DNA of 64,000 nucleotides from Candidatus Alistipes intestinigallinarum (GTDB lineage Bacteria > Bacteroidota > Bacteroidia > Bacteroidales > Rikenellaceae). The stretch spans positions 1 to 64,000 of the forward strand of contig DXDA01000056.1 of assembly GCA_019115745.1 (NCBI GenBank), given 5' to 3'. Shown here one piece after another: positions 1-64,000 of the stretch; the stretch's first letter is position 1, and every line of letters starts with the position of its first letter. The translations under genes and the position numbers were made by a program. The notes below the pieces were generated by a model that worked only from the letters and a program-made list of their open reading frames with translations, had not been told where the DNA came from and made no database searches.

Positions 1-398
1 GTTTCAAACTATCTTATCTGCCTCTCGTTTATCCGACATTTTTTTTAATGCGTCTTTCTGTCGCATCGGTCGTTTTCGTTTCGGGTGCTTAAAAAGGTAG
101 GGATTAGGGAATGCAAGGTTTTTCGGGAAAAATACTACCCGCAGGGCTGGAGATTTTTCCCAAAAACAGGAGGCTTGACCTTGCTTTCCCGTCAAATCCC
201 GGAGTTACCTTTGCGCCCAGAACGGAAATGACTGCCTGATGCGGCTCACTGAAAGGCGCGAAAATGGAGGTAAACGGAAGTAGAGGCAGATTAGACAGAA
301 AACTTCAAAAGAGAAATCCGTGAAAAAAGGAAGTCCCCCCAAAAAAAGGACATAGCCGGTAGCGTGAAACCGGGCAAACCACCAGTAAGGAAGTATGG

Positions 399-440
399 TT
401 TTATCTGTCTGGCCGGACGTGTCGGGGCGGGCAGATAAAA
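399..440. other. Inverted repeat ttttatctg/cagataaaa (399-407/432-440), nested within ggcaaacc/ggtttgcc (373-380/452-459)
   Basis: Perfect 9-bp and 8-bp reverse-complement arms read directly from sequence. Confidence 0.7.
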
Positions 441-493
441 TCATTCTTCCCGGTTTGCCTGCTGTGGGTGACGGCTTGTTACATTTATGGACA

Positions 494-795
494 CAAGCGG
501 TCATACACGGCTTTCCGCTTCCGGCTCAAAGGAACAGCGAAAAAGAAAAATCATCTGAAAAGCCGTAAAAGCACCTCTTTGGCATAAGCACAAAAGAAAT
601 GGGCCTTGCATCATCAGTCTAAACTGTTGCTTAGGCGTGAGGCAAAGCCCTTTTCTCCGCTTATGCAGTAGTCGGCACACGTTCGTTCAAAATCCTTTTG
701 GGCGATGGTGTGCCGACGAATAAAGCCGCTTTTACGGAAAAACTTGTATGAGATAGAAAAAATCAGGGAGATTCATATCAAAATCTCCCGTTTTA
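494..795 (+). ncRNA. Candidate structured RNA with nested helices and a terminator-like end
   Basis: Pairs 564-573/728-737 (ccgtaaaagc/gcttttacgg), 583-590/659-666 (gcataagc/gcttatgc), 602-610/642-650 (8/9), 671-680/708-717 (gtcggcacac/gtgtgccgac), then gggagatt...aatctccc + gttttatt (766-795); TACATTTA at 480-487 resembles a -7 element. Confidence 0.45.
766..795 (+). terminator. Rho-independent terminator-like hairpin
   Basis: gggagatt (766-773) / aatctccc (782-789) followed by gttttatt. Confidence 0.55.
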
Positions 796-799
796 TTGT

Positions 800-807
800 T
801 ACTTTTG
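800..807 (+). promoter_or_regulatory. Bacteroidetes -7-like box TACTTTTG; TTACTTTTGC (799-808) also resembles a CTnDOT-family att core (GTANNTTTGC, 9/10)
   Basis: Motif match TAnnTTTG. Confidence 0.35.
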
Positions 808-1006
808 CATACGAAGAGTTCTTTGAAGGTTACGCAACGCGCAGAAGAATAATGCAGCAGATAACTAACTAAATCGTAACCTATTACTATCATGAGCGAT
901 TAACATACGCTCATTTCCAATAAAATACACTCTTTTCGTAACTTCGTTTCACAAATATACGGATTCTTTTTTGGAAAAACACTAACTTTACACCCCAAAT
1001 AGACCT

Positions 1007-1924
1007 TTGTCGACCGCAACCATGTCGCTCTATCATACACCCGTACTTCTGGAAGAGTCTGTGGGCCTGCTCGGTATCGTGCCGACGGGGACCTACGCCG
1101 ATCTTACGTTCGGCGGAGGCGGCCATTCGCGCCGGATCCTCGCCGACCTGGGGCCCGAAGGACGCCTCTACGCCTTCGATCAGGACCGAGACACCCGGGC
1201 AAACTGCCCCGAGGACCCGCGTTTCCACTACGTCGAGAGCAACTTCCGCTTCCTGCGCGGGGCGCTGCGTCTGCGCGGGGTCGACGGGGTCGACGGCATT
1301 CTGGCCGATCTCGGGGTCTCGTCCCACCATTTCGACGCCCTCGAACGGGGCTTTTCGTTCCGCGGCGACGCACCGCTCGACATGCGCATGAACCAGCGCG
1401 GACGCCTCACGGCGGCCGATGTCGTGAACACCTTTTCCGCGGAGGAGCTGACCCGCATCCTGGGCGACTGGGGCGAACTGGAGACGCCGTGGAAGGTGGC
1501 CAACTGTCTGGTGAAGGCCCGCGCGGCGGCACCCGTGACCACGACGGCGCAACTGGTCGAGGCGGTGAAACCCTGCACCCCGGCCAAAGAGTCCGCGAAA
1601 TTCCTCACGAAACTCTTCCAGGCGCTGCGCATCGAGGTCAACGGCGAGATGGAGGCACTGAAAATGGCTCTGGAGCAGAGCCTGAAGGTGCTGAAGCCCG
1701 GCGGACGGCTGGTGGTGATCTCCTACCATTCGCTCGAAGACCGCCTGGTGAAGAACTTTTTGCGCAGCGGGAACTTCTCGGGTGAGGCCGAGAAGGACTT
1801 TTTCGGACGCTCGCTGGCCCCCTTTGAGTTGTTGACCCGCAAGGCGGTGGTGCCCTCCGCCGAGGAGCTGGCCCGCAATCCCCGCTCGCGTTCTGCGAAG
1901 CTCCGGGCGGCCGTAAAACGCTGA
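1007..1924 (+). CDS. rsmH: 16S rRNA (cytosine(1402)-N(4))-methyltransferase RsmH; start may be 1022
   Basis: YHTPVLLEESV N-terminus, TFGGGGHSR, GVSSHHFD motifs; first gene of dcw cluster. Confidence 0.96.
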   Translation: MSTATMSLYHTPVLLEESVGLLGIVPTGTYADLTFGGGGHSRRILADLGPEGRLYAFDQDRDTRANCPEDPRFHYVESNFRFLRGALRLRGVDGVDGILADLGVSSHHFDALERGFSFRGDAPLDMRMNQRGRLTAADVVNTFSAEELTRILGDWGELETPWKVANCLVKARAAAPVTTTAQLVEAVKPCTPAKESAKFLTKLFQALRIEVNGEMEALKMALEQSLKVLKPGGRLVVISYHSLEDRLVKNFLRSGNFSGEAEKDFFGRSLAPFELLTRKAVVPSAEELARNPRSRSAKLRAAVKR

Positions 1925-1928
1925 TGCC

Positions 1929-2444
1929 ATGTACCGCGATCACGAATTCGATCCCATAACCCCCGAAGAGGAGGCTCGCCGCCGTGAGGAGGCGGAGTTT
2001 GCCCGGCGTGTGCGCCGCGAGGTGCGCCGCATGGAGAGCGGGGAGGCCGACGAGGAGATCCGTGCCGACGAGGAGCGCGAAGCCGCGGAGCGTGCCGAAG
2101 CCCAGGCCCGCGAGGCGCGCGAACGCCGCCGCCGGGCGAGTACCTTCTGGCAGCTTTTTTCGGGTTCGATCCTCGTCCGCAAGGGCGTGTCGCAGTACTA
2201 TCCCTATCTGTTGACCATTGCCGGGATGTTCTTCCTGAGCATCATGGTGATGTTCTGGTCCCTGCATCTCGACATGCGTTACACGCGCCTTTCGCGCGAC
2301 GTGCAGAAACTCCGCGAACGCTCGATCCGCCTGCAGGAGCAGCGCTTCCAGCGGACGACCCACTCGGCCATCATCGAGGAGCTCCACGCGCGCGGCATCG
2401 ACCTCTACGATCCGCTCGCTCCGGGCGAAATCATCGAAAACTGA
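1929..2444 (+). CDS. ftsL: FtsL-like cell division protein (single TM, acidic/coiled N-terminus)
   Basis: Position between rsmH and ftsI; one TM helix (YYPYLLTIAGMFFLSIMVMFW) then a short coiled coil. Confidence 0.7.
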   Translation: MYRDHEFDPITPEEEARRREEAEFARRVRREVRRMESGEADEEIRADEEREAAERAEAQAREARERRRRASTFWQLFSGSILVRKGVSQYYPYLLTIAGMFFLSIMVMFWSLHLDMRYTRLSRDVQKLRERSIRLQEQRFQRTTHSAIIEELHARGIDLYDPLAPGEIIEN

Positions 2445-2449
2445 CCGCG

Positions 2450-4708
2450 ATGAAGCAGGAACGATCGAAAGTCAAGAGCGATATTCTGTTGCGGGTGAGG
2501 TTGTTGTACGTGTTGTTCATCCTCGCCGGGGGGATCGTGCTTGCCCGGCTCGTCTGGGTGCAGCTTTTCAGCTCGGAGGTGGCTTACAACGCCGACCGGC
2601 TGGCCAGCCGCATCTTTACTCAAGAGGTGATCCCGGCGCAGCGCGGCAGCATCCTCTCGCGGGACGGCGAACCGCTCGCCACGTCGATTTTCCGCTACCA
2701 GGCCGCCTTCGACTTCGCATCCCCGGGCCTCGACTCGCTCGATACCTTCCGCGAACAGGCCGATTCGCTGGCCAAGCTCCTGGCGGCCTTCTTCAAGGAC
2801 AAGCCCGCCTCGGCCTATGCCCGGATGTTCCGCGAAGAGCACGCCCGGCGCTATCGGCTGGTGCGCCCCCGGGATACGACCTATCTGCGCTCGAAGGGGG
2901 CTATCGCCCGCTTTTTCGACCGCCTGCGCGGCGAGGAGTATATTACGCACCGCATCTACGACACGCTGCGCGACCATACGCCCGTGAACATCTTCCCCCG
3001 CGAGGTGGACTATGCCGAGTGGGAGGTGCTGCGGCGCTACCCGCTGCTGAACTGGAACATGGGTATGGTCTATAATCTGGTCGAGCGTGACGAGCGCATC
3101 TACCCGCAGGGCGAGCTGGCCCGACGGACGATCGGTCTGACGGGCGACCGCGGCAACTACGGCATCGAGGAGGCCTACCGCGGGGAGCTGGCCGGAAAGC
3201 CCGGCAAGGCGCTGCGGCAGCGGATCGCCCGGGGGTTCTACGGCCGGGTGGCGGGCGGTGACCACGAGGATCCGGTCGACGGCTACGATGTGGTGACGAC
3301 GCTCGACGTCGATCTGCAGGATGTTGCCGACAAGGCGCTGCGGCAACAGTTGGAGCGCCAGAACGCCCTGTGGGGCACGACGATTGTCATGGAGGTCCGC
3401 ACGGGCGAGATCCTGGCATTGGCCAACCTCGGGCGCGATCCCGGCGGCGGCTACTCCGAACGCGAAAACTACGCCCTGAGCCGTTCGATGGAGCCGGGTT
3501 CGACCTTCAAGCTGGCGACGATGCTCACGCTGCTGGACGATGCCCGGATGTCGCCCGAAACGGTCTACGACACCCACAACGGCGATCCGGTGACGGTGGG
3601 CCCGGCGCGGAACATCCGCGACTCGCACCGCGGCGACCACGAGATCGACTTCCGGCGTGCCGTGGCCTCGTCGTCGAACGTCTACTTCGCCAAGGCGATG
3701 TGGGACCGTTACGGCATTACGGGCAAGAAGTTCGATTACAGCAAGTATCTCCACGAGACGCTGCACCTGGGCGAAACGGTTGGGCTGGAGCGCCTCGGCG
3801 AGCGCAAACCCTCGATCACGACCGACTGGAAGGTCCCCGATCCGGGAGTGATGCTGGTGAAGATGGCCTACGGCTACCGCGTGCGGCTGGCCCCGATCCA
3901 GATGATCACCTTCTACAACGCCATCGCCAACGACGGGAAGATGGTCTCCCCGGTGCTGATCCGCGAACTGCGGCGCGGCGACCGGGTCGAGGAGCGTTTC
4001 GAGAGTCGGACGATCGCCTCGTCGATCGCCTCGCGGTCGGCTTTGCACGAGGTGCAGCGATGCCTGCAGGCCGTCTGTACGGAGGGTACGGCGAGCGCCT
4101 TCTTCCGCGACACGACGCGCGTCCGGGTGGCGGCCAAGACCGGTACGGCACAGATCACCTCCCCGACCGAGGGCGGACGTCCCTACCTGGGTTCGATGAT
4201 CGCCTACTTCCCGGCCGATGCCCCACGCTATACGGTGCTGACGACGATCGAGACACGGGCCCAACCCGGCAAGGCCTACTACGGAGGTCCGTTGGCCGGA
4301 CCGGTGGTGAAGCGCATGGTCGACTACATCTACAACCGCGGGCACGACTGGTACGGGAGGGTCGAGTCCGACGGCCCGCGCCGCTATCCGGAGCGGATCA
4401 AGGGGGGCGACATCGCCCAGATCCGCCGTGTGGCGGGGAAGTTCTCGCCCCGCACGGAGTATGAGGAGCGCTCGGGGTGGGGAAAGGTCCGGGTGGACAG
4501 CCTCTCCCGGGTGGTTGTTACGACTCTCCCCGACACGCCGGGCGTGATGCCCGACGTGCGCGGCATGGGGTTGAAGGATGCGCTGTTCCTGCTCGAAAGC
4601 CGCGGGCTGAAGGTCCGCTTCTCGGGGCAGGGAAGCGTCACGCAGCAAACGATTCCCGCCGGGGCCCGCATTACGCCGGGTGCGGCGGTAACCATAACGT
4701 TGAAATGA
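2450..4708 (+). CDS. ftsI: Penicillin-binding protein 2 (FtsI/SpoVD type) with C-terminal PASTA domain
   Basis: Transpeptidase SxxK-like (EPGSTFKLATM), SSN, KTGTAQ; PASTA-like tail (MPDVRGMGLKDALFLLESRGLKV). Confidence 0.95.
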   Translation: MKQERSKVKSDILLRVRLLYVLFILAGGIVLARLVWVQLFSSEVAYNADRLASRIFTQEVIPAQRGSILSRDGEPLATSIFRYQAAFDFASPGLDSLDTFREQADSLAKLLAAFFKDKPASAYARMFREEHARRYRLVRPRDTTYLRSKGAIARFFDRLRGEEYITHRIYDTLRDHTPVNIFPREVDYAEWEVLRRYPLLNWNMGMVYNLVERDERIYPQGELARRTIGLTGDRGNYGIEEAYRGELAGKPGKALRQRIARGFYGRVAGGDHEDPVDGYDVVTTLDVDLQDVADKALRQQLERQNALWGTTIVMEVRTGEILALANLGRDPGGGYSERENYALSRSMEPGSTFKLATMLTLLDDARMSPETVYDTHNGDPVTVGPARNIRDSHRGDHEIDFRRAVASSSNVYFAKAMWDRYGITGKKFDYSKYLHETLHLGETVGLERLGERKPSITTDWKVPDPGVMLVKMAYGYRVRLAPIQMITFYNAIANDGKMVSPVLIRELRRGDRVEERFESRTIASSIASRSALHEVQRCLQAVCTEGTASAFFRDTTRVRVAAKTGTAQITSPTEGGRPYLGSMIAYFPADAPRYTVLTTIETRAQPGKAYYGGPLAGPVVKRMVDYIYNRGHDWYGRVESDGPRRYPERIKGGDIAQIRRVAGKFSPRTEYEERSGWGKVRVDSLSRVVVTTLPDTPGVMPDVRGMGLKDALFLLESRGLKVRFSGQGSVTQQTIPAGARITPGAAVTITLK

Positions 4709-4709
4709 G

Positions 4710-6179
4710 ATGAAAAAAATTGCGGAAATAGTGCGCCATACGTCCGTTGTGGCGATGCATGGCGATCCGGAGCGCGTGGTCGGGGGACTGACCTACGATT
4801 CGCGGAACGTCCGGCCCGGCGACTGCTTCTTTGCCATTCGCGGAACGCAGAGCGACGGACACGACTACATTCCGATGGCCGTCGAGAAGGGTGCTGCGGC
4901 CGTGGTCTGCGAGCAGTTACCCGCCGAACCCGCCGAAGAGGTGGTTTACGTCGTGGTCCCGGATTCGGCCGGGGCGATGGCCGACCTGGCGGCGGCCTTC
5001 TACGGCTTCCCGAGCCGGGAGCTGAAACTCGTGGGCATTACGGGCACGAACGGCAAGACGACGACCGTGACGCTGTTGTACGACCTGGTGCGGGCCCTGG
5101 GCTATCGGGCCGGACTGATCTCGACGGTGGTCTACAAGGTCGACGGCCGCGAGATCGAGGCCACGCACACCACGCCCGACCCGATCCGCCTGAATGCCAT
5201 GATGCGCGAAATGGCCGATGCGGGGTGCGAATTCTGCTTCATGGAGTGTTCGTCGCACGCCATCGTGCAGGAGCGGATCCGCGGGCTCGACTTCGCCGGG
5301 GGGATCTTCTCGAACATCACCCACGACCACCTCGACTACCACAAGACCTTCGCCGAGTACATCCGGGCCAAGAAGCGCTTCTTCGACGGACTGCCCAAGG
5401 GGGCCTTTGCGCTGACGAATGCCGACGACCGCAACGGGATGGTGATGGTGCAGAACACCGCGGCGGCGGTGAGCACCTATTCGCTGCGGGGGATGGCCGA
5501 TTTCCGCTGCAAGATCATCGAAATGCACGTCGACGGGATGTTGCTGCGCATCGACGGGCAGGAGCTCTGGACGGGGCTCCTGGGACGCTTCAACGCCTAC
5601 AACCTCGTGGCCGTCTACGGGGCTGCGGTGCTGCTGGGGCTCGACCGGGGAGAGGTGTTGCGCGTTCTCTCGACGCTGCACCCCGTGAGCGGGCGTTTCG
5701 AGATCGTCCGCGCCGCGAACGGCACCGTGGCCGTCGTCGACTACGCCCATACGCCCGATGCGCTGGAGAACGTGCTGCGTACGATCGAGGAGATCCGCAC
5801 GCCTGCGCAGCAGCTGATCGTGGTGTGCGGCTGCGGCGGCGACCGCGACCGCACGAAGCGCCCCGAAATGGCGGCAATCGCCGTGAAGTACGCCTCGACG
5901 GCGATCTTCACGTCGGACAACCCGCGGCATGAATCTCCCGAGGCGATCCTCGACGAAATGGTCGCCGGACTCCAGCCCGGCACGCGTTACGTGCGCATCA
6001 CGGACCGGGCGGAGGCGATCCGTACGGCGGTGCTGCTCTCGCGCCCCGGGGACATCCTGCTCGTGGCCGGAAAGGGGCATGAGACCTATCAGATCCTGGG
6101 CGACGTGAAACACCACTTTGACGACCGCGAAGAGGTCCGCAAGGCCTTCGAACTGCTTCCGAAAGAGAATGGCCATTGA
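4710..6179 (+). CDS. murE: UDP-N-acetylmuramyl-tripeptide synthetase MurE
   Basis: GITGTNGKTTT, SNITHDHLDYH, DNPRHE motifs; operon position. Confidence 0.96.
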   Translation: MKKIAEIVRHTSVVAMHGDPERVVGGLTYDSRNVRPGDCFFAIRGTQSDGHDYIPMAVEKGAAAVVCEQLPAEPAEEVVYVVVPDSAGAMADLAAAFYGFPSRELKLVGITGTNGKTTTVTLLYDLVRALGYRAGLISTVVYKVDGREIEATHTTPDPIRLNAMMREMADAGCEFCFMECSSHAIVQERIRGLDFAGGIFSNITHDHLDYHKTFAEYIRAKKRFFDGLPKGAFALTNADDRNGMVMVQNTAAAVSTYSLRGMADFRCKIIEMHVDGMLLRIDGQELWTGLLGRFNAYNLVAVYGAAVLLGLDRGEVLRVLSTLHPVSGRFEIVRAANGTVAVVDYAHTPDALENVLRTIEEIRTPAQQLIVVCGCGGDRDRTKRPEMAAIAVKYASTAIFTSDNPRHESPEAILDEMVAGLQPGTRYVRITDRAEAIRTAVLLSRPGDILLVAGKGHETYQILGDVKHHFDDREEVRKAFELLPKENGH

Positions 6180-6211
6180 TTTTTTTTGTGTTGTTAACTT
6201 TTTGATCGAAA

Positions 6212-7456
6212 ATGCTTTATCATCTTTTCAAGTATCTGGACGAAGCCTATGACCTGCCCGGTTCGGGTATGTTCCAGTACATTTCGTTCCGCGCGGCGGC
6301 GGCGATCATCCTCTCGCTGCTGATCGTCATCATCTTCGGACGAAAAATCATCGACTTCTTGCGCCGCAAGCAGATCGGCGAGGAGATCCGCGACCTCGGA
6401 CTCCAGGGCCAGCTCCAGAAGAAGGGTACTCCGACGATGGGCGGGGTGATCATCCTCGTGGCCATTCTGGTGCCGATGCTGCTCGTCGGCAAGCTCGATA
6501 ACGTGTACGTGCAGTTGATGCTGGTCTCGACCGTCTGGCTGGGATTCATCGGCGGACTGGACGACTACATCAAGGTCTTCCGCCACCGCAAGGAGGGGCT
6601 CAAGGGGCGCTTCAAGGTCGTGGGACAGGTCGGACTGGGCATCATCGTCGGGACAACCATGTGGCTCTCGCCCGACATCGTGGTCCGCGAGAAGGCTACG
6701 CAGCCCGTGCAGACGGTCTACATGGACGAGGACGGTACGGTTATCGAGAGCGTGCAGCGCAACGTCGTGCTGAGCTCCGAAAGCCGCAAAACCACCCAGA
6801 CGACCATCCCCTTCGTCAAGAACAACGAGTTCGACTACGGCTGGCTGACGGGTGGCAACGAGACGGCCACGTGGCTGCTCTACGTGCTGGTTGCGATCTT
6901 TGTCGTCACGGCCGTGTCGAACGGCGCCAACCTCACGGACGGCCTCGACGGCCTGGCCACGGGGGTGTCGGTTCCGATCGTGGCGGTGCTGGGCGTGCTG
7001 GCCTACCTCTCGGGACACATCGTCTACGCCGACTACCTCAACATCATGTACATCCCCGACAGCGGAGAACTGGTCGTATTCGCCGCCGCGCTGGTCGGTG
7101 CTCTGGTCGGCTTCCTCTGGTACAACTCCTTCCCGGCGCAGATCTTCATGGGCGATACGGGTTCGCTTGCGATCGGCGGCGTAATTGCCGTCTTCGCCCT
7201 CTGCATCCGCAAGGAGCTGCTGCTGCCGATCCTCTGCGGCGTCTTCCTGGTCGAGAGTTTCTCGGTGATGCTGCAGGTCGGCTGGTTCAAGTACACCAAG
7301 CGCAAGTACGGCGAGGGGCGCCGCATCCTGCTCATGTCGCCGATCCATCACCACTATCAGAAACGGGGCATTTTCGAGACGAAGATCGTCATCCGTTTCT
7401 GGATCATTTCGCTGCTCCTGGCAGCCATCACGCTGGTCACGTTGAAGATTCGATAA
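6212..7456 (+). CDS. mraY: Phospho-N-acetylmuramoyl-pentapeptide-transferase MraY
   Basis: [40 protein letters not shown] motifs. Confidence 0.97.
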
Positions 7457-7457
7457 T

Positions 7458-8807
7458 ATGAAAAACATCGTCGTACTCGGCGGCGGCATCAGCGGCTACG
7501 GCTCCGCGATCCTCGCCAAAAAGAAGGGCTTCGGGGTCTTTCTCTCCGATGCCGGCAAGATTGCCGAACGGTTCAAGTCCAAACTCGACGAGTGGCAGGT
7601 CCCCTACGAGGAGGGCGGCCACACCGAGGAGCGCATCCTCGCCGCTACGGAGGTTGTCAAGTCGCCGGGAATTCCCGACACGGCGCCCATCGTGCGGAAG
7701 GTCCGCGAGGCGGGGATCCCGGTGATCTCGGAGATCGAGTTCGCGGGCCGCTACATGGGCCGTGCGAAGTGCATCTGCATCACGGGCTCGAACGGCAAGA
7801 CCACCACGACGTCGATCATCTACAAGATCCTGCGCGACGCAGGGTACAACGTGGCTCTCGGGGGCAACATCGGCGAGAGCTTCGCCTACTCCGTGGCTAC
7901 GGGTGACTACGACTGGTATGTGCTGGAGCTGAGCTCGTTCCAGTTGGACGGCATGTACAAGTTCCGCGCCCATATCGGCGTCCTGACGAACATCACGCCC
8001 GACCATCTGGACCGTTACGACCACTGCTTCCAGAACTACGTCGATGCCAAGATGCGCATTACGCAGAACATGACTTCGCGCGACTGGTTCGTCTATTCGG
8101 GTGACGACGGGGTGATCCGCGAGCAGTTGCCGAAATACGACCTGCGGATGCGTCAGCTTCCGTTCATGGCCCACAGTGCCGTGGCAAGCGGAGCCGGGGA
8201 TGCGTTCCTCTGCGACGGGAAGTTCATCGCCACGGCCGGGAAGGCCTCCGTGGAGATCGACACCGCGAAGTTGCAGATCAAGGGGCTGCACAACGCCTAC
8301 AATGCAATGGCCGCGGCACTGGCGGCGCTGGCGGCCGGGGTTGCTCCGGCCCGGGTCCGCCGCTCGCTCTACGACTTCGCACCCGTGGAGCACCGCCTCG
8401 AACCCGTGCTGGAGAAGGAGGGCGTGCTGTGGATCAACGACTCGAAGGCGACGAACGTCGATTCGGTCTACTATGCGCTGGAGAGCATGACGCGACCCGT
8501 GGTGTGGATTGCCGGCGGTACGGACAAGGGCAACGACTACGAACCGTTGAAGGCCTTCGCCCGGGAGAAGGTGCATACGCTGGTCTGCATGGGGCTGGAC
8601 AACGAGAAACTCGTGCGCGAGTTTACGGGCGTGGTCCCGGAGGTGGTCTCGATCGCATCGCTCGACGCCGCGATGGAGGCCTGCAAGGCTGCGGCACGCC
8701 CGGGTGATGTCGTGCTGCTGTCGCCGGCCTGCGCCAGCTTCGACCTCTTCAAGAATTACGAAAACCGGGGCGAACTCTTCAAGGAGTGGGTCCGGGAACA
8801 CGCATAG
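7458..8807 (+). CDS. murD: UDP-N-acetylmuramoylalanine--D-glutamate ligase MurD
   Basis: CITGSNGKTTTTS, NITPDHLDRY, NDSKATN motifs. Confidence 0.96.
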   Translation: MKNIVVLGGGISGYGSAILAKKKGFGVFLSDAGKIAERFKSKLDEWQVPYEEGGHTEERILAATEVVKSPGIPDTAPIVRKVREAGIPVISEIEFAGRYMGRAKCICITGSNGKTTTTSIIYKILRDAGYNVALGGNIGESFAYSVATGDYDWYVLELSSFQLDGMYKFRAHIGVLTNITPDHLDRYDHCFQNYVDAKMRITQNMTSRDWFVYSGDDGVIREQLPKYDLRMRQLPFMAHSAVASGAGDAFLCDGKFIATAGKASVEIDTAKLQIKGLHNAYNAMAAALAALAAGVAPARVRRSLYDFAPVEHRLEPVLEKEGVLWINDSKATNVDSVYYALESMTRPVVWIAGGTDKGNDYEPLKAFAREKVHTLVCMGLDNEKLVREFTGVVPEVVSIASLDAAMEACKAAARPGDVVLLSPACASFDLFKNYENRGELFKEWVREHA

Positions 8808-8823
8808 AAAACAGGAACCGGTT

Positions 8824-10239
8824 ATGGAGCGCGAAGGGTACGGATACGACGAACGGGTCGCGGCCGAACTGGCCCGCGATGCCGCGCCGCGCCGCAGTCG
8901 CTATACGGGCCGCGGCGAGGCCTCCGAAGCCGCGGGCGGTGCCTCCGGAAGCTCGGATCCGGCACCTCGGAGCGCGCGTGCGGGCGCGGATACGGCGGAG
9001 CCGGAGAGGCCGCGTTTCCGCATCTTTACCGGCGACCGGGTGCTTTGGATCATCATTGCCGCCCTGGCCGTGATTTCGGTGCTGGTGGTCTACTCCTCGA
9101 CGGCCAAGATGGCCTATGACGCCCACACGGCCCGTTCGACGGCCCATTTCCTGCGTCAGCAGTTGATGATCCTGACCTTCAGCCTCATCATCATGGTGGC
9201 CGTGCAGAAGATCAACTGCCGCATCTACAATCTCTTCTCCCGCCCGATCTATTTCCTCTCGGTGGCCCTGACCCTGGCCGTCTACTTCATCGGAGCGACG
9301 ACCAACGGCGCGGCACGCTGGATTCCGCTGGGGCCTTTCCAGTTCCAGCCCTCCGAGGCGCTGAAGGTTGCGACGGTGCTCTTCATGGCCCGGCAACTGG
9401 CCGGTCGGCAGTCGAAAATCGACCGCATCCGGATCGTTCCGAGCTGGAAGTTCTGGACCTGGCGCACCTCGGCGCTGCAGCGCAAGATCTGGCGCGAGGG
9501 GACCTGGCCCATTCTGATGCCCGTCCTGGTGTCGTGTCTGGTGATCTTCCCGGCGCACACCTCGTCGGCCGTGCTGGTCTTCCTGGCTTCGTGGGTGATG
9601 ATGCTCATCGGGCGGGTGCGCTTCAGCGAGTTGATGAAGCTCGTGGGGTGGGCCGTGGCGGGGATTGTGGTCATCATGACCCTGAATCTCGGACGCAGTG
9701 AGACCGCCGAAGGGCGCGTCTCGACCTGGATCCACCTCTGGACCCAGCCGCAGACCGAAAAACCGATCGAACACCTCACCGATACCGAACGCTCGATGAT
9801 CGCCATCTACAACGGAGGGCTTCTCGGCGAGGGCGCCGGACAGAGTGCCATGCGTGTGGAGATGATCCACCCCGAGAGCGACTACGCCTATGCCTTCTTC
9901 GTCGAGGAGTACGGCATTGTGCTGGCCGTCCTGCTGTTGATGCTCTATCTGTGGATCTTCTTCCGGGCGATCGAGATTTTCCGGCGCTGCGGAACGGCTT
10001 TCCCGGGGCTGCTGGTCCTGGGGCTGGCGCTGCTGATCACATGCCAGGCGCTGCTGCACATCATGGTGACGGTGAATCTGATCCCCGAGACGGGTCAGAC
10101 CCTGCCGCTCATCTCGCGCGGCGGCTCGTCGGTGCTCTTTACGACCATTGCGCTGGGGATGATCCTGAGTGTCAGCCGTCAGAACGACGAGCAGTCGCAC
10201 GACCGTCCAAAAAGCGAGGAGTTGCGGATCAACGGGTGA
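8824..10239 (+). CDS. ftsW: FtsW/RodA/SpoVE family peptidoglycan polymerase
   Basis: Multi-TM SEDS protein; ISRGGSSVLF motif; follows murD; start trimmed from ORF start 8704 to ATG 8824. Confidence 0.93.
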   Translation: MEREGYGYDERVAAELARDAAPRRSRYTGRGEASEAAGGASGSSDPAPRSARAGADTAEPERPRFRIFTGDRVLWIIIAALAVISVLVVYSSTAKMAYDAHTARSTAHFLRQQLMILTFSLIIMVAVQKINCRIYNLFSRPIYFLSVALTLAVYFIGATTNGAARWIPLGPFQFQPSEALKVATVLFMARQLAGRQSKIDRIRIVPSWKFWTWRTSALQRKIWREGTWPILMPVLVSCLVIFPAHTSSAVLVFLASWVMMLIGRVRFSELMKLVGWAVAGIVVIMTLNLGRSETAEGRVSTWIHLWTQPQTEKPIEHLTDTERSMIAIYNGGLLGEGAGQSAMRVEMIHPESDYAYAFFVEEYGIVLAVLLLMLYLWIFFRAIEIFRRCGTAFPGLLVLGLALLITCQALLHIMVTVNLIPETGQTLPLISRGGSSVLFTTIALGMILSVSRQNDEQSHDRPKSEELRING

Positions 10240-10258
10240 AAACGGGGGGGTGGAGGCC

Positions 10259-10437
10259 TCCGGAAGCGCTCCGACGGTCGGCGAGGTTAAGCCGTTGTGA
10301 GTTGTATAGACTTGCCGTTTCCGTACCGGCAGCACACATAAAGCCCCCGTCCGAGGCGGGGGTTTGGGGGTGGGTCAGATTTGCATACGCGGCCGCAGGC
10401 TGCGAACAACGACTTCCGGAAACGCTCCGACGGTCGG
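10259..10437. repeat. Direct repeat, 23-bp copies at 10259-10281 and 10415-10437 (22/23 identity)
   Basis: tccggaagcgctccgacggtcgg vs tccggaaacgctccgacggtcgg. Confidence 0.85.
10340..10366. terminator. Terminator-like hairpin after ftsW
   Basis: aaagCCCCCG tccgagg CGGGGGttt. Confidence 0.65.
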
Positions 10438-10474
10438 TATATGATTAATAATCAGTAAAAAGAATAATATTATC

Positions 10475-10870
10475 ATGGAAGATATTCGTCTCGATAAGTA
10501 CCTGTGGGCCGTTCGGGTCTTCAAGACCCGCAGCGATGCCGCGGATGCCATCCGCACGAACAAGGTGACGGTGAACGGCTCCTACGCCAAACCGTCGCGC
10601 GAGGTGAAGCTCGGCGATGTGATCGCCGTACGGAAACAGCAGGTGACCTACTCCTACAAGGTCCTCGACCTGGTGTCGAGCCGCCAGCCGGCCAAGAATG
10701 TCCCGACCTACTGCCTTAATATCACCCCGCAGGAGGAGCTGGACAAACTCAACGTGCCGCGCGAGACGATCTTCGTCTTCCGCGACCGCGGTACAGGCCG
10801 TCCCACGAAGAAGGAGCGCCGCGAGCTCGATTCGCTCATGGACGACCTCTATTACGACGAGGAGGAGTAG
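10475..10870 (+). CDS. S4 domain RNA-binding protein (HslR/Hsp15-like)
   Basis: RLDKYLWAVRVFKTRSDAADAIRTNKVTVNG S4 signature. Confidence 0.88.
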   Translation: MEDIRLDKYLWAVRVFKTRSDAADAIRTNKVTVNGSYAKPSREVKLGDVIAVRKQQVTYSYKVLDLVSSRQPAKNVPTYCLNITPQEELDKLNVPRETIFVFRDRGTGRPTKKERRELDSLMDDLYYDEEE

Positions 10871-10911
10871 CGTGCGGCTTCTTCTTCCTCCTGTCGTTGG
10901 TGCGTAACGGA

Positions 10912-10941
10912 ACGACGGCCACCCTTGCGGGCGGCCGTCGT
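10912..10941. terminator. Hairpin between convergent genes
   Basis: acgacggcc/ggccgtcgt perfect stem. Confidence 0.7.
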
Positions 10942-10946
10942 CTCAT

Positions 10947-12458
10947 TTATCGGAGGTACTCCTTGGTCTGTTCGTAGATCTTGCGGGCCATGTAGCTGAA
11001 TCCCTCCGCCGTGGGGTGGCTTCCCGAGTATTTGGGAATGTTGTCCCCGTCGCCGTAGAAATTGACGCACGGAAGTCCGAAATGGTCGGCAATCTCCACC
11101 ACGGAACGGGCATAGTTCTCACCCAGGCGGTCTCCGACGATACAGATGAGCTGCACCCCTTCGTAACGCTCCTGCATCGTGCGGATGAGCTTGATGTAGG
11201 CCGGGCGGAATTCATCCGGATTGAGCGATTCGACGGGCAGGTCGTAGTCGTAGGCACCCAACGGTACCGAATTGTTCGTGTCGTTGGTCCCGCCGTGGAT
11301 CAGCACCACATCCGGGTGTATGAAGTCACAGCAGCGCGATACGAAATCGTAGCCGGGATATTTCGGGTCGGTGGTCACTCGGGTCCCGGCAAACGAACTG
11401 TTGATGTCCAACTCTCCGTTGGTCATGTATTCGTAGATGAGTTTGTACCAGTAGGTGTCGCTCACTTCGGTTACGTCACCGGCCGGATAGTAGGCCCCGT
11501 ATTCGCTGGAGATATAGCCCAGGAAGGTGGAGATCGAGTCGCCCAGGACTCCGACGTAGCAGACCTCCCGCCAGTCGGCTTCCGCCAGGTCGAGCCAGAT
11601 CGTACGCTCGTATCCGGCATCGAAACGCATGGCTTCGGTCACGGGAAACGTATAGGTGTATTGGTCGGTGACGACGCTGAAGGTGCCGCTGACGCGATCG
11701 GTGGGCAGTACGACCATGCCGATCATCTGCGCCTGTTCCTTGGAACCGGGGACCGTCAGCAGATCGGCGTCGCTGATCGGATCCCAGACGACACTCACGC
11801 GGGTCCCCGTCGTGGAGAGCTTCGTAACCTCGCCCGTGGTGAGGTCGCACGAGAGATTCCCGGCAATCGGTTCGGCGAAGAAACTTTCGAAGTCAACATG
11901 TTGGATGGCCTCCTTTACGCCGGGATTCCGCGAATCGTAGATCATCAGCCGCAACATCGATCCCGTGGGACAGGCTATGGCCGTCACCTCCTCGGTGTCG
12001 GGAGTCAGCGAAACGGGCCGCGTGTAGAACTCCATGTAGCGGCGGGCATCGCCGTAGTCGTCGTGCGAGGTTTTGCGCTGTGTGGTCGGGATGTCGAAGG
12101 TCATCGTGCGGTTGTATGCCACGCCGGAGTTCGAGGTGAAGTAGGCGAAGAGTTGTTGTGCCGCATAGTCGGCCTCAACGATGAAACAGGCCGTGTGGTT
12201 GTCGAGGCTGATGCAGGAGGCGACTCCCGATGTCCGGGTGTCGGTCATGTATCCGAGCCGCAGTTGGTCGTTTATGCCCCAGTAGTCGTAGGGCTGCACC
12301 TCCTGCACGACGCGGCTGCTCAGGGCCTCGTAGTCGACTTTCAGGAGGATCGGACGCTTGCCCTCGGGTATCTGCGGCTCCGGAGCGGAATCGTCGTCGC
12401 AGGAGCCTGCAAGGGCCAGCGCGATGCATGTGGCGAAAATACGCAGGTATCGTGTCAT
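10947..12458 (-). CDS. SGNH/GDSL-family hydrolase lipoprotein
   Basis: Signal peptide with lipobox-like LALAGSC; GDSIST, HGGTNDTN, HPTAEGF motifs. Confidence 0.8.
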   Translation of the reverse strand: MTRYLRIFATCIALALAGSCDDDSAPEPQIPEGKRPILLKVDYEALSSRVVQEVQPYDYWGINDQLRLGYMTDTRTSGVASCISLDNHTACFIVEADYAAQQLFAYFTSNSGVAYNRTMTFDIPTTQRKTSHDDYGDARRYMEFYTRPVSLTPDTEEVTAIACPTGSMLRLMIYDSRNPGVKEAIQHVDFESFFAEPIAGNLSCDLTTGEVTKLSTTGTRVSVVWDPISDADLLTVPGSKEQAQMIGMVVLPTDRVSGTFSVVTDQYTYTFPVTEAMRFDAGYERTIWLDLAEADWREVCYVGVLGDSISTFLGYISSEYGAYYPAGDVTEVSDTYWYKLIYEYMTNGELDINSSFAGTRVTTDPKYPGYDFVSRCCDFIHPDVVLIHGGTNDTNNSVPLGAYDYDLPVESLNPDEFRPAYIKLIRTMQERYEGVQLICIVGDRLGENYARSVVEIADHFGLPCVNFYGDGDNIPKYSGSHPTAEGFSYMARKIYEQTKEYLR

Positions 12459-12498
12459 GGATTGATCTGTTTAAGGTCTGGATTTCGTTCCGAGGTCG

Positions 12499-14337
12499 TT
12501 ATTTTACACGCTGTACTCCGGTGCGGCGCTGGTTCTGGCCGAACTGTGACCAGTCGGAATCGGCTGCGGACGTCACGCCGTCGATCCGGAATGCGAAGAG
12601 ATAGCAACTGCCCTCCTTCTCGGCCGTGATGTAGACCGTGCCGTCGTCGGCAATCGCCGGGGACGAGTAGCACATGTCGCCGATCTGGATCGACGAGAGC
12701 TCTTCGCCGTCGACCGGAGAGTAGATGGCATAGTATCCCGAGTTGTCACAGACGTGGATCTGGCCCAGGTTGTCGATGGCCGGGACGCAGTAGCCTTGTC
12801 CGTGGATGGCGACTCTCCAGCGCAGGGCTCCGGTCGAAGCGTCGAGTGCAAAGAGTTCCGATGCCTGCGAGGTTCCGTAGATGGTCTGCCCGTCGGCACT
12901 CATCGAGAGGCCGGCACCCTTGCAGATCTGGTTGGAGGAGGCGGTCGGATTGCTCCAGAGCGGTGTGGGGGCCGTGCTTCCATCGTACCCGTTGGTGTCA
13001 TAGCAGTAGACGGCGCCTGCCGAGGGAACGTAGAGCCGACCTTGTGCATCGATCAGGGGTTGACAGCCGTTGGCGTTGACCGTTCCATATCCGAAGGAGT
13101 TGCCGAGCTCCGCAAAGGTGAAACGTCCATCTCCCGATCCGACGGCGGCAATGAATCCGTTGGACCCTGTTCCGGCAAAGAGAAAGAGTCGCTCGTCGGC
13201 TCGGGCGCACATGCCGCCTCCGATGCCCGAGATGGTCGAACTGGTCACCTTGCGGCCGCTCTTGTTCCAGATATAGGCCGTACCCGAGGTTGCCCGGTTT
13301 GCCACGGTGATGTAGTTCTCCGTGATGACGGGTGCCAGCCAGGGGATGCGCGACCCGCTCTTGGGCCACTCCGTTGCCCAGATCTGATCGCCGGTCTCCC
13401 CGTTGATGCCGAATCCGCAGCAGTTGCCGCCATCGGCTCCTCCCGCTGCGATGACCACGGTTCCGTCCGCCGGATCGACCGAGGGGGACGAGCCTTCAAC
13501 TGTCGACATGACGGTGGCGCCGTTCCGGGTCAGGTCGAAACGCCACTTCTCAGCGCCCGACGTCCGATCCAGTGCCACGAGCGATCCCGCAGTCGAGCTG
13601 ACGTAGACATACCGATCTCCGACGGCCGGCGAGGCGCCCAACAGATTGCCGTTCTCGGCATATTGTACGGACCAAAGCTGTTCGGCGATCTTCTTTTTCT
13701 GGATTTCGATCACCCGTTCTGTCGAACCGGTGGCTCCCTCGCTGTCCGTGACGGTGAGTTTTACCGTGTAGGAGCCTTCAGCAAGGAACGTGTGGGTGGG
13801 ATTCTGCTCCGTAGAGGAGCCTCCGTCTCCGAAATCCCACGACCAGGCGGCCAGCTCTCCCAGATCGTCGGTCGAGGTGTCCGTGAAGCGAACCTCCTCC
13901 TCGGCGCAGACCACTTCGGGCTCCCACGTGAAGGAGGCTTCGGGCGCCAGGTTGCGGCGGGCTACCACGATCTGACGCGTTGTGGTGGCCGACTCTCCCG
14001 TAAGAGCCTTGACAGTCAGTTGAATGGTGTATGTATTGGGCTCCGTATAGACGATGGCGGGATTCTTTTCGATGGTCAGTTCTTCGTTCTCCGGGGTGAT
14101 GCCGAAGTCCCACTCCCAGGAACCGATCGTTCCGCCGGTGATGGTGGAGGTATTGGTGATCCAGACGATGTCTCCGGCGAGATAACGCTCCTGGTCCGTG
14201 GAGAAGTCGGCCGTCAGGACCACTTTCTCCGGAGTCGGTTCCTGCTCTTCGGAGATATTCTCGTCGTCGCTGCATGAGACGGCGAACAGGAGTGTCATGA
14301 AGACCAATAAGTTCAGGTGTCGAAGTTTCTTGTTCAT
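12499..14337 (-). CDS. Lipoprotein with PKD domains and a PQQ-like beta-propeller
   Basis: FAVSCSDD lipobox; PKD motifs (WSWDFGDGGSSTEQNPTHTF); repeated PQQ-like blades (YVSSTAGSLVALDRTSGAEKWRF); ORF start trimmed to 14337. Confidence 0.82.
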   Translation of the reverse strand: MNKKLRHLNLLVFMTLLFAVSCSDDENISEEQEPTPEKVVLTADFSTDQERYLAGDIVWITNTSTITGGTIGSWEWDFGITPENEELTIEKNPAIVYTEPNTYTIQLTVKALTGESATTTRQIVVARRNLAPEASFTWEPEVVCAEEEVRFTDTSTDDLGELAAWSWDFGDGGSSTEQNPTHTFLAEGSYTVKLTVTDSEGATGSTERVIEIQKKKIAEQLWSVQYAENGNLLGASPAVGDRYVYVSSTAGSLVALDRTSGAEKWRFDLTRNGATVMSTVEGSSPSVDPADGTVVIAAGGADGGNCCGFGINGETGDQIWATEWPKSGSRIPWLAPVITENYITVANRATSGTAYIWNKSGRKVTSSTISGIGGGMCARADERLFLFAGTGSNGFIAAVGSGDGRFTFAELGNSFGYGTVNANGCQPLIDAQGRLYVPSAGAVYCYDTNGYDGSTAPTPLWSNPTASSNQICKGAGLSMSADGQTIYGTSQASELFALDASTGALRWRVAIHGQGYCVPAIDNLGQIHVCDNSGYYAIYSPVDGEELSSIQIGDMCYSSPAIADDGTVYITAEKEGSCYLFAFRIDGVTSAADSDWSQFGQNQRRTGVQRVK

Positions 14338-14451
14338 AGGTCGGTTGTTTGTTGTGTTCTTCAATAATACGCCGAACCGGTCCGCCACACGTAATTTTTT
14401 TCGCGGTTTTCCGATACTGCCCTCTCCCTTCCTGCAATCCCCTCTCTTCTC

Positions 14452-14487
14452 TTCATACACCCCGGAAACTTCATACACCCCGGAAAC
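14452..14487. repeat. Perfect 18-bp tandem duplication (ttcatacaccccggaaac x2)
   Basis: Direct reading. Confidence 0.9.
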
Positions 14488-14490
14488 ACG

Positions 14491-14520
14491 AAGGCCGTCT
14501 CCCCGGGGGAAGACGGCCTT
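14491..14520. terminator. Terminator hairpin downstream of pth
   Basis: aaggccgtct/agacggcctt perfect 10-bp stem. Confidence 0.75.
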
Positions 14521-14539
14521 TGCGGTTTGTCCGTGCGGA

Positions 14540-15103
14540 TTATTTCTTGTTGAAGAAGTTCATCGTCATGGCGCACCCCTGCGTGGCGAACGAACGGATG
14601 GCATCGACAAAGACTTTCAGCCGTTCGGGCATCGCTTGGCGCTCCTCGTCGGTCCACTCGCCCAGTACATAGTCTACCTGGTGTCCCTTCGGGAAGTCGC
14701 CGCCGATGCCGAAGCGCATCCGGGCATACTCCTCGGTCCCCAGCAGTTCGGCAATGTTCTTCAATCCGTTGTGGCCTCCGGCACTCCCTTTGGGCCGCAG
14801 GCGCAGGGTCCCGAACGGCAGGGCTATGTCGTCCGAGATGACCAGCAGATTCTCGCGGTCGATCTTTTCGGCATCCAGCCAGTAGCGGACGGCCTTTCCC
14901 GAGAGATTCATGTAGGTCGAGGGTTTCAACAGGATGAGCGTGCGGCCCTTGTAGCGGACCTCGGCCACATCGCCGTAGCGTGCCGTGGTAAAAACAGCGT
15001 TGGACGCCTCTGCGAGAGCGTCCAACACGTTGAAACCGATGTTGTGGCGGGTTCCGGCGTACTCGGCGCCGATGTTCCCGAGCCCAACAATGAGGTATTT
15101 CAT
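14540..15103 (-). CDS. pth: Peptidyl-tRNA hydrolase
   Basis: [43 protein letters not shown] motifs. Confidence 0.96.
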
Positions 15104-15116
15104 GCCGGTTCAGCGA

Positions 15117-15689
15117 CTATTTGCCGGCAGCCTCGGCACCGCGCGAAGCACGCGTTACGCGTACGGCGCAGACAGCCGTCGTGGCCGGGGTCACGAACTT
15201 CAGGTTCTCGAACTGCAGGTCGCCGACGAAGATCGTCTTGCCTACGCCGAGCGTCGTCACGTCGACAACGATCTCGTCGGGAAGGTTCTCGACCAGGGCG
15301 CTCACGGTCAGCTTGCGGGCCGACAGAACGAGCTTACCGCCGACCTTCACACCTTCGGCGTTACCGGTCAGGCGTACCGGAATGGCGATCGAAACGGGTT
15401 TGCCGGCAGCGATGCGGTAGAAATCCATGTGGAGGATCTCCTCACGAACGGGGTGGAACTGAGCCTCGCGCAGTACGGCGAGCTCCTTCTTGCCCTCGAC
15501 GTCGAACTCGACGATGTAGGAGTTGGGGGTGTAGATCAGGGGTTTGATCTCTCGCGGGTCTACGGAGAACATCTCCGTTTCACCGTTTCCGCACAGTACG
15601 CAGGGGACGAGGCCCTCGCGGCGTACGGCTTTGGCGGCCTTCTTGCCGAATTCGGCACGTTTTACGGCCTTTACCGAAATGGTTTTCAT
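15117..15689 (-). CDS. rplY: 50S ribosomal protein L25/general stress protein Ctc
   Basis: L25-like N-terminus and TL5-like C-terminal domain; adjacent to pth as is typical. Confidence 0.93.
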   Translation of the reverse strand: MKTISVKAVKRAEFGKKAAKAVRREGLVPCVLCGNGETEMFSVDPREIKPLIYTPNSYIVEFDVEGKKELAVLREAQFHPVREEILHMDFYRIAAGKPVSIAIPVRLTGNAEGVKVGGKLVLSARKLTVSALVENLPDEIVVDVTTLGVGKTIFVGDLQFENLKFVTPATTAVCAVRVTRASRGAEAAGK

Positions 15690-15774
15690 AATGTTTTGGT
15701 TTTAAAAGTGTTACCTGCGGCGGTTCTCAATGCGGCCTCGGCGGGTCGCATCCCATTTCCGCCTGTTCGGGCTG

Positions 15775-15782
15775 CAAAGATA
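15775..15782 (-). promoter_or_regulatory. -7 box TATCTTTG for rplY-pth
   Basis: TAnnTTTG match on minus strand upstream of rplY. Confidence 0.6.
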
Positions 15783-15902
15783 GAAATTTGGTTTGAAATA
15801 TGAAAGCCGGAGATCAAAAAACCTTCGTTATCAGCATGTCTGATACAAAAAGGAGCGGAAGTTCCGTCGAACCTCCGCCCTCTTTTTTCCGCTTCGGGAA
15901 CG

Positions 15903-16931
15903 CTACTTGATGCCGCGGACGTGCTTCTCCCAGGCCCAGGCTGCAGCCAGCGTCTCGTCGAGCGTACGCTCGGCCTTCCAGCCCAGTTCGGTATTGGCCA
16001 GCGTCGGATCGGCCCAGATGGCGATGATGTCGCCCTCGCGGCGCGGTGCGATCTTGTAGTTGAGCTTCAGGTGGTTGACCTCCTCGAACTTGTGGACCAG
16101 TTCCAGCACCGAAACGCCGCGGCCCGTGCCGACGTTGAAGATCTCGTAGGGGGCCTTGTTCTTGTCCTCGATCATGCGGCGGATGGCGGCCACGTGAGCA
16201 CGGGCCAGGTCGACGACATCGATGTAGTCGCGGATGCACGAACCGTCGGGCGTCGGGTAGTCGTCGCCGAAGACCGAGAGACACTCGCGGATGCCGGCGG
16301 CCGTCTGCGTGATATAGGGTACGAGGTTCTGCGGCACGCCGCGCGGCAGCTCGCCGATCAGGGCCGACGGATGGGCGCCGATGGGGTTGAAGTAGCGCAG
16401 GGCGATACCTTTCAGTCCGGGATAGGCGGCCAGCGAGTCGCGCAGGATATCCTCGCACATCTGCTTCGTATTGCCGTAGGGCGAGGTGGCCGGCTTGCGG
16501 GGCGTCTGCTCCGTGACGGGCTGCTTCTCGGGTTCGCCGTAGACGGTGCACGACGACGAGAAGACGATGTTCTGGCGGCCGAACTCGCGCATCAGCGAGA
16601 TGACGTTCATGAACGACGTGAGGTTGTTGCCGTAGTATTCGAGGGGTTTCTGGACCGACTCGCCGACGGCCTTCGAGGCGGCGAAGTGGATCACCGAGTC
16701 GAACTCATACTGTTCGAAGACCTTGCGGAAGGCCTCGCGGTCGCAGCAGTCGACCTGGACGAAGGGGATCTCCACGCCGGTGATTTTGCGTACGCCCTCG
16801 ACGGCGCCCATGTCGCTGTTGGAGAAGTTGTCGACGATGACGACGTCGTAGCCGGCATTGATGAGTTCCACGGTGGTGTGCGAACCGATGTAACCGGCTC
16901 CGCCGCTCACCAAGACACACGATTTTTTCAT
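15903..16931 (-). CDS. galE: UDP-glucose 4-epimerase
   Basis: VLVSGGAGYIGSHTTVELINAGYDVVIVDN, YGNTKQMCEDIL, YFNPIGAHPS motifs. Confidence 0.95.
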   Translation of the reverse strand: MKKSCVLVSGGAGYIGSHTTVELINAGYDVVIVDNFSNSDMGAVEGVRKITGVEIPFVQVDCCDREAFRKVFEQYEFDSVIHFAASKAVGESVQKPLEYYGNNLTSFMNVISLMREFGRQNIVFSSSCTVYGEPEKQPVTEQTPRKPATSPYGNTKQMCEDILRDSLAAYPGLKGIALRYFNPIGAHPSALIGELPRGVPQNLVPYITQTAAGIRECLSVFGDDYPTPDGSCIRDYIDVVDLARAHVAAIRRMIEDKNKAPYEIFNVGTGRGVSVLELVHKFEEVNHLKLNYKIAPRREGDIIAIWADPTLANTELGWKAERTLDETLAAAWAWEKHVRGIK

Positions 16932-16955
16932 AAGTCGCAAAGATTGATTGAGTAA

Positions 16956-16963
16956 CAAAGGTA
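16956..16963 (-). promoter_or_regulatory. -7 box TACCTTTG for galE
   Basis: TAnnTTTG match on minus strand. Confidence 0.55.
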
Positions 16964-17070
16964 TGAATTTTTTTGAAACATGCGGATACGGAGCAGATAA
17001 AATTTACGGAGCGGAGCAGGAGAGTAACGGTCGAGGCGCGGAACCGAATCTGAACCTTTCGGCATTCCTC

Positions 17071-17191
17071 CGCCCACAAAACGGGCTTCTTAAGCCCGCG
17101 CCCACAAACCCGGCTCTTAGCCGGGCGCGGGACTGGATCGGAAACCCTTCACTCACTCCACCGCCCACGAAAAACCCGGCTCTTAGCCGGG
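17071..17191. repeat. Three REP-like units: cgcccacaaa/cgcccacgaa spacer followed by a short palindrome
   Basis: Hairpins 17082-17098 (cgggcttcttaagcccg), 17109-17125 and 17175-17191 (both cccggctcttagccggg); spacers at 17071, 17099, 17162. Confidence 0.85.
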
Positions 17192-17332
17192 CCCTTTCTT
17201 AAGGGGGCTGACAAATTGTAATCCCGGGTGTGAAAAATAAGTGCCGACGGATGTCTGTTTTCGGAAAAGTTTCCTATATTTGTAACAAATTGATACCACA
17301 ACAGCGAATTTTCATCAAAACATTAACGCGAT

Positions 17333-18520
17333 ATGTACGGAAAAATCAAGGAGTACCTGCAACATGAACTCGCCGAAATCGAGGCCGCAGGGCTCTACAA
17401 GCACGAACGGATCATCTGCTCGCCTCAGCGTGCCGAGATCGAGGTTGCAGGTCGGAAGGTCCTGAACTTCTGCGCCAACAACTATCTCGGGCTTTCGGAC
17501 AACCCCCGGCTCATCGAAGCTGCCAAACGCGCCATGGATGCCCGTGGCTACGGCATGTCCTCCGTGCGCTTCATCTGCGGCTGCCAGGACATCCACAAGG
17601 AGCTCGAAAAGGCTATCTCCGACTACTTCGGAACCGAGGATACGATCCTCTATGCCGCCTGCTTCGATGCCAACGGAGGCGTCTTCGAACCGCTCTTCAC
17701 CGAGCAGGACGCCATTATCTCCGATGCCCTGAACCACGCCTCGATCATCGACGGCGTACGTCTCTGCAAGGCCGTGCGCTATCGCTACGCTAACGCCGAC
17801 ATGGCCGATCTGGAGGAGTGCCTCAAGAAAGCCCAGGCGCAGCGCTTCCGCATCATCTGCACCGACGGCGTCTTCTCGATGGACGGCAATGCCGCACCGC
17901 TCGACAAAATCTGCGCTCTGGCCGAGAAGTACGACGCCCTGGTGATGGTCGACGAGTGCCACTCGGCGGGCGTCCTCGGCAAGACGGGCCGCGGCATCAC
18001 CGAACTCTACAACCTCCGCGGGCAGGTCGACATCCTGACCGGTACGCTGGGCAAGGCCTTCGGCGGCGCCGTGGGCGGATTCACCACCGGCCGCAAGGAG
18101 ATCATCGACATGCTGCGCCAGCGTTCGCGTCCCTACCTCTTCTCGAATTCGCTGCCGCCCGCCGTGGTGGGGGCCGGAATCGAGATGTTCCGCATGTTGG
18201 CCGAAAGCAACGAGCTGCACGACCGCCTCGTGGCTAACGTCGAGCACTTCCGGGCCGGCATGATGGCTGCCGGGTTCGACATCAAACCCACGCAGTCGGC
18301 GATCTGTGCCGTGATGCTCTACGACGCCAAGTTGTCGCAGGACTTCGCCGCGAAGCTGCAGGACGAGGGCATTTTCGTCACGGGATTCTACTATCCGGTC
18401 GTCCCGAAGGGCCAGGCCCGTATCCGCGTACAGGTATCCGCTGGCCACACCTTCGAACAGCTCGACCGCTGCATTGCCGCCTTCACGAAGATCGGCAAGG
18501 AGTTGAACGTCCTCAAATAA
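17333..18520 (+). CDS. kbl: Glycine C-acetyltransferase / 2-amino-3-ketobutyrate CoA ligase
   Basis: NFCANNYLGLSDNPRLIEAA; DECHSAGVLGKTGRG; GTLGKAFGGAVGGFTTG motifs. Confidence 0.94.
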   Translation: MYGKIKEYLQHELAEIEAAGLYKHERIICSPQRAEIEVAGRKVLNFCANNYLGLSDNPRLIEAAKRAMDARGYGMSSVRFICGCQDIHKELEKAISDYFGTEDTILYAACFDANGGVFEPLFTEQDAIISDALNHASIIDGVRLCKAVRYRYANADMADLEECLKKAQAQRFRIICTDGVFSMDGNAAPLDKICALAEKYDALVMVDECHSAGVLGKTGRGITELYNLRGQVDILTGTLGKAFGGAVGGFTTGRKEIIDMLRQRSRPYLFSNSLPPAVVGAGIEMFRMLAESNELHDRLVANVEHFRAGMMAAGFDIKPTQSAICAVMLYDAKLSQDFAAKLQDEGIFVTGFYYPVVPKGQARIRVQVSAGHTFEQLDRCIAAFTKIGKELNVLK

Positions 18521-18534
18521 AATAACTCGGAGAC

Positions 18535-19008
18535 ATGGCTAAAACCGCATTGGATGCGATCGACCGCAAGATCCTCAAATACCTCATTAAGAATGCACGT
18601 ATGCCGTTCCTGGAGATCGCCCGGGAGTGCGGCATTTCGGGTGCGGCCATCCACCAGCGCATCCGCAAGCTCGACGAAGCGGGCGTCATCCTGGGCAGCC
18701 GCCTGATCGTGGACCCCAAGGTGATGGGCTTCGACGTCTGTGCCTACATCAGCATCATGCTCAAGGACCCGCAGTTGCAGGCCCGCACGGTCGAGGAGCT
18801 GAAGAAGGTCGACGAAATCGTCGAGTGCCACTACATCACGGGTAAGGGCAATATCCTCGTGAAACTCTACTGCGTGGACAACGAGCACCTGATGCATACG
18901 ATCTTCGACGGGATCCTGCGCATTCAGGGCATCTCCACCACCGAGACGAATATTTCGCTGCAGGAGGTTTTCCAGCGCGAGGTCAATATCGATTTCATCG
19001 AGGAGTAG
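18535..19008 (+). CDS. Lrp/AsnC family transcriptional regulator
   Basis: ALDAIDRKILKYLIKNARMPFLEIARECGISGAAIHQRIRKL HTH. Confidence 0.93.
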   Translation: MAKTALDAIDRKILKYLIKNARMPFLEIARECGISGAAIHQRIRKLDEAGVILGSRLIVDPKVMGFDVCAYISIMLKDPQLQARTVEELKKVDEIVECHYITGKGNILVKLYCVDNEHLMHTIFDGILRIQGISTTETNISLQEVFQREVNIDFIEE

Positions 19009-19031
19009 GCTTCGTTCCGGTCCTGCATGTA

Positions 19032-19066
19032 AAAACGGACGGCCCCGTGCGGGTCGTCCGTTTTTT
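19032..19066 (+). terminator. Rho-independent terminator
   Basis: aaaacggacg/cgtccgtttt stem then T-run. Confidence 0.8.
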
Positions 19067-19082
19067 GGTGGAGTATCCGCTT

Positions 19083-19628
19083 TCAGCACGAAGCGGCCAG
19101 CGACGAGGGCGTCACACCCTGCGAATCGCGTGCCCAGTCGCCGTGGGCCCGGAGCACCTGCTCGATGATGTCGCGCACGGCCCCTTCGCCCCCTTTGAAC
19201 TCCGAGACGTAGCGCGAGGCCTCGATCACCTCGGCGGCGGCATCCGACGGGCAGACCGGAATCCCCACTTCACGCATACACTCCAGGTCGGGAATGTCGT
19301 CGCCCATGTAGATCACGTCGGAGGGCTCCACCCCCTCGTCCCGAAGGTATTCGTGCAGTGCCGCGATCTTGTCCATGCAGTCGACGTAGTAGCGCTTGAT
19401 GCCGAGCATCCGGAGGCGGTATTCGAGCGTCTTGCCGCGTCCGCCGGTGATGATGCAGACGCGATAGCCCAGCTTGATGGCGTAGGCCAGGGCGTAGCCG
19501 TCCTTGGCGTTGTAACGGCGGATGAAGTCGCCGTCGGGTGTGGGGATGATTCCCCCGTCGGTCATCACGCCGTCGACATCGAAGATGAAGGTCCGGCAGC
19601 GGGCTATCTGTTCCTTGAAGTTTTCCAT
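19083..19628 (-). CDS. HAD family phosphatase, KDO-8-P phosphatase (KdsC)-like
   Basis: FIFDVDGVMTDG, YNAKDGYAL, CIITGG, YMGDDIPDLECM motifs; start trimmed to 19628. Confidence 0.88.
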   Translation of the reverse strand: MENFKEQIARCRTFIFDVDGVMTDGGIIPTPDGDFIRRYNAKDGYALAYAIKLGYRVCIITGGRGKTLEYRLRMLGIKRYYVDCMDKIAALHEYLRDEGVEPSDVIYMGDDIPDLECMREVGIPVCPSDAAAEVIEASRYVSEFKGGEGAVRDIIEQVLRAHGDWARDSQGVTPSSLAASC

Positions 19629-20383
19629 ATGTTTTCGCTGATTTGGGTATAGATCTCCTGAAGGGTCGGGTTGCCGTCGAGCAGGGCGAGGTGGCGCTCC
19701 TGCGTGGCGGTATCGTTGCGCACGGCGGGTCCGGTCTGCACGTCGCGCGGCGAGGGGCTGTCGCACGCCTTGGCCGCGGTCTCGGCGATCAGCGGCTTGA
19801 GCACCCCGAAATCGAGCCCGGCGCTGCGGACCACCTCTTCGCCCAGGGCGTACATGTGGTTGGCGAAGTTGCAGGCGAAGACCGCGGCGAGGTGCACTTT
19901 GCCCCGCTGCGCGGAGTCGGCCCAAAGCACCGTTCCGGAGAGTTCGCGGGCGAAGGCTTCGAGTTCGGCCCGGCATGTGGGGTCGGAGGTCTCCAGAAAG
20001 ATCGGAATGCTTGAAAAATCGACCCGGCGGCCCTTGGTGAAGGTCTGCATCGGGTAGAAGACGGCGCGACGGGTGAATCGCTCCGGAATGGCATCCAGGG
20101 GTACGCTCCCGGCGGTGTGGGCGACGGCGGCCGACACGGGGATCGGCAGCGTGGAGGCCACTTCGGCCACGGCGCGGTCGCTGACGGCGATCAGATAGAT
20201 GTCGGCGTCGCGGCGAAGCGCTTCGGGGTCGGCGGTCCAGTCGCAGCCGGCCAGAGCGGCGACGGTGCGGCCCCGTTCCGGGTTGCGGGCGAAGAGCTGG
20301 AGGAGTTCCAGGTCGCTCTCGGCGACGGCGCGGGCCAGGGCTTCCGCCAGATTCCCGCTTCCGATAATGACGACGCGTTTCAT
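19604..20383 (-). CDS. Rossmann-like + DUF2520 domain protein
   Basis: VVIIGSGNLAEALARAVAES N-terminus; helical C-terminal half (ACNFANHMYALGEE). Confidence 0.8.
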   Translation of the reverse strand: MKRVVIIGSGNLAEALARAVAESDLELLQLFARNPERGRTVAALAGCDWTADPEALRRDADIYLIAVSDRAVAEVASTLPIPVSAAVAHTAGSVPLDAIPERFTRRAVFYPMQTFTKGRRVDFSSIPIFLETSDPTCRAELEAFARELSGTVLWADSAQRGKVHLAAVFACNFANHMYALGEEVVRSAGLDFGVLKPLIAETAAKACDSPSPRDVQTGPAVRNDTATQERHLALLDGNPTLQEIYTQISENIWKTSRNR

Positions 20384-20398
20384 GTTTCTCTTTGGGGT

Positions 20399-21703
20399 TT
20401 ACAGCAGGTCCGTCAGTCGCACGTTGCTCGGTGAGTGGAGGACCTCCTGTTTGAGCTGTTCCACTTCGCGGTTCATGCGGGCCAGTTCGGGGGTTTGTCC
20501 CAGGTCGAGGGTGGTTTGCCCGGTGCGTTCGACGGCTTCGAGGATTCCGTAGACGGTGATCGACGAGAGGTCGTGGGCCGGAGCGAAGGCCACTTCGCGT
20601 TCGCCGTCGCCGTTGCGCACGGCGATGAGCTGCCCGGCCTGCACGAGCTGGAAGAGGATATCGTTGACGATGCGGGTCGGGAGTCCGAGGCGTTCGCGGA
20701 TCGCATCGGTCGAGAGCGTCCCGCCGTGGTCACGAAAATTCCGCGCCACGAGGATCATCACGGCGAGGAGCACCTTGCGGCGCTGGTCGTAGCTGATCCT
20801 GAGCGACTCGCGCTCCTCGGCGAAGCGGCTGATGTTCTGGTAGGCGAACGAGAGCTCGCCGCCGAAGAGGAGGATCTCCCAGGAGGTCTGCATCCAGATG
20901 AGGAAGAGCGGCAGGGCTGCGAAACTGCCGTAGATGGCGTTGTAGGAGGTCATCCAGCGCTGGACGTAGACGTAGCCCCACTGGAAGAGCAGGAAGATGG
21001 TCCCGGCGACGATTCCGGCCATCAGGGCGCTCTGGAACCGCACGCGGGCGTTGGGGATGATCAGGTAGAGCAGGGTGAACATCGTCCAGATGACGACCAT
21101 CGAGGCCAGGCGGGAGAGGGTCGTGAAGTACCACTTGTCGTAGAGACCCAGGGCCTGTTCGATGTAGTTGCCGACGGCATTGGCGAGGATCCAGAGCACG
21201 GGGACGATCATCACCACGGCGATGTAGTCGGTCCACTGGCGGGCGATGCTTCGTTCGACCTTGACCTCCCAGATGTTGTTGAAGGCGTTTTCGATCGACC
21301 CGAAGACGCGGATCACGGCCCAGAAGAGCATCACCAGACCCACGGCGGCCACAACCCCGCCCTGGGTCCGGGCCAGGGCGTTTTCGGCGAATCCGACGAT
21401 GTAGTCGACGGTTTCGGGGTGCTGTGGGAAGAGTTCGTAGAGGTTTTCGACGAGTCCGTCGGCGAGTCCGAATCCCTTCACGACGGCGAAGACCAGGGCC
21501 AGGAGCGGCACGAGCGACATGAGCGTGTAGAAGGTGAGCGCTGCGGAGCGGACCAGCGTTCCGTGTTCGACCAGCCCGCGGGCCGTGTAGAAGAGCAGCC
21601 GGTATTGCTGTACGAGCCACCGCACGACGGGATTGCGCCATTCGTTGACGTCCTCCCGGAAGATCGTGTCGGTAAAGTAGGTGAAGAGTTTTCGGAGTTT
21701 CAT
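20399..21703 (-). CDS. YihY/BrkB family membrane protein
   Basis: Multi-TM; RSAALTFYTLMSLVPLLAL; IYGSFAALPLFLIWMQTSWEILLFGGEL. Confidence 0.9.
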   Translation of the reverse strand: MKLRKLFTYFTDTIFREDVNEWRNPVVRWLVQQYRLLFYTARGLVEHGTLVRSAALTFYTLMSLVPLLALVFAVVKGFGLADGLVENLYELFPQHPETVDYIVGFAENALARTQGGVVAAVGLVMLFWAVIRVFGSIENAFNNIWEVKVERSIARQWTDYIAVVMIVPVLWILANAVGNYIEQALGLYDKWYFTTLSRLASMVVIWTMFTLLYLIIPNARVRFQSALMAGIVAGTIFLLFQWGYVYVQRWMTSYNAIYGSFAALPLFLIWMQTSWEILLFGGELSFAYQNISRFAEERESLRISYDQRRKVLLAVMILVARNFRDHGGTLSTDAIRERLGLPTRIVNDILFQLVQAGQLIAVRNGDGEREVAFAPAHDLSSITVYGILEAVERTGQTTLDLGQTPELARMNREVEQLKQEVLHSPSNVRLTDLL

Positions 21704-21734
21704 GGGCTCGGTCCGCCGTCGCGGTGCTATTCGA

Positions 21735-21742
21735 CAAAGATA
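21735..21742 (-). promoter_or_regulatory. -7 box TATCTTTG for YihY-family gene
   Basis: TAnnTTTG match on minus strand. Confidence 0.5.
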
Positions 21743-21743
21743 G

Positions 21744-22889
21744 CTATTTTAGGCGGATCGCCCAAAAATCGTTCCCGATTTTCGTGAAGGCCATTCGCAG
21801 GTCGGCGCCGGGGCGGGTGCCGAGGCGCCGCATCAACGCTTCGGCCGGGAGCGGAAAGTCGCGTTTGAGAAGTTCGAGGCCGCGGCCTTTCAGCTCGTGT
21901 TTCAGTCTTTTCGGGTCGTAGGGTTCGATTCCGGCGACGGGCAGCACACGTCCGATCACCCCCTGCGGCTCCTCTTCGGCGAACCCGAATCCGAGGTCGC
22001 TCCAGCAGTCGGCCTTCCCGGCCAGGTGGAGCCGCACGAGGCGCGCTTTCTGGAGGGCGACGTCGGGGACCACGAGCCAGCGGTAGCGCGCCGGGTCGAA
22101 TGCCGGGGCTTCGGGCGCCGCACTCCCGGGTTGGGCCGAGAAACTCCCGATTCCGAGTGCGGTGGCCGTAACGAGGGGCCCGGTTCCGTCGGCGTAGACC
22201 ATCACCTCCTTGCATTCGTCGCCCGACGAGACAACCTCTACACGGCTCCCGGGGAAGAGCCGCAGGGCCTCGTCCACATCGAACAGCGGGGAGTTTTTCA
22301 GACAGAGCCGCGGCGCGATCCGGTCGATCGCCGGTTTCAGGGCCACGATGTCGGGCGAGCAGGCTTCGAGCCGCACCTGTTTGCGCCCCTCGGCCGAACG
22401 GCGGTCGGGATCGGCGTAGACCCAGTCGAAGTGCAACCCTTCGCGGTCGAGGAACTCCTCGGCCGAAGAGTTGACGACCTCGATATTCGCAACCCCCATG
22501 CTCGAAAAGTTGTCGGCGGTGATGCGGGCCAGCAGCGGGTCGCGTTCGAGGGCTACGACGCGGCGGAAATGCCGGGCGAGATAGAGCGCATCGACCCCCA
22601 GCCCGCAGGTGAGGTCCAGCACCGTGTCGCCCGTGATCCGCTTGTGGGTGGCCGTTGCCTCGCTCGACGCCTGTTCGAAGGCCCGTGGGGGCAGAATGCA
22701 CTGCGCGGCGGCATACGTCGGGAGTTTGCGCTCGGCGCGTGCGAGGTACTTGACCTGCGTGGCGACGAGCCGCGCATGGGGTACCGTCCGGTCGAGCGCC
22801 ACCTCCAGCGGGTCGCGGCCCCGGGCGGCGGCAATCGCCTGTCGGAGCTCGTCGCTACGGAGCAGTTCGTATTCCTCGACGGTGATCAT
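21744..22889 (-). CDS. Class I SAM-dependent methyltransferase, THUMP-like family
   Basis: DTVLDLTCGLGVDALYLARHFRRVVALERDP SAM motif; DWVYADPDRR. Confidence 0.82.
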   Translation of the reverse strand: MITVEEYELLRSDELRQAIAAARGRDPLEVALDRTVPHARLVATQVKYLARAERKLPTYAAAQCILPPRAFEQASSEATATHKRITGDTVLDLTCGLGVDALYLARHFRRVVALERDPLLARITADNFSSMGVANIEVVNSSAEEFLDREGLHFDWVYADPDRRSAEGRKQVRLEACSPDIVALKPAIDRIAPRLCLKNSPLFDVDEALRLFPGSRVEVVSSGDECKEVMVYADGTGPLVTATALGIGSFSAQPGSAAPEAPAFDPARYRWLVVPDVALQKARLVRLHLAGKADCWSDLGFGFAEEEPQGVIGRVLPVAGIEPYDPKRLKHELKGRGLELLKRDFPLPAEALMRRLGTRPGADLRMAFTKIGNDFWAIRLK

Positions 22890-22907
22890 GGGGCGGAAGG
22901 GTTCGGT

Positions 22908-24386
22908 TTACGGACGCAAAGGTAGGCTTTTTTTCGGTTCCCGACACCCTGCGGCCAGTGTTGCGAGGAGGAAAACCGCATAGAGGAGTACGGTCGTGCG
23001 GCTTCCGAGGCGGAGGTCGGTTGCGCCTCCGGGCAATGCGGCCGTTGCGCGGGCCAGGAGGTTGATCGTCTCGGCGGCCTTGCCCGTCACCAGCCCGAAG
23101 AGCGGTGCGAACCACCCGACGGGCAGGAGCATCCAGAGCGCGCCGCCGAATACCACGACCCCGGCCAGCAGAATGGCCACCGGATTGACGACCAGCCCGG
23201 CCAGGGGGACGATGCCGAAGGTGTGCGAGACGAGCGGAGCCGTAGCCAGTGTGGCCGTCAACCCGATCACGTAGGCGTCGATCACGGCATTCAGCCATCG
23301 GTGCCGGGTCCGGCATCGGCGGCAGAGGGGCACGCCCCAGAGGAGAATCCCCGCGACGGCGAGGAACGAGAGCAGGAAACTCAGGTCGCCGATCCAGTTG
23401 GGATTCCAGAGCAGCATCCCGAAGGCCGCCAGAGCCAGGGCGTTCATGGCGACATACTCCGAAGCTGCTGCGAGCGCCGCCTGCAGGAAGGTGCACATCA
23501 CGGCGGCCCGCACGGCGCTGGGCGGAAATCCGGCTGCGGCGACAAAGAGCCAGATGGCCGCCGCTGCGAGGAGGTTCTTCCAGAGGTGCCCGCGCCGCAG
23601 CAGGGGCAGCCACCAGAGCAGGGCGTTCACCACGACGAAGACAATCCCGGTGTGGAGTCCCGATACGGCCAGCAGGTGCGAAAACCCGCTCCGGGAGTAG
23701 ACCGTACGGAGTTCGGCGGGGATTCCGCGCCGTTCGCCCGCAGCCATCGCCTCGACGACGGCACGGGCTTCGGGAGCCATCGGCAGGCGGTCGAGACGTT
23801 CCACGGCCCGGCGGTGCAGCGAGACACCCCGGGGCTCCTCCCGGTCGAGGATCGCCCGTTCGCCGATCCACAGCGTTCCGGCGTAGCCCCGTCGTTCCAT
23901 CAGCCGCCGGTAGCTCTCGGCACCGCCCTGGAAGGGCTTCACACGACCTCGGCAGCGGATCCGCTCTCCGTCCCGAAGCTCCGTCAGCGAATCGGCATAG
24001 AGCCGGATCCGGGCCTCGGAGGCGTGCCAATGGCCATTCGTCGGGTCGCGCCAGACCGTGACTGCGGCATCGGCCGTCGAGTAGCGCTCCCGCTCGACGG
24101 GAAACCCCTCCACGACAACTTCGTAGGCGGTGTACACCTCCCGCGGGACCGTTATCTCGGGAGTCTGGAGTTGTGCCGCGGCGAATCCCGACGTGAGGAG
24201 CATCGCCACGGCGGCGGCCGCCGACCGGAAGAGCAGGGCCAAGACACCCGTGCAGACGAAAGCCCCTGCGAGAAACCACAGGGGCAGTTCGTACACTCCG
24301 GCCAAGGCAATTCCCGCGGCGAAGGGTGCGAGGAGCTTGACCATCGGCATCCGATTGAGCCGATCCAACAGGCAGGCGATTTTCAT
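22908..24386 (-). CDS. comEC: ComEC/Rec2 family competence protein lacking a C-terminal metallo-beta-lactamase domain
   Basis: GFSHLLAVSGLHTGIVFVVVNALL; PPSAVRAAVMCTFL; multi-TM; 492 aa. Confidence 0.9.
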   Translation of the reverse strand: MKIACLLDRLNRMPMVKLLAPFAAGIALAGVYELPLWFLAGAFVCTGVLALLFRSAAAAVAMLLTSGFAAAQLQTPEITVPREVYTAYEVVVEGFPVERERYSTADAAVTVWRDPTNGHWHASEARIRLYADSLTELRDGERIRCRGRVKPFQGGAESYRRLMERRGYAGTLWIGERAILDREEPRGVSLHRRAVERLDRLPMAPEARAVVEAMAAGERRGIPAELRTVYSRSGFSHLLAVSGLHTGIVFVVVNALLWWLPLLRRGHLWKNLLAAAAIWLFVAAAGFPPSAVRAAVMCTFLQAALAAASEYVAMNALALAAFGMLLWNPNWIGDLSFLLSFLAVAGILLWGVPLCRRCRTRHRWLNAVIDAYVIGLTATLATAPLVSHTFGIVPLAGLVVNPVAILLAGVVVFGGALWMLLPVGWFAPLFGLVTGKAAETINLLARATAALPGGATDLRLGSRTTVLLYAVFLLATLAAGCREPKKSLPLRP

Positions 24387-24419
24387 ACCTGCAAGATAAT
24401 CAAAACAGACGAAAAAAAG

Positions 24420-24827
24420 TCACTCGGGTGAGAGAAAAAGCTCCCATCCGTCGGCCACCTGCCGCATGTCGGCCGGAGCGCCGTTCTCCACGCGCGAGAT
24501 GGCCGCGGCGAGGGGGATCATCGTTCCGGCGTCGCGCGTGTCGAGCGGCTCGTCGGGGTCGATGCCCGTATCGGCGGCCACGGCGCGGATGTAGACCTCG
24601 GTGTGGTTCTCCGAGGGCGGGGCCCAGCGGGAGATCATCCCCCGGATGGTGTCGAGCCCGTAGCGGAGGCGGTAGGTGTCGAGCAGCACGAAGATGGCGC
24701 GGTATCCCCAGGCCAGCGTCTCGAACTCCTTGAAGTCCGGGTCGCGCGAGGGGCGGACTTCGCCCCGGTAGCGGACCTTCGACTGGCGGATGTTTCCCGG
24801 ATTGCGGTTATCGAGTCCTCGGGCCAT
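24420..24827 (-). CDS. Phage P5-like structural/muralytic protein
   Basis: MARGLDNRNPGNIRQSKVRYRGEV...FKEFETLAWGYRAIFVLLDTY; position after holin; ORF start trimmed from 24923. Confidence 0.7.
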   Translation of the reverse strand: MARGLDNRNPGNIRQSKVRYRGEVRPSRDPDFKEFETLAWGYRAIFVLLDTYRLRYGLDTIRGMISRWAPPSENHTEVYIRAVAADTGIDPDEPLDTRDAGTMIPLAAAISRVENGAPADMRQVADGWELFLSPE

Positions 24828-25260
24828 AGTCGTCGTCCTTGATGTGAAGGTGGGACTCCACGCGGCGTTTGGCGTAGCGCCGCAGCCAGCGGAAGAGCGG
24901 GGCCTCGGAGAGCTGTGCGGCATTTTCGAGGAACGACCAGAATTCCACGCCGCAGGTGAATCCGGTGAAGAGCTTGGCGAGGTTCAACTGCATGAAGTCC
25001 AGCACGCAGCGGTCCAGGAGCCAGGCCATGACAATGGCCGTGACGGCGAGTCCCATCTTGACGACCGTGCGCCAGGCCTTGCAGCTTTCGAAGTACCACT
25101 CCCGCCCTTCGCGGCGGGCAACGGCTCGGTCGGCGAAGATCCCCGAGATGAAATCCACGCCGATGAAGAGCAGTGTGGTGATGACGAGCGGATGAATGGG
25201 GGCGAAGAGGGCGGCAACACCGGCCACGACGCCGCTAACGAATCTGAACAAAGCCTCCAT
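24808..25260 (-). CDS. Phage holin family protein
   Basis: MEALFRFVSGVVAGVAALFAPIHPLVITTLLFIGVDFISGIFADR: several TM helices, holin-family-like; start trimmed. Confidence 0.75.
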   Translation of the reverse strand: MEALFRFVSGVVAGVAALFAPIHPLVITTLLFIGVDFISGIFADRAVARREGREWYFESCKAWRTVVKMGLAVTAIVMAWLLDRCVLDFMQLNLAKLFTGFTCGVEFWSFLENAAQLSEAPLFRWLRRYAKRRVESHLHIKDDDYGPRTR

Positions 25261-25708
25261 CGGTCGTACAGCGGTTGAGGATGTTCTTTTCGGGACGGTA
25301 CTCGGGGAATTCGTCCCGGTTGTTTTCGAGATAGGCCGCGGCACGCCGCAGGAGCGTGCGGGCTTCGCAGCGCAGGGCATGGCACAGCCGTTGGCGGGCC
25401 TGTTCGTCGGCGGGCTGGCTCCAGGAGGATTTCGGGGCGGTCGTTCCGCACTGTCCGGTGCGGATGTCGAGCCGCGGCTGCAGGGCGAGCCGGGTGAAGA
25501 GGGCCGTCGGTGCCGCGAGGTATGCGTCGCGGAAGTCGGCATGGTCTCCGGCGAGGAGTTTTTCGTGGAGCTCCGGGCCGATCACCGGAACGATGTAGCG
25601 TTGTTCGGCGGCGGCGATGTCGGCCTCGCCGAACGTGTCGGGCGGGAGGTACTCGCCCTCTCCGAAGGCGAGTTTCAGGACCTGAAGGGGTGAGATGAGC
25701 GTATTCAT
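25235..25708 (-). CDS. Phage head-tail connector-like protein (DUF6712-like)
   Basis: MNTLISPLQVLKLAFGEGEYLPPDTFGEADIAAAEQRYIVPVIG; follows portal. Confidence 0.5.
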   Translation of the reverse strand: MNTLISPLQVLKLAFGEGEYLPPDTFGEADIAAAEQRYIVPVIGPELHEKLLAGDHADFRDAYLAAPTALFTRLALQPRLDIRTGQCGTTAPKSSWSQPADEQARQRLCHALRCEARTLLRRAAAYLENNRDEFPEYRPEKNILNRCTTDGGFVQIR

Positions 25709-25785
25709 GAAAAAGCGGCTTTTTCGGACTTGCGCCGCCGTGCGACGCCCTCCGATCGGGACCGGAGGCCCCGCACGGGCGGCGA

Positions 25786-27012
25786 TCATCCGATGCTTGT
25801 GACGTTGTATTTGGTGATTTCGGAGAGGAAGGCCTGCTGCTTCGGGTCTTCGGGGTCGTAGTCGAGACCGTCGGCCTTGCGGGCCTCCCAGACCTTCATG
25901 TAGATGGGTTTCGAACGGGTCGGCGGGCGGTTGACGATCTGCAGCGAGGAGGTGTCGAGACCGAGGACGGCGGTGATGACCTCGCGGATGGGCTCGGTGA
26001 GTTCGGCCTGTTCGGCGAGGATCACCGTGTTGAGTGCCACCTCGTACTCGTGGAGGATGCGCTCGGCATTGAATCCCGAGGCGTAGTCCAGGCCGCTCAG
26101 GGTCCGGAACCAGGAGTGCGCCACGACGATGTCGCCGACGGCCTGTTCATGCAGGGCCTGCCAGTCGCCTTCGTTCTGAGCGGTGATGGGGATGAAGCGC
26201 GAGTTGTCGTCGTCGCCGCCGTCGCGGATGACGAACATCACCTGCCCGGGATTCCCGGCAAACTTGCGTTCGGCCATCCTGACGATGCGTTCGGCTTCGG
26301 CCTCGCTGTCGACCGTCGAGTCGAGCATCATCACGCCCGACAACTGGAAGGAGTTGTCCAGCCGGGAGATGTTCCAACGGTCGGTCTTGTAGGCGATGGC
26401 CGAGACGTTGAATCCGGCGATGTAGGTCGGGACGCCGTAGTGCTCGAACATGGGTTCGTAATCCTTGTAGTGGACGATTGCGCGGAGGGTCCCGTCCTCC
26501 TGGGGCTCGAAGTTCGGGTAGAGCGGCAGGGTGCGGGCCTCGTCGGGTTTGAAGGCCGACCAGTCGTGGTGGAGGAGGATGTGCTCCGAGTCGCGTGCCA
26601 CGCGGCAGCGGGAGGCGTCCTGGTGGTAGAGCGAGAGGAACGAGTGGTCGGCATCGGTGACGATTTCGAGGAAGGCGTTTCCGAAGAGCGACTTGTCGAA
26701 TGCCAGTTTGTTGAGCACCTGCCTCAGACTCTCCCCGCTTCCGTTCACGCGGCGGACGAATGCCGCCAGGGCGGGCAGTCGAGCCTCGTCGCAGACAAAC
26801 CCCTTTCCGGAGATGTAGTCGGCCTTGTCGTTGATGATGCGGCGATGGGTGGTCGACCGGCGGGCCATCAGGGCGAGGGCTGCGGGGAAGAGGTTGTCGT
26901 CGCCCCAGCGCCAGAAGCGGTCGTTTTCGACCCGCGTCGTACCCAGTGTGACATAGGGGTCCGTGCGATTGGCGACGGCGACGGCGGTTTTGAAGTTTTT
27001 CGCTTTGCTCAT
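25786..27012 (-). CDS. Phage portal protein
   Basis: WGDDNLFP...RRIINDKADYISGKG; FGNAFLEIV; GVMMLDSTVDSEAEAERI portal-family pattern; start trimmed to MSKAKNF. Confidence 0.85.
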   Translation of the reverse strand: MSKAKNFKTAVAVANRTDPYVTLGTTRVENDRFWRWGDDNLFPAALALMARRSTTHRRIINDKADYISGKGFVCDEARLPALAAFVRRVNGSGESLRQVLNKLAFDKSLFGNAFLEIVTDADHSFLSLYHQDASRCRVARDSEHILLHHDWSAFKPDEARTLPLYPNFEPQEDGTLRAIVHYKDYEPMFEHYGVPTYIAGFNVSAIAYKTDRWNISRLDNSFQLSGVMMLDSTVDSEAEAERIVRMAERKFAGNPGQVMFVIRDGGDDDNSRFIPITAQNEGDWQALHEQAVGDIVVAHSWFRTLSGLDYASGFNAERILHEYEVALNTVILAEQAELTEPIREVITAVLGLDTSSLQIVNRPPTRSKPIYMKVWEARKADGLDYDPEDPKQQAFLSEITKYNVTSIG

Positions 27013-27081
27013 GGGAAAATTTCGGATTTCGGGGGAGTGCCGCCACACCCTGTGGCGGGTTGCGGCGGCGCTCGGTGTGAA

Positions 27082-28059
27082 TTACTGTTTGTAGGCGTAG
27101 GTGATCAGGGCATCGTCGAGGAGTGCACATCCGGCCATGAAGACGGCGCGCTGACGGTTCTCCATCTCGTCGGGGTTGTACCACATGCGGACTTCGTTTC
27201 CGGGCATGTCGGCGGTGTTGACGGCCAGGACGAGGTTGCGGCGGTCGGTGAGCAGGCAGAACGACTGGTGGAGGCTCGTGCTCATGAGATAGCTGCCCAT
27301 GCGCACGTCGACGACCGGGATGCCGTGGTATGCGAGGATCTTGCGGCCGTTCACCGAGTCGAGGTACGCGGAGTCTACGCCCTTTTCGTCGAGGTACTTC
27401 TCGTAGAGGTAATAGATGTCCGAGGAGACGAAGTAGGCGAGCTGTCCTTCGGCCTTGAGGTATTGGGCTCTGGGGTCGGCCTGCGTCCAGAGTTCGTCGA
27501 AGAGCTCGACGGCGAAGGTGTTGTTTTCGAGGTCGGCGGCCTGGTAGGTGGAGTTGTAGATGCTCTGTTCGGTGACGAGCTCCTTGATGAGCTTGAGGAA
27601 TCCGTCGAAGGTGTTGTATCCGGATCCTGCCGAGGTGTCTCCGGCCCACATCGTTGCGCGGATGTTCTCGGCAAGGGCCTTGCGGAAGAGTTCGGTTTCG
27701 GCCTGTTCGAGAATCGTCCCGGAGAGGTCCTCCATGTTGACGCCCACGATCGAGGAGACCTTCTCGTAGACCATCGAGAAGTAGTCTGCGGCGGAGAATC
27801 CCAACTCGGCCTTCACGCGCTGGAGGTCGATCGTCTTTTCGAAGCGCTTGGCGGCGCTGCTGCCGGTCCATCCGGCTTCGGTGAACTTCTGAAGGATGTT
27901 CCGCTGTCCGTCCCAGAGTTGGATGTGGGCGGCCTGCGGCATGTTGTAGAGGACGCGGACGCCGAGCTCTTCGGCCGACTGCCCGGTCAGAATCGGCCGG
28001 AAGAAGATGTTTTCGAGGTCGGAACCGGTGTACTGTTTGGCATTTTCAAGGTAAGTCAT
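27082..28059 (-). CDS. Phage major capsid-like protein
   Basis: MTYLENAKQYTGSDLENIFFRPIL...MWAGDTSAGSGYNTFDGFLK...LDSVNGRKILAYHGIPVVDV; located between ClpP and portal. Confidence 0.72.
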   Translation of the reverse strand: MTYLENAKQYTGSDLENIFFRPILTGQSAEELGVRVLYNMPQAAHIQLWDGQRNILQKFTEAGWTGSSAAKRFEKTIDLQRVKAELGFSAADYFSMVYEKVSSIVGVNMEDLSGTILEQAETELFRKALAENIRATMWAGDTSAGSGYNTFDGFLKLIKELVTEQSIYNSTYQAADLENNTFAVELFDELWTQADPRAQYLKAEGQLAYFVSSDIYYLYEKYLDEKGVDSAYLDSVNGRKILAYHGIPVVDVRMGSYLMSTSLHQSFCLLTDRRNLVLAVNTADMPGNEVRMWYNPDEMENRQRAVFMAGCALLDDALITYAYKQ

Positions 28060-28142
28060 GGTTTTTGTTGTTTTTTGAAGGTTTATGATAAGATTCGGCG
28101 TCGGGAAAATCCTTCGGCCTTTTTTTCGGATGCGGGGCGGGG

Positions 28143-29015
28143 TCAGTTGCGGAAACACTTGGCATCCTCGGCATAGGCGCGTTCGTTTGCCGAGCGGATG
28201 GTTTCGCCGCAGGAGGGGTCTTCGCAGGGCCGCACGCGGGTCGGGGCGATCCGCCGTCGGGTCTCCTCGGCGACGATCGACGACCGGCGGTGCAGCTCCC
28301 GCATCTCCGCTTCGGAGTGGAGGATGTTCCGGTCGGCCGCGGGCTGCGGGCCGCTCTTCGCGCCGAGTTCCGCGAGGAGCCGTTTCCAGCCGCGAGCGAT
28401 GTTCTGCGTCAGGGTATTCCCGGCCTGTCGGGCGGGTTCGATCACGCGGTCGGCCAGCCCGGCGGCAATAGCCTCCTCGGGCGAGAGCCAGCGTCCGTTT
28501 CCGTTGTTTTCGGACATCAGGGCTTCGAACTCCTCGGCGGGACGCCCCGAACGGGCGGCGTAGACGGCGGCGATGCGGGCATCGGTCTGGTGGAGGAGCT
28601 CGATCTCGGAGGCGATCTCGGAGGCATTTCCTTCGGTGGCGCAGATCGCGTTGTGGATCAGGTAGAGGGCGTTTTCAGAGATCTCCCGGGCCCCTTCGGA
28701 GGCGGCCTGGGCGATGATCGTGGCGGCCGAGGCGGTGTACCCGTAGCAGCGGGTTACGATCCGTGCGGGGAGCTGGCGCAGGGCGTCGAGGATCAGCAGG
28801 GCGTCGTTGACGTCGCCGCCCGTCGAGCGGATGTTGACCACCACCTCCGGGGCCTCGATCTCGGCGATGCGCCGCAGGGCGTCGCGGAAGCGTTCGTAGG
28901 TTGCCACACGGGCGTCGGGGTCATCGAACTGCCACTCTTCGGGGATTCCGATGGTCCCCTCGATGTCGATCTGGCAGCAGTCGGCGGAGTTGTTGATTTG
29001 GATTTCCGATTTCAT
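28143..29015 (-). CDS. ClpP-like phage head maturation protease
   Basis: VVVNIRSTGGDVNDALLILDAL; Ser context CYGYTASAATIIAQAAS; His context LYLIHNA; SPEEAIAAGLADRV. Confidence 0.85.
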   Translation of the reverse strand: MKSEIQINNSADCCQIDIEGTIGIPEEWQFDDPDARVATYERFRDALRRIAEIEAPEVVVNIRSTGGDVNDALLILDALRQLPARIVTRCYGYTASAATIIAQAASEGAREISENALYLIHNAICATEGNASEIASEIELLHQTDARIAAVYAARSGRPAEEFEALMSENNGNGRWLSPEEAIAAGLADRVIEPARQAGNTLTQNIARGWKRLLAELGAKSGPQPAADRNILHSEAEMRELHRRSSIVAEETRRRIAPTRVRPCEDPSCGETIRSANERAYAEDAKCFRN

Positions 29016-29018
29016 GAT

Positions 29019-29279
29019 TCAGTTTTTGGAGTGGTTGTAGAATGCGTTTCGGGCTTTTTCGTAGGAGCAGCAGAAGGTTGCGGCCGCGACCTCGAAGGCT
29101 TCGCAGCGGGGCATCCCCTGGCGTTGGAGACGCTCCACTTCGTCGCGGATGGCCTGGCGTTCGCAGGCCCGGGCGTCGATGAATCCGCGGTCGAGGAGTT
29201 TGAGGAGCGCCTGCCGGAGCGGGAGACCGCGGACTTCGCGGATCAGCACTTCGGCCAGTTTTTCGTCGATTCGGGTCAT
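29019..29279 (-). CDS. Small cassette protein of unknown function (86 aa)
   Basis: MTRIDEKLAEVLIREVRGLPLRQALLKLL..., overlaps upstream stop; start trimmed. Confidence 0.6.
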   Translation of the reverse strand: MTRIDEKLAEVLIREVRGLPLRQALLKLLDRGFIDARACERQAIRDEVERLQRQGMPRCEAFEVAAATFCCSYEKARNAFYNHSKN

Positions 29280-31636
29280 GCTTCGTCGATGCGTTCGAAG
29301 AGACACTTTACGGAGGCTTCCCGGGGGTCGTAGTCGTCGATTTCGCGGAGTGCGGCGGTGACGATCCCCTCCCCGGTGTCGATCCGGAATGCGGAGCGGA
29401 TGTCGGGGGCTCCGGTCCCGGGCGCAAAGAGCGCCTCGAATTCGTGAGGAGCGATCCGCAGACGGAGCGAAATGCGTTCGCGGAGGGCTTCGCGGCGGAC
29501 CTGATGGTCGTAGTAGCGGTGGAGACCCTGGGCGCCGTCGCGGTCCTCGAATCCCAGCGTAAAGGGCTCCGTGTCGTCGTCGCCGGGGTGGAGGAAGGCG
29601 ATGAGTGGGTATTCGCTCTGCCCCGAGGGGTACCCCCATCGCTCGTTTTCGGGCAGGGGCTTGATCCCGACGTAGCGAACGATGCGGGGTGTGAAGTTCG
29701 TGCCGTCGTCTTCGGCGTCGTCGCGGTCTCCGACCTGCAGGAGTAGGGCCGACGGGGCGTTGAGATAGTGTCCCGTGGAGTTGAGCGAGGGGGCGAAGAG
29801 GGGGTTGCGGAGGACCTTTTCGCCCTGCAGCGAGGCGTAGGAGGGAACCTCGAAGCTCCAGCTCCCGAGCGTGGTCTCTTCGTCGGCGTCGAAACGGGTC
29901 ACGGCCCCGTCACCCTCCTGGAACCGCCAGGTGCGCACTTCGTGGATTTCGGGAGCGATCTGCTGCCGGACGACGGGCTGCGAGAAGTCGGTCCGACGGC
30001 TCCAGTCGACCGCTTCTCCGATACCGAAGAAGTCGGGTTCGGGCTCGATCCATACGGTGCGGGTCGGCTCTTCGGTGTAGAACCTCAGGTTGAAGAGGTG
30101 TGCGAGGGCTTCGAGCAGCTCGGACTGCTGTATGTCGTGCCGGGCGACGTCGGCGAAGTCGATCGACGAACCGAACGCCGGTCCGGGTTGAAAGACGGGC
30201 CGCAGCGAACACTCCTTGTGCAACGTGAGCTGCATCCCCTCCTCGGCCCCTGCGAAGTAGATCTGGTTGAAGTATTTGGGCGAGGTCGGGGATACTTTTT
30301 CCGAAGGGGTCCGGAGTTTCACCTCGACGGTTGTCTCTCCCGTTTCGTCGATATACCCGTTGTAGAGGGCCCAGTCACCGGTGTAGGGTACCCACTGCGC
30401 ATTTTCGTAGATCTGCAGCTTGAGATTGGAGAGTTTTCCCGTCTCGGGGCTGTTGAGCACGATCGTGCGCGCGATGAAGGTGGTCCATATGACATCCTGA
30501 ATGATGCCTCGGGTCAGGCTCAGCCGGTATTGGTTTCCGGGCTGATGGTCGAAGACGATTACCCGGTATAAGAAGTTGTTCGTGAGCTGGTTGCGGAGGT
30601 CTTCGTAACGGTTGGCCAGTTGGAATCCGAATTCGGCGCCGGGTCCGAGATAGATGGTGTCGAATCCGGAGAGACGATCCCGGGAGAGGATTCGGTGGGT
30701 GGTGGTGTATTTGAGGTAGTATTCGAATCCGACGGTGATTTCGGACGGGGGCGTGAAGCAGATTTTGTCGTCGACCGTCGAGAAGCAGTTGCCGTTGTTG
30801 TAGAGTCCGCTGATGGCCTCTCCGTCGACATCGATGGCCTGGGGTGTGGCCGTGTCGACGATGTTTCCGACGGTGTTGGCCAGGGCCTTGGGGTTGGCCG
30901 TGACGCGTCCGAATTCGTTTCCGGTTGCGGTGGCGGGCCCGAGCCTCCGTGCCTGAAATCCCATCCGGTTGACAGCCGCGGCGGTGTCGCGTGAGGCGTA
31001 GGCCCCGCTCATGTAGAGCGACTGGAAGAGCTCCGACTCGAAAAAACGGCTTTTGACGCGGTATCCGGCCTGTGAGAAGATTGTCCCGACGAGCGTGGCG
31101 ACGTGCAGGAAGGGGTGGTAATCCTCCACGGCGAGAAACCGTTCCGCGGGGAGCAGGTCCGACGAGCTGTTCTGCTGCTCGTAATCGTCGTGGTGGACGG
31201 GGAAGAACCGGACGGGAGAGTCGTCGGTCCAACTTTGGTAGATGGCCGTGGGGGTCAGCTTTCCGGACCAGTCGATTCCGAGTTCGTCGAATTTGCTTCG
31301 TGCGGCCTGTTCGGCCCACCCGGCCCCGCCGCTGCGGATCTCGATTTCGTACCGGGCGCCCTTCACGGCGAGCAGGCGGACGCTCCCTTCGATCAACACG
31401 GCACCCTCTTCAGTGAGTTCGGCGCGGTGCGGCGCCTCGTTGAAGAGCAGGGCGGAGTCGGGGTCCTCGGCGAACTGCAGAATCGGACGGTTGCGGGGCG
31501 TGACCGGAAGCTCGATCTTCAGCGAACGCCCTTCGCGTGCGTCGTCGATCGTTTCGGTCCGTGCGGCGTCGTACCCGGGTACGGCGATGGCGTCGGTTCC
31601 CAGGTCGCAAATCATTCCGTCGATGCTCAGTTCCAT
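29276..31636 (-). CDS. Large phage virion/tail-associated-like protein (786 aa)
   Basis: ORF start trimmed to MELSIDGMICDLG at 31636; co-directional with and overlapping cassette neighbours; domain not recognised. Confidence 0.6.
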   Translation of the reverse strand: MELSIDGMICDLGTDAIAVPGYDAARTETIDDAREGRSLKIELPVTPRNRPILQFAEDPDSALLFNEAPHRAELTEEGAVLIEGSVRLLAVKGARYEIEIRSGGAGWAEQAARSKFDELGIDWSGKLTPTAIYQSWTDDSPVRFFPVHHDDYEQQNSSSDLLPAERFLAVEDYHPFLHVATLVGTIFSQAGYRVKSRFFESELFQSLYMSGAYASRDTAAAVNRMGFQARRLGPATATGNEFGRVTANPKALANTVGNIVDTATPQAIDVDGEAISGLYNNGNCFSTVDDKICFTPPSEITVGFEYYLKYTTTHRILSRDRLSGFDTIYLGPGAEFGFQLANRYEDLRNQLTNNFLYRVIVFDHQPGNQYRLSLTRGIIQDVIWTTFIARTIVLNSPETGKLSNLKLQIYENAQWVPYTGDWALYNGYIDETGETTVEVKLRTPSEKVSPTSPKYFNQIYFAGAEEGMQLTLHKECSLRPVFQPGPAFGSSIDFADVARHDIQQSELLEALAHLFNLRFYTEEPTRTVWIEPEPDFFGIGEAVDWSRRTDFSQPVVRQQIAPEIHEVRTWRFQEGDGAVTRFDADEETTLGSWSFEVPSYASLQGEKVLRNPLFAPSLNSTGHYLNAPSALLLQVGDRDDAEDDGTNFTPRIVRYVGIKPLPENERWGYPSGQSEYPLIAFLHPGDDDTEPFTLGFEDRDGAQGLHRYYDHQVRREALRERISLRLRIAPHEFEALFAPGTGAPDIRSAFRIDTGEGIVTAALREIDDYDPREASVKCLFERIDEA

Positions 31637-32592
31637 GACACGCTGTTTTTGGGACGTACAACCAGTTCCAGGGCGCGGAGCACTCCGCGCTGCTGCACGA
31701 CGGCCTCCTGGGTGACGACATCGACCGGCGTGCAGGCCTCGCCGTCGATGCTCCACACCTGCGGGGCCGCAATGATCTCGGCGAGAGCCTCCAGCACCTC
31801 GGGGGTCTCGTATGCCGAGACGAGTTCCGTTTCGCGGTCGGTTTCGGCGGCGGTGACGAGGATGCCGTCGGCGCTTTCGGCGCGTTGCTTGGCAATGCGG
31901 AGCGTGGTGGAGCGCACCACGGGGAAGGAGTAGTGCTCGATCGATCCGCAGTGGGTTCTCCAGGCCATTCTCACGGCCTCCTGCGAGGCGGGGATCACCG
32001 TGTAGCGGACCACGCCGCAGGCCCCGGCATCGACCGTCAAGGTCTCGCACGCCGGGAAATCCCGGGTGTCGAGGCGGAAGATCTGAATTCCGACGCCTTC
32101 GGAATGGTAGCTTTCGGCCGTTACGGAGTCGGCGGATTGCCCGGAGACGGTCACGGCGCAGGCTTCGTCGCTCCACAGGGTGAGTTCGTCGGCGGCCCCT
32201 TCGGGGATGAGGCGTTCGAGCGGCATGGTGGTGCGGATGCAGGGGGCTGCAGGGACCTCGTCTCCGGGGAGGAAGGTGCGGGCCGGAGCCGTTGCCGCGA
32301 CGGCTTCGCTGCCGGTTTCCAGGGCGTCGACCCGGACCGTGATGCTGCGCTCTCCGGCCGGTTGGAATCCGGTGCCGCCCGTCGTGGGGGTGAACTGCAG
32401 GGTCCGGCGCAGCATCGGGGCGATGTCGAATGCCGCGGAGGTCGTCTCGGCGAACCGTTTGGCTCCGACGAGGGTCTCGGAAGCCTCGTCGACGATCCTG
32501 ACGTCGAGATTCCCGGCAGTCTCCTGCTCGACGGCATAGCGGATCGCCTGTCCGAGCGGGGCGTACGGTTGCGGAATTTGGGTGAATTGCAT
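31627..32592 (-). CDS. First gene of phage-structural cassette, beta-rich protein of unknown function (321 aa)
   Basis: Overlaps downstream start; MQFTQIPQPYAPLGQAIRYAVEQ. Confidence 0.6.
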   Translation of the reverse strand: MQFTQIPQPYAPLGQAIRYAVEQETAGNLDVRIVDEASETLVGAKRFAETTSAAFDIAPMLRRTLQFTPTTGGTGFQPAGERSITVRVDALETGSEAVAATAPARTFLPGDEVPAAPCIRTTMPLERLIPEGAADELTLWSDEACAVTVSGQSADSVTAESYHSEGVGIQIFRLDTRDFPACETLTVDAGACGVVRYTVIPASQEAVRMAWRTHCGSIEHYSFPVVRSTTLRIAKQRAESADGILVTAAETDRETELVSAYETPEVLEALAEIIAAPQVWSIDGEACTPVDVVTQEAVVQQRGVLRALELVVRPKNSVSWN

Positions 32593-32707
32593 GGTAAAAG
32601 GGATTTAGGGGAAATGTTTCGAGGGTGTTTGGAGCCGACCAGGAAGGACCCGGATTCGGTTCGGAACCGGGTTGGCCCGAGAGAACGTCTTGGATACGGC
32701 CCGGCGG

Positions 32708-32946
32708 TTTTCGAGAGAGGACGTGAATCCGGAGGTTGCCCGGCAGTTTTCGAGAGAGAGGGACCGGCCCCGGAGACTCCCTGTTGGTTTTCGAGAGGAG
32801 GAGCGTGAGCCCGGAGGCAGCCCGGCCGTTTTCGAGAGAGGGGACGGCTCCGAAGACTCCCCGTCGGTTTTCGAGAGAGGAAGTGAATCCGGAAGCAGTC
32901 CGGCGGTTTTCGAGAGAGGGAGGGAACGGTCCCGGAGACTGCCCGG
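32708..32946. repeat. Degenerate ~40-bp tandem repeat, 6 copies, alternating subtypes (~80-bp dimers)
   Basis: ttttcgagag at 32708, 32747, 32788, 32829, 32868, 32907 (spacing 39/41/41/39/39). Confidence 0.92.
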
Positions 32947-33190
32947 AGACGGGTTGGAAATGCCCCGGAACCGTCCCGGTCGTGGCGGAAATCGGCAGGA
33001 AGGGAGCACCTTCGAGGGCTGTCGACGCTTCGATGAGGACTTGCCTCGGGACCGGATGCCGGAAGCCTTCCGGGCTGTCGATAACGTGTCGAAAAGATGT
33101 TTATAACTGGTAATATCTCCCGGCAATGGTTTCTCGGACAGCGATTTTTGAATGTTGATAACTTGCCGGTCTCAGGCCTCAGCCTGTGAA

Positions 33191-33216
33191 TTGCAGGACA
33201 AATATACAACCTGCAA
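33191..33216 (-). promoter_or_regulatory. Promoter/operator of phage cassette: TATATTTG (33199-33206) flanked by ttgcagg/cctgcaa inverted repeat
   Basis: Perfect 7-bp inverted repeat around a minus-strand TAnnTTTG box; TTGACA-like upstream at 33225-33230. Confidence 0.6.
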
Positions 33217-33283
33217 TACCCCCTTGTCAAGAGGCGGGCGCACTTTTTCCAAAAATTATGGAAAACTTTTCGTAAAAAAGTCT

Positions 33284-33291
33284 TACCTTTG
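33284..33291 (+). promoter_or_regulatory. -7 box TACCTTTG for mqnA-like gene
   Basis: TAnnTTTG match. Confidence 0.6.
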
Positions 33292-33322
33292 TTCTCCGAA
33301 CCAACGTTTATATACCGTATGG

Positions 33323-33880
33323 ATGATGGTCATAGTTCCCCGTATAGCCGTCGTGTCGTGCCTCAGCACGACGCCCTTCATCTATGGTATCCGGCACGAA
33401 GGTAATCTGCGTGCCGAACTCTCGTTGTCTGCCCCATCCGAAATCACCCGCCTCTTTGCCGACGGCCTTGCCGATCTGGCGCTGATCCCGGCTGCCGCCT
33501 ATCCGACGTTGAAGGAGGCCCGCCTGGTCACGGAGTATTGCGTGGGCGGAGTTCCGAAATCGCTTTCCGCACTGCTTGCGTGCGATGATCCGCTGGTCGA
33601 GGCGTGGAAACCCTACGGCAAACTGCCTTGTGCCTTTGGGCTTTGGGTCGCGCGTCCCGAGGTGGAACCGGAGACGGTCGAGGCGTTGCAGTATGCCCTG
33701 ACCTACGGGCTGGAACGGGGCTACGAGGCGATTCTGGAGTCACCGTTTGCCGACGATCCGGGTCGCGCCTACGAGGGGCTGGCCCACTTCGACTACATTT
33801 TCGACAATCAGAAAGACAAGGCACTCAAAAAGTTCTGGGACTCGGGGCTGAAAGTGGCCCCGAGGACCAATCCGGGCTGA
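33323..33880 (+). CDS. mqnA: MqnA-like (chorismate dehydratase family) protein, apparently internally shortened
   Basis: RIAVVSCLSTTPFIYGI N-terminus, DLALIPAAAY, FGLWVARPEV near C-terminus; 185 aa. Confidence 0.7.
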   Translation: MMVIVPRIAVVSCLSTTPFIYGIRHEGNLRAELSLSAPSEITRLFADGLADLALIPAAAYPTLKEARLVTEYCVGGVPKSLSALLACDDPLVEAWKPYGKLPCAFGLWVARPEVEPETVEALQYALTYGLERGYEAILESPFADDPGRAYEGLAHFDYIFDNQKDKALKKFWDSGLKVAPRTNPG

Positions 33881-33949
33881 AGGGCATAGCGGACCGCAGG
33901 GCCCGCCTCTCTTGATTACGGATTTACGAACCTTTACAGAGAGCCTTTC

Positions 33950-34933
33950 ATGATTACCATCTACCTCAAACAATACAACAAGATCATCCGGAATGCCGAT
34001 ACGAAGCTCTTCGACGAGCTGGGCTACGACGACATTCTGTGGATCGACATGTTGTCGCCCACGATCAAGGAGCAGAAGGCCGTCGAGAACTTCATGGAGA
34101 TCAGCCTCCAGACCCGCCAGCAGGTCGAGGAGATCGAGTCGACGTCGAAATACTCGGAGAACGAGAATTCGATCGTCTCGAACGCGAACTTCTTTATTCC
34201 GACGGGCGATTCGTTCATCGTGGAGCCTGTTTCGTTCATCATCTCGAACGAGGGCGTGCTGGTCTCGGTGCGGAACGCCGAATTCCGGACCTTCCGCGAG
34301 ACGGAGAAGCGCCTCCAGATGAACTACCGCAGCTATTCGACGGGCTACCACCTGTTCATCTCGCTGCTGGAGGTGCGCATCGACTTCGACGCCGACCTCG
34401 TGGAGCTGATCGCCAAGCAGGTTGCGGCCTTGTCGAAGGACATCAACTCGGAAGATTCGATCGACAAGGAGGTTCTGCACCGCATCAGCGCCCTGCAGGA
34501 GAGTACGATGTCGCTGCGCGAGAACATCTTCGACCGGCAGCGGGTGCTGTCGGGCATTCTACGTTCGGAGCGCTTTCCGAACGATATCTACCCGCGTCTG
34601 CAACTGATGATCAAGGACGTGAACTCGCTGATCAACCATGCGGACTTCAGTTTCCAGCGTTTGGACTATATCCAGGATGCGGCGCTGGGTCTGATCAATA
34701 TCGAGCAGAACGGCATCGTGAAGATCTTCTCGGTGGCGGCCGTGATCTTCATGCCGGCGACGCTCATTGCGTCGATCTACGGGATGAACTTCAAGACGAT
34801 GCCCGAACTGGAGTGGACCTGGACCCTCTCGAACGGTTGGGTCGTGCCGGTGGGTTACCTGTTCGCCATTGCGCTGATGATCATCTGTTCGATCCTGACG
34901 ATCTGGTTCTTCCGTTACAAGAAGTGGCTTTGA
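33950..34933 (+). CDS. corA: CorA family magnesium transporter
   Basis: C-terminal IYGMNF (GMN motif) with two TM helices. Confidence 0.95.
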   Translation: MITIYLKQYNKIIRNADTKLFDELGYDDILWIDMLSPTIKEQKAVENFMEISLQTRQQVEEIESTSKYSENENSIVSNANFFIPTGDSFIVEPVSFIISNEGVLVSVRNAEFRTFRETEKRLQMNYRSYSTGYHLFISLLEVRIDFDADLVELIAKQVAALSKDINSEDSIDKEVLHRISALQESTMSLRENIFDRQRVLSGILRSERFPNDIYPRLQLMIKDVNSLINHADFSFQRLDYIQDAALGLINIEQNGIVKIFSVAAVIFMPATLIASIYGMNFKTMPELEWTWTLSNGWVVPVGYLFAIALMIICSILTIWFFRYKKWL

Positions 34934-34965
34934 TCCGGCTGTCGGCACAGCGACGTCCGTTGTTT

Positions 34966-34998
34966 ACCGCACATCCCCGGGGTGTGCGGTTTGTTTTT
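34966..34998 (+). terminator. Terminator after corA
   Basis: accgcaca/tgtgcggt stem then T-rich. Confidence 0.7.
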
Positions 34999-35082
34999 AC
35001 GCTCTTCTTTCTATGAAAGAAGACGAAATGATGCGGGCAATCCGGTTAAAATTTGTATCTTTGCTGCCTATATTGCCCTCTT

Positions 35083-36552
35083 ATGCTCGAAAAACTGGCC
35101 AAACAGACTGCCGTCTACGGAATCAGCACCATCGTGGTGCGGTTCCTGAGCTACCTGCTCACACCCTACTATACGCGGGTGTTCGGTCAGGAGACCTACG
35201 GAATCGTCACGGACGTCTACGCGCTGATCCCGCTGGCGCTCACGCTGCTGACCATGGGTATGGAGTCGAGCTATTTCCGCTTTTCGGCCAAGGCCGAGGA
35301 GGCGGGTGGCGATGTCAAGGGGGCCAAACGGCGCCTGTTCGCTACGACGTGGGGTGTCACGTCGCTGGCCGCCGCGATTTTCTTCGTCGTGATGGCTCTT
35401 TTCCGCGACGGGATCGCCGGATTGATGGGCGAGGCCTACGTCGCCCATCCGGAGTACGTCGTGTGGGTGGCGCTGATCATCCTCTTCGACGTGTGGGGCT
35501 GCATCCCCTTCTCGCGGCTGCGCGAACAGGGCCGTGCGATGACCTTCGTGGGTCTGAAGGCGCTGAACGTGGTGCTGAACGTGGCGCTGGCCTTCGCCTT
35601 CGGGGCCGCGGGGCTCTTCCGGACGGAGTTCGGCGTGGGGTGGGTCTTCGTGGCGAACCTGGCGGCGAGCGTGGTGACGTGGCTGGCGATTCTGACGACC
35701 ACGGAGCGCACCGTTCCGCGGATCAACCGGGCGCTGTTGGCGGCGGTTTTCGCCTATTCGCTGCCGCTGCTGGTGGGCGGACTGGCGGGCACGGCCAACG
35801 AGTTCATCGACCGGCAGTTGATCAAGTACCTCGTTCCCGAAGGGGCGATGGCGCAACTGGGCGTCTACGGCGCGATCACGAAGATCGCCGTGGTGATGAT
35901 GCTCTTCTACCAGATGTACCGGCTGGCTGCGGAGCCGTTCTTCCTGTCGAACTTCAAGAAATCGGACTTCGTGGCGATGAACGCCGCGGCGCTGAAATAC
36001 TACATGATGGCCTCGATGGTGATCTTTCTGGGAATCGCGCTGTTCCGCGACCTCTTTGCGCTGATCGTGGGCCGGGATTTCCGCGAGGGGATCTTCATCC
36101 TGCCGGTGGTGCTGGGCGCGAATGTCCTGACGGGCGTGTGGCTGAACCTCTCGTTCTGGTACAAACGCGAGGAGCGGACCTCACTGGCCATCGTGGTGAC
36201 GGGTTCGGGACTGGTGGCCATGACGGCCTTCGGGTTCTGGCTGATTCCGCTGTGGGGCTACTACGGTGCGGCCTGGGCGCGGCTGGCGAGCGAATCGGCG
36301 ATGGTTGCCGTGAGCTGGTGGCTCAACCGCCGCTACTACCCTACGCCCTACCCGTGGGGTCGGATCTGGGAGTATGTCCTGACGGCCCTGGCGGCCTTCG
36401 GGCTGTGCGAGATCGTAACACGCCTCGCGGACAATATGTTTGTCAGCTATGCGTTTAATATAGTGCTGTTTGGCGGATATGTGCTCTACCTGATCCGGCG
36501 GGAACGGATCGACGTGGGCGCGATGCTCCGGGCAGTCGTGAAAAGAGGTTGA
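35083..36552 (+). CDS. Oligosaccharide flippase / MATE-like membrane protein
   Basis: MLEKLAKQTAVYGISTIVVRFLSYLLTPYYTRVF; ~12-14 TM; TATCTTTG box upstream. Confidence 0.88.
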   Translation: MLEKLAKQTAVYGISTIVVRFLSYLLTPYYTRVFGQETYGIVTDVYALIPLALTLLTMGMESSYFRFSAKAEEAGGDVKGAKRRLFATTWGVTSLAAAIFFVVMALFRDGIAGLMGEAYVAHPEYVVWVALIILFDVWGCIPFSRLREQGRAMTFVGLKALNVVLNVALAFAFGAAGLFRTEFGVGWVFVANLAASVVTWLAILTTTERTVPRINRALLAAVFAYSLPLLVGGLAGTANEFIDRQLIKYLVPEGAMAQLGVYGAITKIAVVMMLFYQMYRLAAEPFFLSNFKKSDFVAMNAAALKYYMMASMVIFLGIALFRDLFALIVGRDFREGIFILPVVLGANVLTGVWLNLSFWYKREERTSLAIVVTGSGLVAMTAFGFWLIPLWGYYGAAWARLASESAMVAVSWWLNRRYYPTPYPWGRIWEYVLTALAAFGLCEIVTRLADNMFVSYAFNIVLFGGYVLYLIRRERIDVGAMLRAVVKRG

Positions 36553-37703
36553 ACGGGATGCGATTTGCGGATATTATCGGACAGGAGGAGTTGAAGCGGC
36601 ATCTGACCCGGTCGGTGGATACCGGACGGGTGAGCCATGCGCAGCTCTTTACGGGCCTGGCGGGCTACGGAACGCTGGCCCTGGCCGTGGCCTACGTGCA
36701 GTACCTCTGCTGCCGCCATCGCCACGACGGGGATTCGTGCGGCGAGTGCCCGGACTGCAGGCAGATCGAGGCGCTGGCCCATCCGGACCTGCACCTGGTC
36801 TTCCCGGTCAACAAACAGGGCAAGAAGTCGGGCGAGGCGATGCTGAGCGACGAGTTTCTCACGCCGTTCCGGGGGTTGTTCGCCGAGCGCGGGGGTTACT
36901 TCTCCCCGCAGGATTGGTACGACCGGCTGGACCTGGGCAAGACGCTCAAGGGGATGATCTCGGCGCGCGAGGCGGACGAAATCATCCGCAAACTCTCGTT
37001 CAAGAGCTTCGAGGCGGACTATAAAGTGATGCTGGTGTGGCTTCCGGAGACGATGAACGAGGAGGCTTCGAACAAGATCCTGAAGATCCTGGAGGAGCCC
37101 TGGGCGCGGACTGTTTTCGTGCTGGTGAGCGAGCAGCCGGACCGGTTGCTGCCGACGATTCTGTCGCGGACGCAGGAGGTTGCGGTGCCGCGGATCGCTC
37201 CGGAGGTGCTGGAGCAGGAGGCGCGGAACCGGGGCATCGTCGATCCGGTGCAGGCCCGGAACATGGCACGGCTGGCGGGCGGCGACCTGCTGGAGCTGGG
37301 TCACCTGGTGGCCGGGGAGAGCGATGCGGTCCGGAAGGAGCACTTCGACCTGTTCTGCAGCCTGATGCGTTTGAGTTACAACGACAAGCACCTCGAACTG
37401 ATCGGCTGGGCCGAGGAGGTTGCGCAGTTGTCGCGCGAGCAGCAGCGGGCCTTTCTGCGCAATGCGGCGCGTCTGTTGCGGGAGAGTTTCATGCTCCATG
37501 CGGGGATCCGGGAGATCGGTTACCTGTGGGGCGAGGAGCTGGCTTTCTGCACGAAGTTCGCGCCGTTCGTCGGGACGCAGAACATCGAACCGCTGATTGC
37601 AGAGATCGAGCGGTCCGGGGCTCAGATTGCGCAGAACGGCAATCCGACGATCGTTTTCACGCATTTTGCGCTCACGGTGAGCAAGATGATAAAACATTTG
37701 TAG
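36549..37703 (+). CDS. holB: DNA polymerase III subunit delta'
   Basis: FADIIGQEELKRHLTRSV; CCRHRHDGDSCGECPDC zinc ligands; NKILKILEEP. Confidence 0.9.
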   Translation: MNGMRFADIIGQEELKRHLTRSVDTGRVSHAQLFTGLAGYGTLALAVAYVQYLCCRHRHDGDSCGECPDCRQIEALAHPDLHLVFPVNKQGKKSGEAMLSDEFLTPFRGLFAERGGYFSPQDWYDRLDLGKTLKGMISAREADEIIRKLSFKSFEADYKVMLVWLPETMNEEASNKILKILEEPWARTVFVLVSEQPDRLLPTILSRTQEVAVPRIAPEVLEQEARNRGIVDPVQARNMARLAGGDLLELGHLVAGESDAVRKEHFDLFCSLMRLSYNDKHLELIGWAEEVAQLSREQQRAFLRNAARLLRESFMLHAGIREIGYLWGEELAFCTKFAPFVGTQNIEPLIAEIERSGAQIAQNGNPTIVFTHFALTVSKMIKHL

Positions 37704-37715
37704 TTTAGTGACGCT

Positions 37716-38207
37716 ATGGCACGAGTGGCTTTGTTATTAGGAGGAAACCAGGGGGATGTGAAACGGACATTCCAAACGGCACAACAGTTGATCAACTCGC
37801 GTGTAGGAGCCGTGCTTCGGTGCTCGCACCGCTACGAGAGCGAGGCGTGGGGTTTCCGGAGTTCGGACCGGTTTTCGAATCAGGCGCTGGAGGTCTCGAC
37901 GGACCTGACGCCTCACGAGGTGCTGGACGCCTGCCAGGCGATCGAGCGGGAACTGGGCCGCAATCGGGCTGCGGAGGCGATCGAGAAGGCGACGTCGGGT
38001 GCCCCCTACTGTTCCCGGCCGATCGACATCGACGTGATTTTCTACGACGATGCGGTCTTTTCGGACGAACGGCTGACGGTACCTCATCCGCACCTTGCCG
38101 AGCGGGAGTTCGCACTGGTTCCGCTGAACGAGATCATGCGCCAGCACCGGCATCCGGTGACGGGTCAGACGGTTGGCGAGATGCTGGAGTCGTTGCGAAA
38201 GGGATAA
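37716..38207 (+). CDS. folK: 2-amino-4-hydroxy-6-hydroxymethyldihydropteridine pyrophosphokinase
   Basis: ALLLGGNQGD; RPIDIDVIFYDD; PHPHLAEREFALVPLNEI. Confidence 0.96.
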   Translation: MARVALLLGGNQGDVKRTFQTAQQLINSRVGAVLRCSHRYESEAWGFRSSDRFSNQALEVSTDLTPHEVLDACQAIERELGRNRAAEAIEKATSGAPYCSRPIDIDVIFYDDAVFSDERLTVPHPHLAEREFALVPLNEIMRQHRHPVTGQTVGEMLESLRKG

Positions 38208-38215
38208 AACGAACC

Positions 38216-39184
38216 ATGAAGGGAATACGGATCATATTGCTGTGTGGCGTTGTTCTTTGGGCCGCGGGGTGTTTCAAGGACACCTCCGTGAAGACGAACT
38301 ATGTCCTCAAGCCGCTGAGCCAGACGCTGTCGACGGATCCTTACGAAGCGCTGGAGGGGGTGAAGGCCTACGCCTTTGCGGCGGATACGACGCTCTATAC
38401 GGTAGCGAGCTACGAGGATGCGCTGAACGGTGTGATCAGCCTGAAAAGCGACCTTTCGTCGAAGCTTTCGGAACCGACGGCGGTTTCGGAGCCCTACGAA
38501 CAGGAGGGTGCGACGGGTTGGGTGCACATGTCGCTGTCAGCCCCGACGCAGATGGTGGTTGCGGTGGATACGCAGCACCGGCTGTATGCCTACACGCAGC
38601 AGGAGCTGGAGGTGAACCTTCCGAATCTCTACGTGGTTCTTCCGTTCAAGGTGTGGAAGGAGGGCAACTCCTACAAGGACGGGAACTGGAGCTTCTATAA
38701 CGAATACTATACGCCGCCGGTCTATCGGGACTGCTACGTGGATGCGAAGGTCCAGTTGACGGAAGAGGGGGAGACGACGTCGATCTCGAAGATGGAGGTC
38801 TATGCCTATGCGGCCGACACGACGGCGTGGTTCATCGCGTCGTACGACGATGCGGTCAGCGGAAAGATCACCTCGAAGGCCGATACGACGGAGACGCGGA
38901 CGATACCGAGCTTCCAGGCCTATGCCGACGGCGAAACGGGCCTTTACAAGATGTCGGTGAGCGCGGAGAACCTGATGGTGGTGGTTGCGGACCGCAGCGA
39001 CCAACTGTACGCCTATACGCAGCAGACGGTGGATCTTGCGGAGACGGATCCGCTGAATTTCCCGTCGCTGGTTTTCCGGCCGTGGAAGGGGATCTGGATC
39101 GACAAGACGGATACGAACGGCTGGACGGTGGTGAACCCGACCTACGAACCCGAGGAGCCTGAAACGCAAAAACAACGACGATGA
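38216..39184 (+). CDS. Lipoprotein with two internally duplicated domains, unknown function
   Basis: LWAAGC lipobox; duplicated AYA-ADTT...ASY-DA--G-I--K-D...YAYTQQ blocks. Confidence 0.8.
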   Translation: MKGIRIILLCGVVLWAAGCFKDTSVKTNYVLKPLSQTLSTDPYEALEGVKAYAFAADTTLYTVASYEDALNGVISLKSDLSSKLSEPTAVSEPYEQEGATGWVHMSLSAPTQMVVAVDTQHRLYAYTQQELEVNLPNLYVVLPFKVWKEGNSYKDGNWSFYNEYYTPPVYRDCYVDAKVQLTEEGETTSISKMEVYAYAADTTAWFIASYDDAVSGKITSKADTTETRTIPSFQAYADGETGLYKMSVSAENLMVVVADRSDQLYAYTQQTVDLAETDPLNFPSLVFRPWKGIWIDKTDTNGWTVVNPTYEPEEPETQKQRR

Positions 39185-41217
39185 ATCGAGAAATCACCCG
39201 TTCCAATATGAATTGGCTGCGTCTGTTCGTGGCGTTGTTGTTCGTGTCGGCCTTTCTGAGCCGTTGCGCGAGCATGATGACACCGACGGGCGGGCCTCGG
39301 GACTCACTGCCTCCGGTGATCGTGACGATGGTCCCGGACAACTTCACGACGAACCGCCCGACGACGAACCACGGGAAGATCTACATCGAATTCGACGAGT
39401 TCGTGCAGATCAAGGACCAGCAGAAGGAGTTCTTCACCTCTCCGCAGATGAAGAAGAAGCCGACGATTACGATGCGGGGCCGCGGGATCGTGATCCAGAT
39501 GCGCGATACGCTGCGACCGAATACGACCTATGCGTTGAATTTCGGGAGTTCGATCCGCGACAACAACGAGGGTAACCCGCTCTATTCGATGCGTTATGTC
39601 TTCTCGACGGGGCCGGAGATCGACTCGATGGTGATGTCGGGTTATACGGCGGACAGTTACAAGGCGGATTCGGTTTCGAAGTCGTTCATCTGGTTCTTCC
39701 CGGCGGATTCGGTGAAGGAGCCTGCGGAGTACGACTCGACGATCTTCAACTACCAGCCGGCGGTGATTGCGCGTGCGGAGACGAACGGAATCTTCATTGC
39801 GCAGAACCTCAAGCCGATCCCCTATCGGGTCTACGCCGTGGAGGACAAGAACGACAACCAGATGTACGATCCGGGTACGGACCAGGTGGGCTTTATCGAG
39901 GGAACGTGGAATCCTGCCGAGATGCCCGATTTTGCGATGTGGTACGATTCGGTGCGACGGTACGTCTCGGCGGAGCCCCAGCTCTACTTCCGGATGTTCA
40001 TGGACAAGGCATTCAAGCGTCAGGTTCTTTCGGAGAGCCAGCGTCCGAAGCAGCACCAGGCGATGCTCTACTTCTCGGCGGCGCATCCCCAGATCCGGTC
40101 GCTGCGCTTCGACAGCATTCCGATGGATCGGGTGATCGTGGATCCGCAGACCGTGGGCAAGGATACGATTGCGTTGTGGTTCAACGTTCCGTCGGCGTCG
40201 CTTCCCGACACGATCAAGGGGGAGATCGTCTACCTGAAACACGATACGCTGAACCGGCTGCAGCCGGATACGGCGAAACTGAAACTCTTCTGGCGCCTGA
40301 TCGAGACGAAGGAGCAGGAACGCGCCCGGGAGAAGCTCGAACGGGACCGGAAGAAGGCGGAGGCCGCGGGCGAGGAGTTCGAGGAGCCGAAGGCGGAGAA
40401 CCCGTTCAAGTTCAACATGCCGACGTCGGGGGACCTGAACCCGGAGAACCACCTGACGATCGACTTCGACTATCCGCTGGTTGAGGCGGACTCTTCGCGG
40501 CTGCTGCTGACGCGGCAACTGGAGGACAACACGATCGAGGATGTTCCGATTCATATGGTCCGCGATACGGCGATGCTTCGGCGCTGGTATCTGCGAGCGG
40601 CGTGGGTTCCGGGGGGGCAGTATACGCTGACAATTCCGGACAGCGTGTTCCGGGACGTGGCGGGCTATGCCAACGACTCGATCGTGGGGAAATATACGGT
40701 CTACGATCCGGAGAAGTTCGCCACGGTGAAGGTTCACGTCACGAGCCGGGATCCGCAGATGAAGTATATCGTTCAGTTGCTGGACGGCAACGGCTCCTTG
40801 AAGCAGGAGCGGCGTGACGTCACGGTGGGAGACATCCAGTTCAACTACGTGCCGGCCGGAGAGATCAAGTTCCGGATCATCGAGGACCGGAACGGCAACG
40901 GGAAGTGGGATTCCGGGAATCTGGTGGCTCGTCTTCAGCCGGAGCGTGCGGAGATGTACGTCAACGACGAGGGGGAGGATACGTTTGCCACGAAGACCAA
41001 CTGGGAGATCGAGTTCACGATGGACATGAGCCGCGTCTTTGCGCCGGTAACGATGCAGTCTCTTTCGCGGCTGCTGGACGAGCGGGAGTCTCAGCGTCTG
41101 CGGCGCGAGGCGGAGAAACGGGCCAAGGAGGGTCCGCAGCGGCAGCAGGAGGATCGTCAGAACATGAACAACAGCAGTTTCGGTTCGGCGGGCAGTATGT
41201 TCAGTAATTTCAGATAG
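39181..41217 (+). CDS. Bacteroidetes Ig-like domain envelope protein
   Basis: SRCASMMTPTGGPRDSLPPVIVTMVPDNFTTN pattern; ATGA overlap with upstream gene. Confidence 0.78.
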   Translation: MNREITRSNMNWLRLFVALLFVSAFLSRCASMMTPTGGPRDSLPPVIVTMVPDNFTTNRPTTNHGKIYIEFDEFVQIKDQQKEFFTSPQMKKKPTITMRGRGIVIQMRDTLRPNTTYALNFGSSIRDNNEGNPLYSMRYVFSTGPEIDSMVMSGYTADSYKADSVSKSFIWFFPADSVKEPAEYDSTIFNYQPAVIARAETNGIFIAQNLKPIPYRVYAVEDKNDNQMYDPGTDQVGFIEGTWNPAEMPDFAMWYDSVRRYVSAEPQLYFRMFMDKAFKRQVLSESQRPKQHQAMLYFSAAHPQIRSLRFDSIPMDRVIVDPQTVGKDTIALWFNVPSASLPDTIKGEIVYLKHDTLNRLQPDTAKLKLFWRLIETKEQERAREKLERDRKKAEAAGEEFEEPKAENPFKFNMPTSGDLNPENHLTIDFDYPLVEADSSRLLLTRQLEDNTIEDVPIHMVRDTAMLRRWYLRAAWVPGGQYTLTIPDSVFRDVAGYANDSIVGKYTVYDPEKFATVKVHVTSRDPQMKYIVQLLDGNGSLKQERRDVTVGDIQFNYVPAGEIKFRIIEDRNGNGKWDSGNLVARLQPERAEMYVNDEGEDTFATKTNWEIEFTMDMSRVFAPVTMQSLSRLLDERESQRLRREAEKRAKEGPQRQQEDRQNMNNSSFGSAGSMFSNFR

Positions 41218-41218
41218 C

Positions 41219-42043
41219 ATGACGAAACAGAGTCATATCCGGATGTTGATATTCGCCGTCGCGGCTCTTTTCGCCGTGGAGGGGGCCTCGGGCCAGCATA
41301 CGCTGGGCGTGATCGGGGGCTACGGCATGGGCAGCGGCCGTTTCGATCCGAAGCAGGAGACGCGGGCGATCTGGGGTCTTTACAGCGGAGGTTTTACGTG
41401 GCGTTACTACGGCAAGCAGCGTTTCGTGGGGGGCTTCGGTGTCGATCTGGAGTTCCAGCAGCAGGCCTTTTCGTTTGCGACGAACGCCTCGCAGGTCGAC
41501 GAGAAGGAGACGGCAAACTACCTGTACTATACGCGGCGGATCAATTCGGTGGTGCTTCCCGTGGTGTGGCAGCCTCACTTCTACCTGTTGAAGAACCATG
41601 TCCGGGTCTATTTCGAGGCCGCCGCGACCTTTTTCTACAACTTTTCGTCGACCTGGGAGCAGGAGTATTTCGTCGATGCGGAGACCAAGCAGAAGGATAC
41701 CTACGGCGGGACCTACCATTTCAAGGTTCCCCGCGACAACCGCTGGGGTTACGGTCTGGCGGGGGGCGGCGGCATTTCGTTCCTGATCCGGCGTTTCGAG
41801 TTGAATTTCCGGGCCCGCTACTATTTCGGCTATTCGGACATCGTGCGGAACCGGAACCGCTACTACGACAACAGCGACGACGGACCGGAGAATCCGTTCT
41901 ATACGACCCCGATGCGTTCACCGCTGGACAACCTGATGATTTCGGTCGGTGTGAGCTACCGCTTCAACAAGGAGGGCTTCGAGACGTGGAAACCGCGGCC
42001 GAAACGGGAGAAAAACCGGGAGGAATTCAAGTTCGGACAGTAA
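41219..42043 (+). CDS. Putative outer-membrane beta-barrel protein
   Basis: Signal peptide; alternating aromatic-rich strands; C-terminal YRF region. Confidence 0.6.
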   Translation: MTKQSHIRMLIFAVAALFAVEGASGQHTLGVIGGYGMGSGRFDPKQETRAIWGLYSGGFTWRYYGKQRFVGGFGVDLEFQQQAFSFATNASQVDEKETANYLYYTRRINSVVLPVVWQPHFYLLKNHVRVYFEAAATFFYNFSSTWEQEYFVDAETKQKDTYGGTYHFKVPRDNRWGYGLAGGGGISFLIRRFELNFRARYYFGYSDIVRNRNRYYDNSDDGPENPFYTTPMRSPLDNLMISVGVSYRFNKEGFETWKPRPKREKNREEFKFGQ

Positions 42044-42055
42044 AAAGAGAGCATT

Positions 42056-42397
42056 ATGGAAACAACGCGACAACAGAAAATCGCCAAGCAGATCCAGAAG
42101 GACATGGCGGATATCTTCCAGAAGGAGGGCGCGTCGCTGGTCCGGGGGGCCTTGGTGACGGTAACGGGAGTGCGGGTCTCGCCGGACTTCAGCTATGCGA
42201 AGATCTACGTGAGCATCTTCCCGTTCGAACAGAGCAAGGAGTTGATGAACCGTTTCGAACATCAGAACTGGTTCCTGCGCCGGGCCCTGGGGCAGCGGAT
42301 CCGGAACCAGTTGAAGAACGTTCCGGAGATCCAGTTCTTCCTGGACGACTCGCTCGAATATATCGAACATATCGAGAAGGCGTTGAAGGAGGATTGA
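42056..42397 (+). CDS. rbfA: Ribosome-binding factor A
   Basis: RQQKIAKQIQKDMADIFQKE; VTVTGVRVSPDFSYAKIYVSIFP. Confidence 0.93.
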   Translation: METTRQQKIAKQIQKDMADIFQKEGASLVRGALVTVTGVRVSPDFSYAKIYVSIFPFEQSKELMNRFEHQNWFLRRALGQRIRNQLKNVPEIQFFLDDSLEYIEHIEKALKED

Positions 42398-42410
42398 TCG
42401 GTTCGGAGCC

Positions 42411-43622
42411 ATGCTGTCTCACTTTATAGCCCGGCGCTATCTCTTTTCGCCCCACTCCCGGTCGGTCGTGAACCTGATTTCGGGACTGAGCGTTGCGGCC
42501 GTGGCGGTTCCGGTTGCGGCGATGGTGATCCTGCTGTCGGTCTTCAACGGGTTCGAGACGCTGGTGAAATCGATGTATTCGGCCTTCGATGCGGATCTGA
42601 CACTCACGCCGCGCCGGGGTCAGACCTTCGTACAGACGGAGCTCGATACGGCGGACCTGCGGCGAATTCCGGGTGTGGCGGCCCTGTCCTGCACGTTGGA
42701 GCAGAGCGTGCTGCTGGAACATGCGGAGCGCCAGGCCACGGCGACGGTGCGGGGCGTGGACGACTCCTACGGGGAGGTTTTCGACCTGGAGGATGCCGTC
42801 ACGACGGGCGAATGGCGGGTCCGCCTGGGCGATCTGGAGCGGCTGGTCATCGGACAGTCGATGGCCTGGATGCTGGGGATCCGCACGCTGGCGGATGCCG
42901 ACGTGACGCTCTACGCCGTGCGGCGGGGGAGCTTTTCGACGCTGCTGCCGATGGACAACTACACGCGGCGCACGGAGCCCGTCGGCGGAGTCTATGTGCT
43001 GGACCTCGATACGGAGCGGACCTACGTGCTGAGCTCGCTGCGGCTGGCCCAGTCGCTTTTCGAGGCGGAGGGACGGGTTTCGGGCGTTGTTTTCCGGCTG
43101 ACGCCGGATGCGGATGTCGAGCGGACGCGGGAGGCCGTGTCCGCAGCGGCCGGGGATTCGTTCCGGGTGCGGACGCGCGACGAACTGCGGGCGTCGTTCT
43201 ACCGGATCATGACCTACGAGAAGTGGGGCATCTTCTTCATTGCGCTGCTGGTGCTGGTGATCGCCTCGTTCTCGGTGGTGGGGGCGCTGTCGATGCTGAT
43301 CGTGGAGAAGCGCCGGGACATTGCGACGCTCCGGGCCCTGGGTGCGGACACGCCGCTGCTCCGTCGCATTTTCCGGACGGAGGGTATGCTGATCTGCGGC
43401 CTGGGGGCGGTCATCGGGCTTCTGCTGGGCGTGTCGCTGAGCCTCGTGCAGCAACACTTCGGGGTGATCGAGATCCCTGCGGAGAGTTTCCTGACGAAGA
43501 GCTATCCGGTCGAGTTCCGCCTTTCGGACCTGTTTGCCGTGGCGGTCTCCTTTGCGCTGGTTGCGGCTCTTCTTGCGGACATCACGGTCCGCAGCATGAT
43601 TAAAAATACGACCCGTTCATGA
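42411..43622 (+). CDS. ABC transporter permease, FtsX/LolC-E family
   Basis: FIARRYLFSPHSRSVVNLISGLSVAAVAV; FtsX-like C-terminal TMs. Confidence 0.9.
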   Translation: MLSHFIARRYLFSPHSRSVVNLISGLSVAAVAVPVAAMVILLSVFNGFETLVKSMYSAFDADLTLTPRRGQTFVQTELDTADLRRIPGVAALSCTLEQSVLLEHAERQATATVRGVDDSYGEVFDLEDAVTTGEWRVRLGDLERLVIGQSMAWMLGIRTLADADVTLYAVRRGSFSTLLPMDNYTRRTEPVGGVYVLDLDTERTYVLSSLRLAQSLFEAEGRVSGVVFRLTPDADVERTREAVSAAAGDSFRVRTRDELRASFYRIMTYEKWGIFFIALLVLVIASFSVVGALSMLIVEKRRDIATLRALGADTPLLRRIFRTEGMLICGLGAVIGLLLGVSLSLVQQHFGVIEIPAESFLTKSYPVEFRLSDLFAVAVSFALVAALLADITVRSMIKNTTRS

Positions 43623-44440
43623 AACGATTCATTCTGTATTCGCTTTGCGGCCTGCTGCTGGGGAGCTGTGCCCGCCATACGATCATCCCGGACGACGAAC
43701 TGGCGCTGATCTTCCACGATGCGTTTCTCACGAATGCCTATCTCAATGCGGAGGACATCCGTTCGGATTCGCTGCGCCTCTACGAGCCGATCTTCGCGCA
43801 TTACGGCTATACGACCGAGGATGTGCACTATACGATCGGGAACTTTTCGAAACGGAAGAGCGCGCGCCTGGGAGATGTCGTCGAGGAGGCGATCGATCTG
43901 CTGGAGGCGGAGGGCAAGATCTACAACCGGGAGGTCGCCATCCTGGATACGATCGACAACGTGGCGCGGCGGACCTTCACGCGGGCGGTGTTGTCGGATA
44001 CGCTGATCCGGGTTTCGGCGCTTCGGGATACGTCGCGTCTGAGTTTCGTGGTTGACGTGGAGCCCGGGGAGTACGAACTCTCGCTGAAGTACCATGTCGA
44101 CTCGCTGGACCGGAATCCGCGGGGGATGCGGAGCTCGATGTGGCTGGAGCGGCGCGACAGCACGCGGGCGAACGTCTATACGACGACGCTTCGCCGCAAC
44201 CGGGATGAGTCTTTTTCGCGCCGTTTCTCGGTCGATTCGACGCACCGGCGGCTGCACATCCACCTGCTGACCTTCGGGGAGACCCCTCAGCGTCCGTCGG
44301 TTACGGTGCGAGACTTGAAGTTGTCGTTCACGCCGCCGACGCGGGATGCCGTGGAGCTTCTGTATGAAAAACAACTCAATATCCGGATCTTCGCCGATGA
44401 ATTCTTCCGTTCGGCCCTTTCGCCGCAGGATAGCCTCTAA
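43619..44440 (+). CDS. DUF4296-like lipoprotein
   Basis: LLLGSCARHTIIPDDELALIFHDAFLTNAYL. Confidence 0.7.
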   Translation: MKRFILYSLCGLLLGSCARHTIIPDDELALIFHDAFLTNAYLNAEDIRSDSLRLYEPIFAHYGYTTEDVHYTIGNFSKRKSARLGDVVEEAIDLLEAEGKIYNREVAILDTIDNVARRTFTRAVLSDTLIRVSALRDTSRLSFVVDVEPGEYELSLKYHVDSLDRNPRGMRSSMWLERRDSTRANVYTTTLRRNRDESFSRRFSVDSTHRRLHIHLLTFGETPQRPSVTVRDLKLSFTPPTRDAVELLYEKQLNIRIFADEFFRSALSPQDSL

Positions 44441-44747
44441 CCTGCTCTGGACGCCGCAGGGGCTTGTCCGTCACCCGTTGGTGACCTTCTACGGGGAGCG
44501 GGACTTCCTGGTGGAGAGCTGCCCGGCTCCGGACCGCCTTCCGGCGACGGAGTTCCATGCGGGGCTGCTGGTCGGGGATTTTCCGGAGGATTATCGGGCG
44601 GCTTTCGAACGCCTGCGGAGCGATGCGGACGATCTGTCGACCGCCTTGCCGCGGGTGGTGGTCCCGCACGGCATCTGGGTGGTGCTTTCGGGACTGGATT
44701 ACGCCGCCCTGCGCCTTACGCCCCACTCCCGGATCCAGCGGCTGTAA
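44397..44747 (+). CDS. Hypothetical protein, overlaps upstream gene
   Basis: ORF MNSSVRPFRRRIASNLLWTPQGLVRHPLVTF; coordinate trimmed from 44346. Confidence 0.5.
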   Translation: MNSSVRPFRRRIASNLLWTPQGLVRHPLVTFYGERDFLVESCPAPDRLPATEFHAGLLVGDFPEDYRAAFERLRSDADDLSTALPRVVVPHGIWVVLSGLDYAALRLTPHSRIQRL

Positions 44748-44869
44748 TCCCGGCCTCTGCCAGGGCCTTGCGCTCCGGACGAGCTGCGGACCCTCCTCCT
44801 GCCTTGTTTTCTTGTTTGTCTTTTGTTTCGGGCTCTTCCAGTCTGCCGTATCCCTCTTTCCGTCCCGGT

Positions 44870-45766
44870 TCAGATCGGAAGGTGCTCTTCGACCGTACGC
44901 CGGAGGTGGCTGCTGTCGAGATGGGTGTATATTTCGGTCGTCAGGATGCTTTCGTGTCCGAGCATCTCCTGCACCTGACGGATCGAGGCGCCGCCCTCGA
45001 GCAGGTGGGTGGCGAACGAGTGGCGGAAGGTGTGTGGGCTGATGCGTTTGTCGATTCCGGCGCGGCGTGCGGCCTGCTTGAGAATCGTGAAGACCATCAC
45101 CCGGGTCAGTTTTCCGCCGCGGTTGTTCAGAAAGAGCACCTCCTCGCCGGAACGGACCTCGGTACGTTTGTCGAGATAGCGTTGGATGCGCTCCCGGGCC
45201 AGGGTGCTGATGGGGACGATCCGCTGCTTGTCCCCCTTTCCGATCACCCGGACATACCCTTCTCCGAAAAAGAGGTCCTGCACCCGGAGCTCGGTCAACT
45301 CCGAGACGCGGAGCCCGCACGAGTAGAGGAGTTCGAGCATGGCCTGATCGCGCAGCCCCTTGACCGTCGAGGGATCTATGGCGGCGATGATGCGGTCGAT
45401 CTCGTCGGTCGAGAGGATGTCGGGTAACTGCCGTCCGAACTTGGGCATCTGAATGAATTCGGCGGGGGATGCTTCGATCCGGTCGTCGATCATCAGGAAG
45501 TTGAAGAAGCTCTTCACGCTGCTCAGGGCGCGGGCCTGCGAGGTTTTCTCGCGTCCGCGGTCGTAGAGCCAGGCCATGTACCGTTCGATCATCTGGGGTT
45601 CGACCTTGCGGGGCGGGAGGTCCCACATCCGGAGGATGAAGTGGGCGAACTGCCTCAGGTCGCGCATGTAGGCTTCGACGGAGTTTCCGGCGAGTCTTTT
45701 TTCGAGTTTGATGTAGGTTCGGTACCGCCGGGCGGCCTCCTCCCACTTTTTGGTATTTTCTGCCAT
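44870..45766 (-). CDS. xerD: Tyrosine recombinase XerD-type
   Basis: YSCGLRVSELTEL; SPHTFRHSFATHLLEGGASIRQVQEMLGHESILTTEIYTHLD. Confidence 0.93.
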   Translation of the reverse strand: MAENTKKWEEAARRYRTYIKLEKRLAGNSVEAYMRDLRQFAHFILRMWDLPPRKVEPQMIERYMAWLYDRGREKTSQARALSSVKSFFNFLMIDDRIEASPAEFIQMPKFGRQLPDILSTDEIDRIIAAIDPSTVKGLRDQAMLELLYSCGLRVSELTELRVQDLFFGEGYVRVIGKGDKQRIVPISTLARERIQRYLDKRTEVRSGEEVLFLNNRGGKLTRVMVFTILKQAARRAGIDKRISPHTFRHSFATHLLEGGASIRQVQEMLGHESILTTEIYTHLDSSHLRRTVEEHLPI

Positions 45767-45843
45767 CCCGGGTGTGTTATAACGGGGAATTTGCGTAACT
45801 TTGTCGAAGCTAAGGTACGAAAAATTTTACATAATATTATTCC

Positions 45844-46674
45844 ATGGATTACATATCGCTTCAAATTCCGGTTTCGGATGCCGAACAGGGCGAGATCCTG
45901 ACGGCGGAACTGGCCGATTATCCGTTCGAGAGCTTCGAGACGGAGGGTTCGATGCTCAAGGCCTATATCCCGAGCGAACGGCTGGTGGACTGCAAGGGTG
46001 CTGTGGACGCACTGCTTGAGCGCTACGGGGTTTCGGGACGCTATATCGCCATCGAGACGCAGAACTGGAACGCGCTGTGGGAGCGGAATTTCCCGTCGGT
46101 GGACGTCGAGGGGCGCCTTCGGATCCGGGCGCCGTTCCACGATCCGGCACCGGACGGGGAGCTGGAGGTGGTCGTGATGCCGAAGATGTCGTTCGGCACG
46201 GGGCACCATGCAACGACGTGGCTCGTCTCGCGGGCGGTCCTGGATCTGGACGTGGCGGGCCGTACGGGGCTGGACATGGGGAGCGGTACGGGAGTGCTGT
46301 CGATCGTGGCGGTGAAGTGCGGGGCTTCGCACGTCGACGCGGTGGACATCGACGACTGGGCCGACGCGAACTGCCGGGAGAACATCGCGGCGAACGGAGT
46401 TGCGGACCGGATCACCCCACTGCTGGGCGACGTGCGCCGCATTGCAGGGCGCCGCTACGGCTTCATCCTGGCCAACATCAACCGCAACATCCTGCTGGCG
46501 GACATGCCCTCCTACGCCGCGACGCTGGAACCGGGCGGCGATCTGGTGATGAGCGGTTTTCTGGAGGCGGACGTTCCGGCGATCGTCTCCCGGGCGAAGG
46601 AGTTGGGGATGGAGCACGTGGAGACGGCCTCGCGCGAGGGTTGGCAGATGGTCCATGTGCGTAAGACGGAGTAA
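45844..46674 (+). CDS. prmA: Ribosomal protein L11 methyltransferase
   Basis: FGTGHHATT; GLDMGSGTGVLSIVAVKCGA; NINRNIL. Confidence 0.94.
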   Translation: MDYISLQIPVSDAEQGEILTAELADYPFESFETEGSMLKAYIPSERLVDCKGAVDALLERYGVSGRYIAIETQNWNALWERNFPSVDVEGRLRIRAPFHDPAPDGELEVVVMPKMSFGTGHHATTWLVSRAVLDLDVAGRTGLDMGSGTGVLSIVAVKCGASHVDAVDIDDWADANCRENIAANGVADRITPLLGDVRRIAGRRYGFILANINRNILLADMPSYAATLEPGGDLVMSGFLEADVPAIVSRAKELGMEHVETASREGWQMVHVRKTE

Positions 46675-46680
46675 CCCGGC

Positions 46681-47406
46681 GTGAAGAGCTACAAGGGGCG
46701 CGGCATCGTACTGCATACGCTCAAATACGGCGATACGTCGCTGGTGGCCTACCTGCTGACCGATGTGGGAGGGTGCCGGAGCTATATGGTGCAGGGGGTC
46801 CGGAGCCGGAAGGGCCACGGCTCGAAACTGGCGCTGTTCCAGCCGCTGTTCCCGGTGGAGTTCGAGGGTCTGGAGTCGCCGCGGCAGCAGATGGACCGCT
46901 TCAAGGAGGTCCGTTCGGGTTTTCTGCTGCAAAGCCTGCCCTTCGATGTGCGGAAATCGACGATTGCGCTCTTCATGGCCGAAGTTTTGTATCGTCTGAT
47001 CCGGGAGAGCGAGCCGAACGAGGCGTTGTTCGAATTCGTCTGGAATTCGACCGCGGCGTTGGATGCGCTGGAGCGGGGTGTTCCGAACTTCCACCTGTGG
47101 TTCCTGGCGAATCTGAGCCGCCTGCTGGGCTTCCGTCCGGGGAACGACTACCGGGACGGCTGGTGGTTCGACATCCGCGAGGGCCTCTATACGCCGAGCT
47201 GTCCGGTGCATCCGGGATCGATGACACAGCCCTGCGCGGCGCTGCTGGACCGGATGCTGGGCCTGGACGTTCGGCTTCTGGGCGAGATCGAACTCAACCG
47301 GACGCAACGTTCGGACTTTTTGAGTGCGATGTTGTCCTATTTCAGCTATCACCTCGAAGGGATCAACTCCGTGCAGTCGATCCGCATACTACGGGAGGTT
47401 TTTTGA
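46681..47406 (+). CDS. recO: DNA repair protein RecO
   Basis: GIVLHTLKYGDTSLVAYLLTDVGGCRSYMVQGVRSRK. Confidence 0.92.
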   Translation: MKSYKGRGIVLHTLKYGDTSLVAYLLTDVGGCRSYMVQGVRSRKGHGSKLALFQPLFPVEFEGLESPRQQMDRFKEVRSGFLLQSLPFDVRKSTIALFMAEVLYRLIRESEPNEALFEFVWNSTAALDALERGVPNFHLWFLANLSRLLGFRPGNDYRDGWWFDIREGLYTPSCPVHPGSMTQPCAALLDRMLGLDVRLLGEIELNRTQRSDFLSAMLSYFSYHLEGINSVQSIRILREVF

Positions 47407-47439
47407 CGTTTTATAAGTAAGGAAATAAACAAGAACAGG

Positions 47440-47829
47440 ATGAAAAGATCGATTTTTCTGGCGGTCGTTGCTCTTTTCGTAGCTTTGGCCGCCTCGGCCC
47501 AACTTCCGGAACGGCCTATCGAGTTCAAACCGGATACGGTCCGTCATACGACTCCGGGTTTTACGCTTCCGGATTCGCTGGCGCACATGTCCCCCTGGAA
47601 ACCGGATTACCGAACGATGGCTCCGTTGAAGACCAAGCCTGCGGTCTCGATGACGTCGGTCGTTGTAATCCAGCGCGAGAACCTGCCCTCGCGGGTTACG
47701 GTTATCGACAACAATACGTTGCGCCTGGGTCCGCATTTCAACCTTTCGAACGGTCAGGCCTGGAACTGGGGACCGTTCCCGAATGCGTATCTGGATGCGC
47801 GGACGCTTTCGTTCCCGATGCCGCGTTGA
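47440..47829 (+). CDS. Small secreted protein, unknown function
   Basis: Signal peptide MKRSIFLAVVALFVALAASAQ. Confidence 0.6.
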   Translation: MKRSIFLAVVALFVALAASAQLPERPIEFKPDTVRHTTPGFTLPDSLAHMSPWKPDYRTMAPLKTKPAVSMTSVVVIQRENLPSRVTVIDNNTLRLGPHFNLSNGQAWNWGPFPNAYLDARTLSFPMPR

Positions 47830-48176
47830 GGCGTCGGATCCGGCGTTCTTTCCGGATGCTTTCCTCACCCCTGCCGACAGCCGACAGGGGTTTGTTGTTG
47901 AAATCGGCGGCCCGACGCGTGGAATATAGGTATTTTCGCGTATTGACGGGCCGCGTTGAAATTCCGAATTTTGTGCCGGGGAAAATGGCATTTTCCGACG
48001 CTGACGGCAGGCTTTAGCCTCGGTCCGTTCGTGATTTCCGCTTTCTGAAATCCAGCCCGGCGCCGGTGTTTCCCGCTGCCTCTTCGATCGTTCGCCCGGT
48101 GTCCCGGGGCCTTTGGTCCCTGCAGCGCCGGGGGCTTCGCAAGGGGTCCGTATTTCATGCAACCGATGAACAACAA

Positions 48177-49457
48177 ATGAAAAACTGGCTTGAAAAACTC
48201 CGAACCGAGGATTGGGTTGTGGTGTGGGTTTCGATCCCGCTGCTGGCGCTTGCGGCGCTGATCCCCTCTGACCTGCCCTCCGTGCCGTCGACGCTGATCG
48301 GCGAAGTGGCGTGGTACAACATCGCCTACCTGTTTGGGATTGTCCTGGTGGTGCTCTATGTCGGGAGCCTGCTGTTGCGCCGCCCCTTGCGGGGGATGCT
48401 GCCGTCGCTGGTGGTGGTCTTCGCGCTGTCGCTGCTGGCGCAGATGGTGGCCAAACTCCCGGCCGTCTCGTACTACGGTTTCGAATCGGTCTTTTTCTCG
48501 GTGCTCTTCGGCCTGCTGGTCCGGAACGTGTGGCGGGTCCCGGCGTGGATGAAACCGGCGATCCAGGGCGAATTCTTCATCAAGATCGGCGTGGTGTGCC
48601 TCGGGGCGACGATCCTCTTCAGCGACGTGATGAAATCCGGCATTTTCGGATTGCTGCAGGCCTGCCTGGTGGTTGCCGTGGTTTGGTTCTTCGCCTTCCG
48701 GGTTTCGCGGCGCCTGGGCGTCGACGAACGCTCGGCGATGGTCCTTTCGAGCGGGGTTTCGATCTGCGGGGTCTCGGCCTGTATCACGGCGGCGCGTGTC
48801 GCCGGGGGTGACGACCGCAAACTCTCCTACATCGTCTCGCTGGTGCTGATCGTGGTGGTTCCGATGATCTACCTGATGCCGTGGCTGGCCCATTGGATCC
48901 TTCCGCACCTGTTCGCTCCGGAGGTGGCCGAGGAGGTCGCGGGGGCGTGGATCGGCGGTACGATCGACACGACGTCGGGCGTTGCGGCATCGAGTCTGAT
49001 TGTCGGGGAGGTCGCCAACCAGCACGCCGTGATCATCAAGGCGGCCCAGAACGTGCTGATCGGCGTGGTGGCCTTCTTTATTGCGCTGTACCTCTCGGCC
49101 CGGGGCGGTCAGGGCGGTCAGAAGCCGTCGCTGGGCATCGTCTGGGAGAAGTTCCCGAAATTCATCCTGGGCTTCGTGGCGGCCTCGCTGGTCTTCAGCG
49201 TGCTGCAGTCGAGCGGGGTCTTCGTGCCGGGAGCGAAGGGCAAACTGCTCGAACCGGGCGTAGCGAAGATGTTCTCGTCGGTCTTCTTCTCGCTGGCCTT
49301 CGTCTGCATCGGGCTCGATACGCGGTTGAAGGAGATCGTCTCGAAGGAGAACCGCAACATCCTGCGGGCGTTCCTGACGGCCCAGACCTTCAATATCGTG
49401 GCGACGTTCCTGATTGCGTGCCTGCTCTTCGGGGTACTGAAACCGCTGTGGTCGTAA
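48177..49457 (+). CDS. YeiH family putative sulfate exporter
   Basis: GVSICGVSACITAARVAGG; multi-TM; start trimmed to MKNWLEK. Confidence 0.88.
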   Translation: MKNWLEKLRTEDWVVVWVSIPLLALAALIPSDLPSVPSTLIGEVAWYNIAYLFGIVLVVLYVGSLLLRRPLRGMLPSLVVVFALSLLAQMVAKLPAVSYYGFESVFFSVLFGLLVRNVWRVPAWMKPAIQGEFFIKIGVVCLGATILFSDVMKSGIFGLLQACLVVAVVWFFAFRVSRRLGVDERSAMVLSSGVSICGVSACITAARVAGGDDRKLSYIVSLVLIVVVPMIYLMPWLAHWILPHLFAPEVAEEVAGAWIGGTIDTTSGVAASSLIVGEVANQHAVIIKAAQNVLIGVVAFFIALYLSARGGQGGQKPSLGIVWEKFPKFILGFVAASLVFSVLQSSGVFVPGAKGKLLEPGVAKMFSSVFFSLAFVCIGLDTRLKEIVSKENRNILRAFLTAQTFNIVATFLIACLLFGVLKPLWS

Positions 49458-49479
49458 CCTCTCTCCCCGACCGGATATG

Positions 49480-49514
49480 AAAAAGGCTGATTCGACATCG
49501 AATCAGCCTTTTTT
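49480..49514. terminator. Convergent bidirectional terminator
   Basis: 15-bp perfect stem aaaaaggctgattcg/cgaatcagccttttt, 4-nt loop. Confidence 0.9.
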
Positions 49515-51353
49515 CGCTCCTTTTCGAAACGGAGGATTCGTCCCTTTTCCGGAATCTTTCCGGATGGACCCCTTGTGTTTGTCCCTCCCGCTGCCTCTGA
49601 ACTCCTCTCTTCCGTTGCCGGGGCCTTTCCTGCCTTTGGGTGCCGCCTTCCCGCCGGTCCCGAAGAAATAACTCTTCTGACGGCGCTTCTCCTCCTGCGA
49701 GCGGGCGACGTACACCGGTTCGTGCGTGTAGGGATTTTCGCCCGTGTAGAACATCACCGACGAGAGGGTCATGGGCGTGGGGGTCAGGTCCTGTACCTGC
49801 TCCAGATTGAAATGGAGCCTCCCCAGCACCTTTTCCGCGAGGGACTTCATGTCGTGCTCCGTGCATCCGGGATGCGAGGAGATGAAGTAGGGAATCAACT
49901 GATAGGGTAGCTGCTCCTCGCGGCAAATGCGGTGGAAGTCGGCGTTGAGCTTTTCGAAGAGGGCAAAGGGCGGTTTGCGCATCAGCCGCAATACACCCTC
50001 TTCGGTGTGTTCCGGGGCGACCTTCAGCCGTCCGGAGGTGTGGTGTATGAGCACGTTGCGCAGATAGGGCGAGTCGTCGAACAGGTCGTAACGGATTCCG
50101 CTGCCGATGAAAGCCTTCTTGATCCCCTTCACGGCGCGGATTTTCGCGTAGAGATCGAGCAACGGCCGGTGGTCGTTGTCGAGATTGGGACACATCTTCG
50201 GATGGAGACACGAGGCCCTGCGGCACCGGGCGCACAGCGTCCGGTCGCGGCCGCCCATGCGGTACATGTTGGCTGACGGGGCCCCGACATCGGAGAGATA
50301 GCCCTTGAATCCGGGCATCTTCGTGATGCGTTCGACCTCGGCGAGAATCGAGCGTTCGCTGCGCGAGTGGATGAACTTGCCCTGATGGGCGGAGATGGTG
50401 CAGAACGAACATCCCCCGAAACAACCGCGGTGAATGTTCACCGAGAACTTGATCATCTCCCAGGCGGGAATCTCCCCGCGACCGTTGTAACGGGGATGGG
50501 GCGCCCGCTCGTAGGGAAGGTCGAACGAATGGTCCAGCTCCTCGGTCGTGAGGGCGGCATTGGGGGGCGTCACGACGACATACTGGCTGCCGACGGCCTC
50601 GACCAGCGTGGCTTCGGGAGCCATCAGGTTGCTCTGGGTCTCGATGACGGTGAAGTTTTCGCCGAAGGCTCGCTTGTCGTGCAGACACTCCTCGAACGAG
50701 TGGAGCCGGATCGTGCGCTCGGGATCGAGCCGCGCGACATACCCCTCGTCGGCCAGAAAGGCCACCTGACGGATCTTGCGCAGCAGTTTGGCGTTGTAGC
50801 CGTTGCGCATGGCGCGTGCGACCTGCTGTACGACGCCCTCTCCCATGCCGTAGATCAGCAGGTCGGCGCCGCTTTCGACCAGCAGCGAGGGCTTCAGCCG
50901 ATCGCTCCAGTAGTCGTAGTGGGTGAGCCTCCGCAGCGAGGCTTCGATGCCACCCACGACGACCGGAACATGGGGATACAACCGTTTGAGGATCTGCGTG
51001 TAGACCGTCACGGCGTAATCGGGCCGGAATCCGGCCTTTCCGCCGGGGGTGTAGGCGTCGTCGTGCCGCAGCCGGAGGTTGGCCGTGTAGTGGTTGACCA
51101 TCGAGTCCATGGCGCCCCCGGAGACTCCGAAGAAGAGCCTCGGAGTTCCTAATTTGGTGAAGTCGCGCAGGTCGTCGCGCCAGTTGGGCTGGGGAACGAT
51201 CGCCACGCGGTAGCCCTCGGCTTCGAGCAGACGCCCCACGACGGCGGCCCCGAAGGCCGGGTGGTCGATGTAGGCATCGCCCGAGAAGAGGATCACGTCC
51301 AACTGATCCCATCCGCGTTCGCGGACCTCCTTGACGGTTGTCGGCAGAAACAT
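49503..51353 (-). CDS. YgiQ family radical SAM protein
   Basis: NIHRGCFGGCSFCTISAHQGKFIHSRS; SSHPGCTEHDM. Confidence 0.94.
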   Translation of the reverse strand: MFLPTTVKEVRERGWDQLDVILFSGDAYIDHPAFGAAVVGRLLEAEGYRVAIVPQPNWRDDLRDFTKLGTPRLFFGVSGGAMDSMVNHYTANLRLRHDDAYTPGGKAGFRPDYAVTVYTQILKRLYPHVPVVVGGIEASLRRLTHYDYWSDRLKPSLLVESGADLLIYGMGEGVVQQVARAMRNGYNAKLLRKIRQVAFLADEGYVARLDPERTIRLHSFEECLHDKRAFGENFTVIETQSNLMAPEATLVEAVGSQYVVVTPPNAALTTEELDHSFDLPYERAPHPRYNGRGEIPAWEMIKFSVNIHRGCFGGCSFCTISAHQGKFIHSRSERSILAEVERITKMPGFKGYLSDVGAPSANMYRMGGRDRTLCARCRRASCLHPKMCPNLDNDHRPLLDLYAKIRAVKGIKKAFIGSGIRYDLFDDSPYLRNVLIHHTSGRLKVAPEHTEEGVLRLMRKPPFALFEKLNADFHRICREEQLPYQLIPYFISSHPGCTEHDMKSLAEKVLGRLHFNLEQVQDLTPTPMTLSSVMFYTGENPYTHEPVYVARSQEEKRRQKSYFFGTGGKAAPKGRKGPGNGREEFRGSGRDKHKGSIRKDSGKGTNPPFRKGAKKG

Positions 51354-51474
51354 TTTTCAGGAACAGGTTTTGCGGGAGATTCACCCTCCCGTCCGATTCA
51401 TTTTGTCTTTCGTTTTTTGAAGGGCGGCCGCCTCTCCCCGGCTCACCGGGGCGGGCTTTCTCTTCGGAGTTGGA

Positions 51475-52584
51475 CTATTCCGCCGTCTCCTGGCCCCGTC
51501 CCCCGGCAATATAGGTATCCCACTTGGCGAGCAGGGCCTTGAAGTCTTCGGGCAGCTCGCTGTCGAAGAGGACGTTGCGGTGCGTGGCGGGGTGCTCGAA
51601 TCCCAGCAGGCGGGCATGGAGAGCGTGGCGGGGCATCAGGGCGAAGCAGTTCTCGATGAACTGTTTGTATTTGGCAAAGGTCGTGCCCTTGAGGATGCGG
51701 TCTCCGCCGTAGCGCTCGTCGTTGAAGAGCGGGTGCCCGATCCAGGCCATGTGGACGCGGATCTGGTGCGTGCGGCCCGTTTCGAGTCGGCACTCCACGA
51801 GTGTCACGTAACCGTACCGGCGCAGCACCTTCCAGTGGGTTACGGCGTGCTTGCCGTCCGAACCGTCGGCGAAGACGTACATCTTCTGCCGGTCTTTCGG
51901 ACTGCGGCCGATGTTTCCGGTGATGGTCCCCTCGTCCTCGTCGAAGTTGCCCCAGACGAGGGCGACGTATCGGCGCTGGATCGTGTGGTCGAAGAACTGC
52001 TTGGCCAGCCGGGCATGGGTCTGCTCGTCCTTGGCGATCACGAGGAGCCCCGAGGTGTTCTTGTCGATGCGGTGGACCAGTCCGGCGCGGTTCTGCTCCT
52101 CGGCCGGGATTCCCTGGGCGTTGAGGTGGTACATCAGGGCGTTTACGAGCGTTCCGGTGTAGTTTCCCACGCCGGGGTGGACAACCATCCCCGCGGGTTT
52201 GTTGACAATCAGCAGGTGGTCGTCCTCGTAGGGGATGTCGAGTGGAATGTCCTCGGCCACGAGTTCCGTTTCGCGCCGCGGGTAGGGCAGCACGATCTGA
52301 ATACGGTCCAGCGGTTTGACCTTGTAGCTCGACTTGGCGGCCTTTCCGTTGACGAGGATGTTTCCGCTGTCGGCCGCGGCCTGGATGCGGTTGCGCGAGC
52401 AGTGCTCCATCCGTACGGTGAGGAACTTGTCCAGCCGCATCGGGGTCTGGCCCTTGTCGGCCGTTACGGCGAAGTGCTCGTAGAGTCCGGCCTCCTCCTC
52501 ATCCTCCGATTCGGCAGCCAGCGTTTCGGGATCCTCGGGAAGCCTCTCCAGCAGGGAGTCGTCGATATGGTGTTCGGCACTCAT
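51475..52584 (-). CDS. rluD: Pseudouridine synthase RluD family
   Basis: GLVHRIDKNTSGLLVIAKDEQTHARL; N-terminal S4 domain. Confidence 0.94.
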   Translation of the reverse strand: MSAEHHIDDSLLERLPEDPETLAAESEDEEEAGLYEHFAVTADKGQTPMRLDKFLTVRMEHCSRNRIQAAADSGNILVNGKAAKSSYKVKPLDRIQIVLPYPRRETELVAEDIPLDIPYEDDHLLIVNKPAGMVVHPGVGNYTGTLVNALMYHLNAQGIPAEEQNRAGLVHRIDKNTSGLLVIAKDEQTHARLAKQFFDHTIQRRYVALVWGNFDEDEGTITGNIGRSPKDRQKMYVFADGSDGKHAVTHWKVLRRYGYVTLVECRLETGRTHQIRVHMAWIGHPLFNDERYGGDRILKGTTFAKYKQFIENCFALMPRHALHARLLGFEHPATHRNVLFDSELPEDFKALLAKWDTYIAGGRGQETAE

Positions 52585-53567
52585 CAGTCGAAAAATCCTT
52601 CGTTGTCGTCGTTCGTGCGATGGGCTTCGGGGCTTTCCATCTCCCGGGCGGGTTCGGCCAGGGCCTCTTCGAGCGAGATGCGGGCCAGCGAATCGCTTTC
52701 GGCCAGCTCTTCGGCTCTTCGGGCTTCGGCAGCGGCCGCAGCCTGCTTTTCGGCCGTGGCGCGGTGTTCGGCGAGTTTGTCGTCATCGAGCGTGAGCCGC
52801 AGGTCGACGCGCGAACCCAGCGCCGCGGCGTGCTCGGCCCCGGGGACCTGGATGTAGACGCGGGCATCCTTCTGGTTGAGGAGATTGATCCCCTCGTCGA
52901 AATCGATGCGTCCGATGTTCAGCCCGAGCTCCCAGAGGCGGCCTTTTGCCTGAGCGAGCGGCTGCCCGACCACCTGCGGGACGATCGTCGAGGCGTATCC
53001 CTCCTCGACGCCGACGTAGAGCGTGACGCCCGATCCCATTTCGGCCTCGATCCGGGAGTTTTGCTGGACGGGTTTCCCGCCGCAATACTCTTCGAGGACG
53101 TAGTTGGTGGCGATGTCGGGCCGGTAGATGAGCTCGTCGATTCCGAGCCCTGCGATTTCGAGCATGTTCTTGGCCTGGCGGAGCGACCGTCCGGCGACGT
53201 AGGGCACGGGCACCATCTTCTGTCGGAAGGAGTTGATTGTGATATAGACCGTCCGTCCGGGTTTTACCTCGACACCGCCTTCGGGGAGCTGGTCGAGGAC
53301 GATTCCGCCCTCGTATGCGGGTACGAACAGCGAGTCGTTGATGTGGAGTTTGAGGTCGTACTTGCGGGCGATCCGCTGGGCTTCGGGGAGTGGGATTCCC
53401 GAGAAGTCGGGGACGGTGCGCCGGGCTCCGTGGCGCGTGCCGATCTGCATGAGCAGGTGTGCGGCGACGGCCATCACGAGGATGATCGCTGCAATGACGA
53501 GAAGGTTCCAGAGGAGCTTGTGCTCCCGGATGCGCGCGAAGATGCTGGCTGGTTTCTGCATGGTCAT
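52584..53567 (-). CDS. PASTA domain membrane protein
   Basis: N-terminal TM; repeated PASTA-like segments (VPDFSGIPLPEAQRIARKYDLKL; VPYVAGRSLRQAKNMLEIAGLGI; VPQVVGQPLAQAKGRLWELGLNI). Confidence 0.88.
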   Translation of the reverse strand: MTMQKPASIFARIREHKLLWNLLVIAAIILVMAVAAHLLMQIGTRHGARRTVPDFSGIPLPEAQRIARKYDLKLHINDSLFVPAYEGGIVLDQLPEGGVEVKPGRTVYITINSFRQKMVPVPYVAGRSLRQAKNMLEIAGLGIDELIYRPDIATNYVLEEYCGGKPVQQNSRIEAEMGSGVTLYVGVEEGYASTIVPQVVGQPLAQAKGRLWELGLNIGRIDFDEGINLLNQKDARVYIQVPGAEHAAALGSRVDLRLTLDDDKLAEHRATAEKQAAAAAEARRAEELAESDSLARISLEEALAEPAREMESPEAHRTNDDNEGFFD

Positions 53568-53571
53568 GGAT

Positions 53572-54675
53572 TTATTTCGGCGCCTTTTGGTAGAGGTAGA
53601 CGGCGATGCCGAGGTAGATGATGTTGGGGAGCCAGACGGCGATTCCCGTGGGGAGCGTTCCGCTCTTGGCGAACTCCTCGAAGAAGCGGTTGAAGAGGAT
53701 GTAGGAGAAGCAGAGTCCGGTTCCGATACCGATATGGAGTCCGGTTCCGCCGCGGACCTTGCGCGAGGAGAGCGAGACGCCGATCAGCGTGAGGATGAAG
53801 GTCGAGAGGGGGTATGCGTAGCGGGCGTGCTTCTCGACCTCGATGATGTTGATCGAATCGGAGCCTTTGGCGCGCTGCTGTTCGAGGAACTGGTTCAGCT
53901 CGGTGATGTTCATGGTCTGAATCAGGTCGTTGATGGCCCCGAGTTCGGCGACTTCGAGGTTGATGAGCGTATCGAGGTTGCGGAACTGTTCGAAGGTTTC
54001 GCTGCCGTCGGCCGCGAATTCGCGTTTGGTGTATCGGGGGGCTGTCCAGCGTTTGGTTTCGGGGTCGAACTTGGCGTCGGAGGCTTCGAGCGAACGGACC
54101 ATGGATCCGTTTTCGTAGCGTTCCAGGACGAAGAACGAGGCCTGGCGGGCGTTTCCGTTGTATCCGCGGATGTAGGCGAAGGTTCCGGGTTCGATCTGGC
54201 GGTAGATGTGTCGGTCGTATCGGGTGTTCTGCTTTTTGGGGATGTACTCCTGCTGGAAGGCGATGACGCGGCGCTGGGAGCGGGGTATGACCCAGAGGTT
54301 GAGGGTCAGCGAGAGCGACGCGATGATGAGCGCCCCGAGGAAGTAGGGCCACATGAGTCGTCGGAAGGACATGCCTCCGGACAACATGGCGACGATCTCG
54401 GTCTGATAGGCCATCTTCGAGGTGAAGAAGATGCAGGCGATGAAGGTGAACAGGCCGCTGAACTGGTTGATGAAGAAGGGGATGAAGTTGAGGTAGTTCT
54501 GCAGCAGGATGGCCTTCATCGGGGCGTGCGTGGCGGTGAAGTCGTCGATTTTCTCGGCGTAGTCGAAGATCACGACGATGACGATGATCATCGCAATGGC
54601 GAAGAAGTAGGTTGCGAGGAACTTGCCGAGTATGTAGCGGTCCAGAATCTTGAACCCGGGGAAACGGATTTTCAT
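53572..54675 (-). CDS. LptF/LptG family LPS export permease
   Basis: LDRYILGKFLATYFFAIAMI; multi-TM with periplasmic domain. Confidence 0.9.
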   Translation of the reverse strand: MKIRFPGFKILDRYILGKFLATYFFAIAMIIVIVVIFDYAEKIDDFTATHAPMKAILLQNYLNFIPFFINQFSGLFTFIACIFFTSKMAYQTEIVAMLSGGMSFRRLMWPYFLGALIIASLSLTLNLWVIPRSQRRVIAFQQEYIPKKQNTRYDRHIYRQIEPGTFAYIRGYNGNARQASFFVLERYENGSMVRSLEASDAKFDPETKRWTAPRYTKREFAADGSETFEQFRNLDTLINLEVAELGAINDLIQTMNITELNQFLEQQRAKGSDSINIIEVEKHARYAYPLSTFILTLIGVSLSSRKVRGGTGLHIGIGTGLCFSYILFNRFFEEFAKSGTLPTGIAVWLPNIIYLGIAVYLYQKAPK

Positions 54676-54678
54676 CGG

Positions 54679-55809
54679 TCAGAGCCTTCTTGTGAGTTTT
54701 TGAACCATCGTCTCTTTCCAGGCCTTGAAATCGCCGGCGAGGATGTGGTTGCGGGCCTCTCCGACGAGTCGCAGGTAGAAGGCGATGTTGTGCAGCGAGG
54801 CGATCTGTGCGGCGAGCATTTCGCCGCAGGTGGCCAGGTGGTGCAGGTAGGCCTTCGAGTAGAGGGTGTCGACGAACGCCGTGCCGTCGGGGTCGATGGG
54901 CGAGAAGTCGTCCTCCCACTTCTTGTTGCGGATGTTGATGACGCCCTCGGCGGTGAAGAGCTGTCCGTTCCGGCCGTTTCGCGTGGGCATCACGCAGTCG
55001 AACATGTCGACGCCGCGTTCGATTCCTTCGAGGATGTTGACCGGCGTGCCGACCCCCATCAGGTAGCGGGGCCGGTCCTCGGGGAGAATGGCGTTGACCA
55101 CCTCGATCATTCGGTACATCACCTCGGTGGGTTCACCGACGGCCAGACCGCCGATGGCATATCCGTCGGCATCGTACCGTTTGACGTTTTCGGCGGCGCG
55201 GATCCGGAGGTCGGGATAGGTACACCCCTGTACGATGGGGAACAGCGCCTGATAGTGGCCGTATTTGGGTGCGGTCTGGTGGTAGCGGTTGAAGCAGCGG
55301 TCGAGCCAGCGCTCGGTGAGGTCGAGCGACTTGGCGGCATATTCGCGGGGTGCGTCGCCCGGGGGGCACTCGTCGAATGCCATCATGATGTCGGCGCCGA
55401 TCGTCCGCTCGGTGTCGATGACGCTTTCGGGGGTGAAGAGGTGCTTCGAGCCGTCGATGTGGGATCGGAAGTAACACCCCTCCTCCTTGAGTTTTCGGCA
55501 CGCCGCGAGGGAGAAGACCTGAAACCCGCCGCTGTCGGTGAGCATGGGCCCGTCCCAGGTGGAGAAGCGGTGGACGCCTCCGGCGCGTTCGAGGATCTCC
55601 ATGCCGGGTCGCAGGTAGAGGTGGTAGGTGTTAGCCAGGATGATCTGCGCGCGGGCTTCGTCGCGGACGTCGCGGTGGAAGATTCCCTTGACGGTTGCGG
55701 CGGTGCCTACGGGCATGAAGATCGGTGTCCGGATCGTTCCGTGATCGGTCTGGAGTTCACCGGCTCGGGCCTGCGAAGCAGGGTCTTTCTGTTGGAGGGT
55801 AAATTTCAT
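54679..55809 (-). CDS. tgt: tRNA-guanine transglycosylase
   Basis: ANTYHLYLRPG; LTDSGGFQVFSL; GVGTPVNILEGIERGVDMFDCVMPTRNGRNG. Confidence 0.97.
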   Translation of the reverse strand: MKFTLQQKDPASQARAGELQTDHGTIRTPIFMPVGTAATVKGIFHRDVRDEARAQIILANTYHLYLRPGMEILERAGGVHRFSTWDGPMLTDSGGFQVFSLAACRKLKEEGCYFRSHIDGSKHLFTPESVIDTERTIGADIMMAFDECPPGDAPREYAAKSLDLTERWLDRCFNRYHQTAPKYGHYQALFPIVQGCTYPDLRIRAAENVKRYDADGYAIGGLAVGEPTEVMYRMIEVVNAILPEDRPRYLMGVGTPVNILEGIERGVDMFDCVMPTRNGRNGQLFTAEGVINIRNKKWEDDFSPIDPDGTAFVDTLYSKAYLHHLATCGEMLAAQIASLHNIAFYLRLVGEARNHILAGDFKAWKETMVQKLTRRL

Positions 55810-55868
55810 ACGCATCTATTCGGCAAAAATACACAAAATATTCGTATCTTTGCGCATATTTTGTCAAT

Positions 55869-57023
55869 ATGCGATTCTTCGAACAAATTCTGGTCTCGTA
55901 TGGCTGGGAGGGTCTTGCGCTTGCGGGGTCCCTGCTTGTAATGTTCGGCGTACAGCTCTACTACTATATTTTCGTTTACGGACGGATCTCCGGCTACAAG
56001 AACAACCGCCGGGCGGTGACGCTGGAGACGGAGCCGCCGGTTTCGGTGATTGTCCCGTTGTTTTCGGAGGACTACTCGTTCGTCGAGGAGCGCCTGCCGC
56101 TGATGCTGGCCCAGGCCTACCCGGACTTCGAGGTGGTGATCGTCTACGTGGGTCACGATTCGGATTTCTACGAGGACCTCATGCGGCTCAAGCAGTCGTT
56201 CCCGCAGATCACGACCACGAAAATCCACCTGGACCCTCGTTTTCCGATTTCGCGCAAGATGGCGCTGAACGTGGGCATCAAGTCGGCGCACTACGAACAC
56301 CTGATCTTCACCTCGACGGATGCCGTACCGCAGACGGACCGCTGGCTGTCGCTGATGGCCAAGGGTTTCATGCGCGGGGAGATCGTCCTCGGCTACTGCG
56401 GGATCGAACGCGGCAAGGGCTTCACGAACTACCTGATGCGGACCTGGCGGATGATGCACTCGGCAAACTGGATCGCCCGGGCCGTCCGGCGCCGCGCCTA
56501 TCGGGGAACGCTCCACAATCTCGGCTTCACGAAACGCCTCTATTTCGGAGCCAACGGCTTCGACCATCTGAACATGAACATCGGCGAGGACGACCTCTTC
56601 ATGCAGCGGGTCATGACGCGCGACAACGTCAGCGTGATCCTTTCGCCGCGTGCCACGCTGCGTGAGAAGACGTGGGGCGGCATGGGCTGGTGGATGAGCC
56701 AGTTGCGTTACTACGGGTCGTCGTTCCGCTTCTACCCGCAGGGTGTCAAGAGCTCGGTCCGCTGGGAGCTGGGTTCGCGGGTTCTCTTTTTCCTGACGGC
56801 GATCTGCGCCCTGGCGGTCATGCCGCCGGAGTACAAACTCGGCGCCGCGCTGTTTGTCGTCATCCGCTACGGGATCGTCCTCTTCGGGGTGCGCCGCGTG
56901 GCCCGGCGGCTGGGTGAAGAGGGAATCACGGGGCGCTACTTCCTCTATGATCTGCTGAGCCCGCTGTGTGAGGCAGCTTTGGGCGTGCTGCTGCTGCGCC
57001 GCGACGAACGGGTATGGAGATAG
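55869..57023 (+). CDS. Glycosyltransferase family 2-like membrane protein
   Basis: PVSVIVPLFSEDYSFVEERLPLML; STDAVPQTDRWL; TATCTTTG box at 55845. Confidence 0.87.
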   Translation: MRFFEQILVSYGWEGLALAGSLLVMFGVQLYYYIFVYGRISGYKNNRRAVTLETEPPVSVIVPLFSEDYSFVEERLPLMLAQAYPDFEVVIVYVGHDSDFYEDLMRLKQSFPQITTTKIHLDPRFPISRKMALNVGIKSAHYEHLIFTSTDAVPQTDRWLSLMAKGFMRGEIVLGYCGIERGKGFTNYLMRTWRMMHSANWIARAVRRRAYRGTLHNLGFTKRLYFGANGFDHLNMNIGEDDLFMQRVMTRDNVSVILSPRATLREKTWGGMGWWMSQLRYYGSSFRFYPQGVKSSVRWELGSRVLFFLTAICALAVMPPEYKLGAALFVVIRYGIVLFGVRRVARRLGEEGITGRYFLYDLLSPLCEAALGVLLLRRDERVWR

Positions 57024-57577
57024 CCGACTATATCGTAGCCGAGGACCGGGAACTGGTGGCCCTTGTGCTCGGAGGCGACGATACGGCCTTCGAGTACCTG
57101 TTCAACCGCTATCGGGATGCGATCCACCGCCTTTTCGTGCAGCGGCTCGGGGGGACGAACGACGCCGACGATCTGCTGCAGGAGACCTTCATCAAGGTCT
57201 ATATCAACCTGCACCGCTACAGCCGGGAGTATACCTTCGGACAGTGGGTCTATACGATCGCGCGGAATACGTTCATCGACTTCGTGCGGCGGCGGCAGGA
57301 GGACTTGTCGATCGACGACCGCTTTTCGGCCCCGGCGTCGAGTGCGCCGACTCCGGAGGAGAGCGTGATCAACCTCCAGCAGCGGACCCAGATCGAACAC
57401 TACCTCGAACGGCTGGCCCCGCGCTACCGGCAACTGATCGTGATGCGCTTTTTCGACGAATACTCCTACGAGGAGATCGCGGCGAAACTTTCGCTGCCGC
57501 TGGGGACGGTGAAGACGCAGATTCACCGGGCCCGGGAGCAGATGTGCCGCCTGATCGCCGAGGGGGAGAAGAACTGA
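57014..57577 (+). CDS. RNA polymerase sigma factor, sigma-70/ECF family
   Basis: FEYLFNRYRDAIHRLFVQRLGGTNDADDLLQETFIKVYINL; MRFFDEYSYEEIAAKLSLPLGTVKTQIHRAREQM. Confidence 0.94.
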   Translation: MEIADYIVAEDRELVALVLGGDDTAFEYLFNRYRDAIHRLFVQRLGGTNDADDLLQETFIKVYINLHRYSREYTFGQWVYTIARNTFIDFVRRRQEDLSIDDRFSAPASSAPTPEESVINLQQRTQIEHYLERLAPRYRQLIVMRFFDEYSYEEIAAKLSLPLGTVKTQIHRAREQMCRLIAEGEKN

Positions 57578-57635
57578 TAGCGGAGACGGCCGTGCCGGAG
57601 AAATCGAATACCCGCTGCCGTGAATTCAAAAAACG

Positions 57636-58259
57636 ATGGAACTGATCGAAAAATATTTTCCGGATCTGACCGAAAGCCAGCGCGCACGCTTTGCCGCGCT
57701 GTATGACCTTTATGCCGATTGGAACGCGAAGATCAACGTCGTCTCGCGCAAGGATTTCGACCAGCTCTACCTGCGGCACGTGCTGCACTCGCTGGCCATT
57801 GCGAAGGTTTGCCGGTTCGACGCCGGGGCGCGCATCCTGGATGTGGGTTGCGGGGGTGGTTTCCCGTCTGTTCCGCTGGCGATTCTCTTCCCGGAGGCAT
57901 ACTTCACGGCGGCGGATTCGATCCGCAAGAAGATCACGGTGGTCGAAGGGGTCTCGCAGAGCCTGGGTCTGACGAACCTGACTCCCTGCTGCGTGCGGGT
58001 CGAGACCTTGCCGGAACGTTACGACTACGTGGTTTCGCGGGCCGTGACGGCGATGCCGGAGTTCGTGGACTGGATCTGGTCAAAGATCGAACGGGGACAG
58101 CGGGGCACGCTTCCGAACGGCATTCTCTACCTGAAGGGCGGTGATCTGGCCGAAGAGCTGGCCCGTACGGGCAAACACTGGGATCTCTACGACATCCATG
58201 CGTTCTTCGACGAGGAGTTCTTCGAGACGAAAAAGGTGGTCTACACCCCGAAAAAATAG
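57636..58259 (+). CDS. rsmG: 16S rRNA (guanine(527)-N(7))-methyltransferase RsmG
   Basis: DWNAKINVVSRKD; ILDVGCGGGFPSVPLAILFPEA; VSRAVTAMPEF. Confidence 0.95.
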   Translation: MELIEKYFPDLTESQRARFAALYDLYADWNAKINVVSRKDFDQLYLRHVLHSLAIAKVCRFDAGARILDVGCGGGFPSVPLAILFPEAYFTAADSIRKKITVVEGVSQSLGLTNLTPCCVRVETLPERYDYVVSRAVTAMPEFVDWIWSKIERGQRGTLPNGILYLKGGDLAEELARTGKHWDLYDIHAFFDEEFFETKKVVYTPKK

Positions 58260-58789
58260 TGTCGGTTTTGCTCTCCGAAACGCTTCTATGGTTGTTTCCT
58301 GCGGTGTTCGTGCTGCATGAGGCCGAAGAGATTCTCTTCCTGCCGCCCTGGCTGCAACGCCATCGGGAGTGGCTCTTGAATCGTTTTCCGCGCGGGTCTT
58401 CCCGCCTGCTTCCGTTTTTTGACGGGATTTCCCGCACGACCTTTGCCGGAATCGCAGCCGAAGAGTTCGTGCTGGTGCTGGGGGTCACGGCATGGGCGTC
58501 ATGGGCGGATGTTTGCTATCCGTGGCTGGCGCTGTTCCTCGCCTTTGGCGTGCACCTTGTCGTTCATCTGCTGCAGGGGCTCTTGATCCGGCGTTACGTT
58601 CCGGTTGTCGCCACCTCCCTGATCGGTTTGCTCTATTGCGGATGGGGATTGCGGACTCTGCTTCAACTTGGAATGTTCTCCCTCCGGGAATATGTGCTTT
58701 GCGCCGTGGCGGGCTGTCTGATCGCCGGGGTCAATCTGTGGACCATGCACGCTTTGGCTGCAACGCTCCGCCGCCGTCCGCGAAACTGA
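58259..58789 (+). CDS. HXXEE domain membrane protein
   Basis: FVLHEAEEILFLPPWL HxxEE motif; multi-TM. Confidence 0.75.
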   Translation: MSVLLSETLLWLFPAVFVLHEAEEILFLPPWLQRHREWLLNRFPRGSSRLLPFFDGISRTTFAGIAAEEFVLVLGVTAWASWADVCYPWLALFLAFGVHLVVHLLQGLLIRRYVPVVATSLIGLLYCGWGLRTLLQLGMFSLREYVLCAVAGCLIAGVNLWTMHALAATLRRRPRN

Positions 58790-58801
58790 CCCCCTCCGCC
58801 T

Positions 58802-58891
58802 CTTCTCTGTCTTTTTTCAGCCTTTTCCTGTCTCTGCTTGCCCCCGCTTCTCTGTCTTTTCTCAGCCTCTTCCTGTCTCCGCTTACCCCCC
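58802..58891. repeat. 45-bp tandem duplication (2 copies, diverged)
   Basis: cttctctgtcttttttcagccttttcctgtctctgcttgccccc... vs cttctctgtcttttctcagcctcttcctgtctccgcttaccccc. Confidence 0.85.
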
Positions 58892-59057
58892 CCCTGCCTC
58901 TCCCCGCAGAACGGGGACCGAATCCGAACAAGCCTCCTTTCGCTCTCTAAGGCCCGCTTTTCATATTGCTGAATATCAAAAAGAAATGCTGCTCATTATA
59001 GATAAATGAATGGCATTTTTTGTAATTTTGTACAGCTTATAATGAATATCTTCGCAT

Positions 59058-59297
59058 ATGAAGAAATGGCAGAAAACAGTCGGTATTATTGCATTTGCGC
59101 TGATTGTCATATATGAGTTATTGATATGGGTAAATGCCTATGTAGATATGAAGTACATAGTAGAGCCCAATGGAAATAACTTTTTAGCAGAGCGTATGTA
59201 TATGCGTATTGGCTCATTATCCTTTGGAATGTGGCTGAACTTTGCCTTGATGATATTCCTGTTCATATGCCTTTGGCATAAAGAAGGCAAGCGGTGA
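59058..59297 (+). CDS. Small AT-rich two-TM membrane protein, unknown
   Basis: TM helices VGIIAFALIVIYELLIWV and FGMWLNFALMIFLFICLW; TAATTTTG box upstream (~59021-59028). Confidence 0.6.
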   Translation: MKKWQKTVGIIAFALIVIYELLIWVNAYVDMKYIVEPNGNNFLAERMYMRIGSLSFGMWLNFALMIFLFICLWHKEGKR

Positions 59298-59322
59298 AAA
59301 GATTGGGTAAACGAATTGCGTA

Positions 59323-60396
59323 TTAAGCGGGTTCGTTTTTCATTTGGGTGCTCAACAGCCCGCAGGCGGCCTGAATATCCTCGCCGCGGGAGGCGCGGAT
59401 GGTGGTCTGAATGCCGCGGGCGGTGAGTGCGTCGCGGAATCGGATCATGGCCTCGGCGTCGGGCGAGAAGTAGGGCGACCCGGGAATCTTGTGGAAACGG
59501 ATCAGGTTGATGCGGCACTTGATGCCGTTCAGCAGCCGCGACAGCTCGCGGATGTGGCGGGGCGAGTCGTTCAGCCCGCTCATGACGATGTATTCGAAGG
59601 AGACCCTCCGCTGATGGGTGAAATCGTATTCGCGCAGAATCTCGACGACCTGGGCGATGGACCAGGCCTTTTCGACGGGCATGATCTCGGCGCGCTCGTC
59701 GGGAAAGGGGTTGTGGAGACTCACGGCTAAATGAACCTTCGAAGCGTCGAGAAAGCGCCTGAGCTGAGGCACGACCCCGGCCGTGGAGAGGGTGATGCGG
59801 GTCGGGGACCAGGCGAAACCCCACTCGGCGGTGAGGATTTCGAGGGCCCGCAGGACGTTGTCCGGATTGTCGAGGGGCTCGCCCATCCCCATGAATACGA
59901 GGTTTGTGAGCCGGTCGCGCTCGGGGAGCGAGACGATCTGGTTGAGGATCTCGGCTGCGGAGAGCGACTGTTGGAGTCCCTGGCGGCCTGTTGCGCAGAA
60001 GCGGCATCCCATGCGGCATCCGGCCTGCGAGGAGACGCAGAGCGTGGCGCGCTCGCCGTCGGGAATGTAGGCCGACTCGATGAAATGGCCCTGCAGGGTT
60101 CGGAAGAGGTATTTTTTGGTTCCGTCTGCGGATACGCTCTCGTGCTCCGGGGCGCGGAGTGCGGGGGAGAAACGCTCGGCAAGGTGTTGTCGGTGCAGGG
60201 CAGCGATATCGGTCATGCACAAGGGGTCCTCGATGTGGCGGACATAGAGCCAGCGTGCGATTTGCCGGGCGGCGAATCGCGGCATACCCAGTTCGTTGCA
60301 GAGTTCTGCGAGTTCCGCGGGATTTTTTCCGTACAGGTATTCCGGATCGGTCATTTTGCGACTTTGGGGTTTGTTTCCGGAGGCAAAAGTAGGCAA
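59323..60396 (-). CDS. rlmN: 23S rRNA (adenine(2503)-C(2))-methyltransferase RlmN
   Basis: CVSSQAGCRMGCRFCATG; NLVFMGMGEPLDN; GLND. Confidence 0.96.
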   Translation of the reverse strand: MPTFASGNKPQSRKMTDPEYLYGKNPAELAELCNELGMPRFAARQIARWLYVRHIEDPLCMTDIAALHRQHLAERFSPALRAPEHESVSADGTKKYLFRTLQGHFIESAYIPDGERATLCVSSQAGCRMGCRFCATGRQGLQQSLSAAEILNQIVSLPERDRLTNLVFMGMGEPLDNPDNVLRALEILTAEWGFAWSPTRITLSTAGVVPQLRRFLDASKVHLAVSLHNPFPDERAEIMPVEKAWSIAQVVEILREYDFTHQRRVSFEYIVMSGLNDSPRHIRELSRLLNGIKCRINLIRFHKIPGSPYFSPDAEAMIRFRDALTARGIQTTIRASRGEDIQAACGLLSTQMKNEPA

Positions 60397-60444
60397 AAAA
60401 TAAAGATTTTTGAGGCTGGGCGCACGATTTTGAATTTTTATCCC

Positions 60445-60452
60445 TATATTTG
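60445..60452 (+). promoter_or_regulatory. -7 box TATATTTG for tonB-like gene
   Basis: TAnnTTTG match. Confidence 0.6.
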
Positions 60453-60514
60453 TGGTGCATAGCGCGCCTGTGCCCGTATGAGGGTGCCGGAACGAGCCGG
60501 AGGGCCGGAGAACT

Positions 60515-60578
60515 GGAGCTGAAAGTTGGAAGGCCGGAGCTGAAAGCCGGAAGGCCGGAAGTGGATGGCCGGAACCGG
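60515..60578. repeat. 21-bp degenerate tandem repeats in 5' leader of tonB-like gene
   Basis: ggagctgaaagttggaaggcc / ggagctgaaagccggaaggcc / ggaagtggatggccggaacc. Confidence 0.85.
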
Positions 60579-60629
60579 AGTCGGGATGGGGCGGAGTAAG
60601 GAAGACGAAACAATTAAAACCAGAAATAG

Positions 60630-61313
60630 ATGGAAATCAAAAAAAATCCTAAAGCAGACCTTAAGAACAAACGGGGCCTTTTGCTGGAGATCGGCCTTGT
60701 GGTATCGTTGCTGCTCGTGATTGCGGCTTTCTCGTATACGCCGAAAGAGAAGCGCATTGAGAAGGTAGACCTTCAGACGGCTATCGTCGAGGAGCAGATT
60801 GTCGAGATTACGCGTCAGGACCAGAAGCCGCCCGAGCCCCCCAAGAAGGTGGAGGTGAAGGTGATCGCCGACTTGTTGCAGGTGGTAACCAACGACACGA
60901 AGATCACCACGGAGGTGGACTTTACGGAGTTCGACGACGATGTGGAGATCGTGCAGCAGGTGGCTGTGAAGGAGGAGGTTATCGAGGATGACCAGCCGTT
61001 CCTGATCGCCGAGACGATGCCCTCGTTCCAGGGTGGCGACCTCAATACGTTCCGTGCGTGGGTTCAGCAGAATGTGAAATTCCCGCAGATTGCCCTTGAG
61101 AACGGTATCCAGGGCCGTGTTGTTCTGTCGTTCGTGATCGAGAAGGACGGGCGTCTGACGAACATCCAGGTGCTGCAGACTCCGGACCGTTCGCTCTCGG
61201 AGGAGGCGATCCGCGTGCTGAGCAAGTCGCCGAAATGGTCGCCGGGCAAGCAGCGTAACCAGGTTGTCCGTGTCAAGTATACGTTGCCGGTTGATTTCCG
61301 CGTACAGAACTGA
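60630..61313 (+). CDS. tonB: TonB family energy transducer
   Basis: N-terminal TM; C-terminal TonB: FRAWVQQNVKFPQIALENGIQGRVVLSFVIEKDGRLTNIQVLQTPDRSLSEEAIRVL. Confidence 0.93.
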   Translation: MEIKKNPKADLKNKRGLLLEIGLVVSLLLVIAAFSYTPKEKRIEKVDLQTAIVEEQIVEITRQDQKPPEPPKKVEVKVIADLLQVVTNDTKITTEVDFTEFDDDVEIVQQVAVKEEVIEDDQPFLIAETMPSFQGGDLNTFRAWVQQNVKFPQIALENGIQGRVVLSFVIEKDGRLTNIQVLQTPDRSLSEEAIRVLSKSPKWSPGKQRNQVVRVKYTLPVDFRVQN

Positions 61314-61337
61314 TGCGGGTCTTCGGATCTTTTATAT

Positions 61338-61370
61338 AGGGTATCCTGCTTCGTGGAGGATACCCTTTTT
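61338..61370 (+). terminator. Terminator after tonB
   Basis: agggtatcct/aggataccct stem followed by ttttt. Confidence 0.85.
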
Positions 61371-61445
61371 GTAGCATGAAATTGAGCCGTCGGCCGGGAT
61401 CGGGAAGCCTGTTCCGGACATTGGACGGCACAGAATGAACGGATT

Positions 61446-62666
61446 TTGGAAGAAAAGAGACAATCGAATAGCCCGGCGGAGTCCTCTCCGGCGGATTTGC
61501 GGGAGCGGGCCGTGCTGGTTGCCGTCGTTCGGGACAGCCAGGAGGTGCGGCAGGCCGAGGAGTACCTCGACGAACTGGAGTTCCTGGCCGAAACGGCCGA
61601 CATCCGGGCGGTGAAACGCTTTACGCAGCGGCTTCCGCAGCCGTCGTCGCGCATCTACGTGGGCCCGGGCAAACTGGAGGAGATCGTGACGTATTGCAAG
61701 GAGGAGGAGATCGACGTGGTGATCTTCGACGACGAACTGAGCCCGTCGCAGACGCGCAATATCGAGAAGGAGTTGCCGTGCCGGTTGCTGGACCGTACGC
61801 GGTTGATCCTGGACATCTTCCTCTCGCGGGCCCAGACGGCCTATGCGAAGACGCAGGTGCAACTGGCCAACTACGAATACATGCTTCCGCGGCTGTCGGG
61901 CCTGTGGACCCACCTCGAACGGCAGCGCGGCGGTACGGGAACGCGCGGTGGTGCGGGAGAACGGGAGATCGAGACCGACCGCCGTATCATCCGCAACCGC
62001 ATCGCCAAACTGAAGGAGGACCTGAAGAAGATCGACCGTCAGATGGCCGTGCAGCGCTCGAACCGCGGGTCGCTGGTGCGCGTGGCGCTGGTCGGCTATA
62101 CGAACGTGGGGAAATCGACGCTGATGAACCTGATTTCGAAGAGCGACGTCTTTGCGGAGAACAAACTCTTCGCCACGCTGGACACGACGGTCCGGAAGGT
62201 GGTCTTCGACAACCTTCCGTTCCTGCTTTCGGATACGGTGGGCTTCATCCGCAAGTTGCCGACGGAGCTGATCGAGTCGTTCAAGTCGACGCTCGACGAG
62301 GTGCGCGAGGCGGACCTGTTGATTCATGTGGTGGACATCTCGCATCCGCAGTTCGAGGATCAGATCGCGGTGGTGAAACAGACCCTGCAGGAGATCGGGG
62401 CCGGGGACAAGCCGGTTTACCTGGTCTTCAACAAGGTGGATGCCTATACGTGGGTCGAGAAGGCCGAGGACGATCTGACGCCGGCCACGCGCGAGAACCT
62501 TTCGCTGGACGATCTGAAACGGAGCTGGATCGCACAGGCCAATACGCCGTGCATTTTCCTCTCGGCGTTGCAGCGGCTCAACCTGGAAAAATTCCGCTCG
62601 GATCTGTACGGTATGGTGCGCGAGATTCATGCCGGGCGTTATCCGTTCAACAATTTCCTCTATTGA
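61446..62666 (+). CDS. hflX: GTPase HflX (TTG start as called)
   Basis: VGPGKLEEI; ALVGYTNVGKSTLMN; LLSDTVGFIRKLPTELIESFKSTLDEV. Confidence 0.94.
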   Translation: MEEKRQSNSPAESSPADLRERAVLVAVVRDSQEVRQAEEYLDELEFLAETADIRAVKRFTQRLPQPSSRIYVGPGKLEEIVTYCKEEEIDVVIFDDELSPSQTRNIEKELPCRLLDRTRLILDIFLSRAQTAYAKTQVQLANYEYMLPRLSGLWTHLERQRGGTGTRGGAGEREIETDRRIIRNRIAKLKEDLKKIDRQMAVQRSNRGSLVRVALVGYTNVGKSTLMNLISKSDVFAENKLFATLDTTVRKVVFDNLPFLLSDTVGFIRKLPTELIESFKSTLDEVREADLLIHVVDISHPQFEDQIAVVKQTLQEIGAGDKPVYLVFNKVDAYTWVEKAEDDLTPATRENLSLDDLKRSWIAQANTPCIFLSALQRLNLEKFRSDLYGMVREIHAGRYPFNNFLY

Positions 62667-62685
62667 CCAACCAACAACCGTAATT

Positions 62686-63342
62686 ATGACACTTCACGTT
62701 CTTTCCCAACAGAACACCGTACTGAACAAGTTCATTGCGCAGATCCGCGACCGTGAGATCCAGAAGGATTCGATGCGTTTCCGGCGGAATATGGAGCGGA
62801 TCGGCGAGATCACGGCCTACGAGATTTCGAAGGCGTTGCACTACCGGCCCCAGGTTGTCGAGACGCCGCTTGGCGAGGCGACCGTGGAGATGATCGACGA
62901 TCAGTTGGTGATTGCGACGATTCTCCGGGCGGGGCTTCCGTTTCACCAGGGGTTCCTGAACTATTTCGACGATGCGCAGAACGCCTTTGTGTCGGCCTAC
63001 CGCAAGAGCACGAAGGACGGGAAGTTCAAGGTGAAGGTGGAGTATATCTCGTGCGGAAGTCTGGAGGGCAAGACGCTGCTGCTGGTCGACCCGATGCTGG
63101 CGACGGGATCGTCGCTGGTGCTGACCTATAATGCGCTGTGCGAGAAGGGCGGGACTCCGGCCTGCACGCACGTGGCGGCGGTGATCGCCAGCGAGCAGGG
63201 TGTCGACTACGCGATGAAACACATGCCGCACCAAACGACGACGATCTGGACGGCCGTGGTCGATGAGGAGCTGACTTCGCGCTCGTATATCGTTCCGGGG
63301 ATCGGGGATGCGGGCGACCTGGCTTACGGGGAGAAAATCTGA
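62686..63342 (+). CDS. upp: Uracil phosphoribosyltransferase
   Basis: ILRAGLPFHQGFLNYF; LLVDPMLATGSSLVLTYNAL; PGIGDAGDLAYG. Confidence 0.93.
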   Translation: MTLHVLSQQNTVLNKFIAQIRDREIQKDSMRFRRNMERIGEITAYEISKALHYRPQVVETPLGEATVEMIDDQLVIATILRAGLPFHQGFLNYFDDAQNAFVSAYRKSTKDGKFKVKVEYISCGSLEGKTLLLVDPMLATGSSLVLTYNALCEKGGTPACTHVAAVIASEQGVDYAMKHMPHQTTTIWTAVVDEELTSRSYIVPGIGDAGDLAYGEKI

Positions 63343-63348
63343 CGGGCG

Positions 63349-64000
63349 ATGAAGCGGAAGATCGGGTTTGTTCTGGCTGCGTTTGCAGCCACGGTCGTGT
63401 TGATGGCGCTCCAGAAGCCTGTTTTCATGGCGTGGTATGCCGTGGAGGCTTCGGGTGTGGGCTTCGGCGGATGGCTGGCGGTGCTGGGACACGGGCTGTC
63501 GCTGGATCTGACCGTGGCGGGCTATGTGACGGCCCTGCCGCTGCTCGTGACGCTCGCAACGCTGTGGGTGCGCCTTCCGGAACGGCTCTGGCGGGGAATC
63601 CTGACGGGGTATTTCGCGCTGGTAGCCGTTTTCACGGCGGTGATCTTCGCCGTGGACGTGGCGCTTTACGAACATTGGGGCTTCCGCCTGGACTCCACGA
63701 TCCTGATCTATCTGGCCGATCCGAAGGAGGCGATGGCGAGTGTCGATTTCTGGCTTGGGGTGCGGCAGACGCTGCTGGCGGCGGTCTATGCGGGATTGAT
63801 GATCGTGCTCTACCGACAGGTGCTGCGGCTTTTCGACGGCGAACCGACGGGCTGGCGCGTGGCGATTCCCGGAAGCCTGGTGATGCTTCTGCTGGCGGGC
63901 TTCGACTTCCTGGCCATCCGTGGCGGTACGGGGGCTTCGACGGCCAACGTCTCGAAGGTCTACTTCAGCTCCACGATGTTCCTGAACCATGCGGCGATCA
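63349..64000 (+). CDS. Sulfatase/LTA-synthase-like phosphoglycerol transferase, N-terminal part, truncated by window end
   Basis: Open frame to window end: MKRKIGFVLAAFAATVVLMALQKPVFM...NVSKVYFSSTMFLNHAAI; multi-TM N-terminus. Confidence 0.75.
   Translation, partial: MKRKIGFVLAAFAATVVLMALQKPVFMAWYAVEASGVGFGGWLAVLGHGLSLDLTVAGYVTALPLLVTLATLWVRLPERLWRGILTGYFALVAVFTAVIFAVDVALYEHWGFRLDSTILIYLADPKEAMASVDFWLGVRQTLLAAVYAGLMIVLYRQVLRLFDGEPTGWRVAIPGSLVMLLLAGFDFLAIRGGTGASTANVSKVYFSSTMFLNHAAI

Follow-up and report, generated by a model that had tools for sequence, protein, structure and literature searches.

Few gene transfer agents (GTAs) are known, and most of them come from Alphaproteobacteria. PBSX of Bacillus subtilis, a fixed phage-like element, packages host DNA and retains a full contractile tail, and tailocins have kept the tube and tape measure and dropped the head. 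RcGTA of Rhodobacter capsulatus is thought to have descended from a headful-packaging phage (PMC7947584), GTAs may be encoded at several genomic places (introduction of PMC12946183), and a recent gut example, FpGTA, has come from Faecalibacterium (PMC12946183). Here, we describe a gene cassette of Alistipes that we read, with a probability of about 0.6, as part of a reduced, split-locus, vertically inherited system resembling a GTA and acting by a GTA-like mechanism; no description of this Alistipes particle system was found in the literature searched.

The window is a stretch of 64,000 nucleotides of Candidatus Alistipes intestinigallinarum (contig DXDA01000056.1). As the original prediction had it, positions 24420-32592 of the minus strand are filled by nine intact, tightly packed, co-directional ORFs (A-I), which overlap (A/B, B/C, G/H, H/I) or leave short gaps. 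The portal, capsid-like, ClpP-like protease, connector-like, holin-like and P5-like genes that it named were all recovered by Pfam and PHROG matches; its two large unassigned proteins (A and B) are present as well, but their modelled folds are those of tail proteins. The features are as follows.

33199..33230, minus strand: predicted cassette promoter, TTGACAAGGGGGTA-N10-TATATTTG, with a Bacteroidota-type -7 box TAnnTTTG, 607 nt upstream of gene A
32699..32946, no strand assigned: imperfect tandem repeats with a period of about 39/82 nt (TRF), in the leader between promoter and gene A
31627..32592, minus strand: A, 321 aa, probable tail-tube/Dit-like ring protein (modelled structure)
29276..31636, minus strand: B, 786 aa, probable tail hub/Tal-like tip protein (modelled structure)
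29019..29279, minus strand: C, 86 aa, no assigned function (dN/dS 0.21-0.26)
28143..29015, minus strand: D, 290 aa, ClpP-like head maturation protease (PF00574, 8e-28; phrog_94, 1e-40)
27082..28059, minus strand: E, 325 aa, major capsid protein type (phrog_1623, 1e-10; phrog_212 major head protein, 3e-5)
25786..27012, minus strand: F, 408 aa, portal protein (PF04860, 2e-10; phrog_11226, 1e-20)
25235..25708, minus strand: G, 157 aa, DUF6712, probable head-tail connector (PF20459, 7e-7; position after the portal)
24808..25260, minus strand: H, 150 aa, holin, Phage_holin_4_1 (PF05105, 3e-11; phrog_199, 7e-6)
24420..24827, minus strand: I, 135 aa, P5-like peptidoglycan hydrolase/endolysin family (phrog_873 endolysin, 4e-47)
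22908..24386, minus strand: comEC, the host DNA-uptake channel (PF03772, 4e-47)

The modelled structures point to a ring protein of the tail-tube/Dit-like kind for A and to a tail hub for B. The AlphaFold model of A (pLDDT 92.7) matches the tail-tube structure 8qhs (probability 1.00, E 1.5e-3) and Bacteroidetes-phage proteins with TMq up to 0.82, and the best structural matches of the B model (pLDDT 89.0) are weak ones to the MuSo2 43 kDa tail protein, the lambda/T1 tip and VgrG; comparison of B with the PDB by sequence gave nothing useful. The portal has a distant match, under the cut-off, to the PBSX-type model TIGR01540.

Host genes begin at once on both sides of the cassette, as had been predicted for comEC, the mqnA-like gene and corA; the flanks further include genes for a methyltransferase, a BrkB/YihY-family protein, DUF2520, a flippase, DNA polymerase III delta prime and folK. 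Between them lie only structural and lysis genes, and genes for integration or phage replication are absent. Att repeats around the region had been named as a sign against a fixed particle, and a search for an att-like direct repeat pair framing it found none. The site of the cassette is not the same across genera. The comEC gene follows I on the same strand after 33 bp, stands directly 3' of the cassette in 22 of the 62 Alistipes loci tested, and is possibly co-transcribed with it. Two faecal scaffolds labelled 'Bacteriophage sp.' (MT838736, MT838805) hold an Alistipes-type cassette together with host genes (mqnA; comEC, methyltransferase, yihY); they were left out as evidence, since packaged host DNA and contigs picked as viral through the cassette itself are both possible.

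The original prediction saw no integrase, terminase or tape measure and took packaging genes to be absent. None of the three lies within the cassette, but the cognate large terminase (TerL) of the same genome was found on a different contig with the TerL of the Alistipes prophage L069 as query, which rules out a reading without terminase and corrects the premise. The ubiquitous weak match from a phrog_2 terminase search was set aside, as both loci that were read suggest PhoH instead of a terminase. TerL occupies a separate locus, in single copy, in 97 of the 101 Alistipes genus genomes sampled, is separated from the cassette by about 2 Mb in G187, a closed Alistipes genome, and has conserved, intact ATPase and nuclease motifs. 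This second locus has the order repressor-s124-TerL, with s124 unassigned; the repressor, an XRE-S24 protein (HTH_3 and Peptidase_S24) of the CI/LexA-like kind, adjoins TerL in all 20 loci read, and no TerS was identified in Alistipes. TerL still adjoins D-E-F-G in genera g40 and g43 and is near the cassette in g44; because the two loci are still adjacent in some other genera, one ancestral locus was probably split.

Judged by sequence conservation, the cassette is driven by a promoter of its own that is kept across genera: of 30 family genomes, 23 contain the pattern, in most cases a single time and at the cassette, and a control pattern gave zero matches. The idea of a further locus under this promoter was rejected, the extra sites being few and none leading to recognisable phage genes outside the cassette. 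The promoter is unlike those of TerL, and an operator common to both loci was also rejected, the operator-like repeat of the repressor-TerL locus not being seen upstream of the cassettes listed.

The portal is present in 245 of the 268 genomes of the Alistipes family (GTDB) and in 17 of its 22 genera, nearly always in one copy; of about 243 other Bacteroidales genomes, only 3 have it. Gene B occurs in 97 of 101 genomes of the genus Alistipes and in all 38 of the high-quality ones, and the order of the cassette genes is constant among the genomes compared. The ratio dN/dS, which the original prediction had proposed to examine along with vertical conservation, is 0.03-0.39 overall, 0.05-0.39 for A-I and TerL, and well below 1 for all nine cassette genes (0.27-0.35 for A, 0.21-0.25 for B, 0.10-0.23 for D and 0.07-0.10 for the portal); TerL and the portal are among the lowest of the phage-derived genes, and the head genes are the most conserved part of the cassette. 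Distances correlate between the two loci and with corA (r 0.73-0.93). Trees of D+E+F and of TerL, which took the place of a portal tree with distant phages and its very long branches, have 14 of 21 splits in common and zero conflict at support of 90 or more. Losses are seen in single genomes: E and F are gone from G201, TerL is retained without the portal in G180 and G201, and in G067 stops interrupt the portal and B, and TerL is missing; genomes lacking TerL more often carry stops in B (p 0.004). Taken by itself, the claim that the cassette is a domesticated, vertically inherited particle locus coupled to TerL is highly probable. The predicted fixed, host-maintained, GTA-like particle is supported by the family-wide vertical conservation and dN/dS, and the strain-sporadic presence with frameshifts that would have spoken for an ordinary prophage was seen in neither respect; that the GTA works is what we infer.

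Of an apparatus for delivering DNA, the cassette has the head, portal and connector genes together with the ring-like A and the hub-like B. The tube-like gene x and one upstream gene were lost in the clade of the window genome, which has no tail tube gene; a conserved tape measure was not found, matches elsewhere in the genomes being sporadic prophages only. A tape-measure-like gene is carried by a partial, unrelated prophage in the window genome (G000:C57); apart from the source genome, this type of tape measure turned up in just 2 of the 19 tested. Prophage L069 (G006:C31) has TerL, A, B, D, E, x, F and G in the same order as the Alistipes genes, with the E homologue directly after the protease there too and its tape measure in the position of C. 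Unlike the cassette, L069 and the B40-8-type siphophages of Bacteroides fragilis are phages that carry TerS, a tape measure and other tail genes as well; TerL of the B40-8 type is about 48% identical to that of the window genome, and no portal match was found in these phages. The L069-type portal occurs as one extra copy in few genomes and not family-wide, and a phage type related to the cassette, that of L069, still infects the genus Alistipes.

With RcGTA and its alphaproteobacterial relatives, the Alistipes system shares fixed, vertically inherited head and tail genes, a terminase under selection and the absence of integration and replication genes, but it belongs to another phylum, derives from another phage ancestry, has TerL and repressor unlinked from the particle genes, lacks tube and tape measure, and is known from genes alone. 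FpGTA likewise has a gut host, two unlinked operons, a podovirus-like short-tailed morphology and a near-universal presence in its genus; however, its host belongs to Bacillota, TerL, portal and capsid share one operon in FpGTA I, and there is particle and DNA evidence for it (PMC12946183), whereas the Alistipes system is known from genomes.

The sequences show that the system is kept in single copy across the family, that its two unlinked loci are inherited together and stand under purifying selection, that the terminase motifs are intact, that the cassette has a dedicated promoter and that integration genes and a tape measure are absent; vertical fixation, selection, an intact TerL and the lack of integration and replication genes are the genetic marks of a GTA. 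Particle formation, DNA packaging and transfer we infer as follows. The capture of an ancient phage would predate the radiation of the Alistipes family, and trimming in vertical descent since then would have left the cassette as the head, tail-tip and lysis part of that phage. Stress would inactivate the repressor beside TerL, and TerL and the cassette would then be expressed; protease D and capsid E would build a procapsid on portal F, which TerL would fill headful-style with host DNA, the presumed cargo because nothing remains of a phage genome. Sealed by connector G and the A/B tip, the short-tailed particles would be freed as holin H and hydrolase I lyse a minority of the cells. Least certain in this scheme is that DNA reaches sister cells, because the window genome is without a tail tube gene and a conserved tape measure is absent. 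Further points that weigh against the scheme are the lack of a TerS match in Alistipes, the TerL kept without portal in G180 and G201, the unlike promoters of the two loci, and the VLP data of PMC12946183 described below.

The retained lysis genes and hub, with tube and tape measure gone, would also suit a domesticated particle other than a GTA, one for PBSX-like killing or stress lysis, with host DNA perhaps inside and undelivered, and with hub B, capsid and lysis genes serving killing and release. The distant portal likeness to PBSX agrees with this, although PBSX has its full tail and the Alistipes cassette retains head and tip only. A DNA-free killer, however, would not need such low dN/dS in TerL and the portal, and tailocins, with their tube and tape measure core and lost head, show the opposite pattern. 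Eroding tail functions beside retained head genes and TerL, and the L069 type of phage still infecting the genus, would fit some other host function, such as capsid, portal and terminase decoys against superinfecting phages or a protein-storage shell; purifying selection also acts on the holin, hydrolase and tail-tip genes, and the catalytic motifs of TerL are conserved, which makes such a function rather improbable. The particle for killing or lysis is unlikely to be the right reading, even with the absence of a Rikenellaceae signal from PMC12946183 on its side, where this family is abundant in total gut DNA, but other families dominate the bacterial DNA of VLPs and GTA events are not reported for Rikenellaceae.

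The variation of the insertion site between genera and the losses in G201 and G067 are what an ordinary decaying prophage, or repeated independent insertions of related prophages, would leave behind. For the family as a whole this is already contradicted: the cassette is nearly universal and single-copy, its frames are open, its dN/dS is well below 1, the trees agree, and its promoter is kept from genus to genus. The integrase, replication and regulatory genes, att sites and sporadic spread of a temperate prophage are not those of the cassette; such origins are very improbable, and on the sequence evidence the cassette is not a decaying prophage. The satellite that the original prediction had offered as an alternative, drawing on the terminase and tail of another phage, could look to the partial prophage in the window genome for a tape measure. 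A satellite would bring integration genes and use the packaging and structural genes of a helper; the cassette sits at a fixed host site with neither integrase nor att repeats, the genomes own a single-copy TerL under purifying selection at its separate locus, and the C57-type tape measure is rare, so that we give a satellite hardly any credence.

Returning to the GTA-like reading, there is about an even chance that this is the first GTA of the phylum Bacteroidota, family-wide, with terminase and repressor unlinked, a tail of connector and tip, and possibly a coupling to DNA uptake via the adjacent comEC. Alistipes and its relatives are common gut bacteria, and a fixed GTA there, if true, would extend GTAs to a further phylum and mean another route of gene flow. 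With its loci ranging from linked to split and its tails from fuller to minimal, and with a related prophage in the genus, the family forms a natural series in which the steps of domestication may be read from genomes.

The cassette spans 24420-32592, where nine intact ORFs lie on the minus strand and both edges directly abut host genes; a search for att-like repeats around it revealed none. This agrees with the original prediction of an intact nine-gene cassette embedded between host genes.

Genes of the cassette (24420-32592)
A, minus strand, 321 aa, first from the promoter
B, minus strand, 786 aa, second
C, minus strand, 86 aa, third
D, minus strand, 290 aa, ClpP-like prohead protease
E, minus strand, 325 aa, capsid type
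F, minus strand, 408 aa, portal
G, minus strand, 157 aa, DUF6712
H, minus strand, 150 aa, holin
I, minus strand, 135 aa, P5-like hydrolase

A tRNA-Gly(ccc) called by ARAGORN at 26460-26550 (plus strand), antisense within the portal gene, is probably a chance call. AlphaFold models built from family alignments had mean pLDDT values of 92.7 (A) and 89.0 (B). The A model is similar, with TMq up to 0.82, to uncharacterised proteins from Bacteroidetes phages and from uncultured tailed phages; its top PDB matches have generic Ig-like folds, with the tail-tube domain 8qhs (probability 1.00, E 1.5e-3) as the informative one, and A is likely, if not certainly, a ring/Dit-like protein. The best matches of B, all weak, are tail-hub and tail-tip proteins (MuSo2 43 kDa, lambda, T1, VgrG), and the model suggests a likely, not certain, hub/Tal-like role.

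Among the genomes compared, mostly MAGs, a search of relatives detected the portal, almost always single, in 36 of the 37 congeneric genomes (the window's own counted). Protein B is present in 97/101 sampled genus genomes, and none of the 38 of high quality lacks it; most full-length matches are 35-88% identical, with in-frame stops in at most four genomes. A portal profile search extended this to 245 of 268 Rikenellaceae genomes (17/22 genera), nearly always in one copy, versus only 3 of about 243 genomes from other Bacteroidales families (Fisher p about 1e-113, a figure that shows the contrast only, the genomes being related and not independent). Portal homologues at L197 and L200 (G428) and at L198 (G413) belong to two other Bacteroidales families, one genome having two copies. 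Comparison of 19 regions from the genus showed a constant gene order; in Alistipes the site usually adjoins corA/mqnA, and a subset has comEC immediately downstream. Two Mexican faecal scaffolds deposited as Bacteriophage sp., MT838805.1 (L233) and MT838736.1 (L234), carry an Alistipes-type cassette with host genes, and represent either packaged host DNA or misclassified contigs.

The original prediction also held that terminase was missing, which is true of the cassette itself but not of the genome. Another Alistipes genome, G006, carries, besides its own cassette, a fuller related prophage (L069) with the order TerS-TerL-...-A-B-tape measure-D-E-x-F-G-H, where x is a tube-like gene. At this locus (L069:401-18270, G006:C31) a reverse-transcriptase-like gene (401-1681) stands ahead of the prophage and may point to a diversity-generating element. 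With the L069 TerL as query, TerL was found in 97/101 genus genomes, usually once and at a site apart from the cassette: in the window's genome it lies on another contig of the same MAG (C22), and closed genomes have the same separation (in G187, cassette at 1.26 Mb and TerL at 3.27 Mb). Walker A (PPQHGKS), Walker B (DDLYKD) and nuclease positions (DTAD, ESNNGG, D..D) are conserved across 26 TerLs. In each of the 20 loci read TerL has an XRE-S24 repressor beside it, and in 19 of them a small protein, s124, separates the two; no TerS was identified for Alistipes, a point against a GTA-like system. In the other genera g40 and g43 TerL still adjoins D-E-F-G, and in g44 some 4 kb separate TerL from the cassette, which lies downstream; one ancestral locus that later split would be the simplest history. 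The compact single locus of G236 (genus g40; L206:4011-12018) reads repressor, 78 aa, 88 aa, TerL, 91 aa, D, E, F, G; of these, the 88 aa product is a possible small terminase, and a search of this genome for A and B found neither.

Upstream of the cassette, at 33199-33230 on the minus strand, lies a nearly invariant element, TTGACAAGGGGGTA-N10-TATATTTG. Of 30 genomes tested, 23 have a looser form of it, mostly as a single copy located at the cassette; a control pattern was never found, and the element is retained in genera g26 and g34 despite different neighbours. Since it is mostly single, sits at the cassette and is kept where neighbours differ, it is a promoter belonging to the cassette itself. 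Extra copies lie away from the cassette at L240 (G129:C1:366571) and L247 (G007:C13:7143), and the 1.5 kb read downstream of each contains no gene recognisable as phage. Tandem repeats, imperfect and with units of about 39 or 82 nt, lie in the long leader from promoter to A (32699-32946). The repressor-TerL locus has other conserved promoters, divergent and unlike the cassette's, and co-regulation of the two loci therefore cannot be claimed.

The tail was trimmed while head, portal and terminase stayed. In genus g26 a p250-like gene and the upstream gene 'pre' persist, and a short proline-rich protein whose C-terminus resembles that of tape measures is encoded between B and C. Both 'pre' and x are retained in several Alistipes lineages and lost in the window's clade; a search for a conserved tape measure found none. 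The window's genome also has a separate partial prophage of a different phage type (G000:C57; L221:1829-9900), which encodes B-like (1034 aa) and tape-measure-like (732 aa) proteins and has a DnaB-like gene; G187 holds a fuller version (L222:7034-20000).

Could the cassette be a neutral remnant? Cassette genes, TerL and corA give correlated pairwise distances (r 0.73-0.93). The D+E+F and TerL trees share 14 of 21 splits, with no conflict between branches at support of at least 90, and Alistipes forms one group in both (support 85 and 98, respectively). By NG86, against up to five relatives, dN/dS values are 0.05-0.14 (TerL), 0.03-0.07 (repressor), 0.07-0.10 (portal) and 0.10-0.39 (remaining genes), and dS of the phage-derived genes is similar in magnitude to that of flanking genes. 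These comparisons speak against a neutral remnant, and the vertical conservation and purifying selection on which the original prediction was to be checked were both found. TerL was not found in four sampled genomes, and B has a stop in 2/4 of these vs 1/93 others (p 0.004, with small numbers and a possible contribution of assembly errors). Counting against a GTA-like system, G180 and G201 have TerL without portal; the Alistipes cassette of G201 (L229, G201:C12) lacks capsid E and portal F and keeps A, B, C, D and H, a natural loss of E and F. Also against this reading, the one long-read VLP study found (PMC12946183) has abundant Rikenellaceae in total DNA but VLP bacterial DNA dominated by other families, and its accessible text mentions no GTA event for Rikenellaceae.

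In the GTA-like system that we favour, stress would inactivate the repressor, allowing expression of TerL and the cassette; a small head would be assembled and filled headful-style with host DNA, connector and tip would close the particle, and H and I would lyse the cell. This mechanism as a whole is probable. The analysis shows only that its genes are present, conserved and under selection; induction, packaging, lysis and delivery are inferred, the last being in some doubt since the tube is gone. comEC lies 33 bp from the cassette in the window, and as this juxtaposition is seen in 22/62 loci, coupling of release to DNA uptake is only a lead. A search of the open-access literature turned up no account of such a system in Alistipes, Rikenellaceae or Bacteroidota. 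On this reading the Alistipes family carries a GTA-like domesticated phage, not a proven GTA, inherited vertically and split between two loci.
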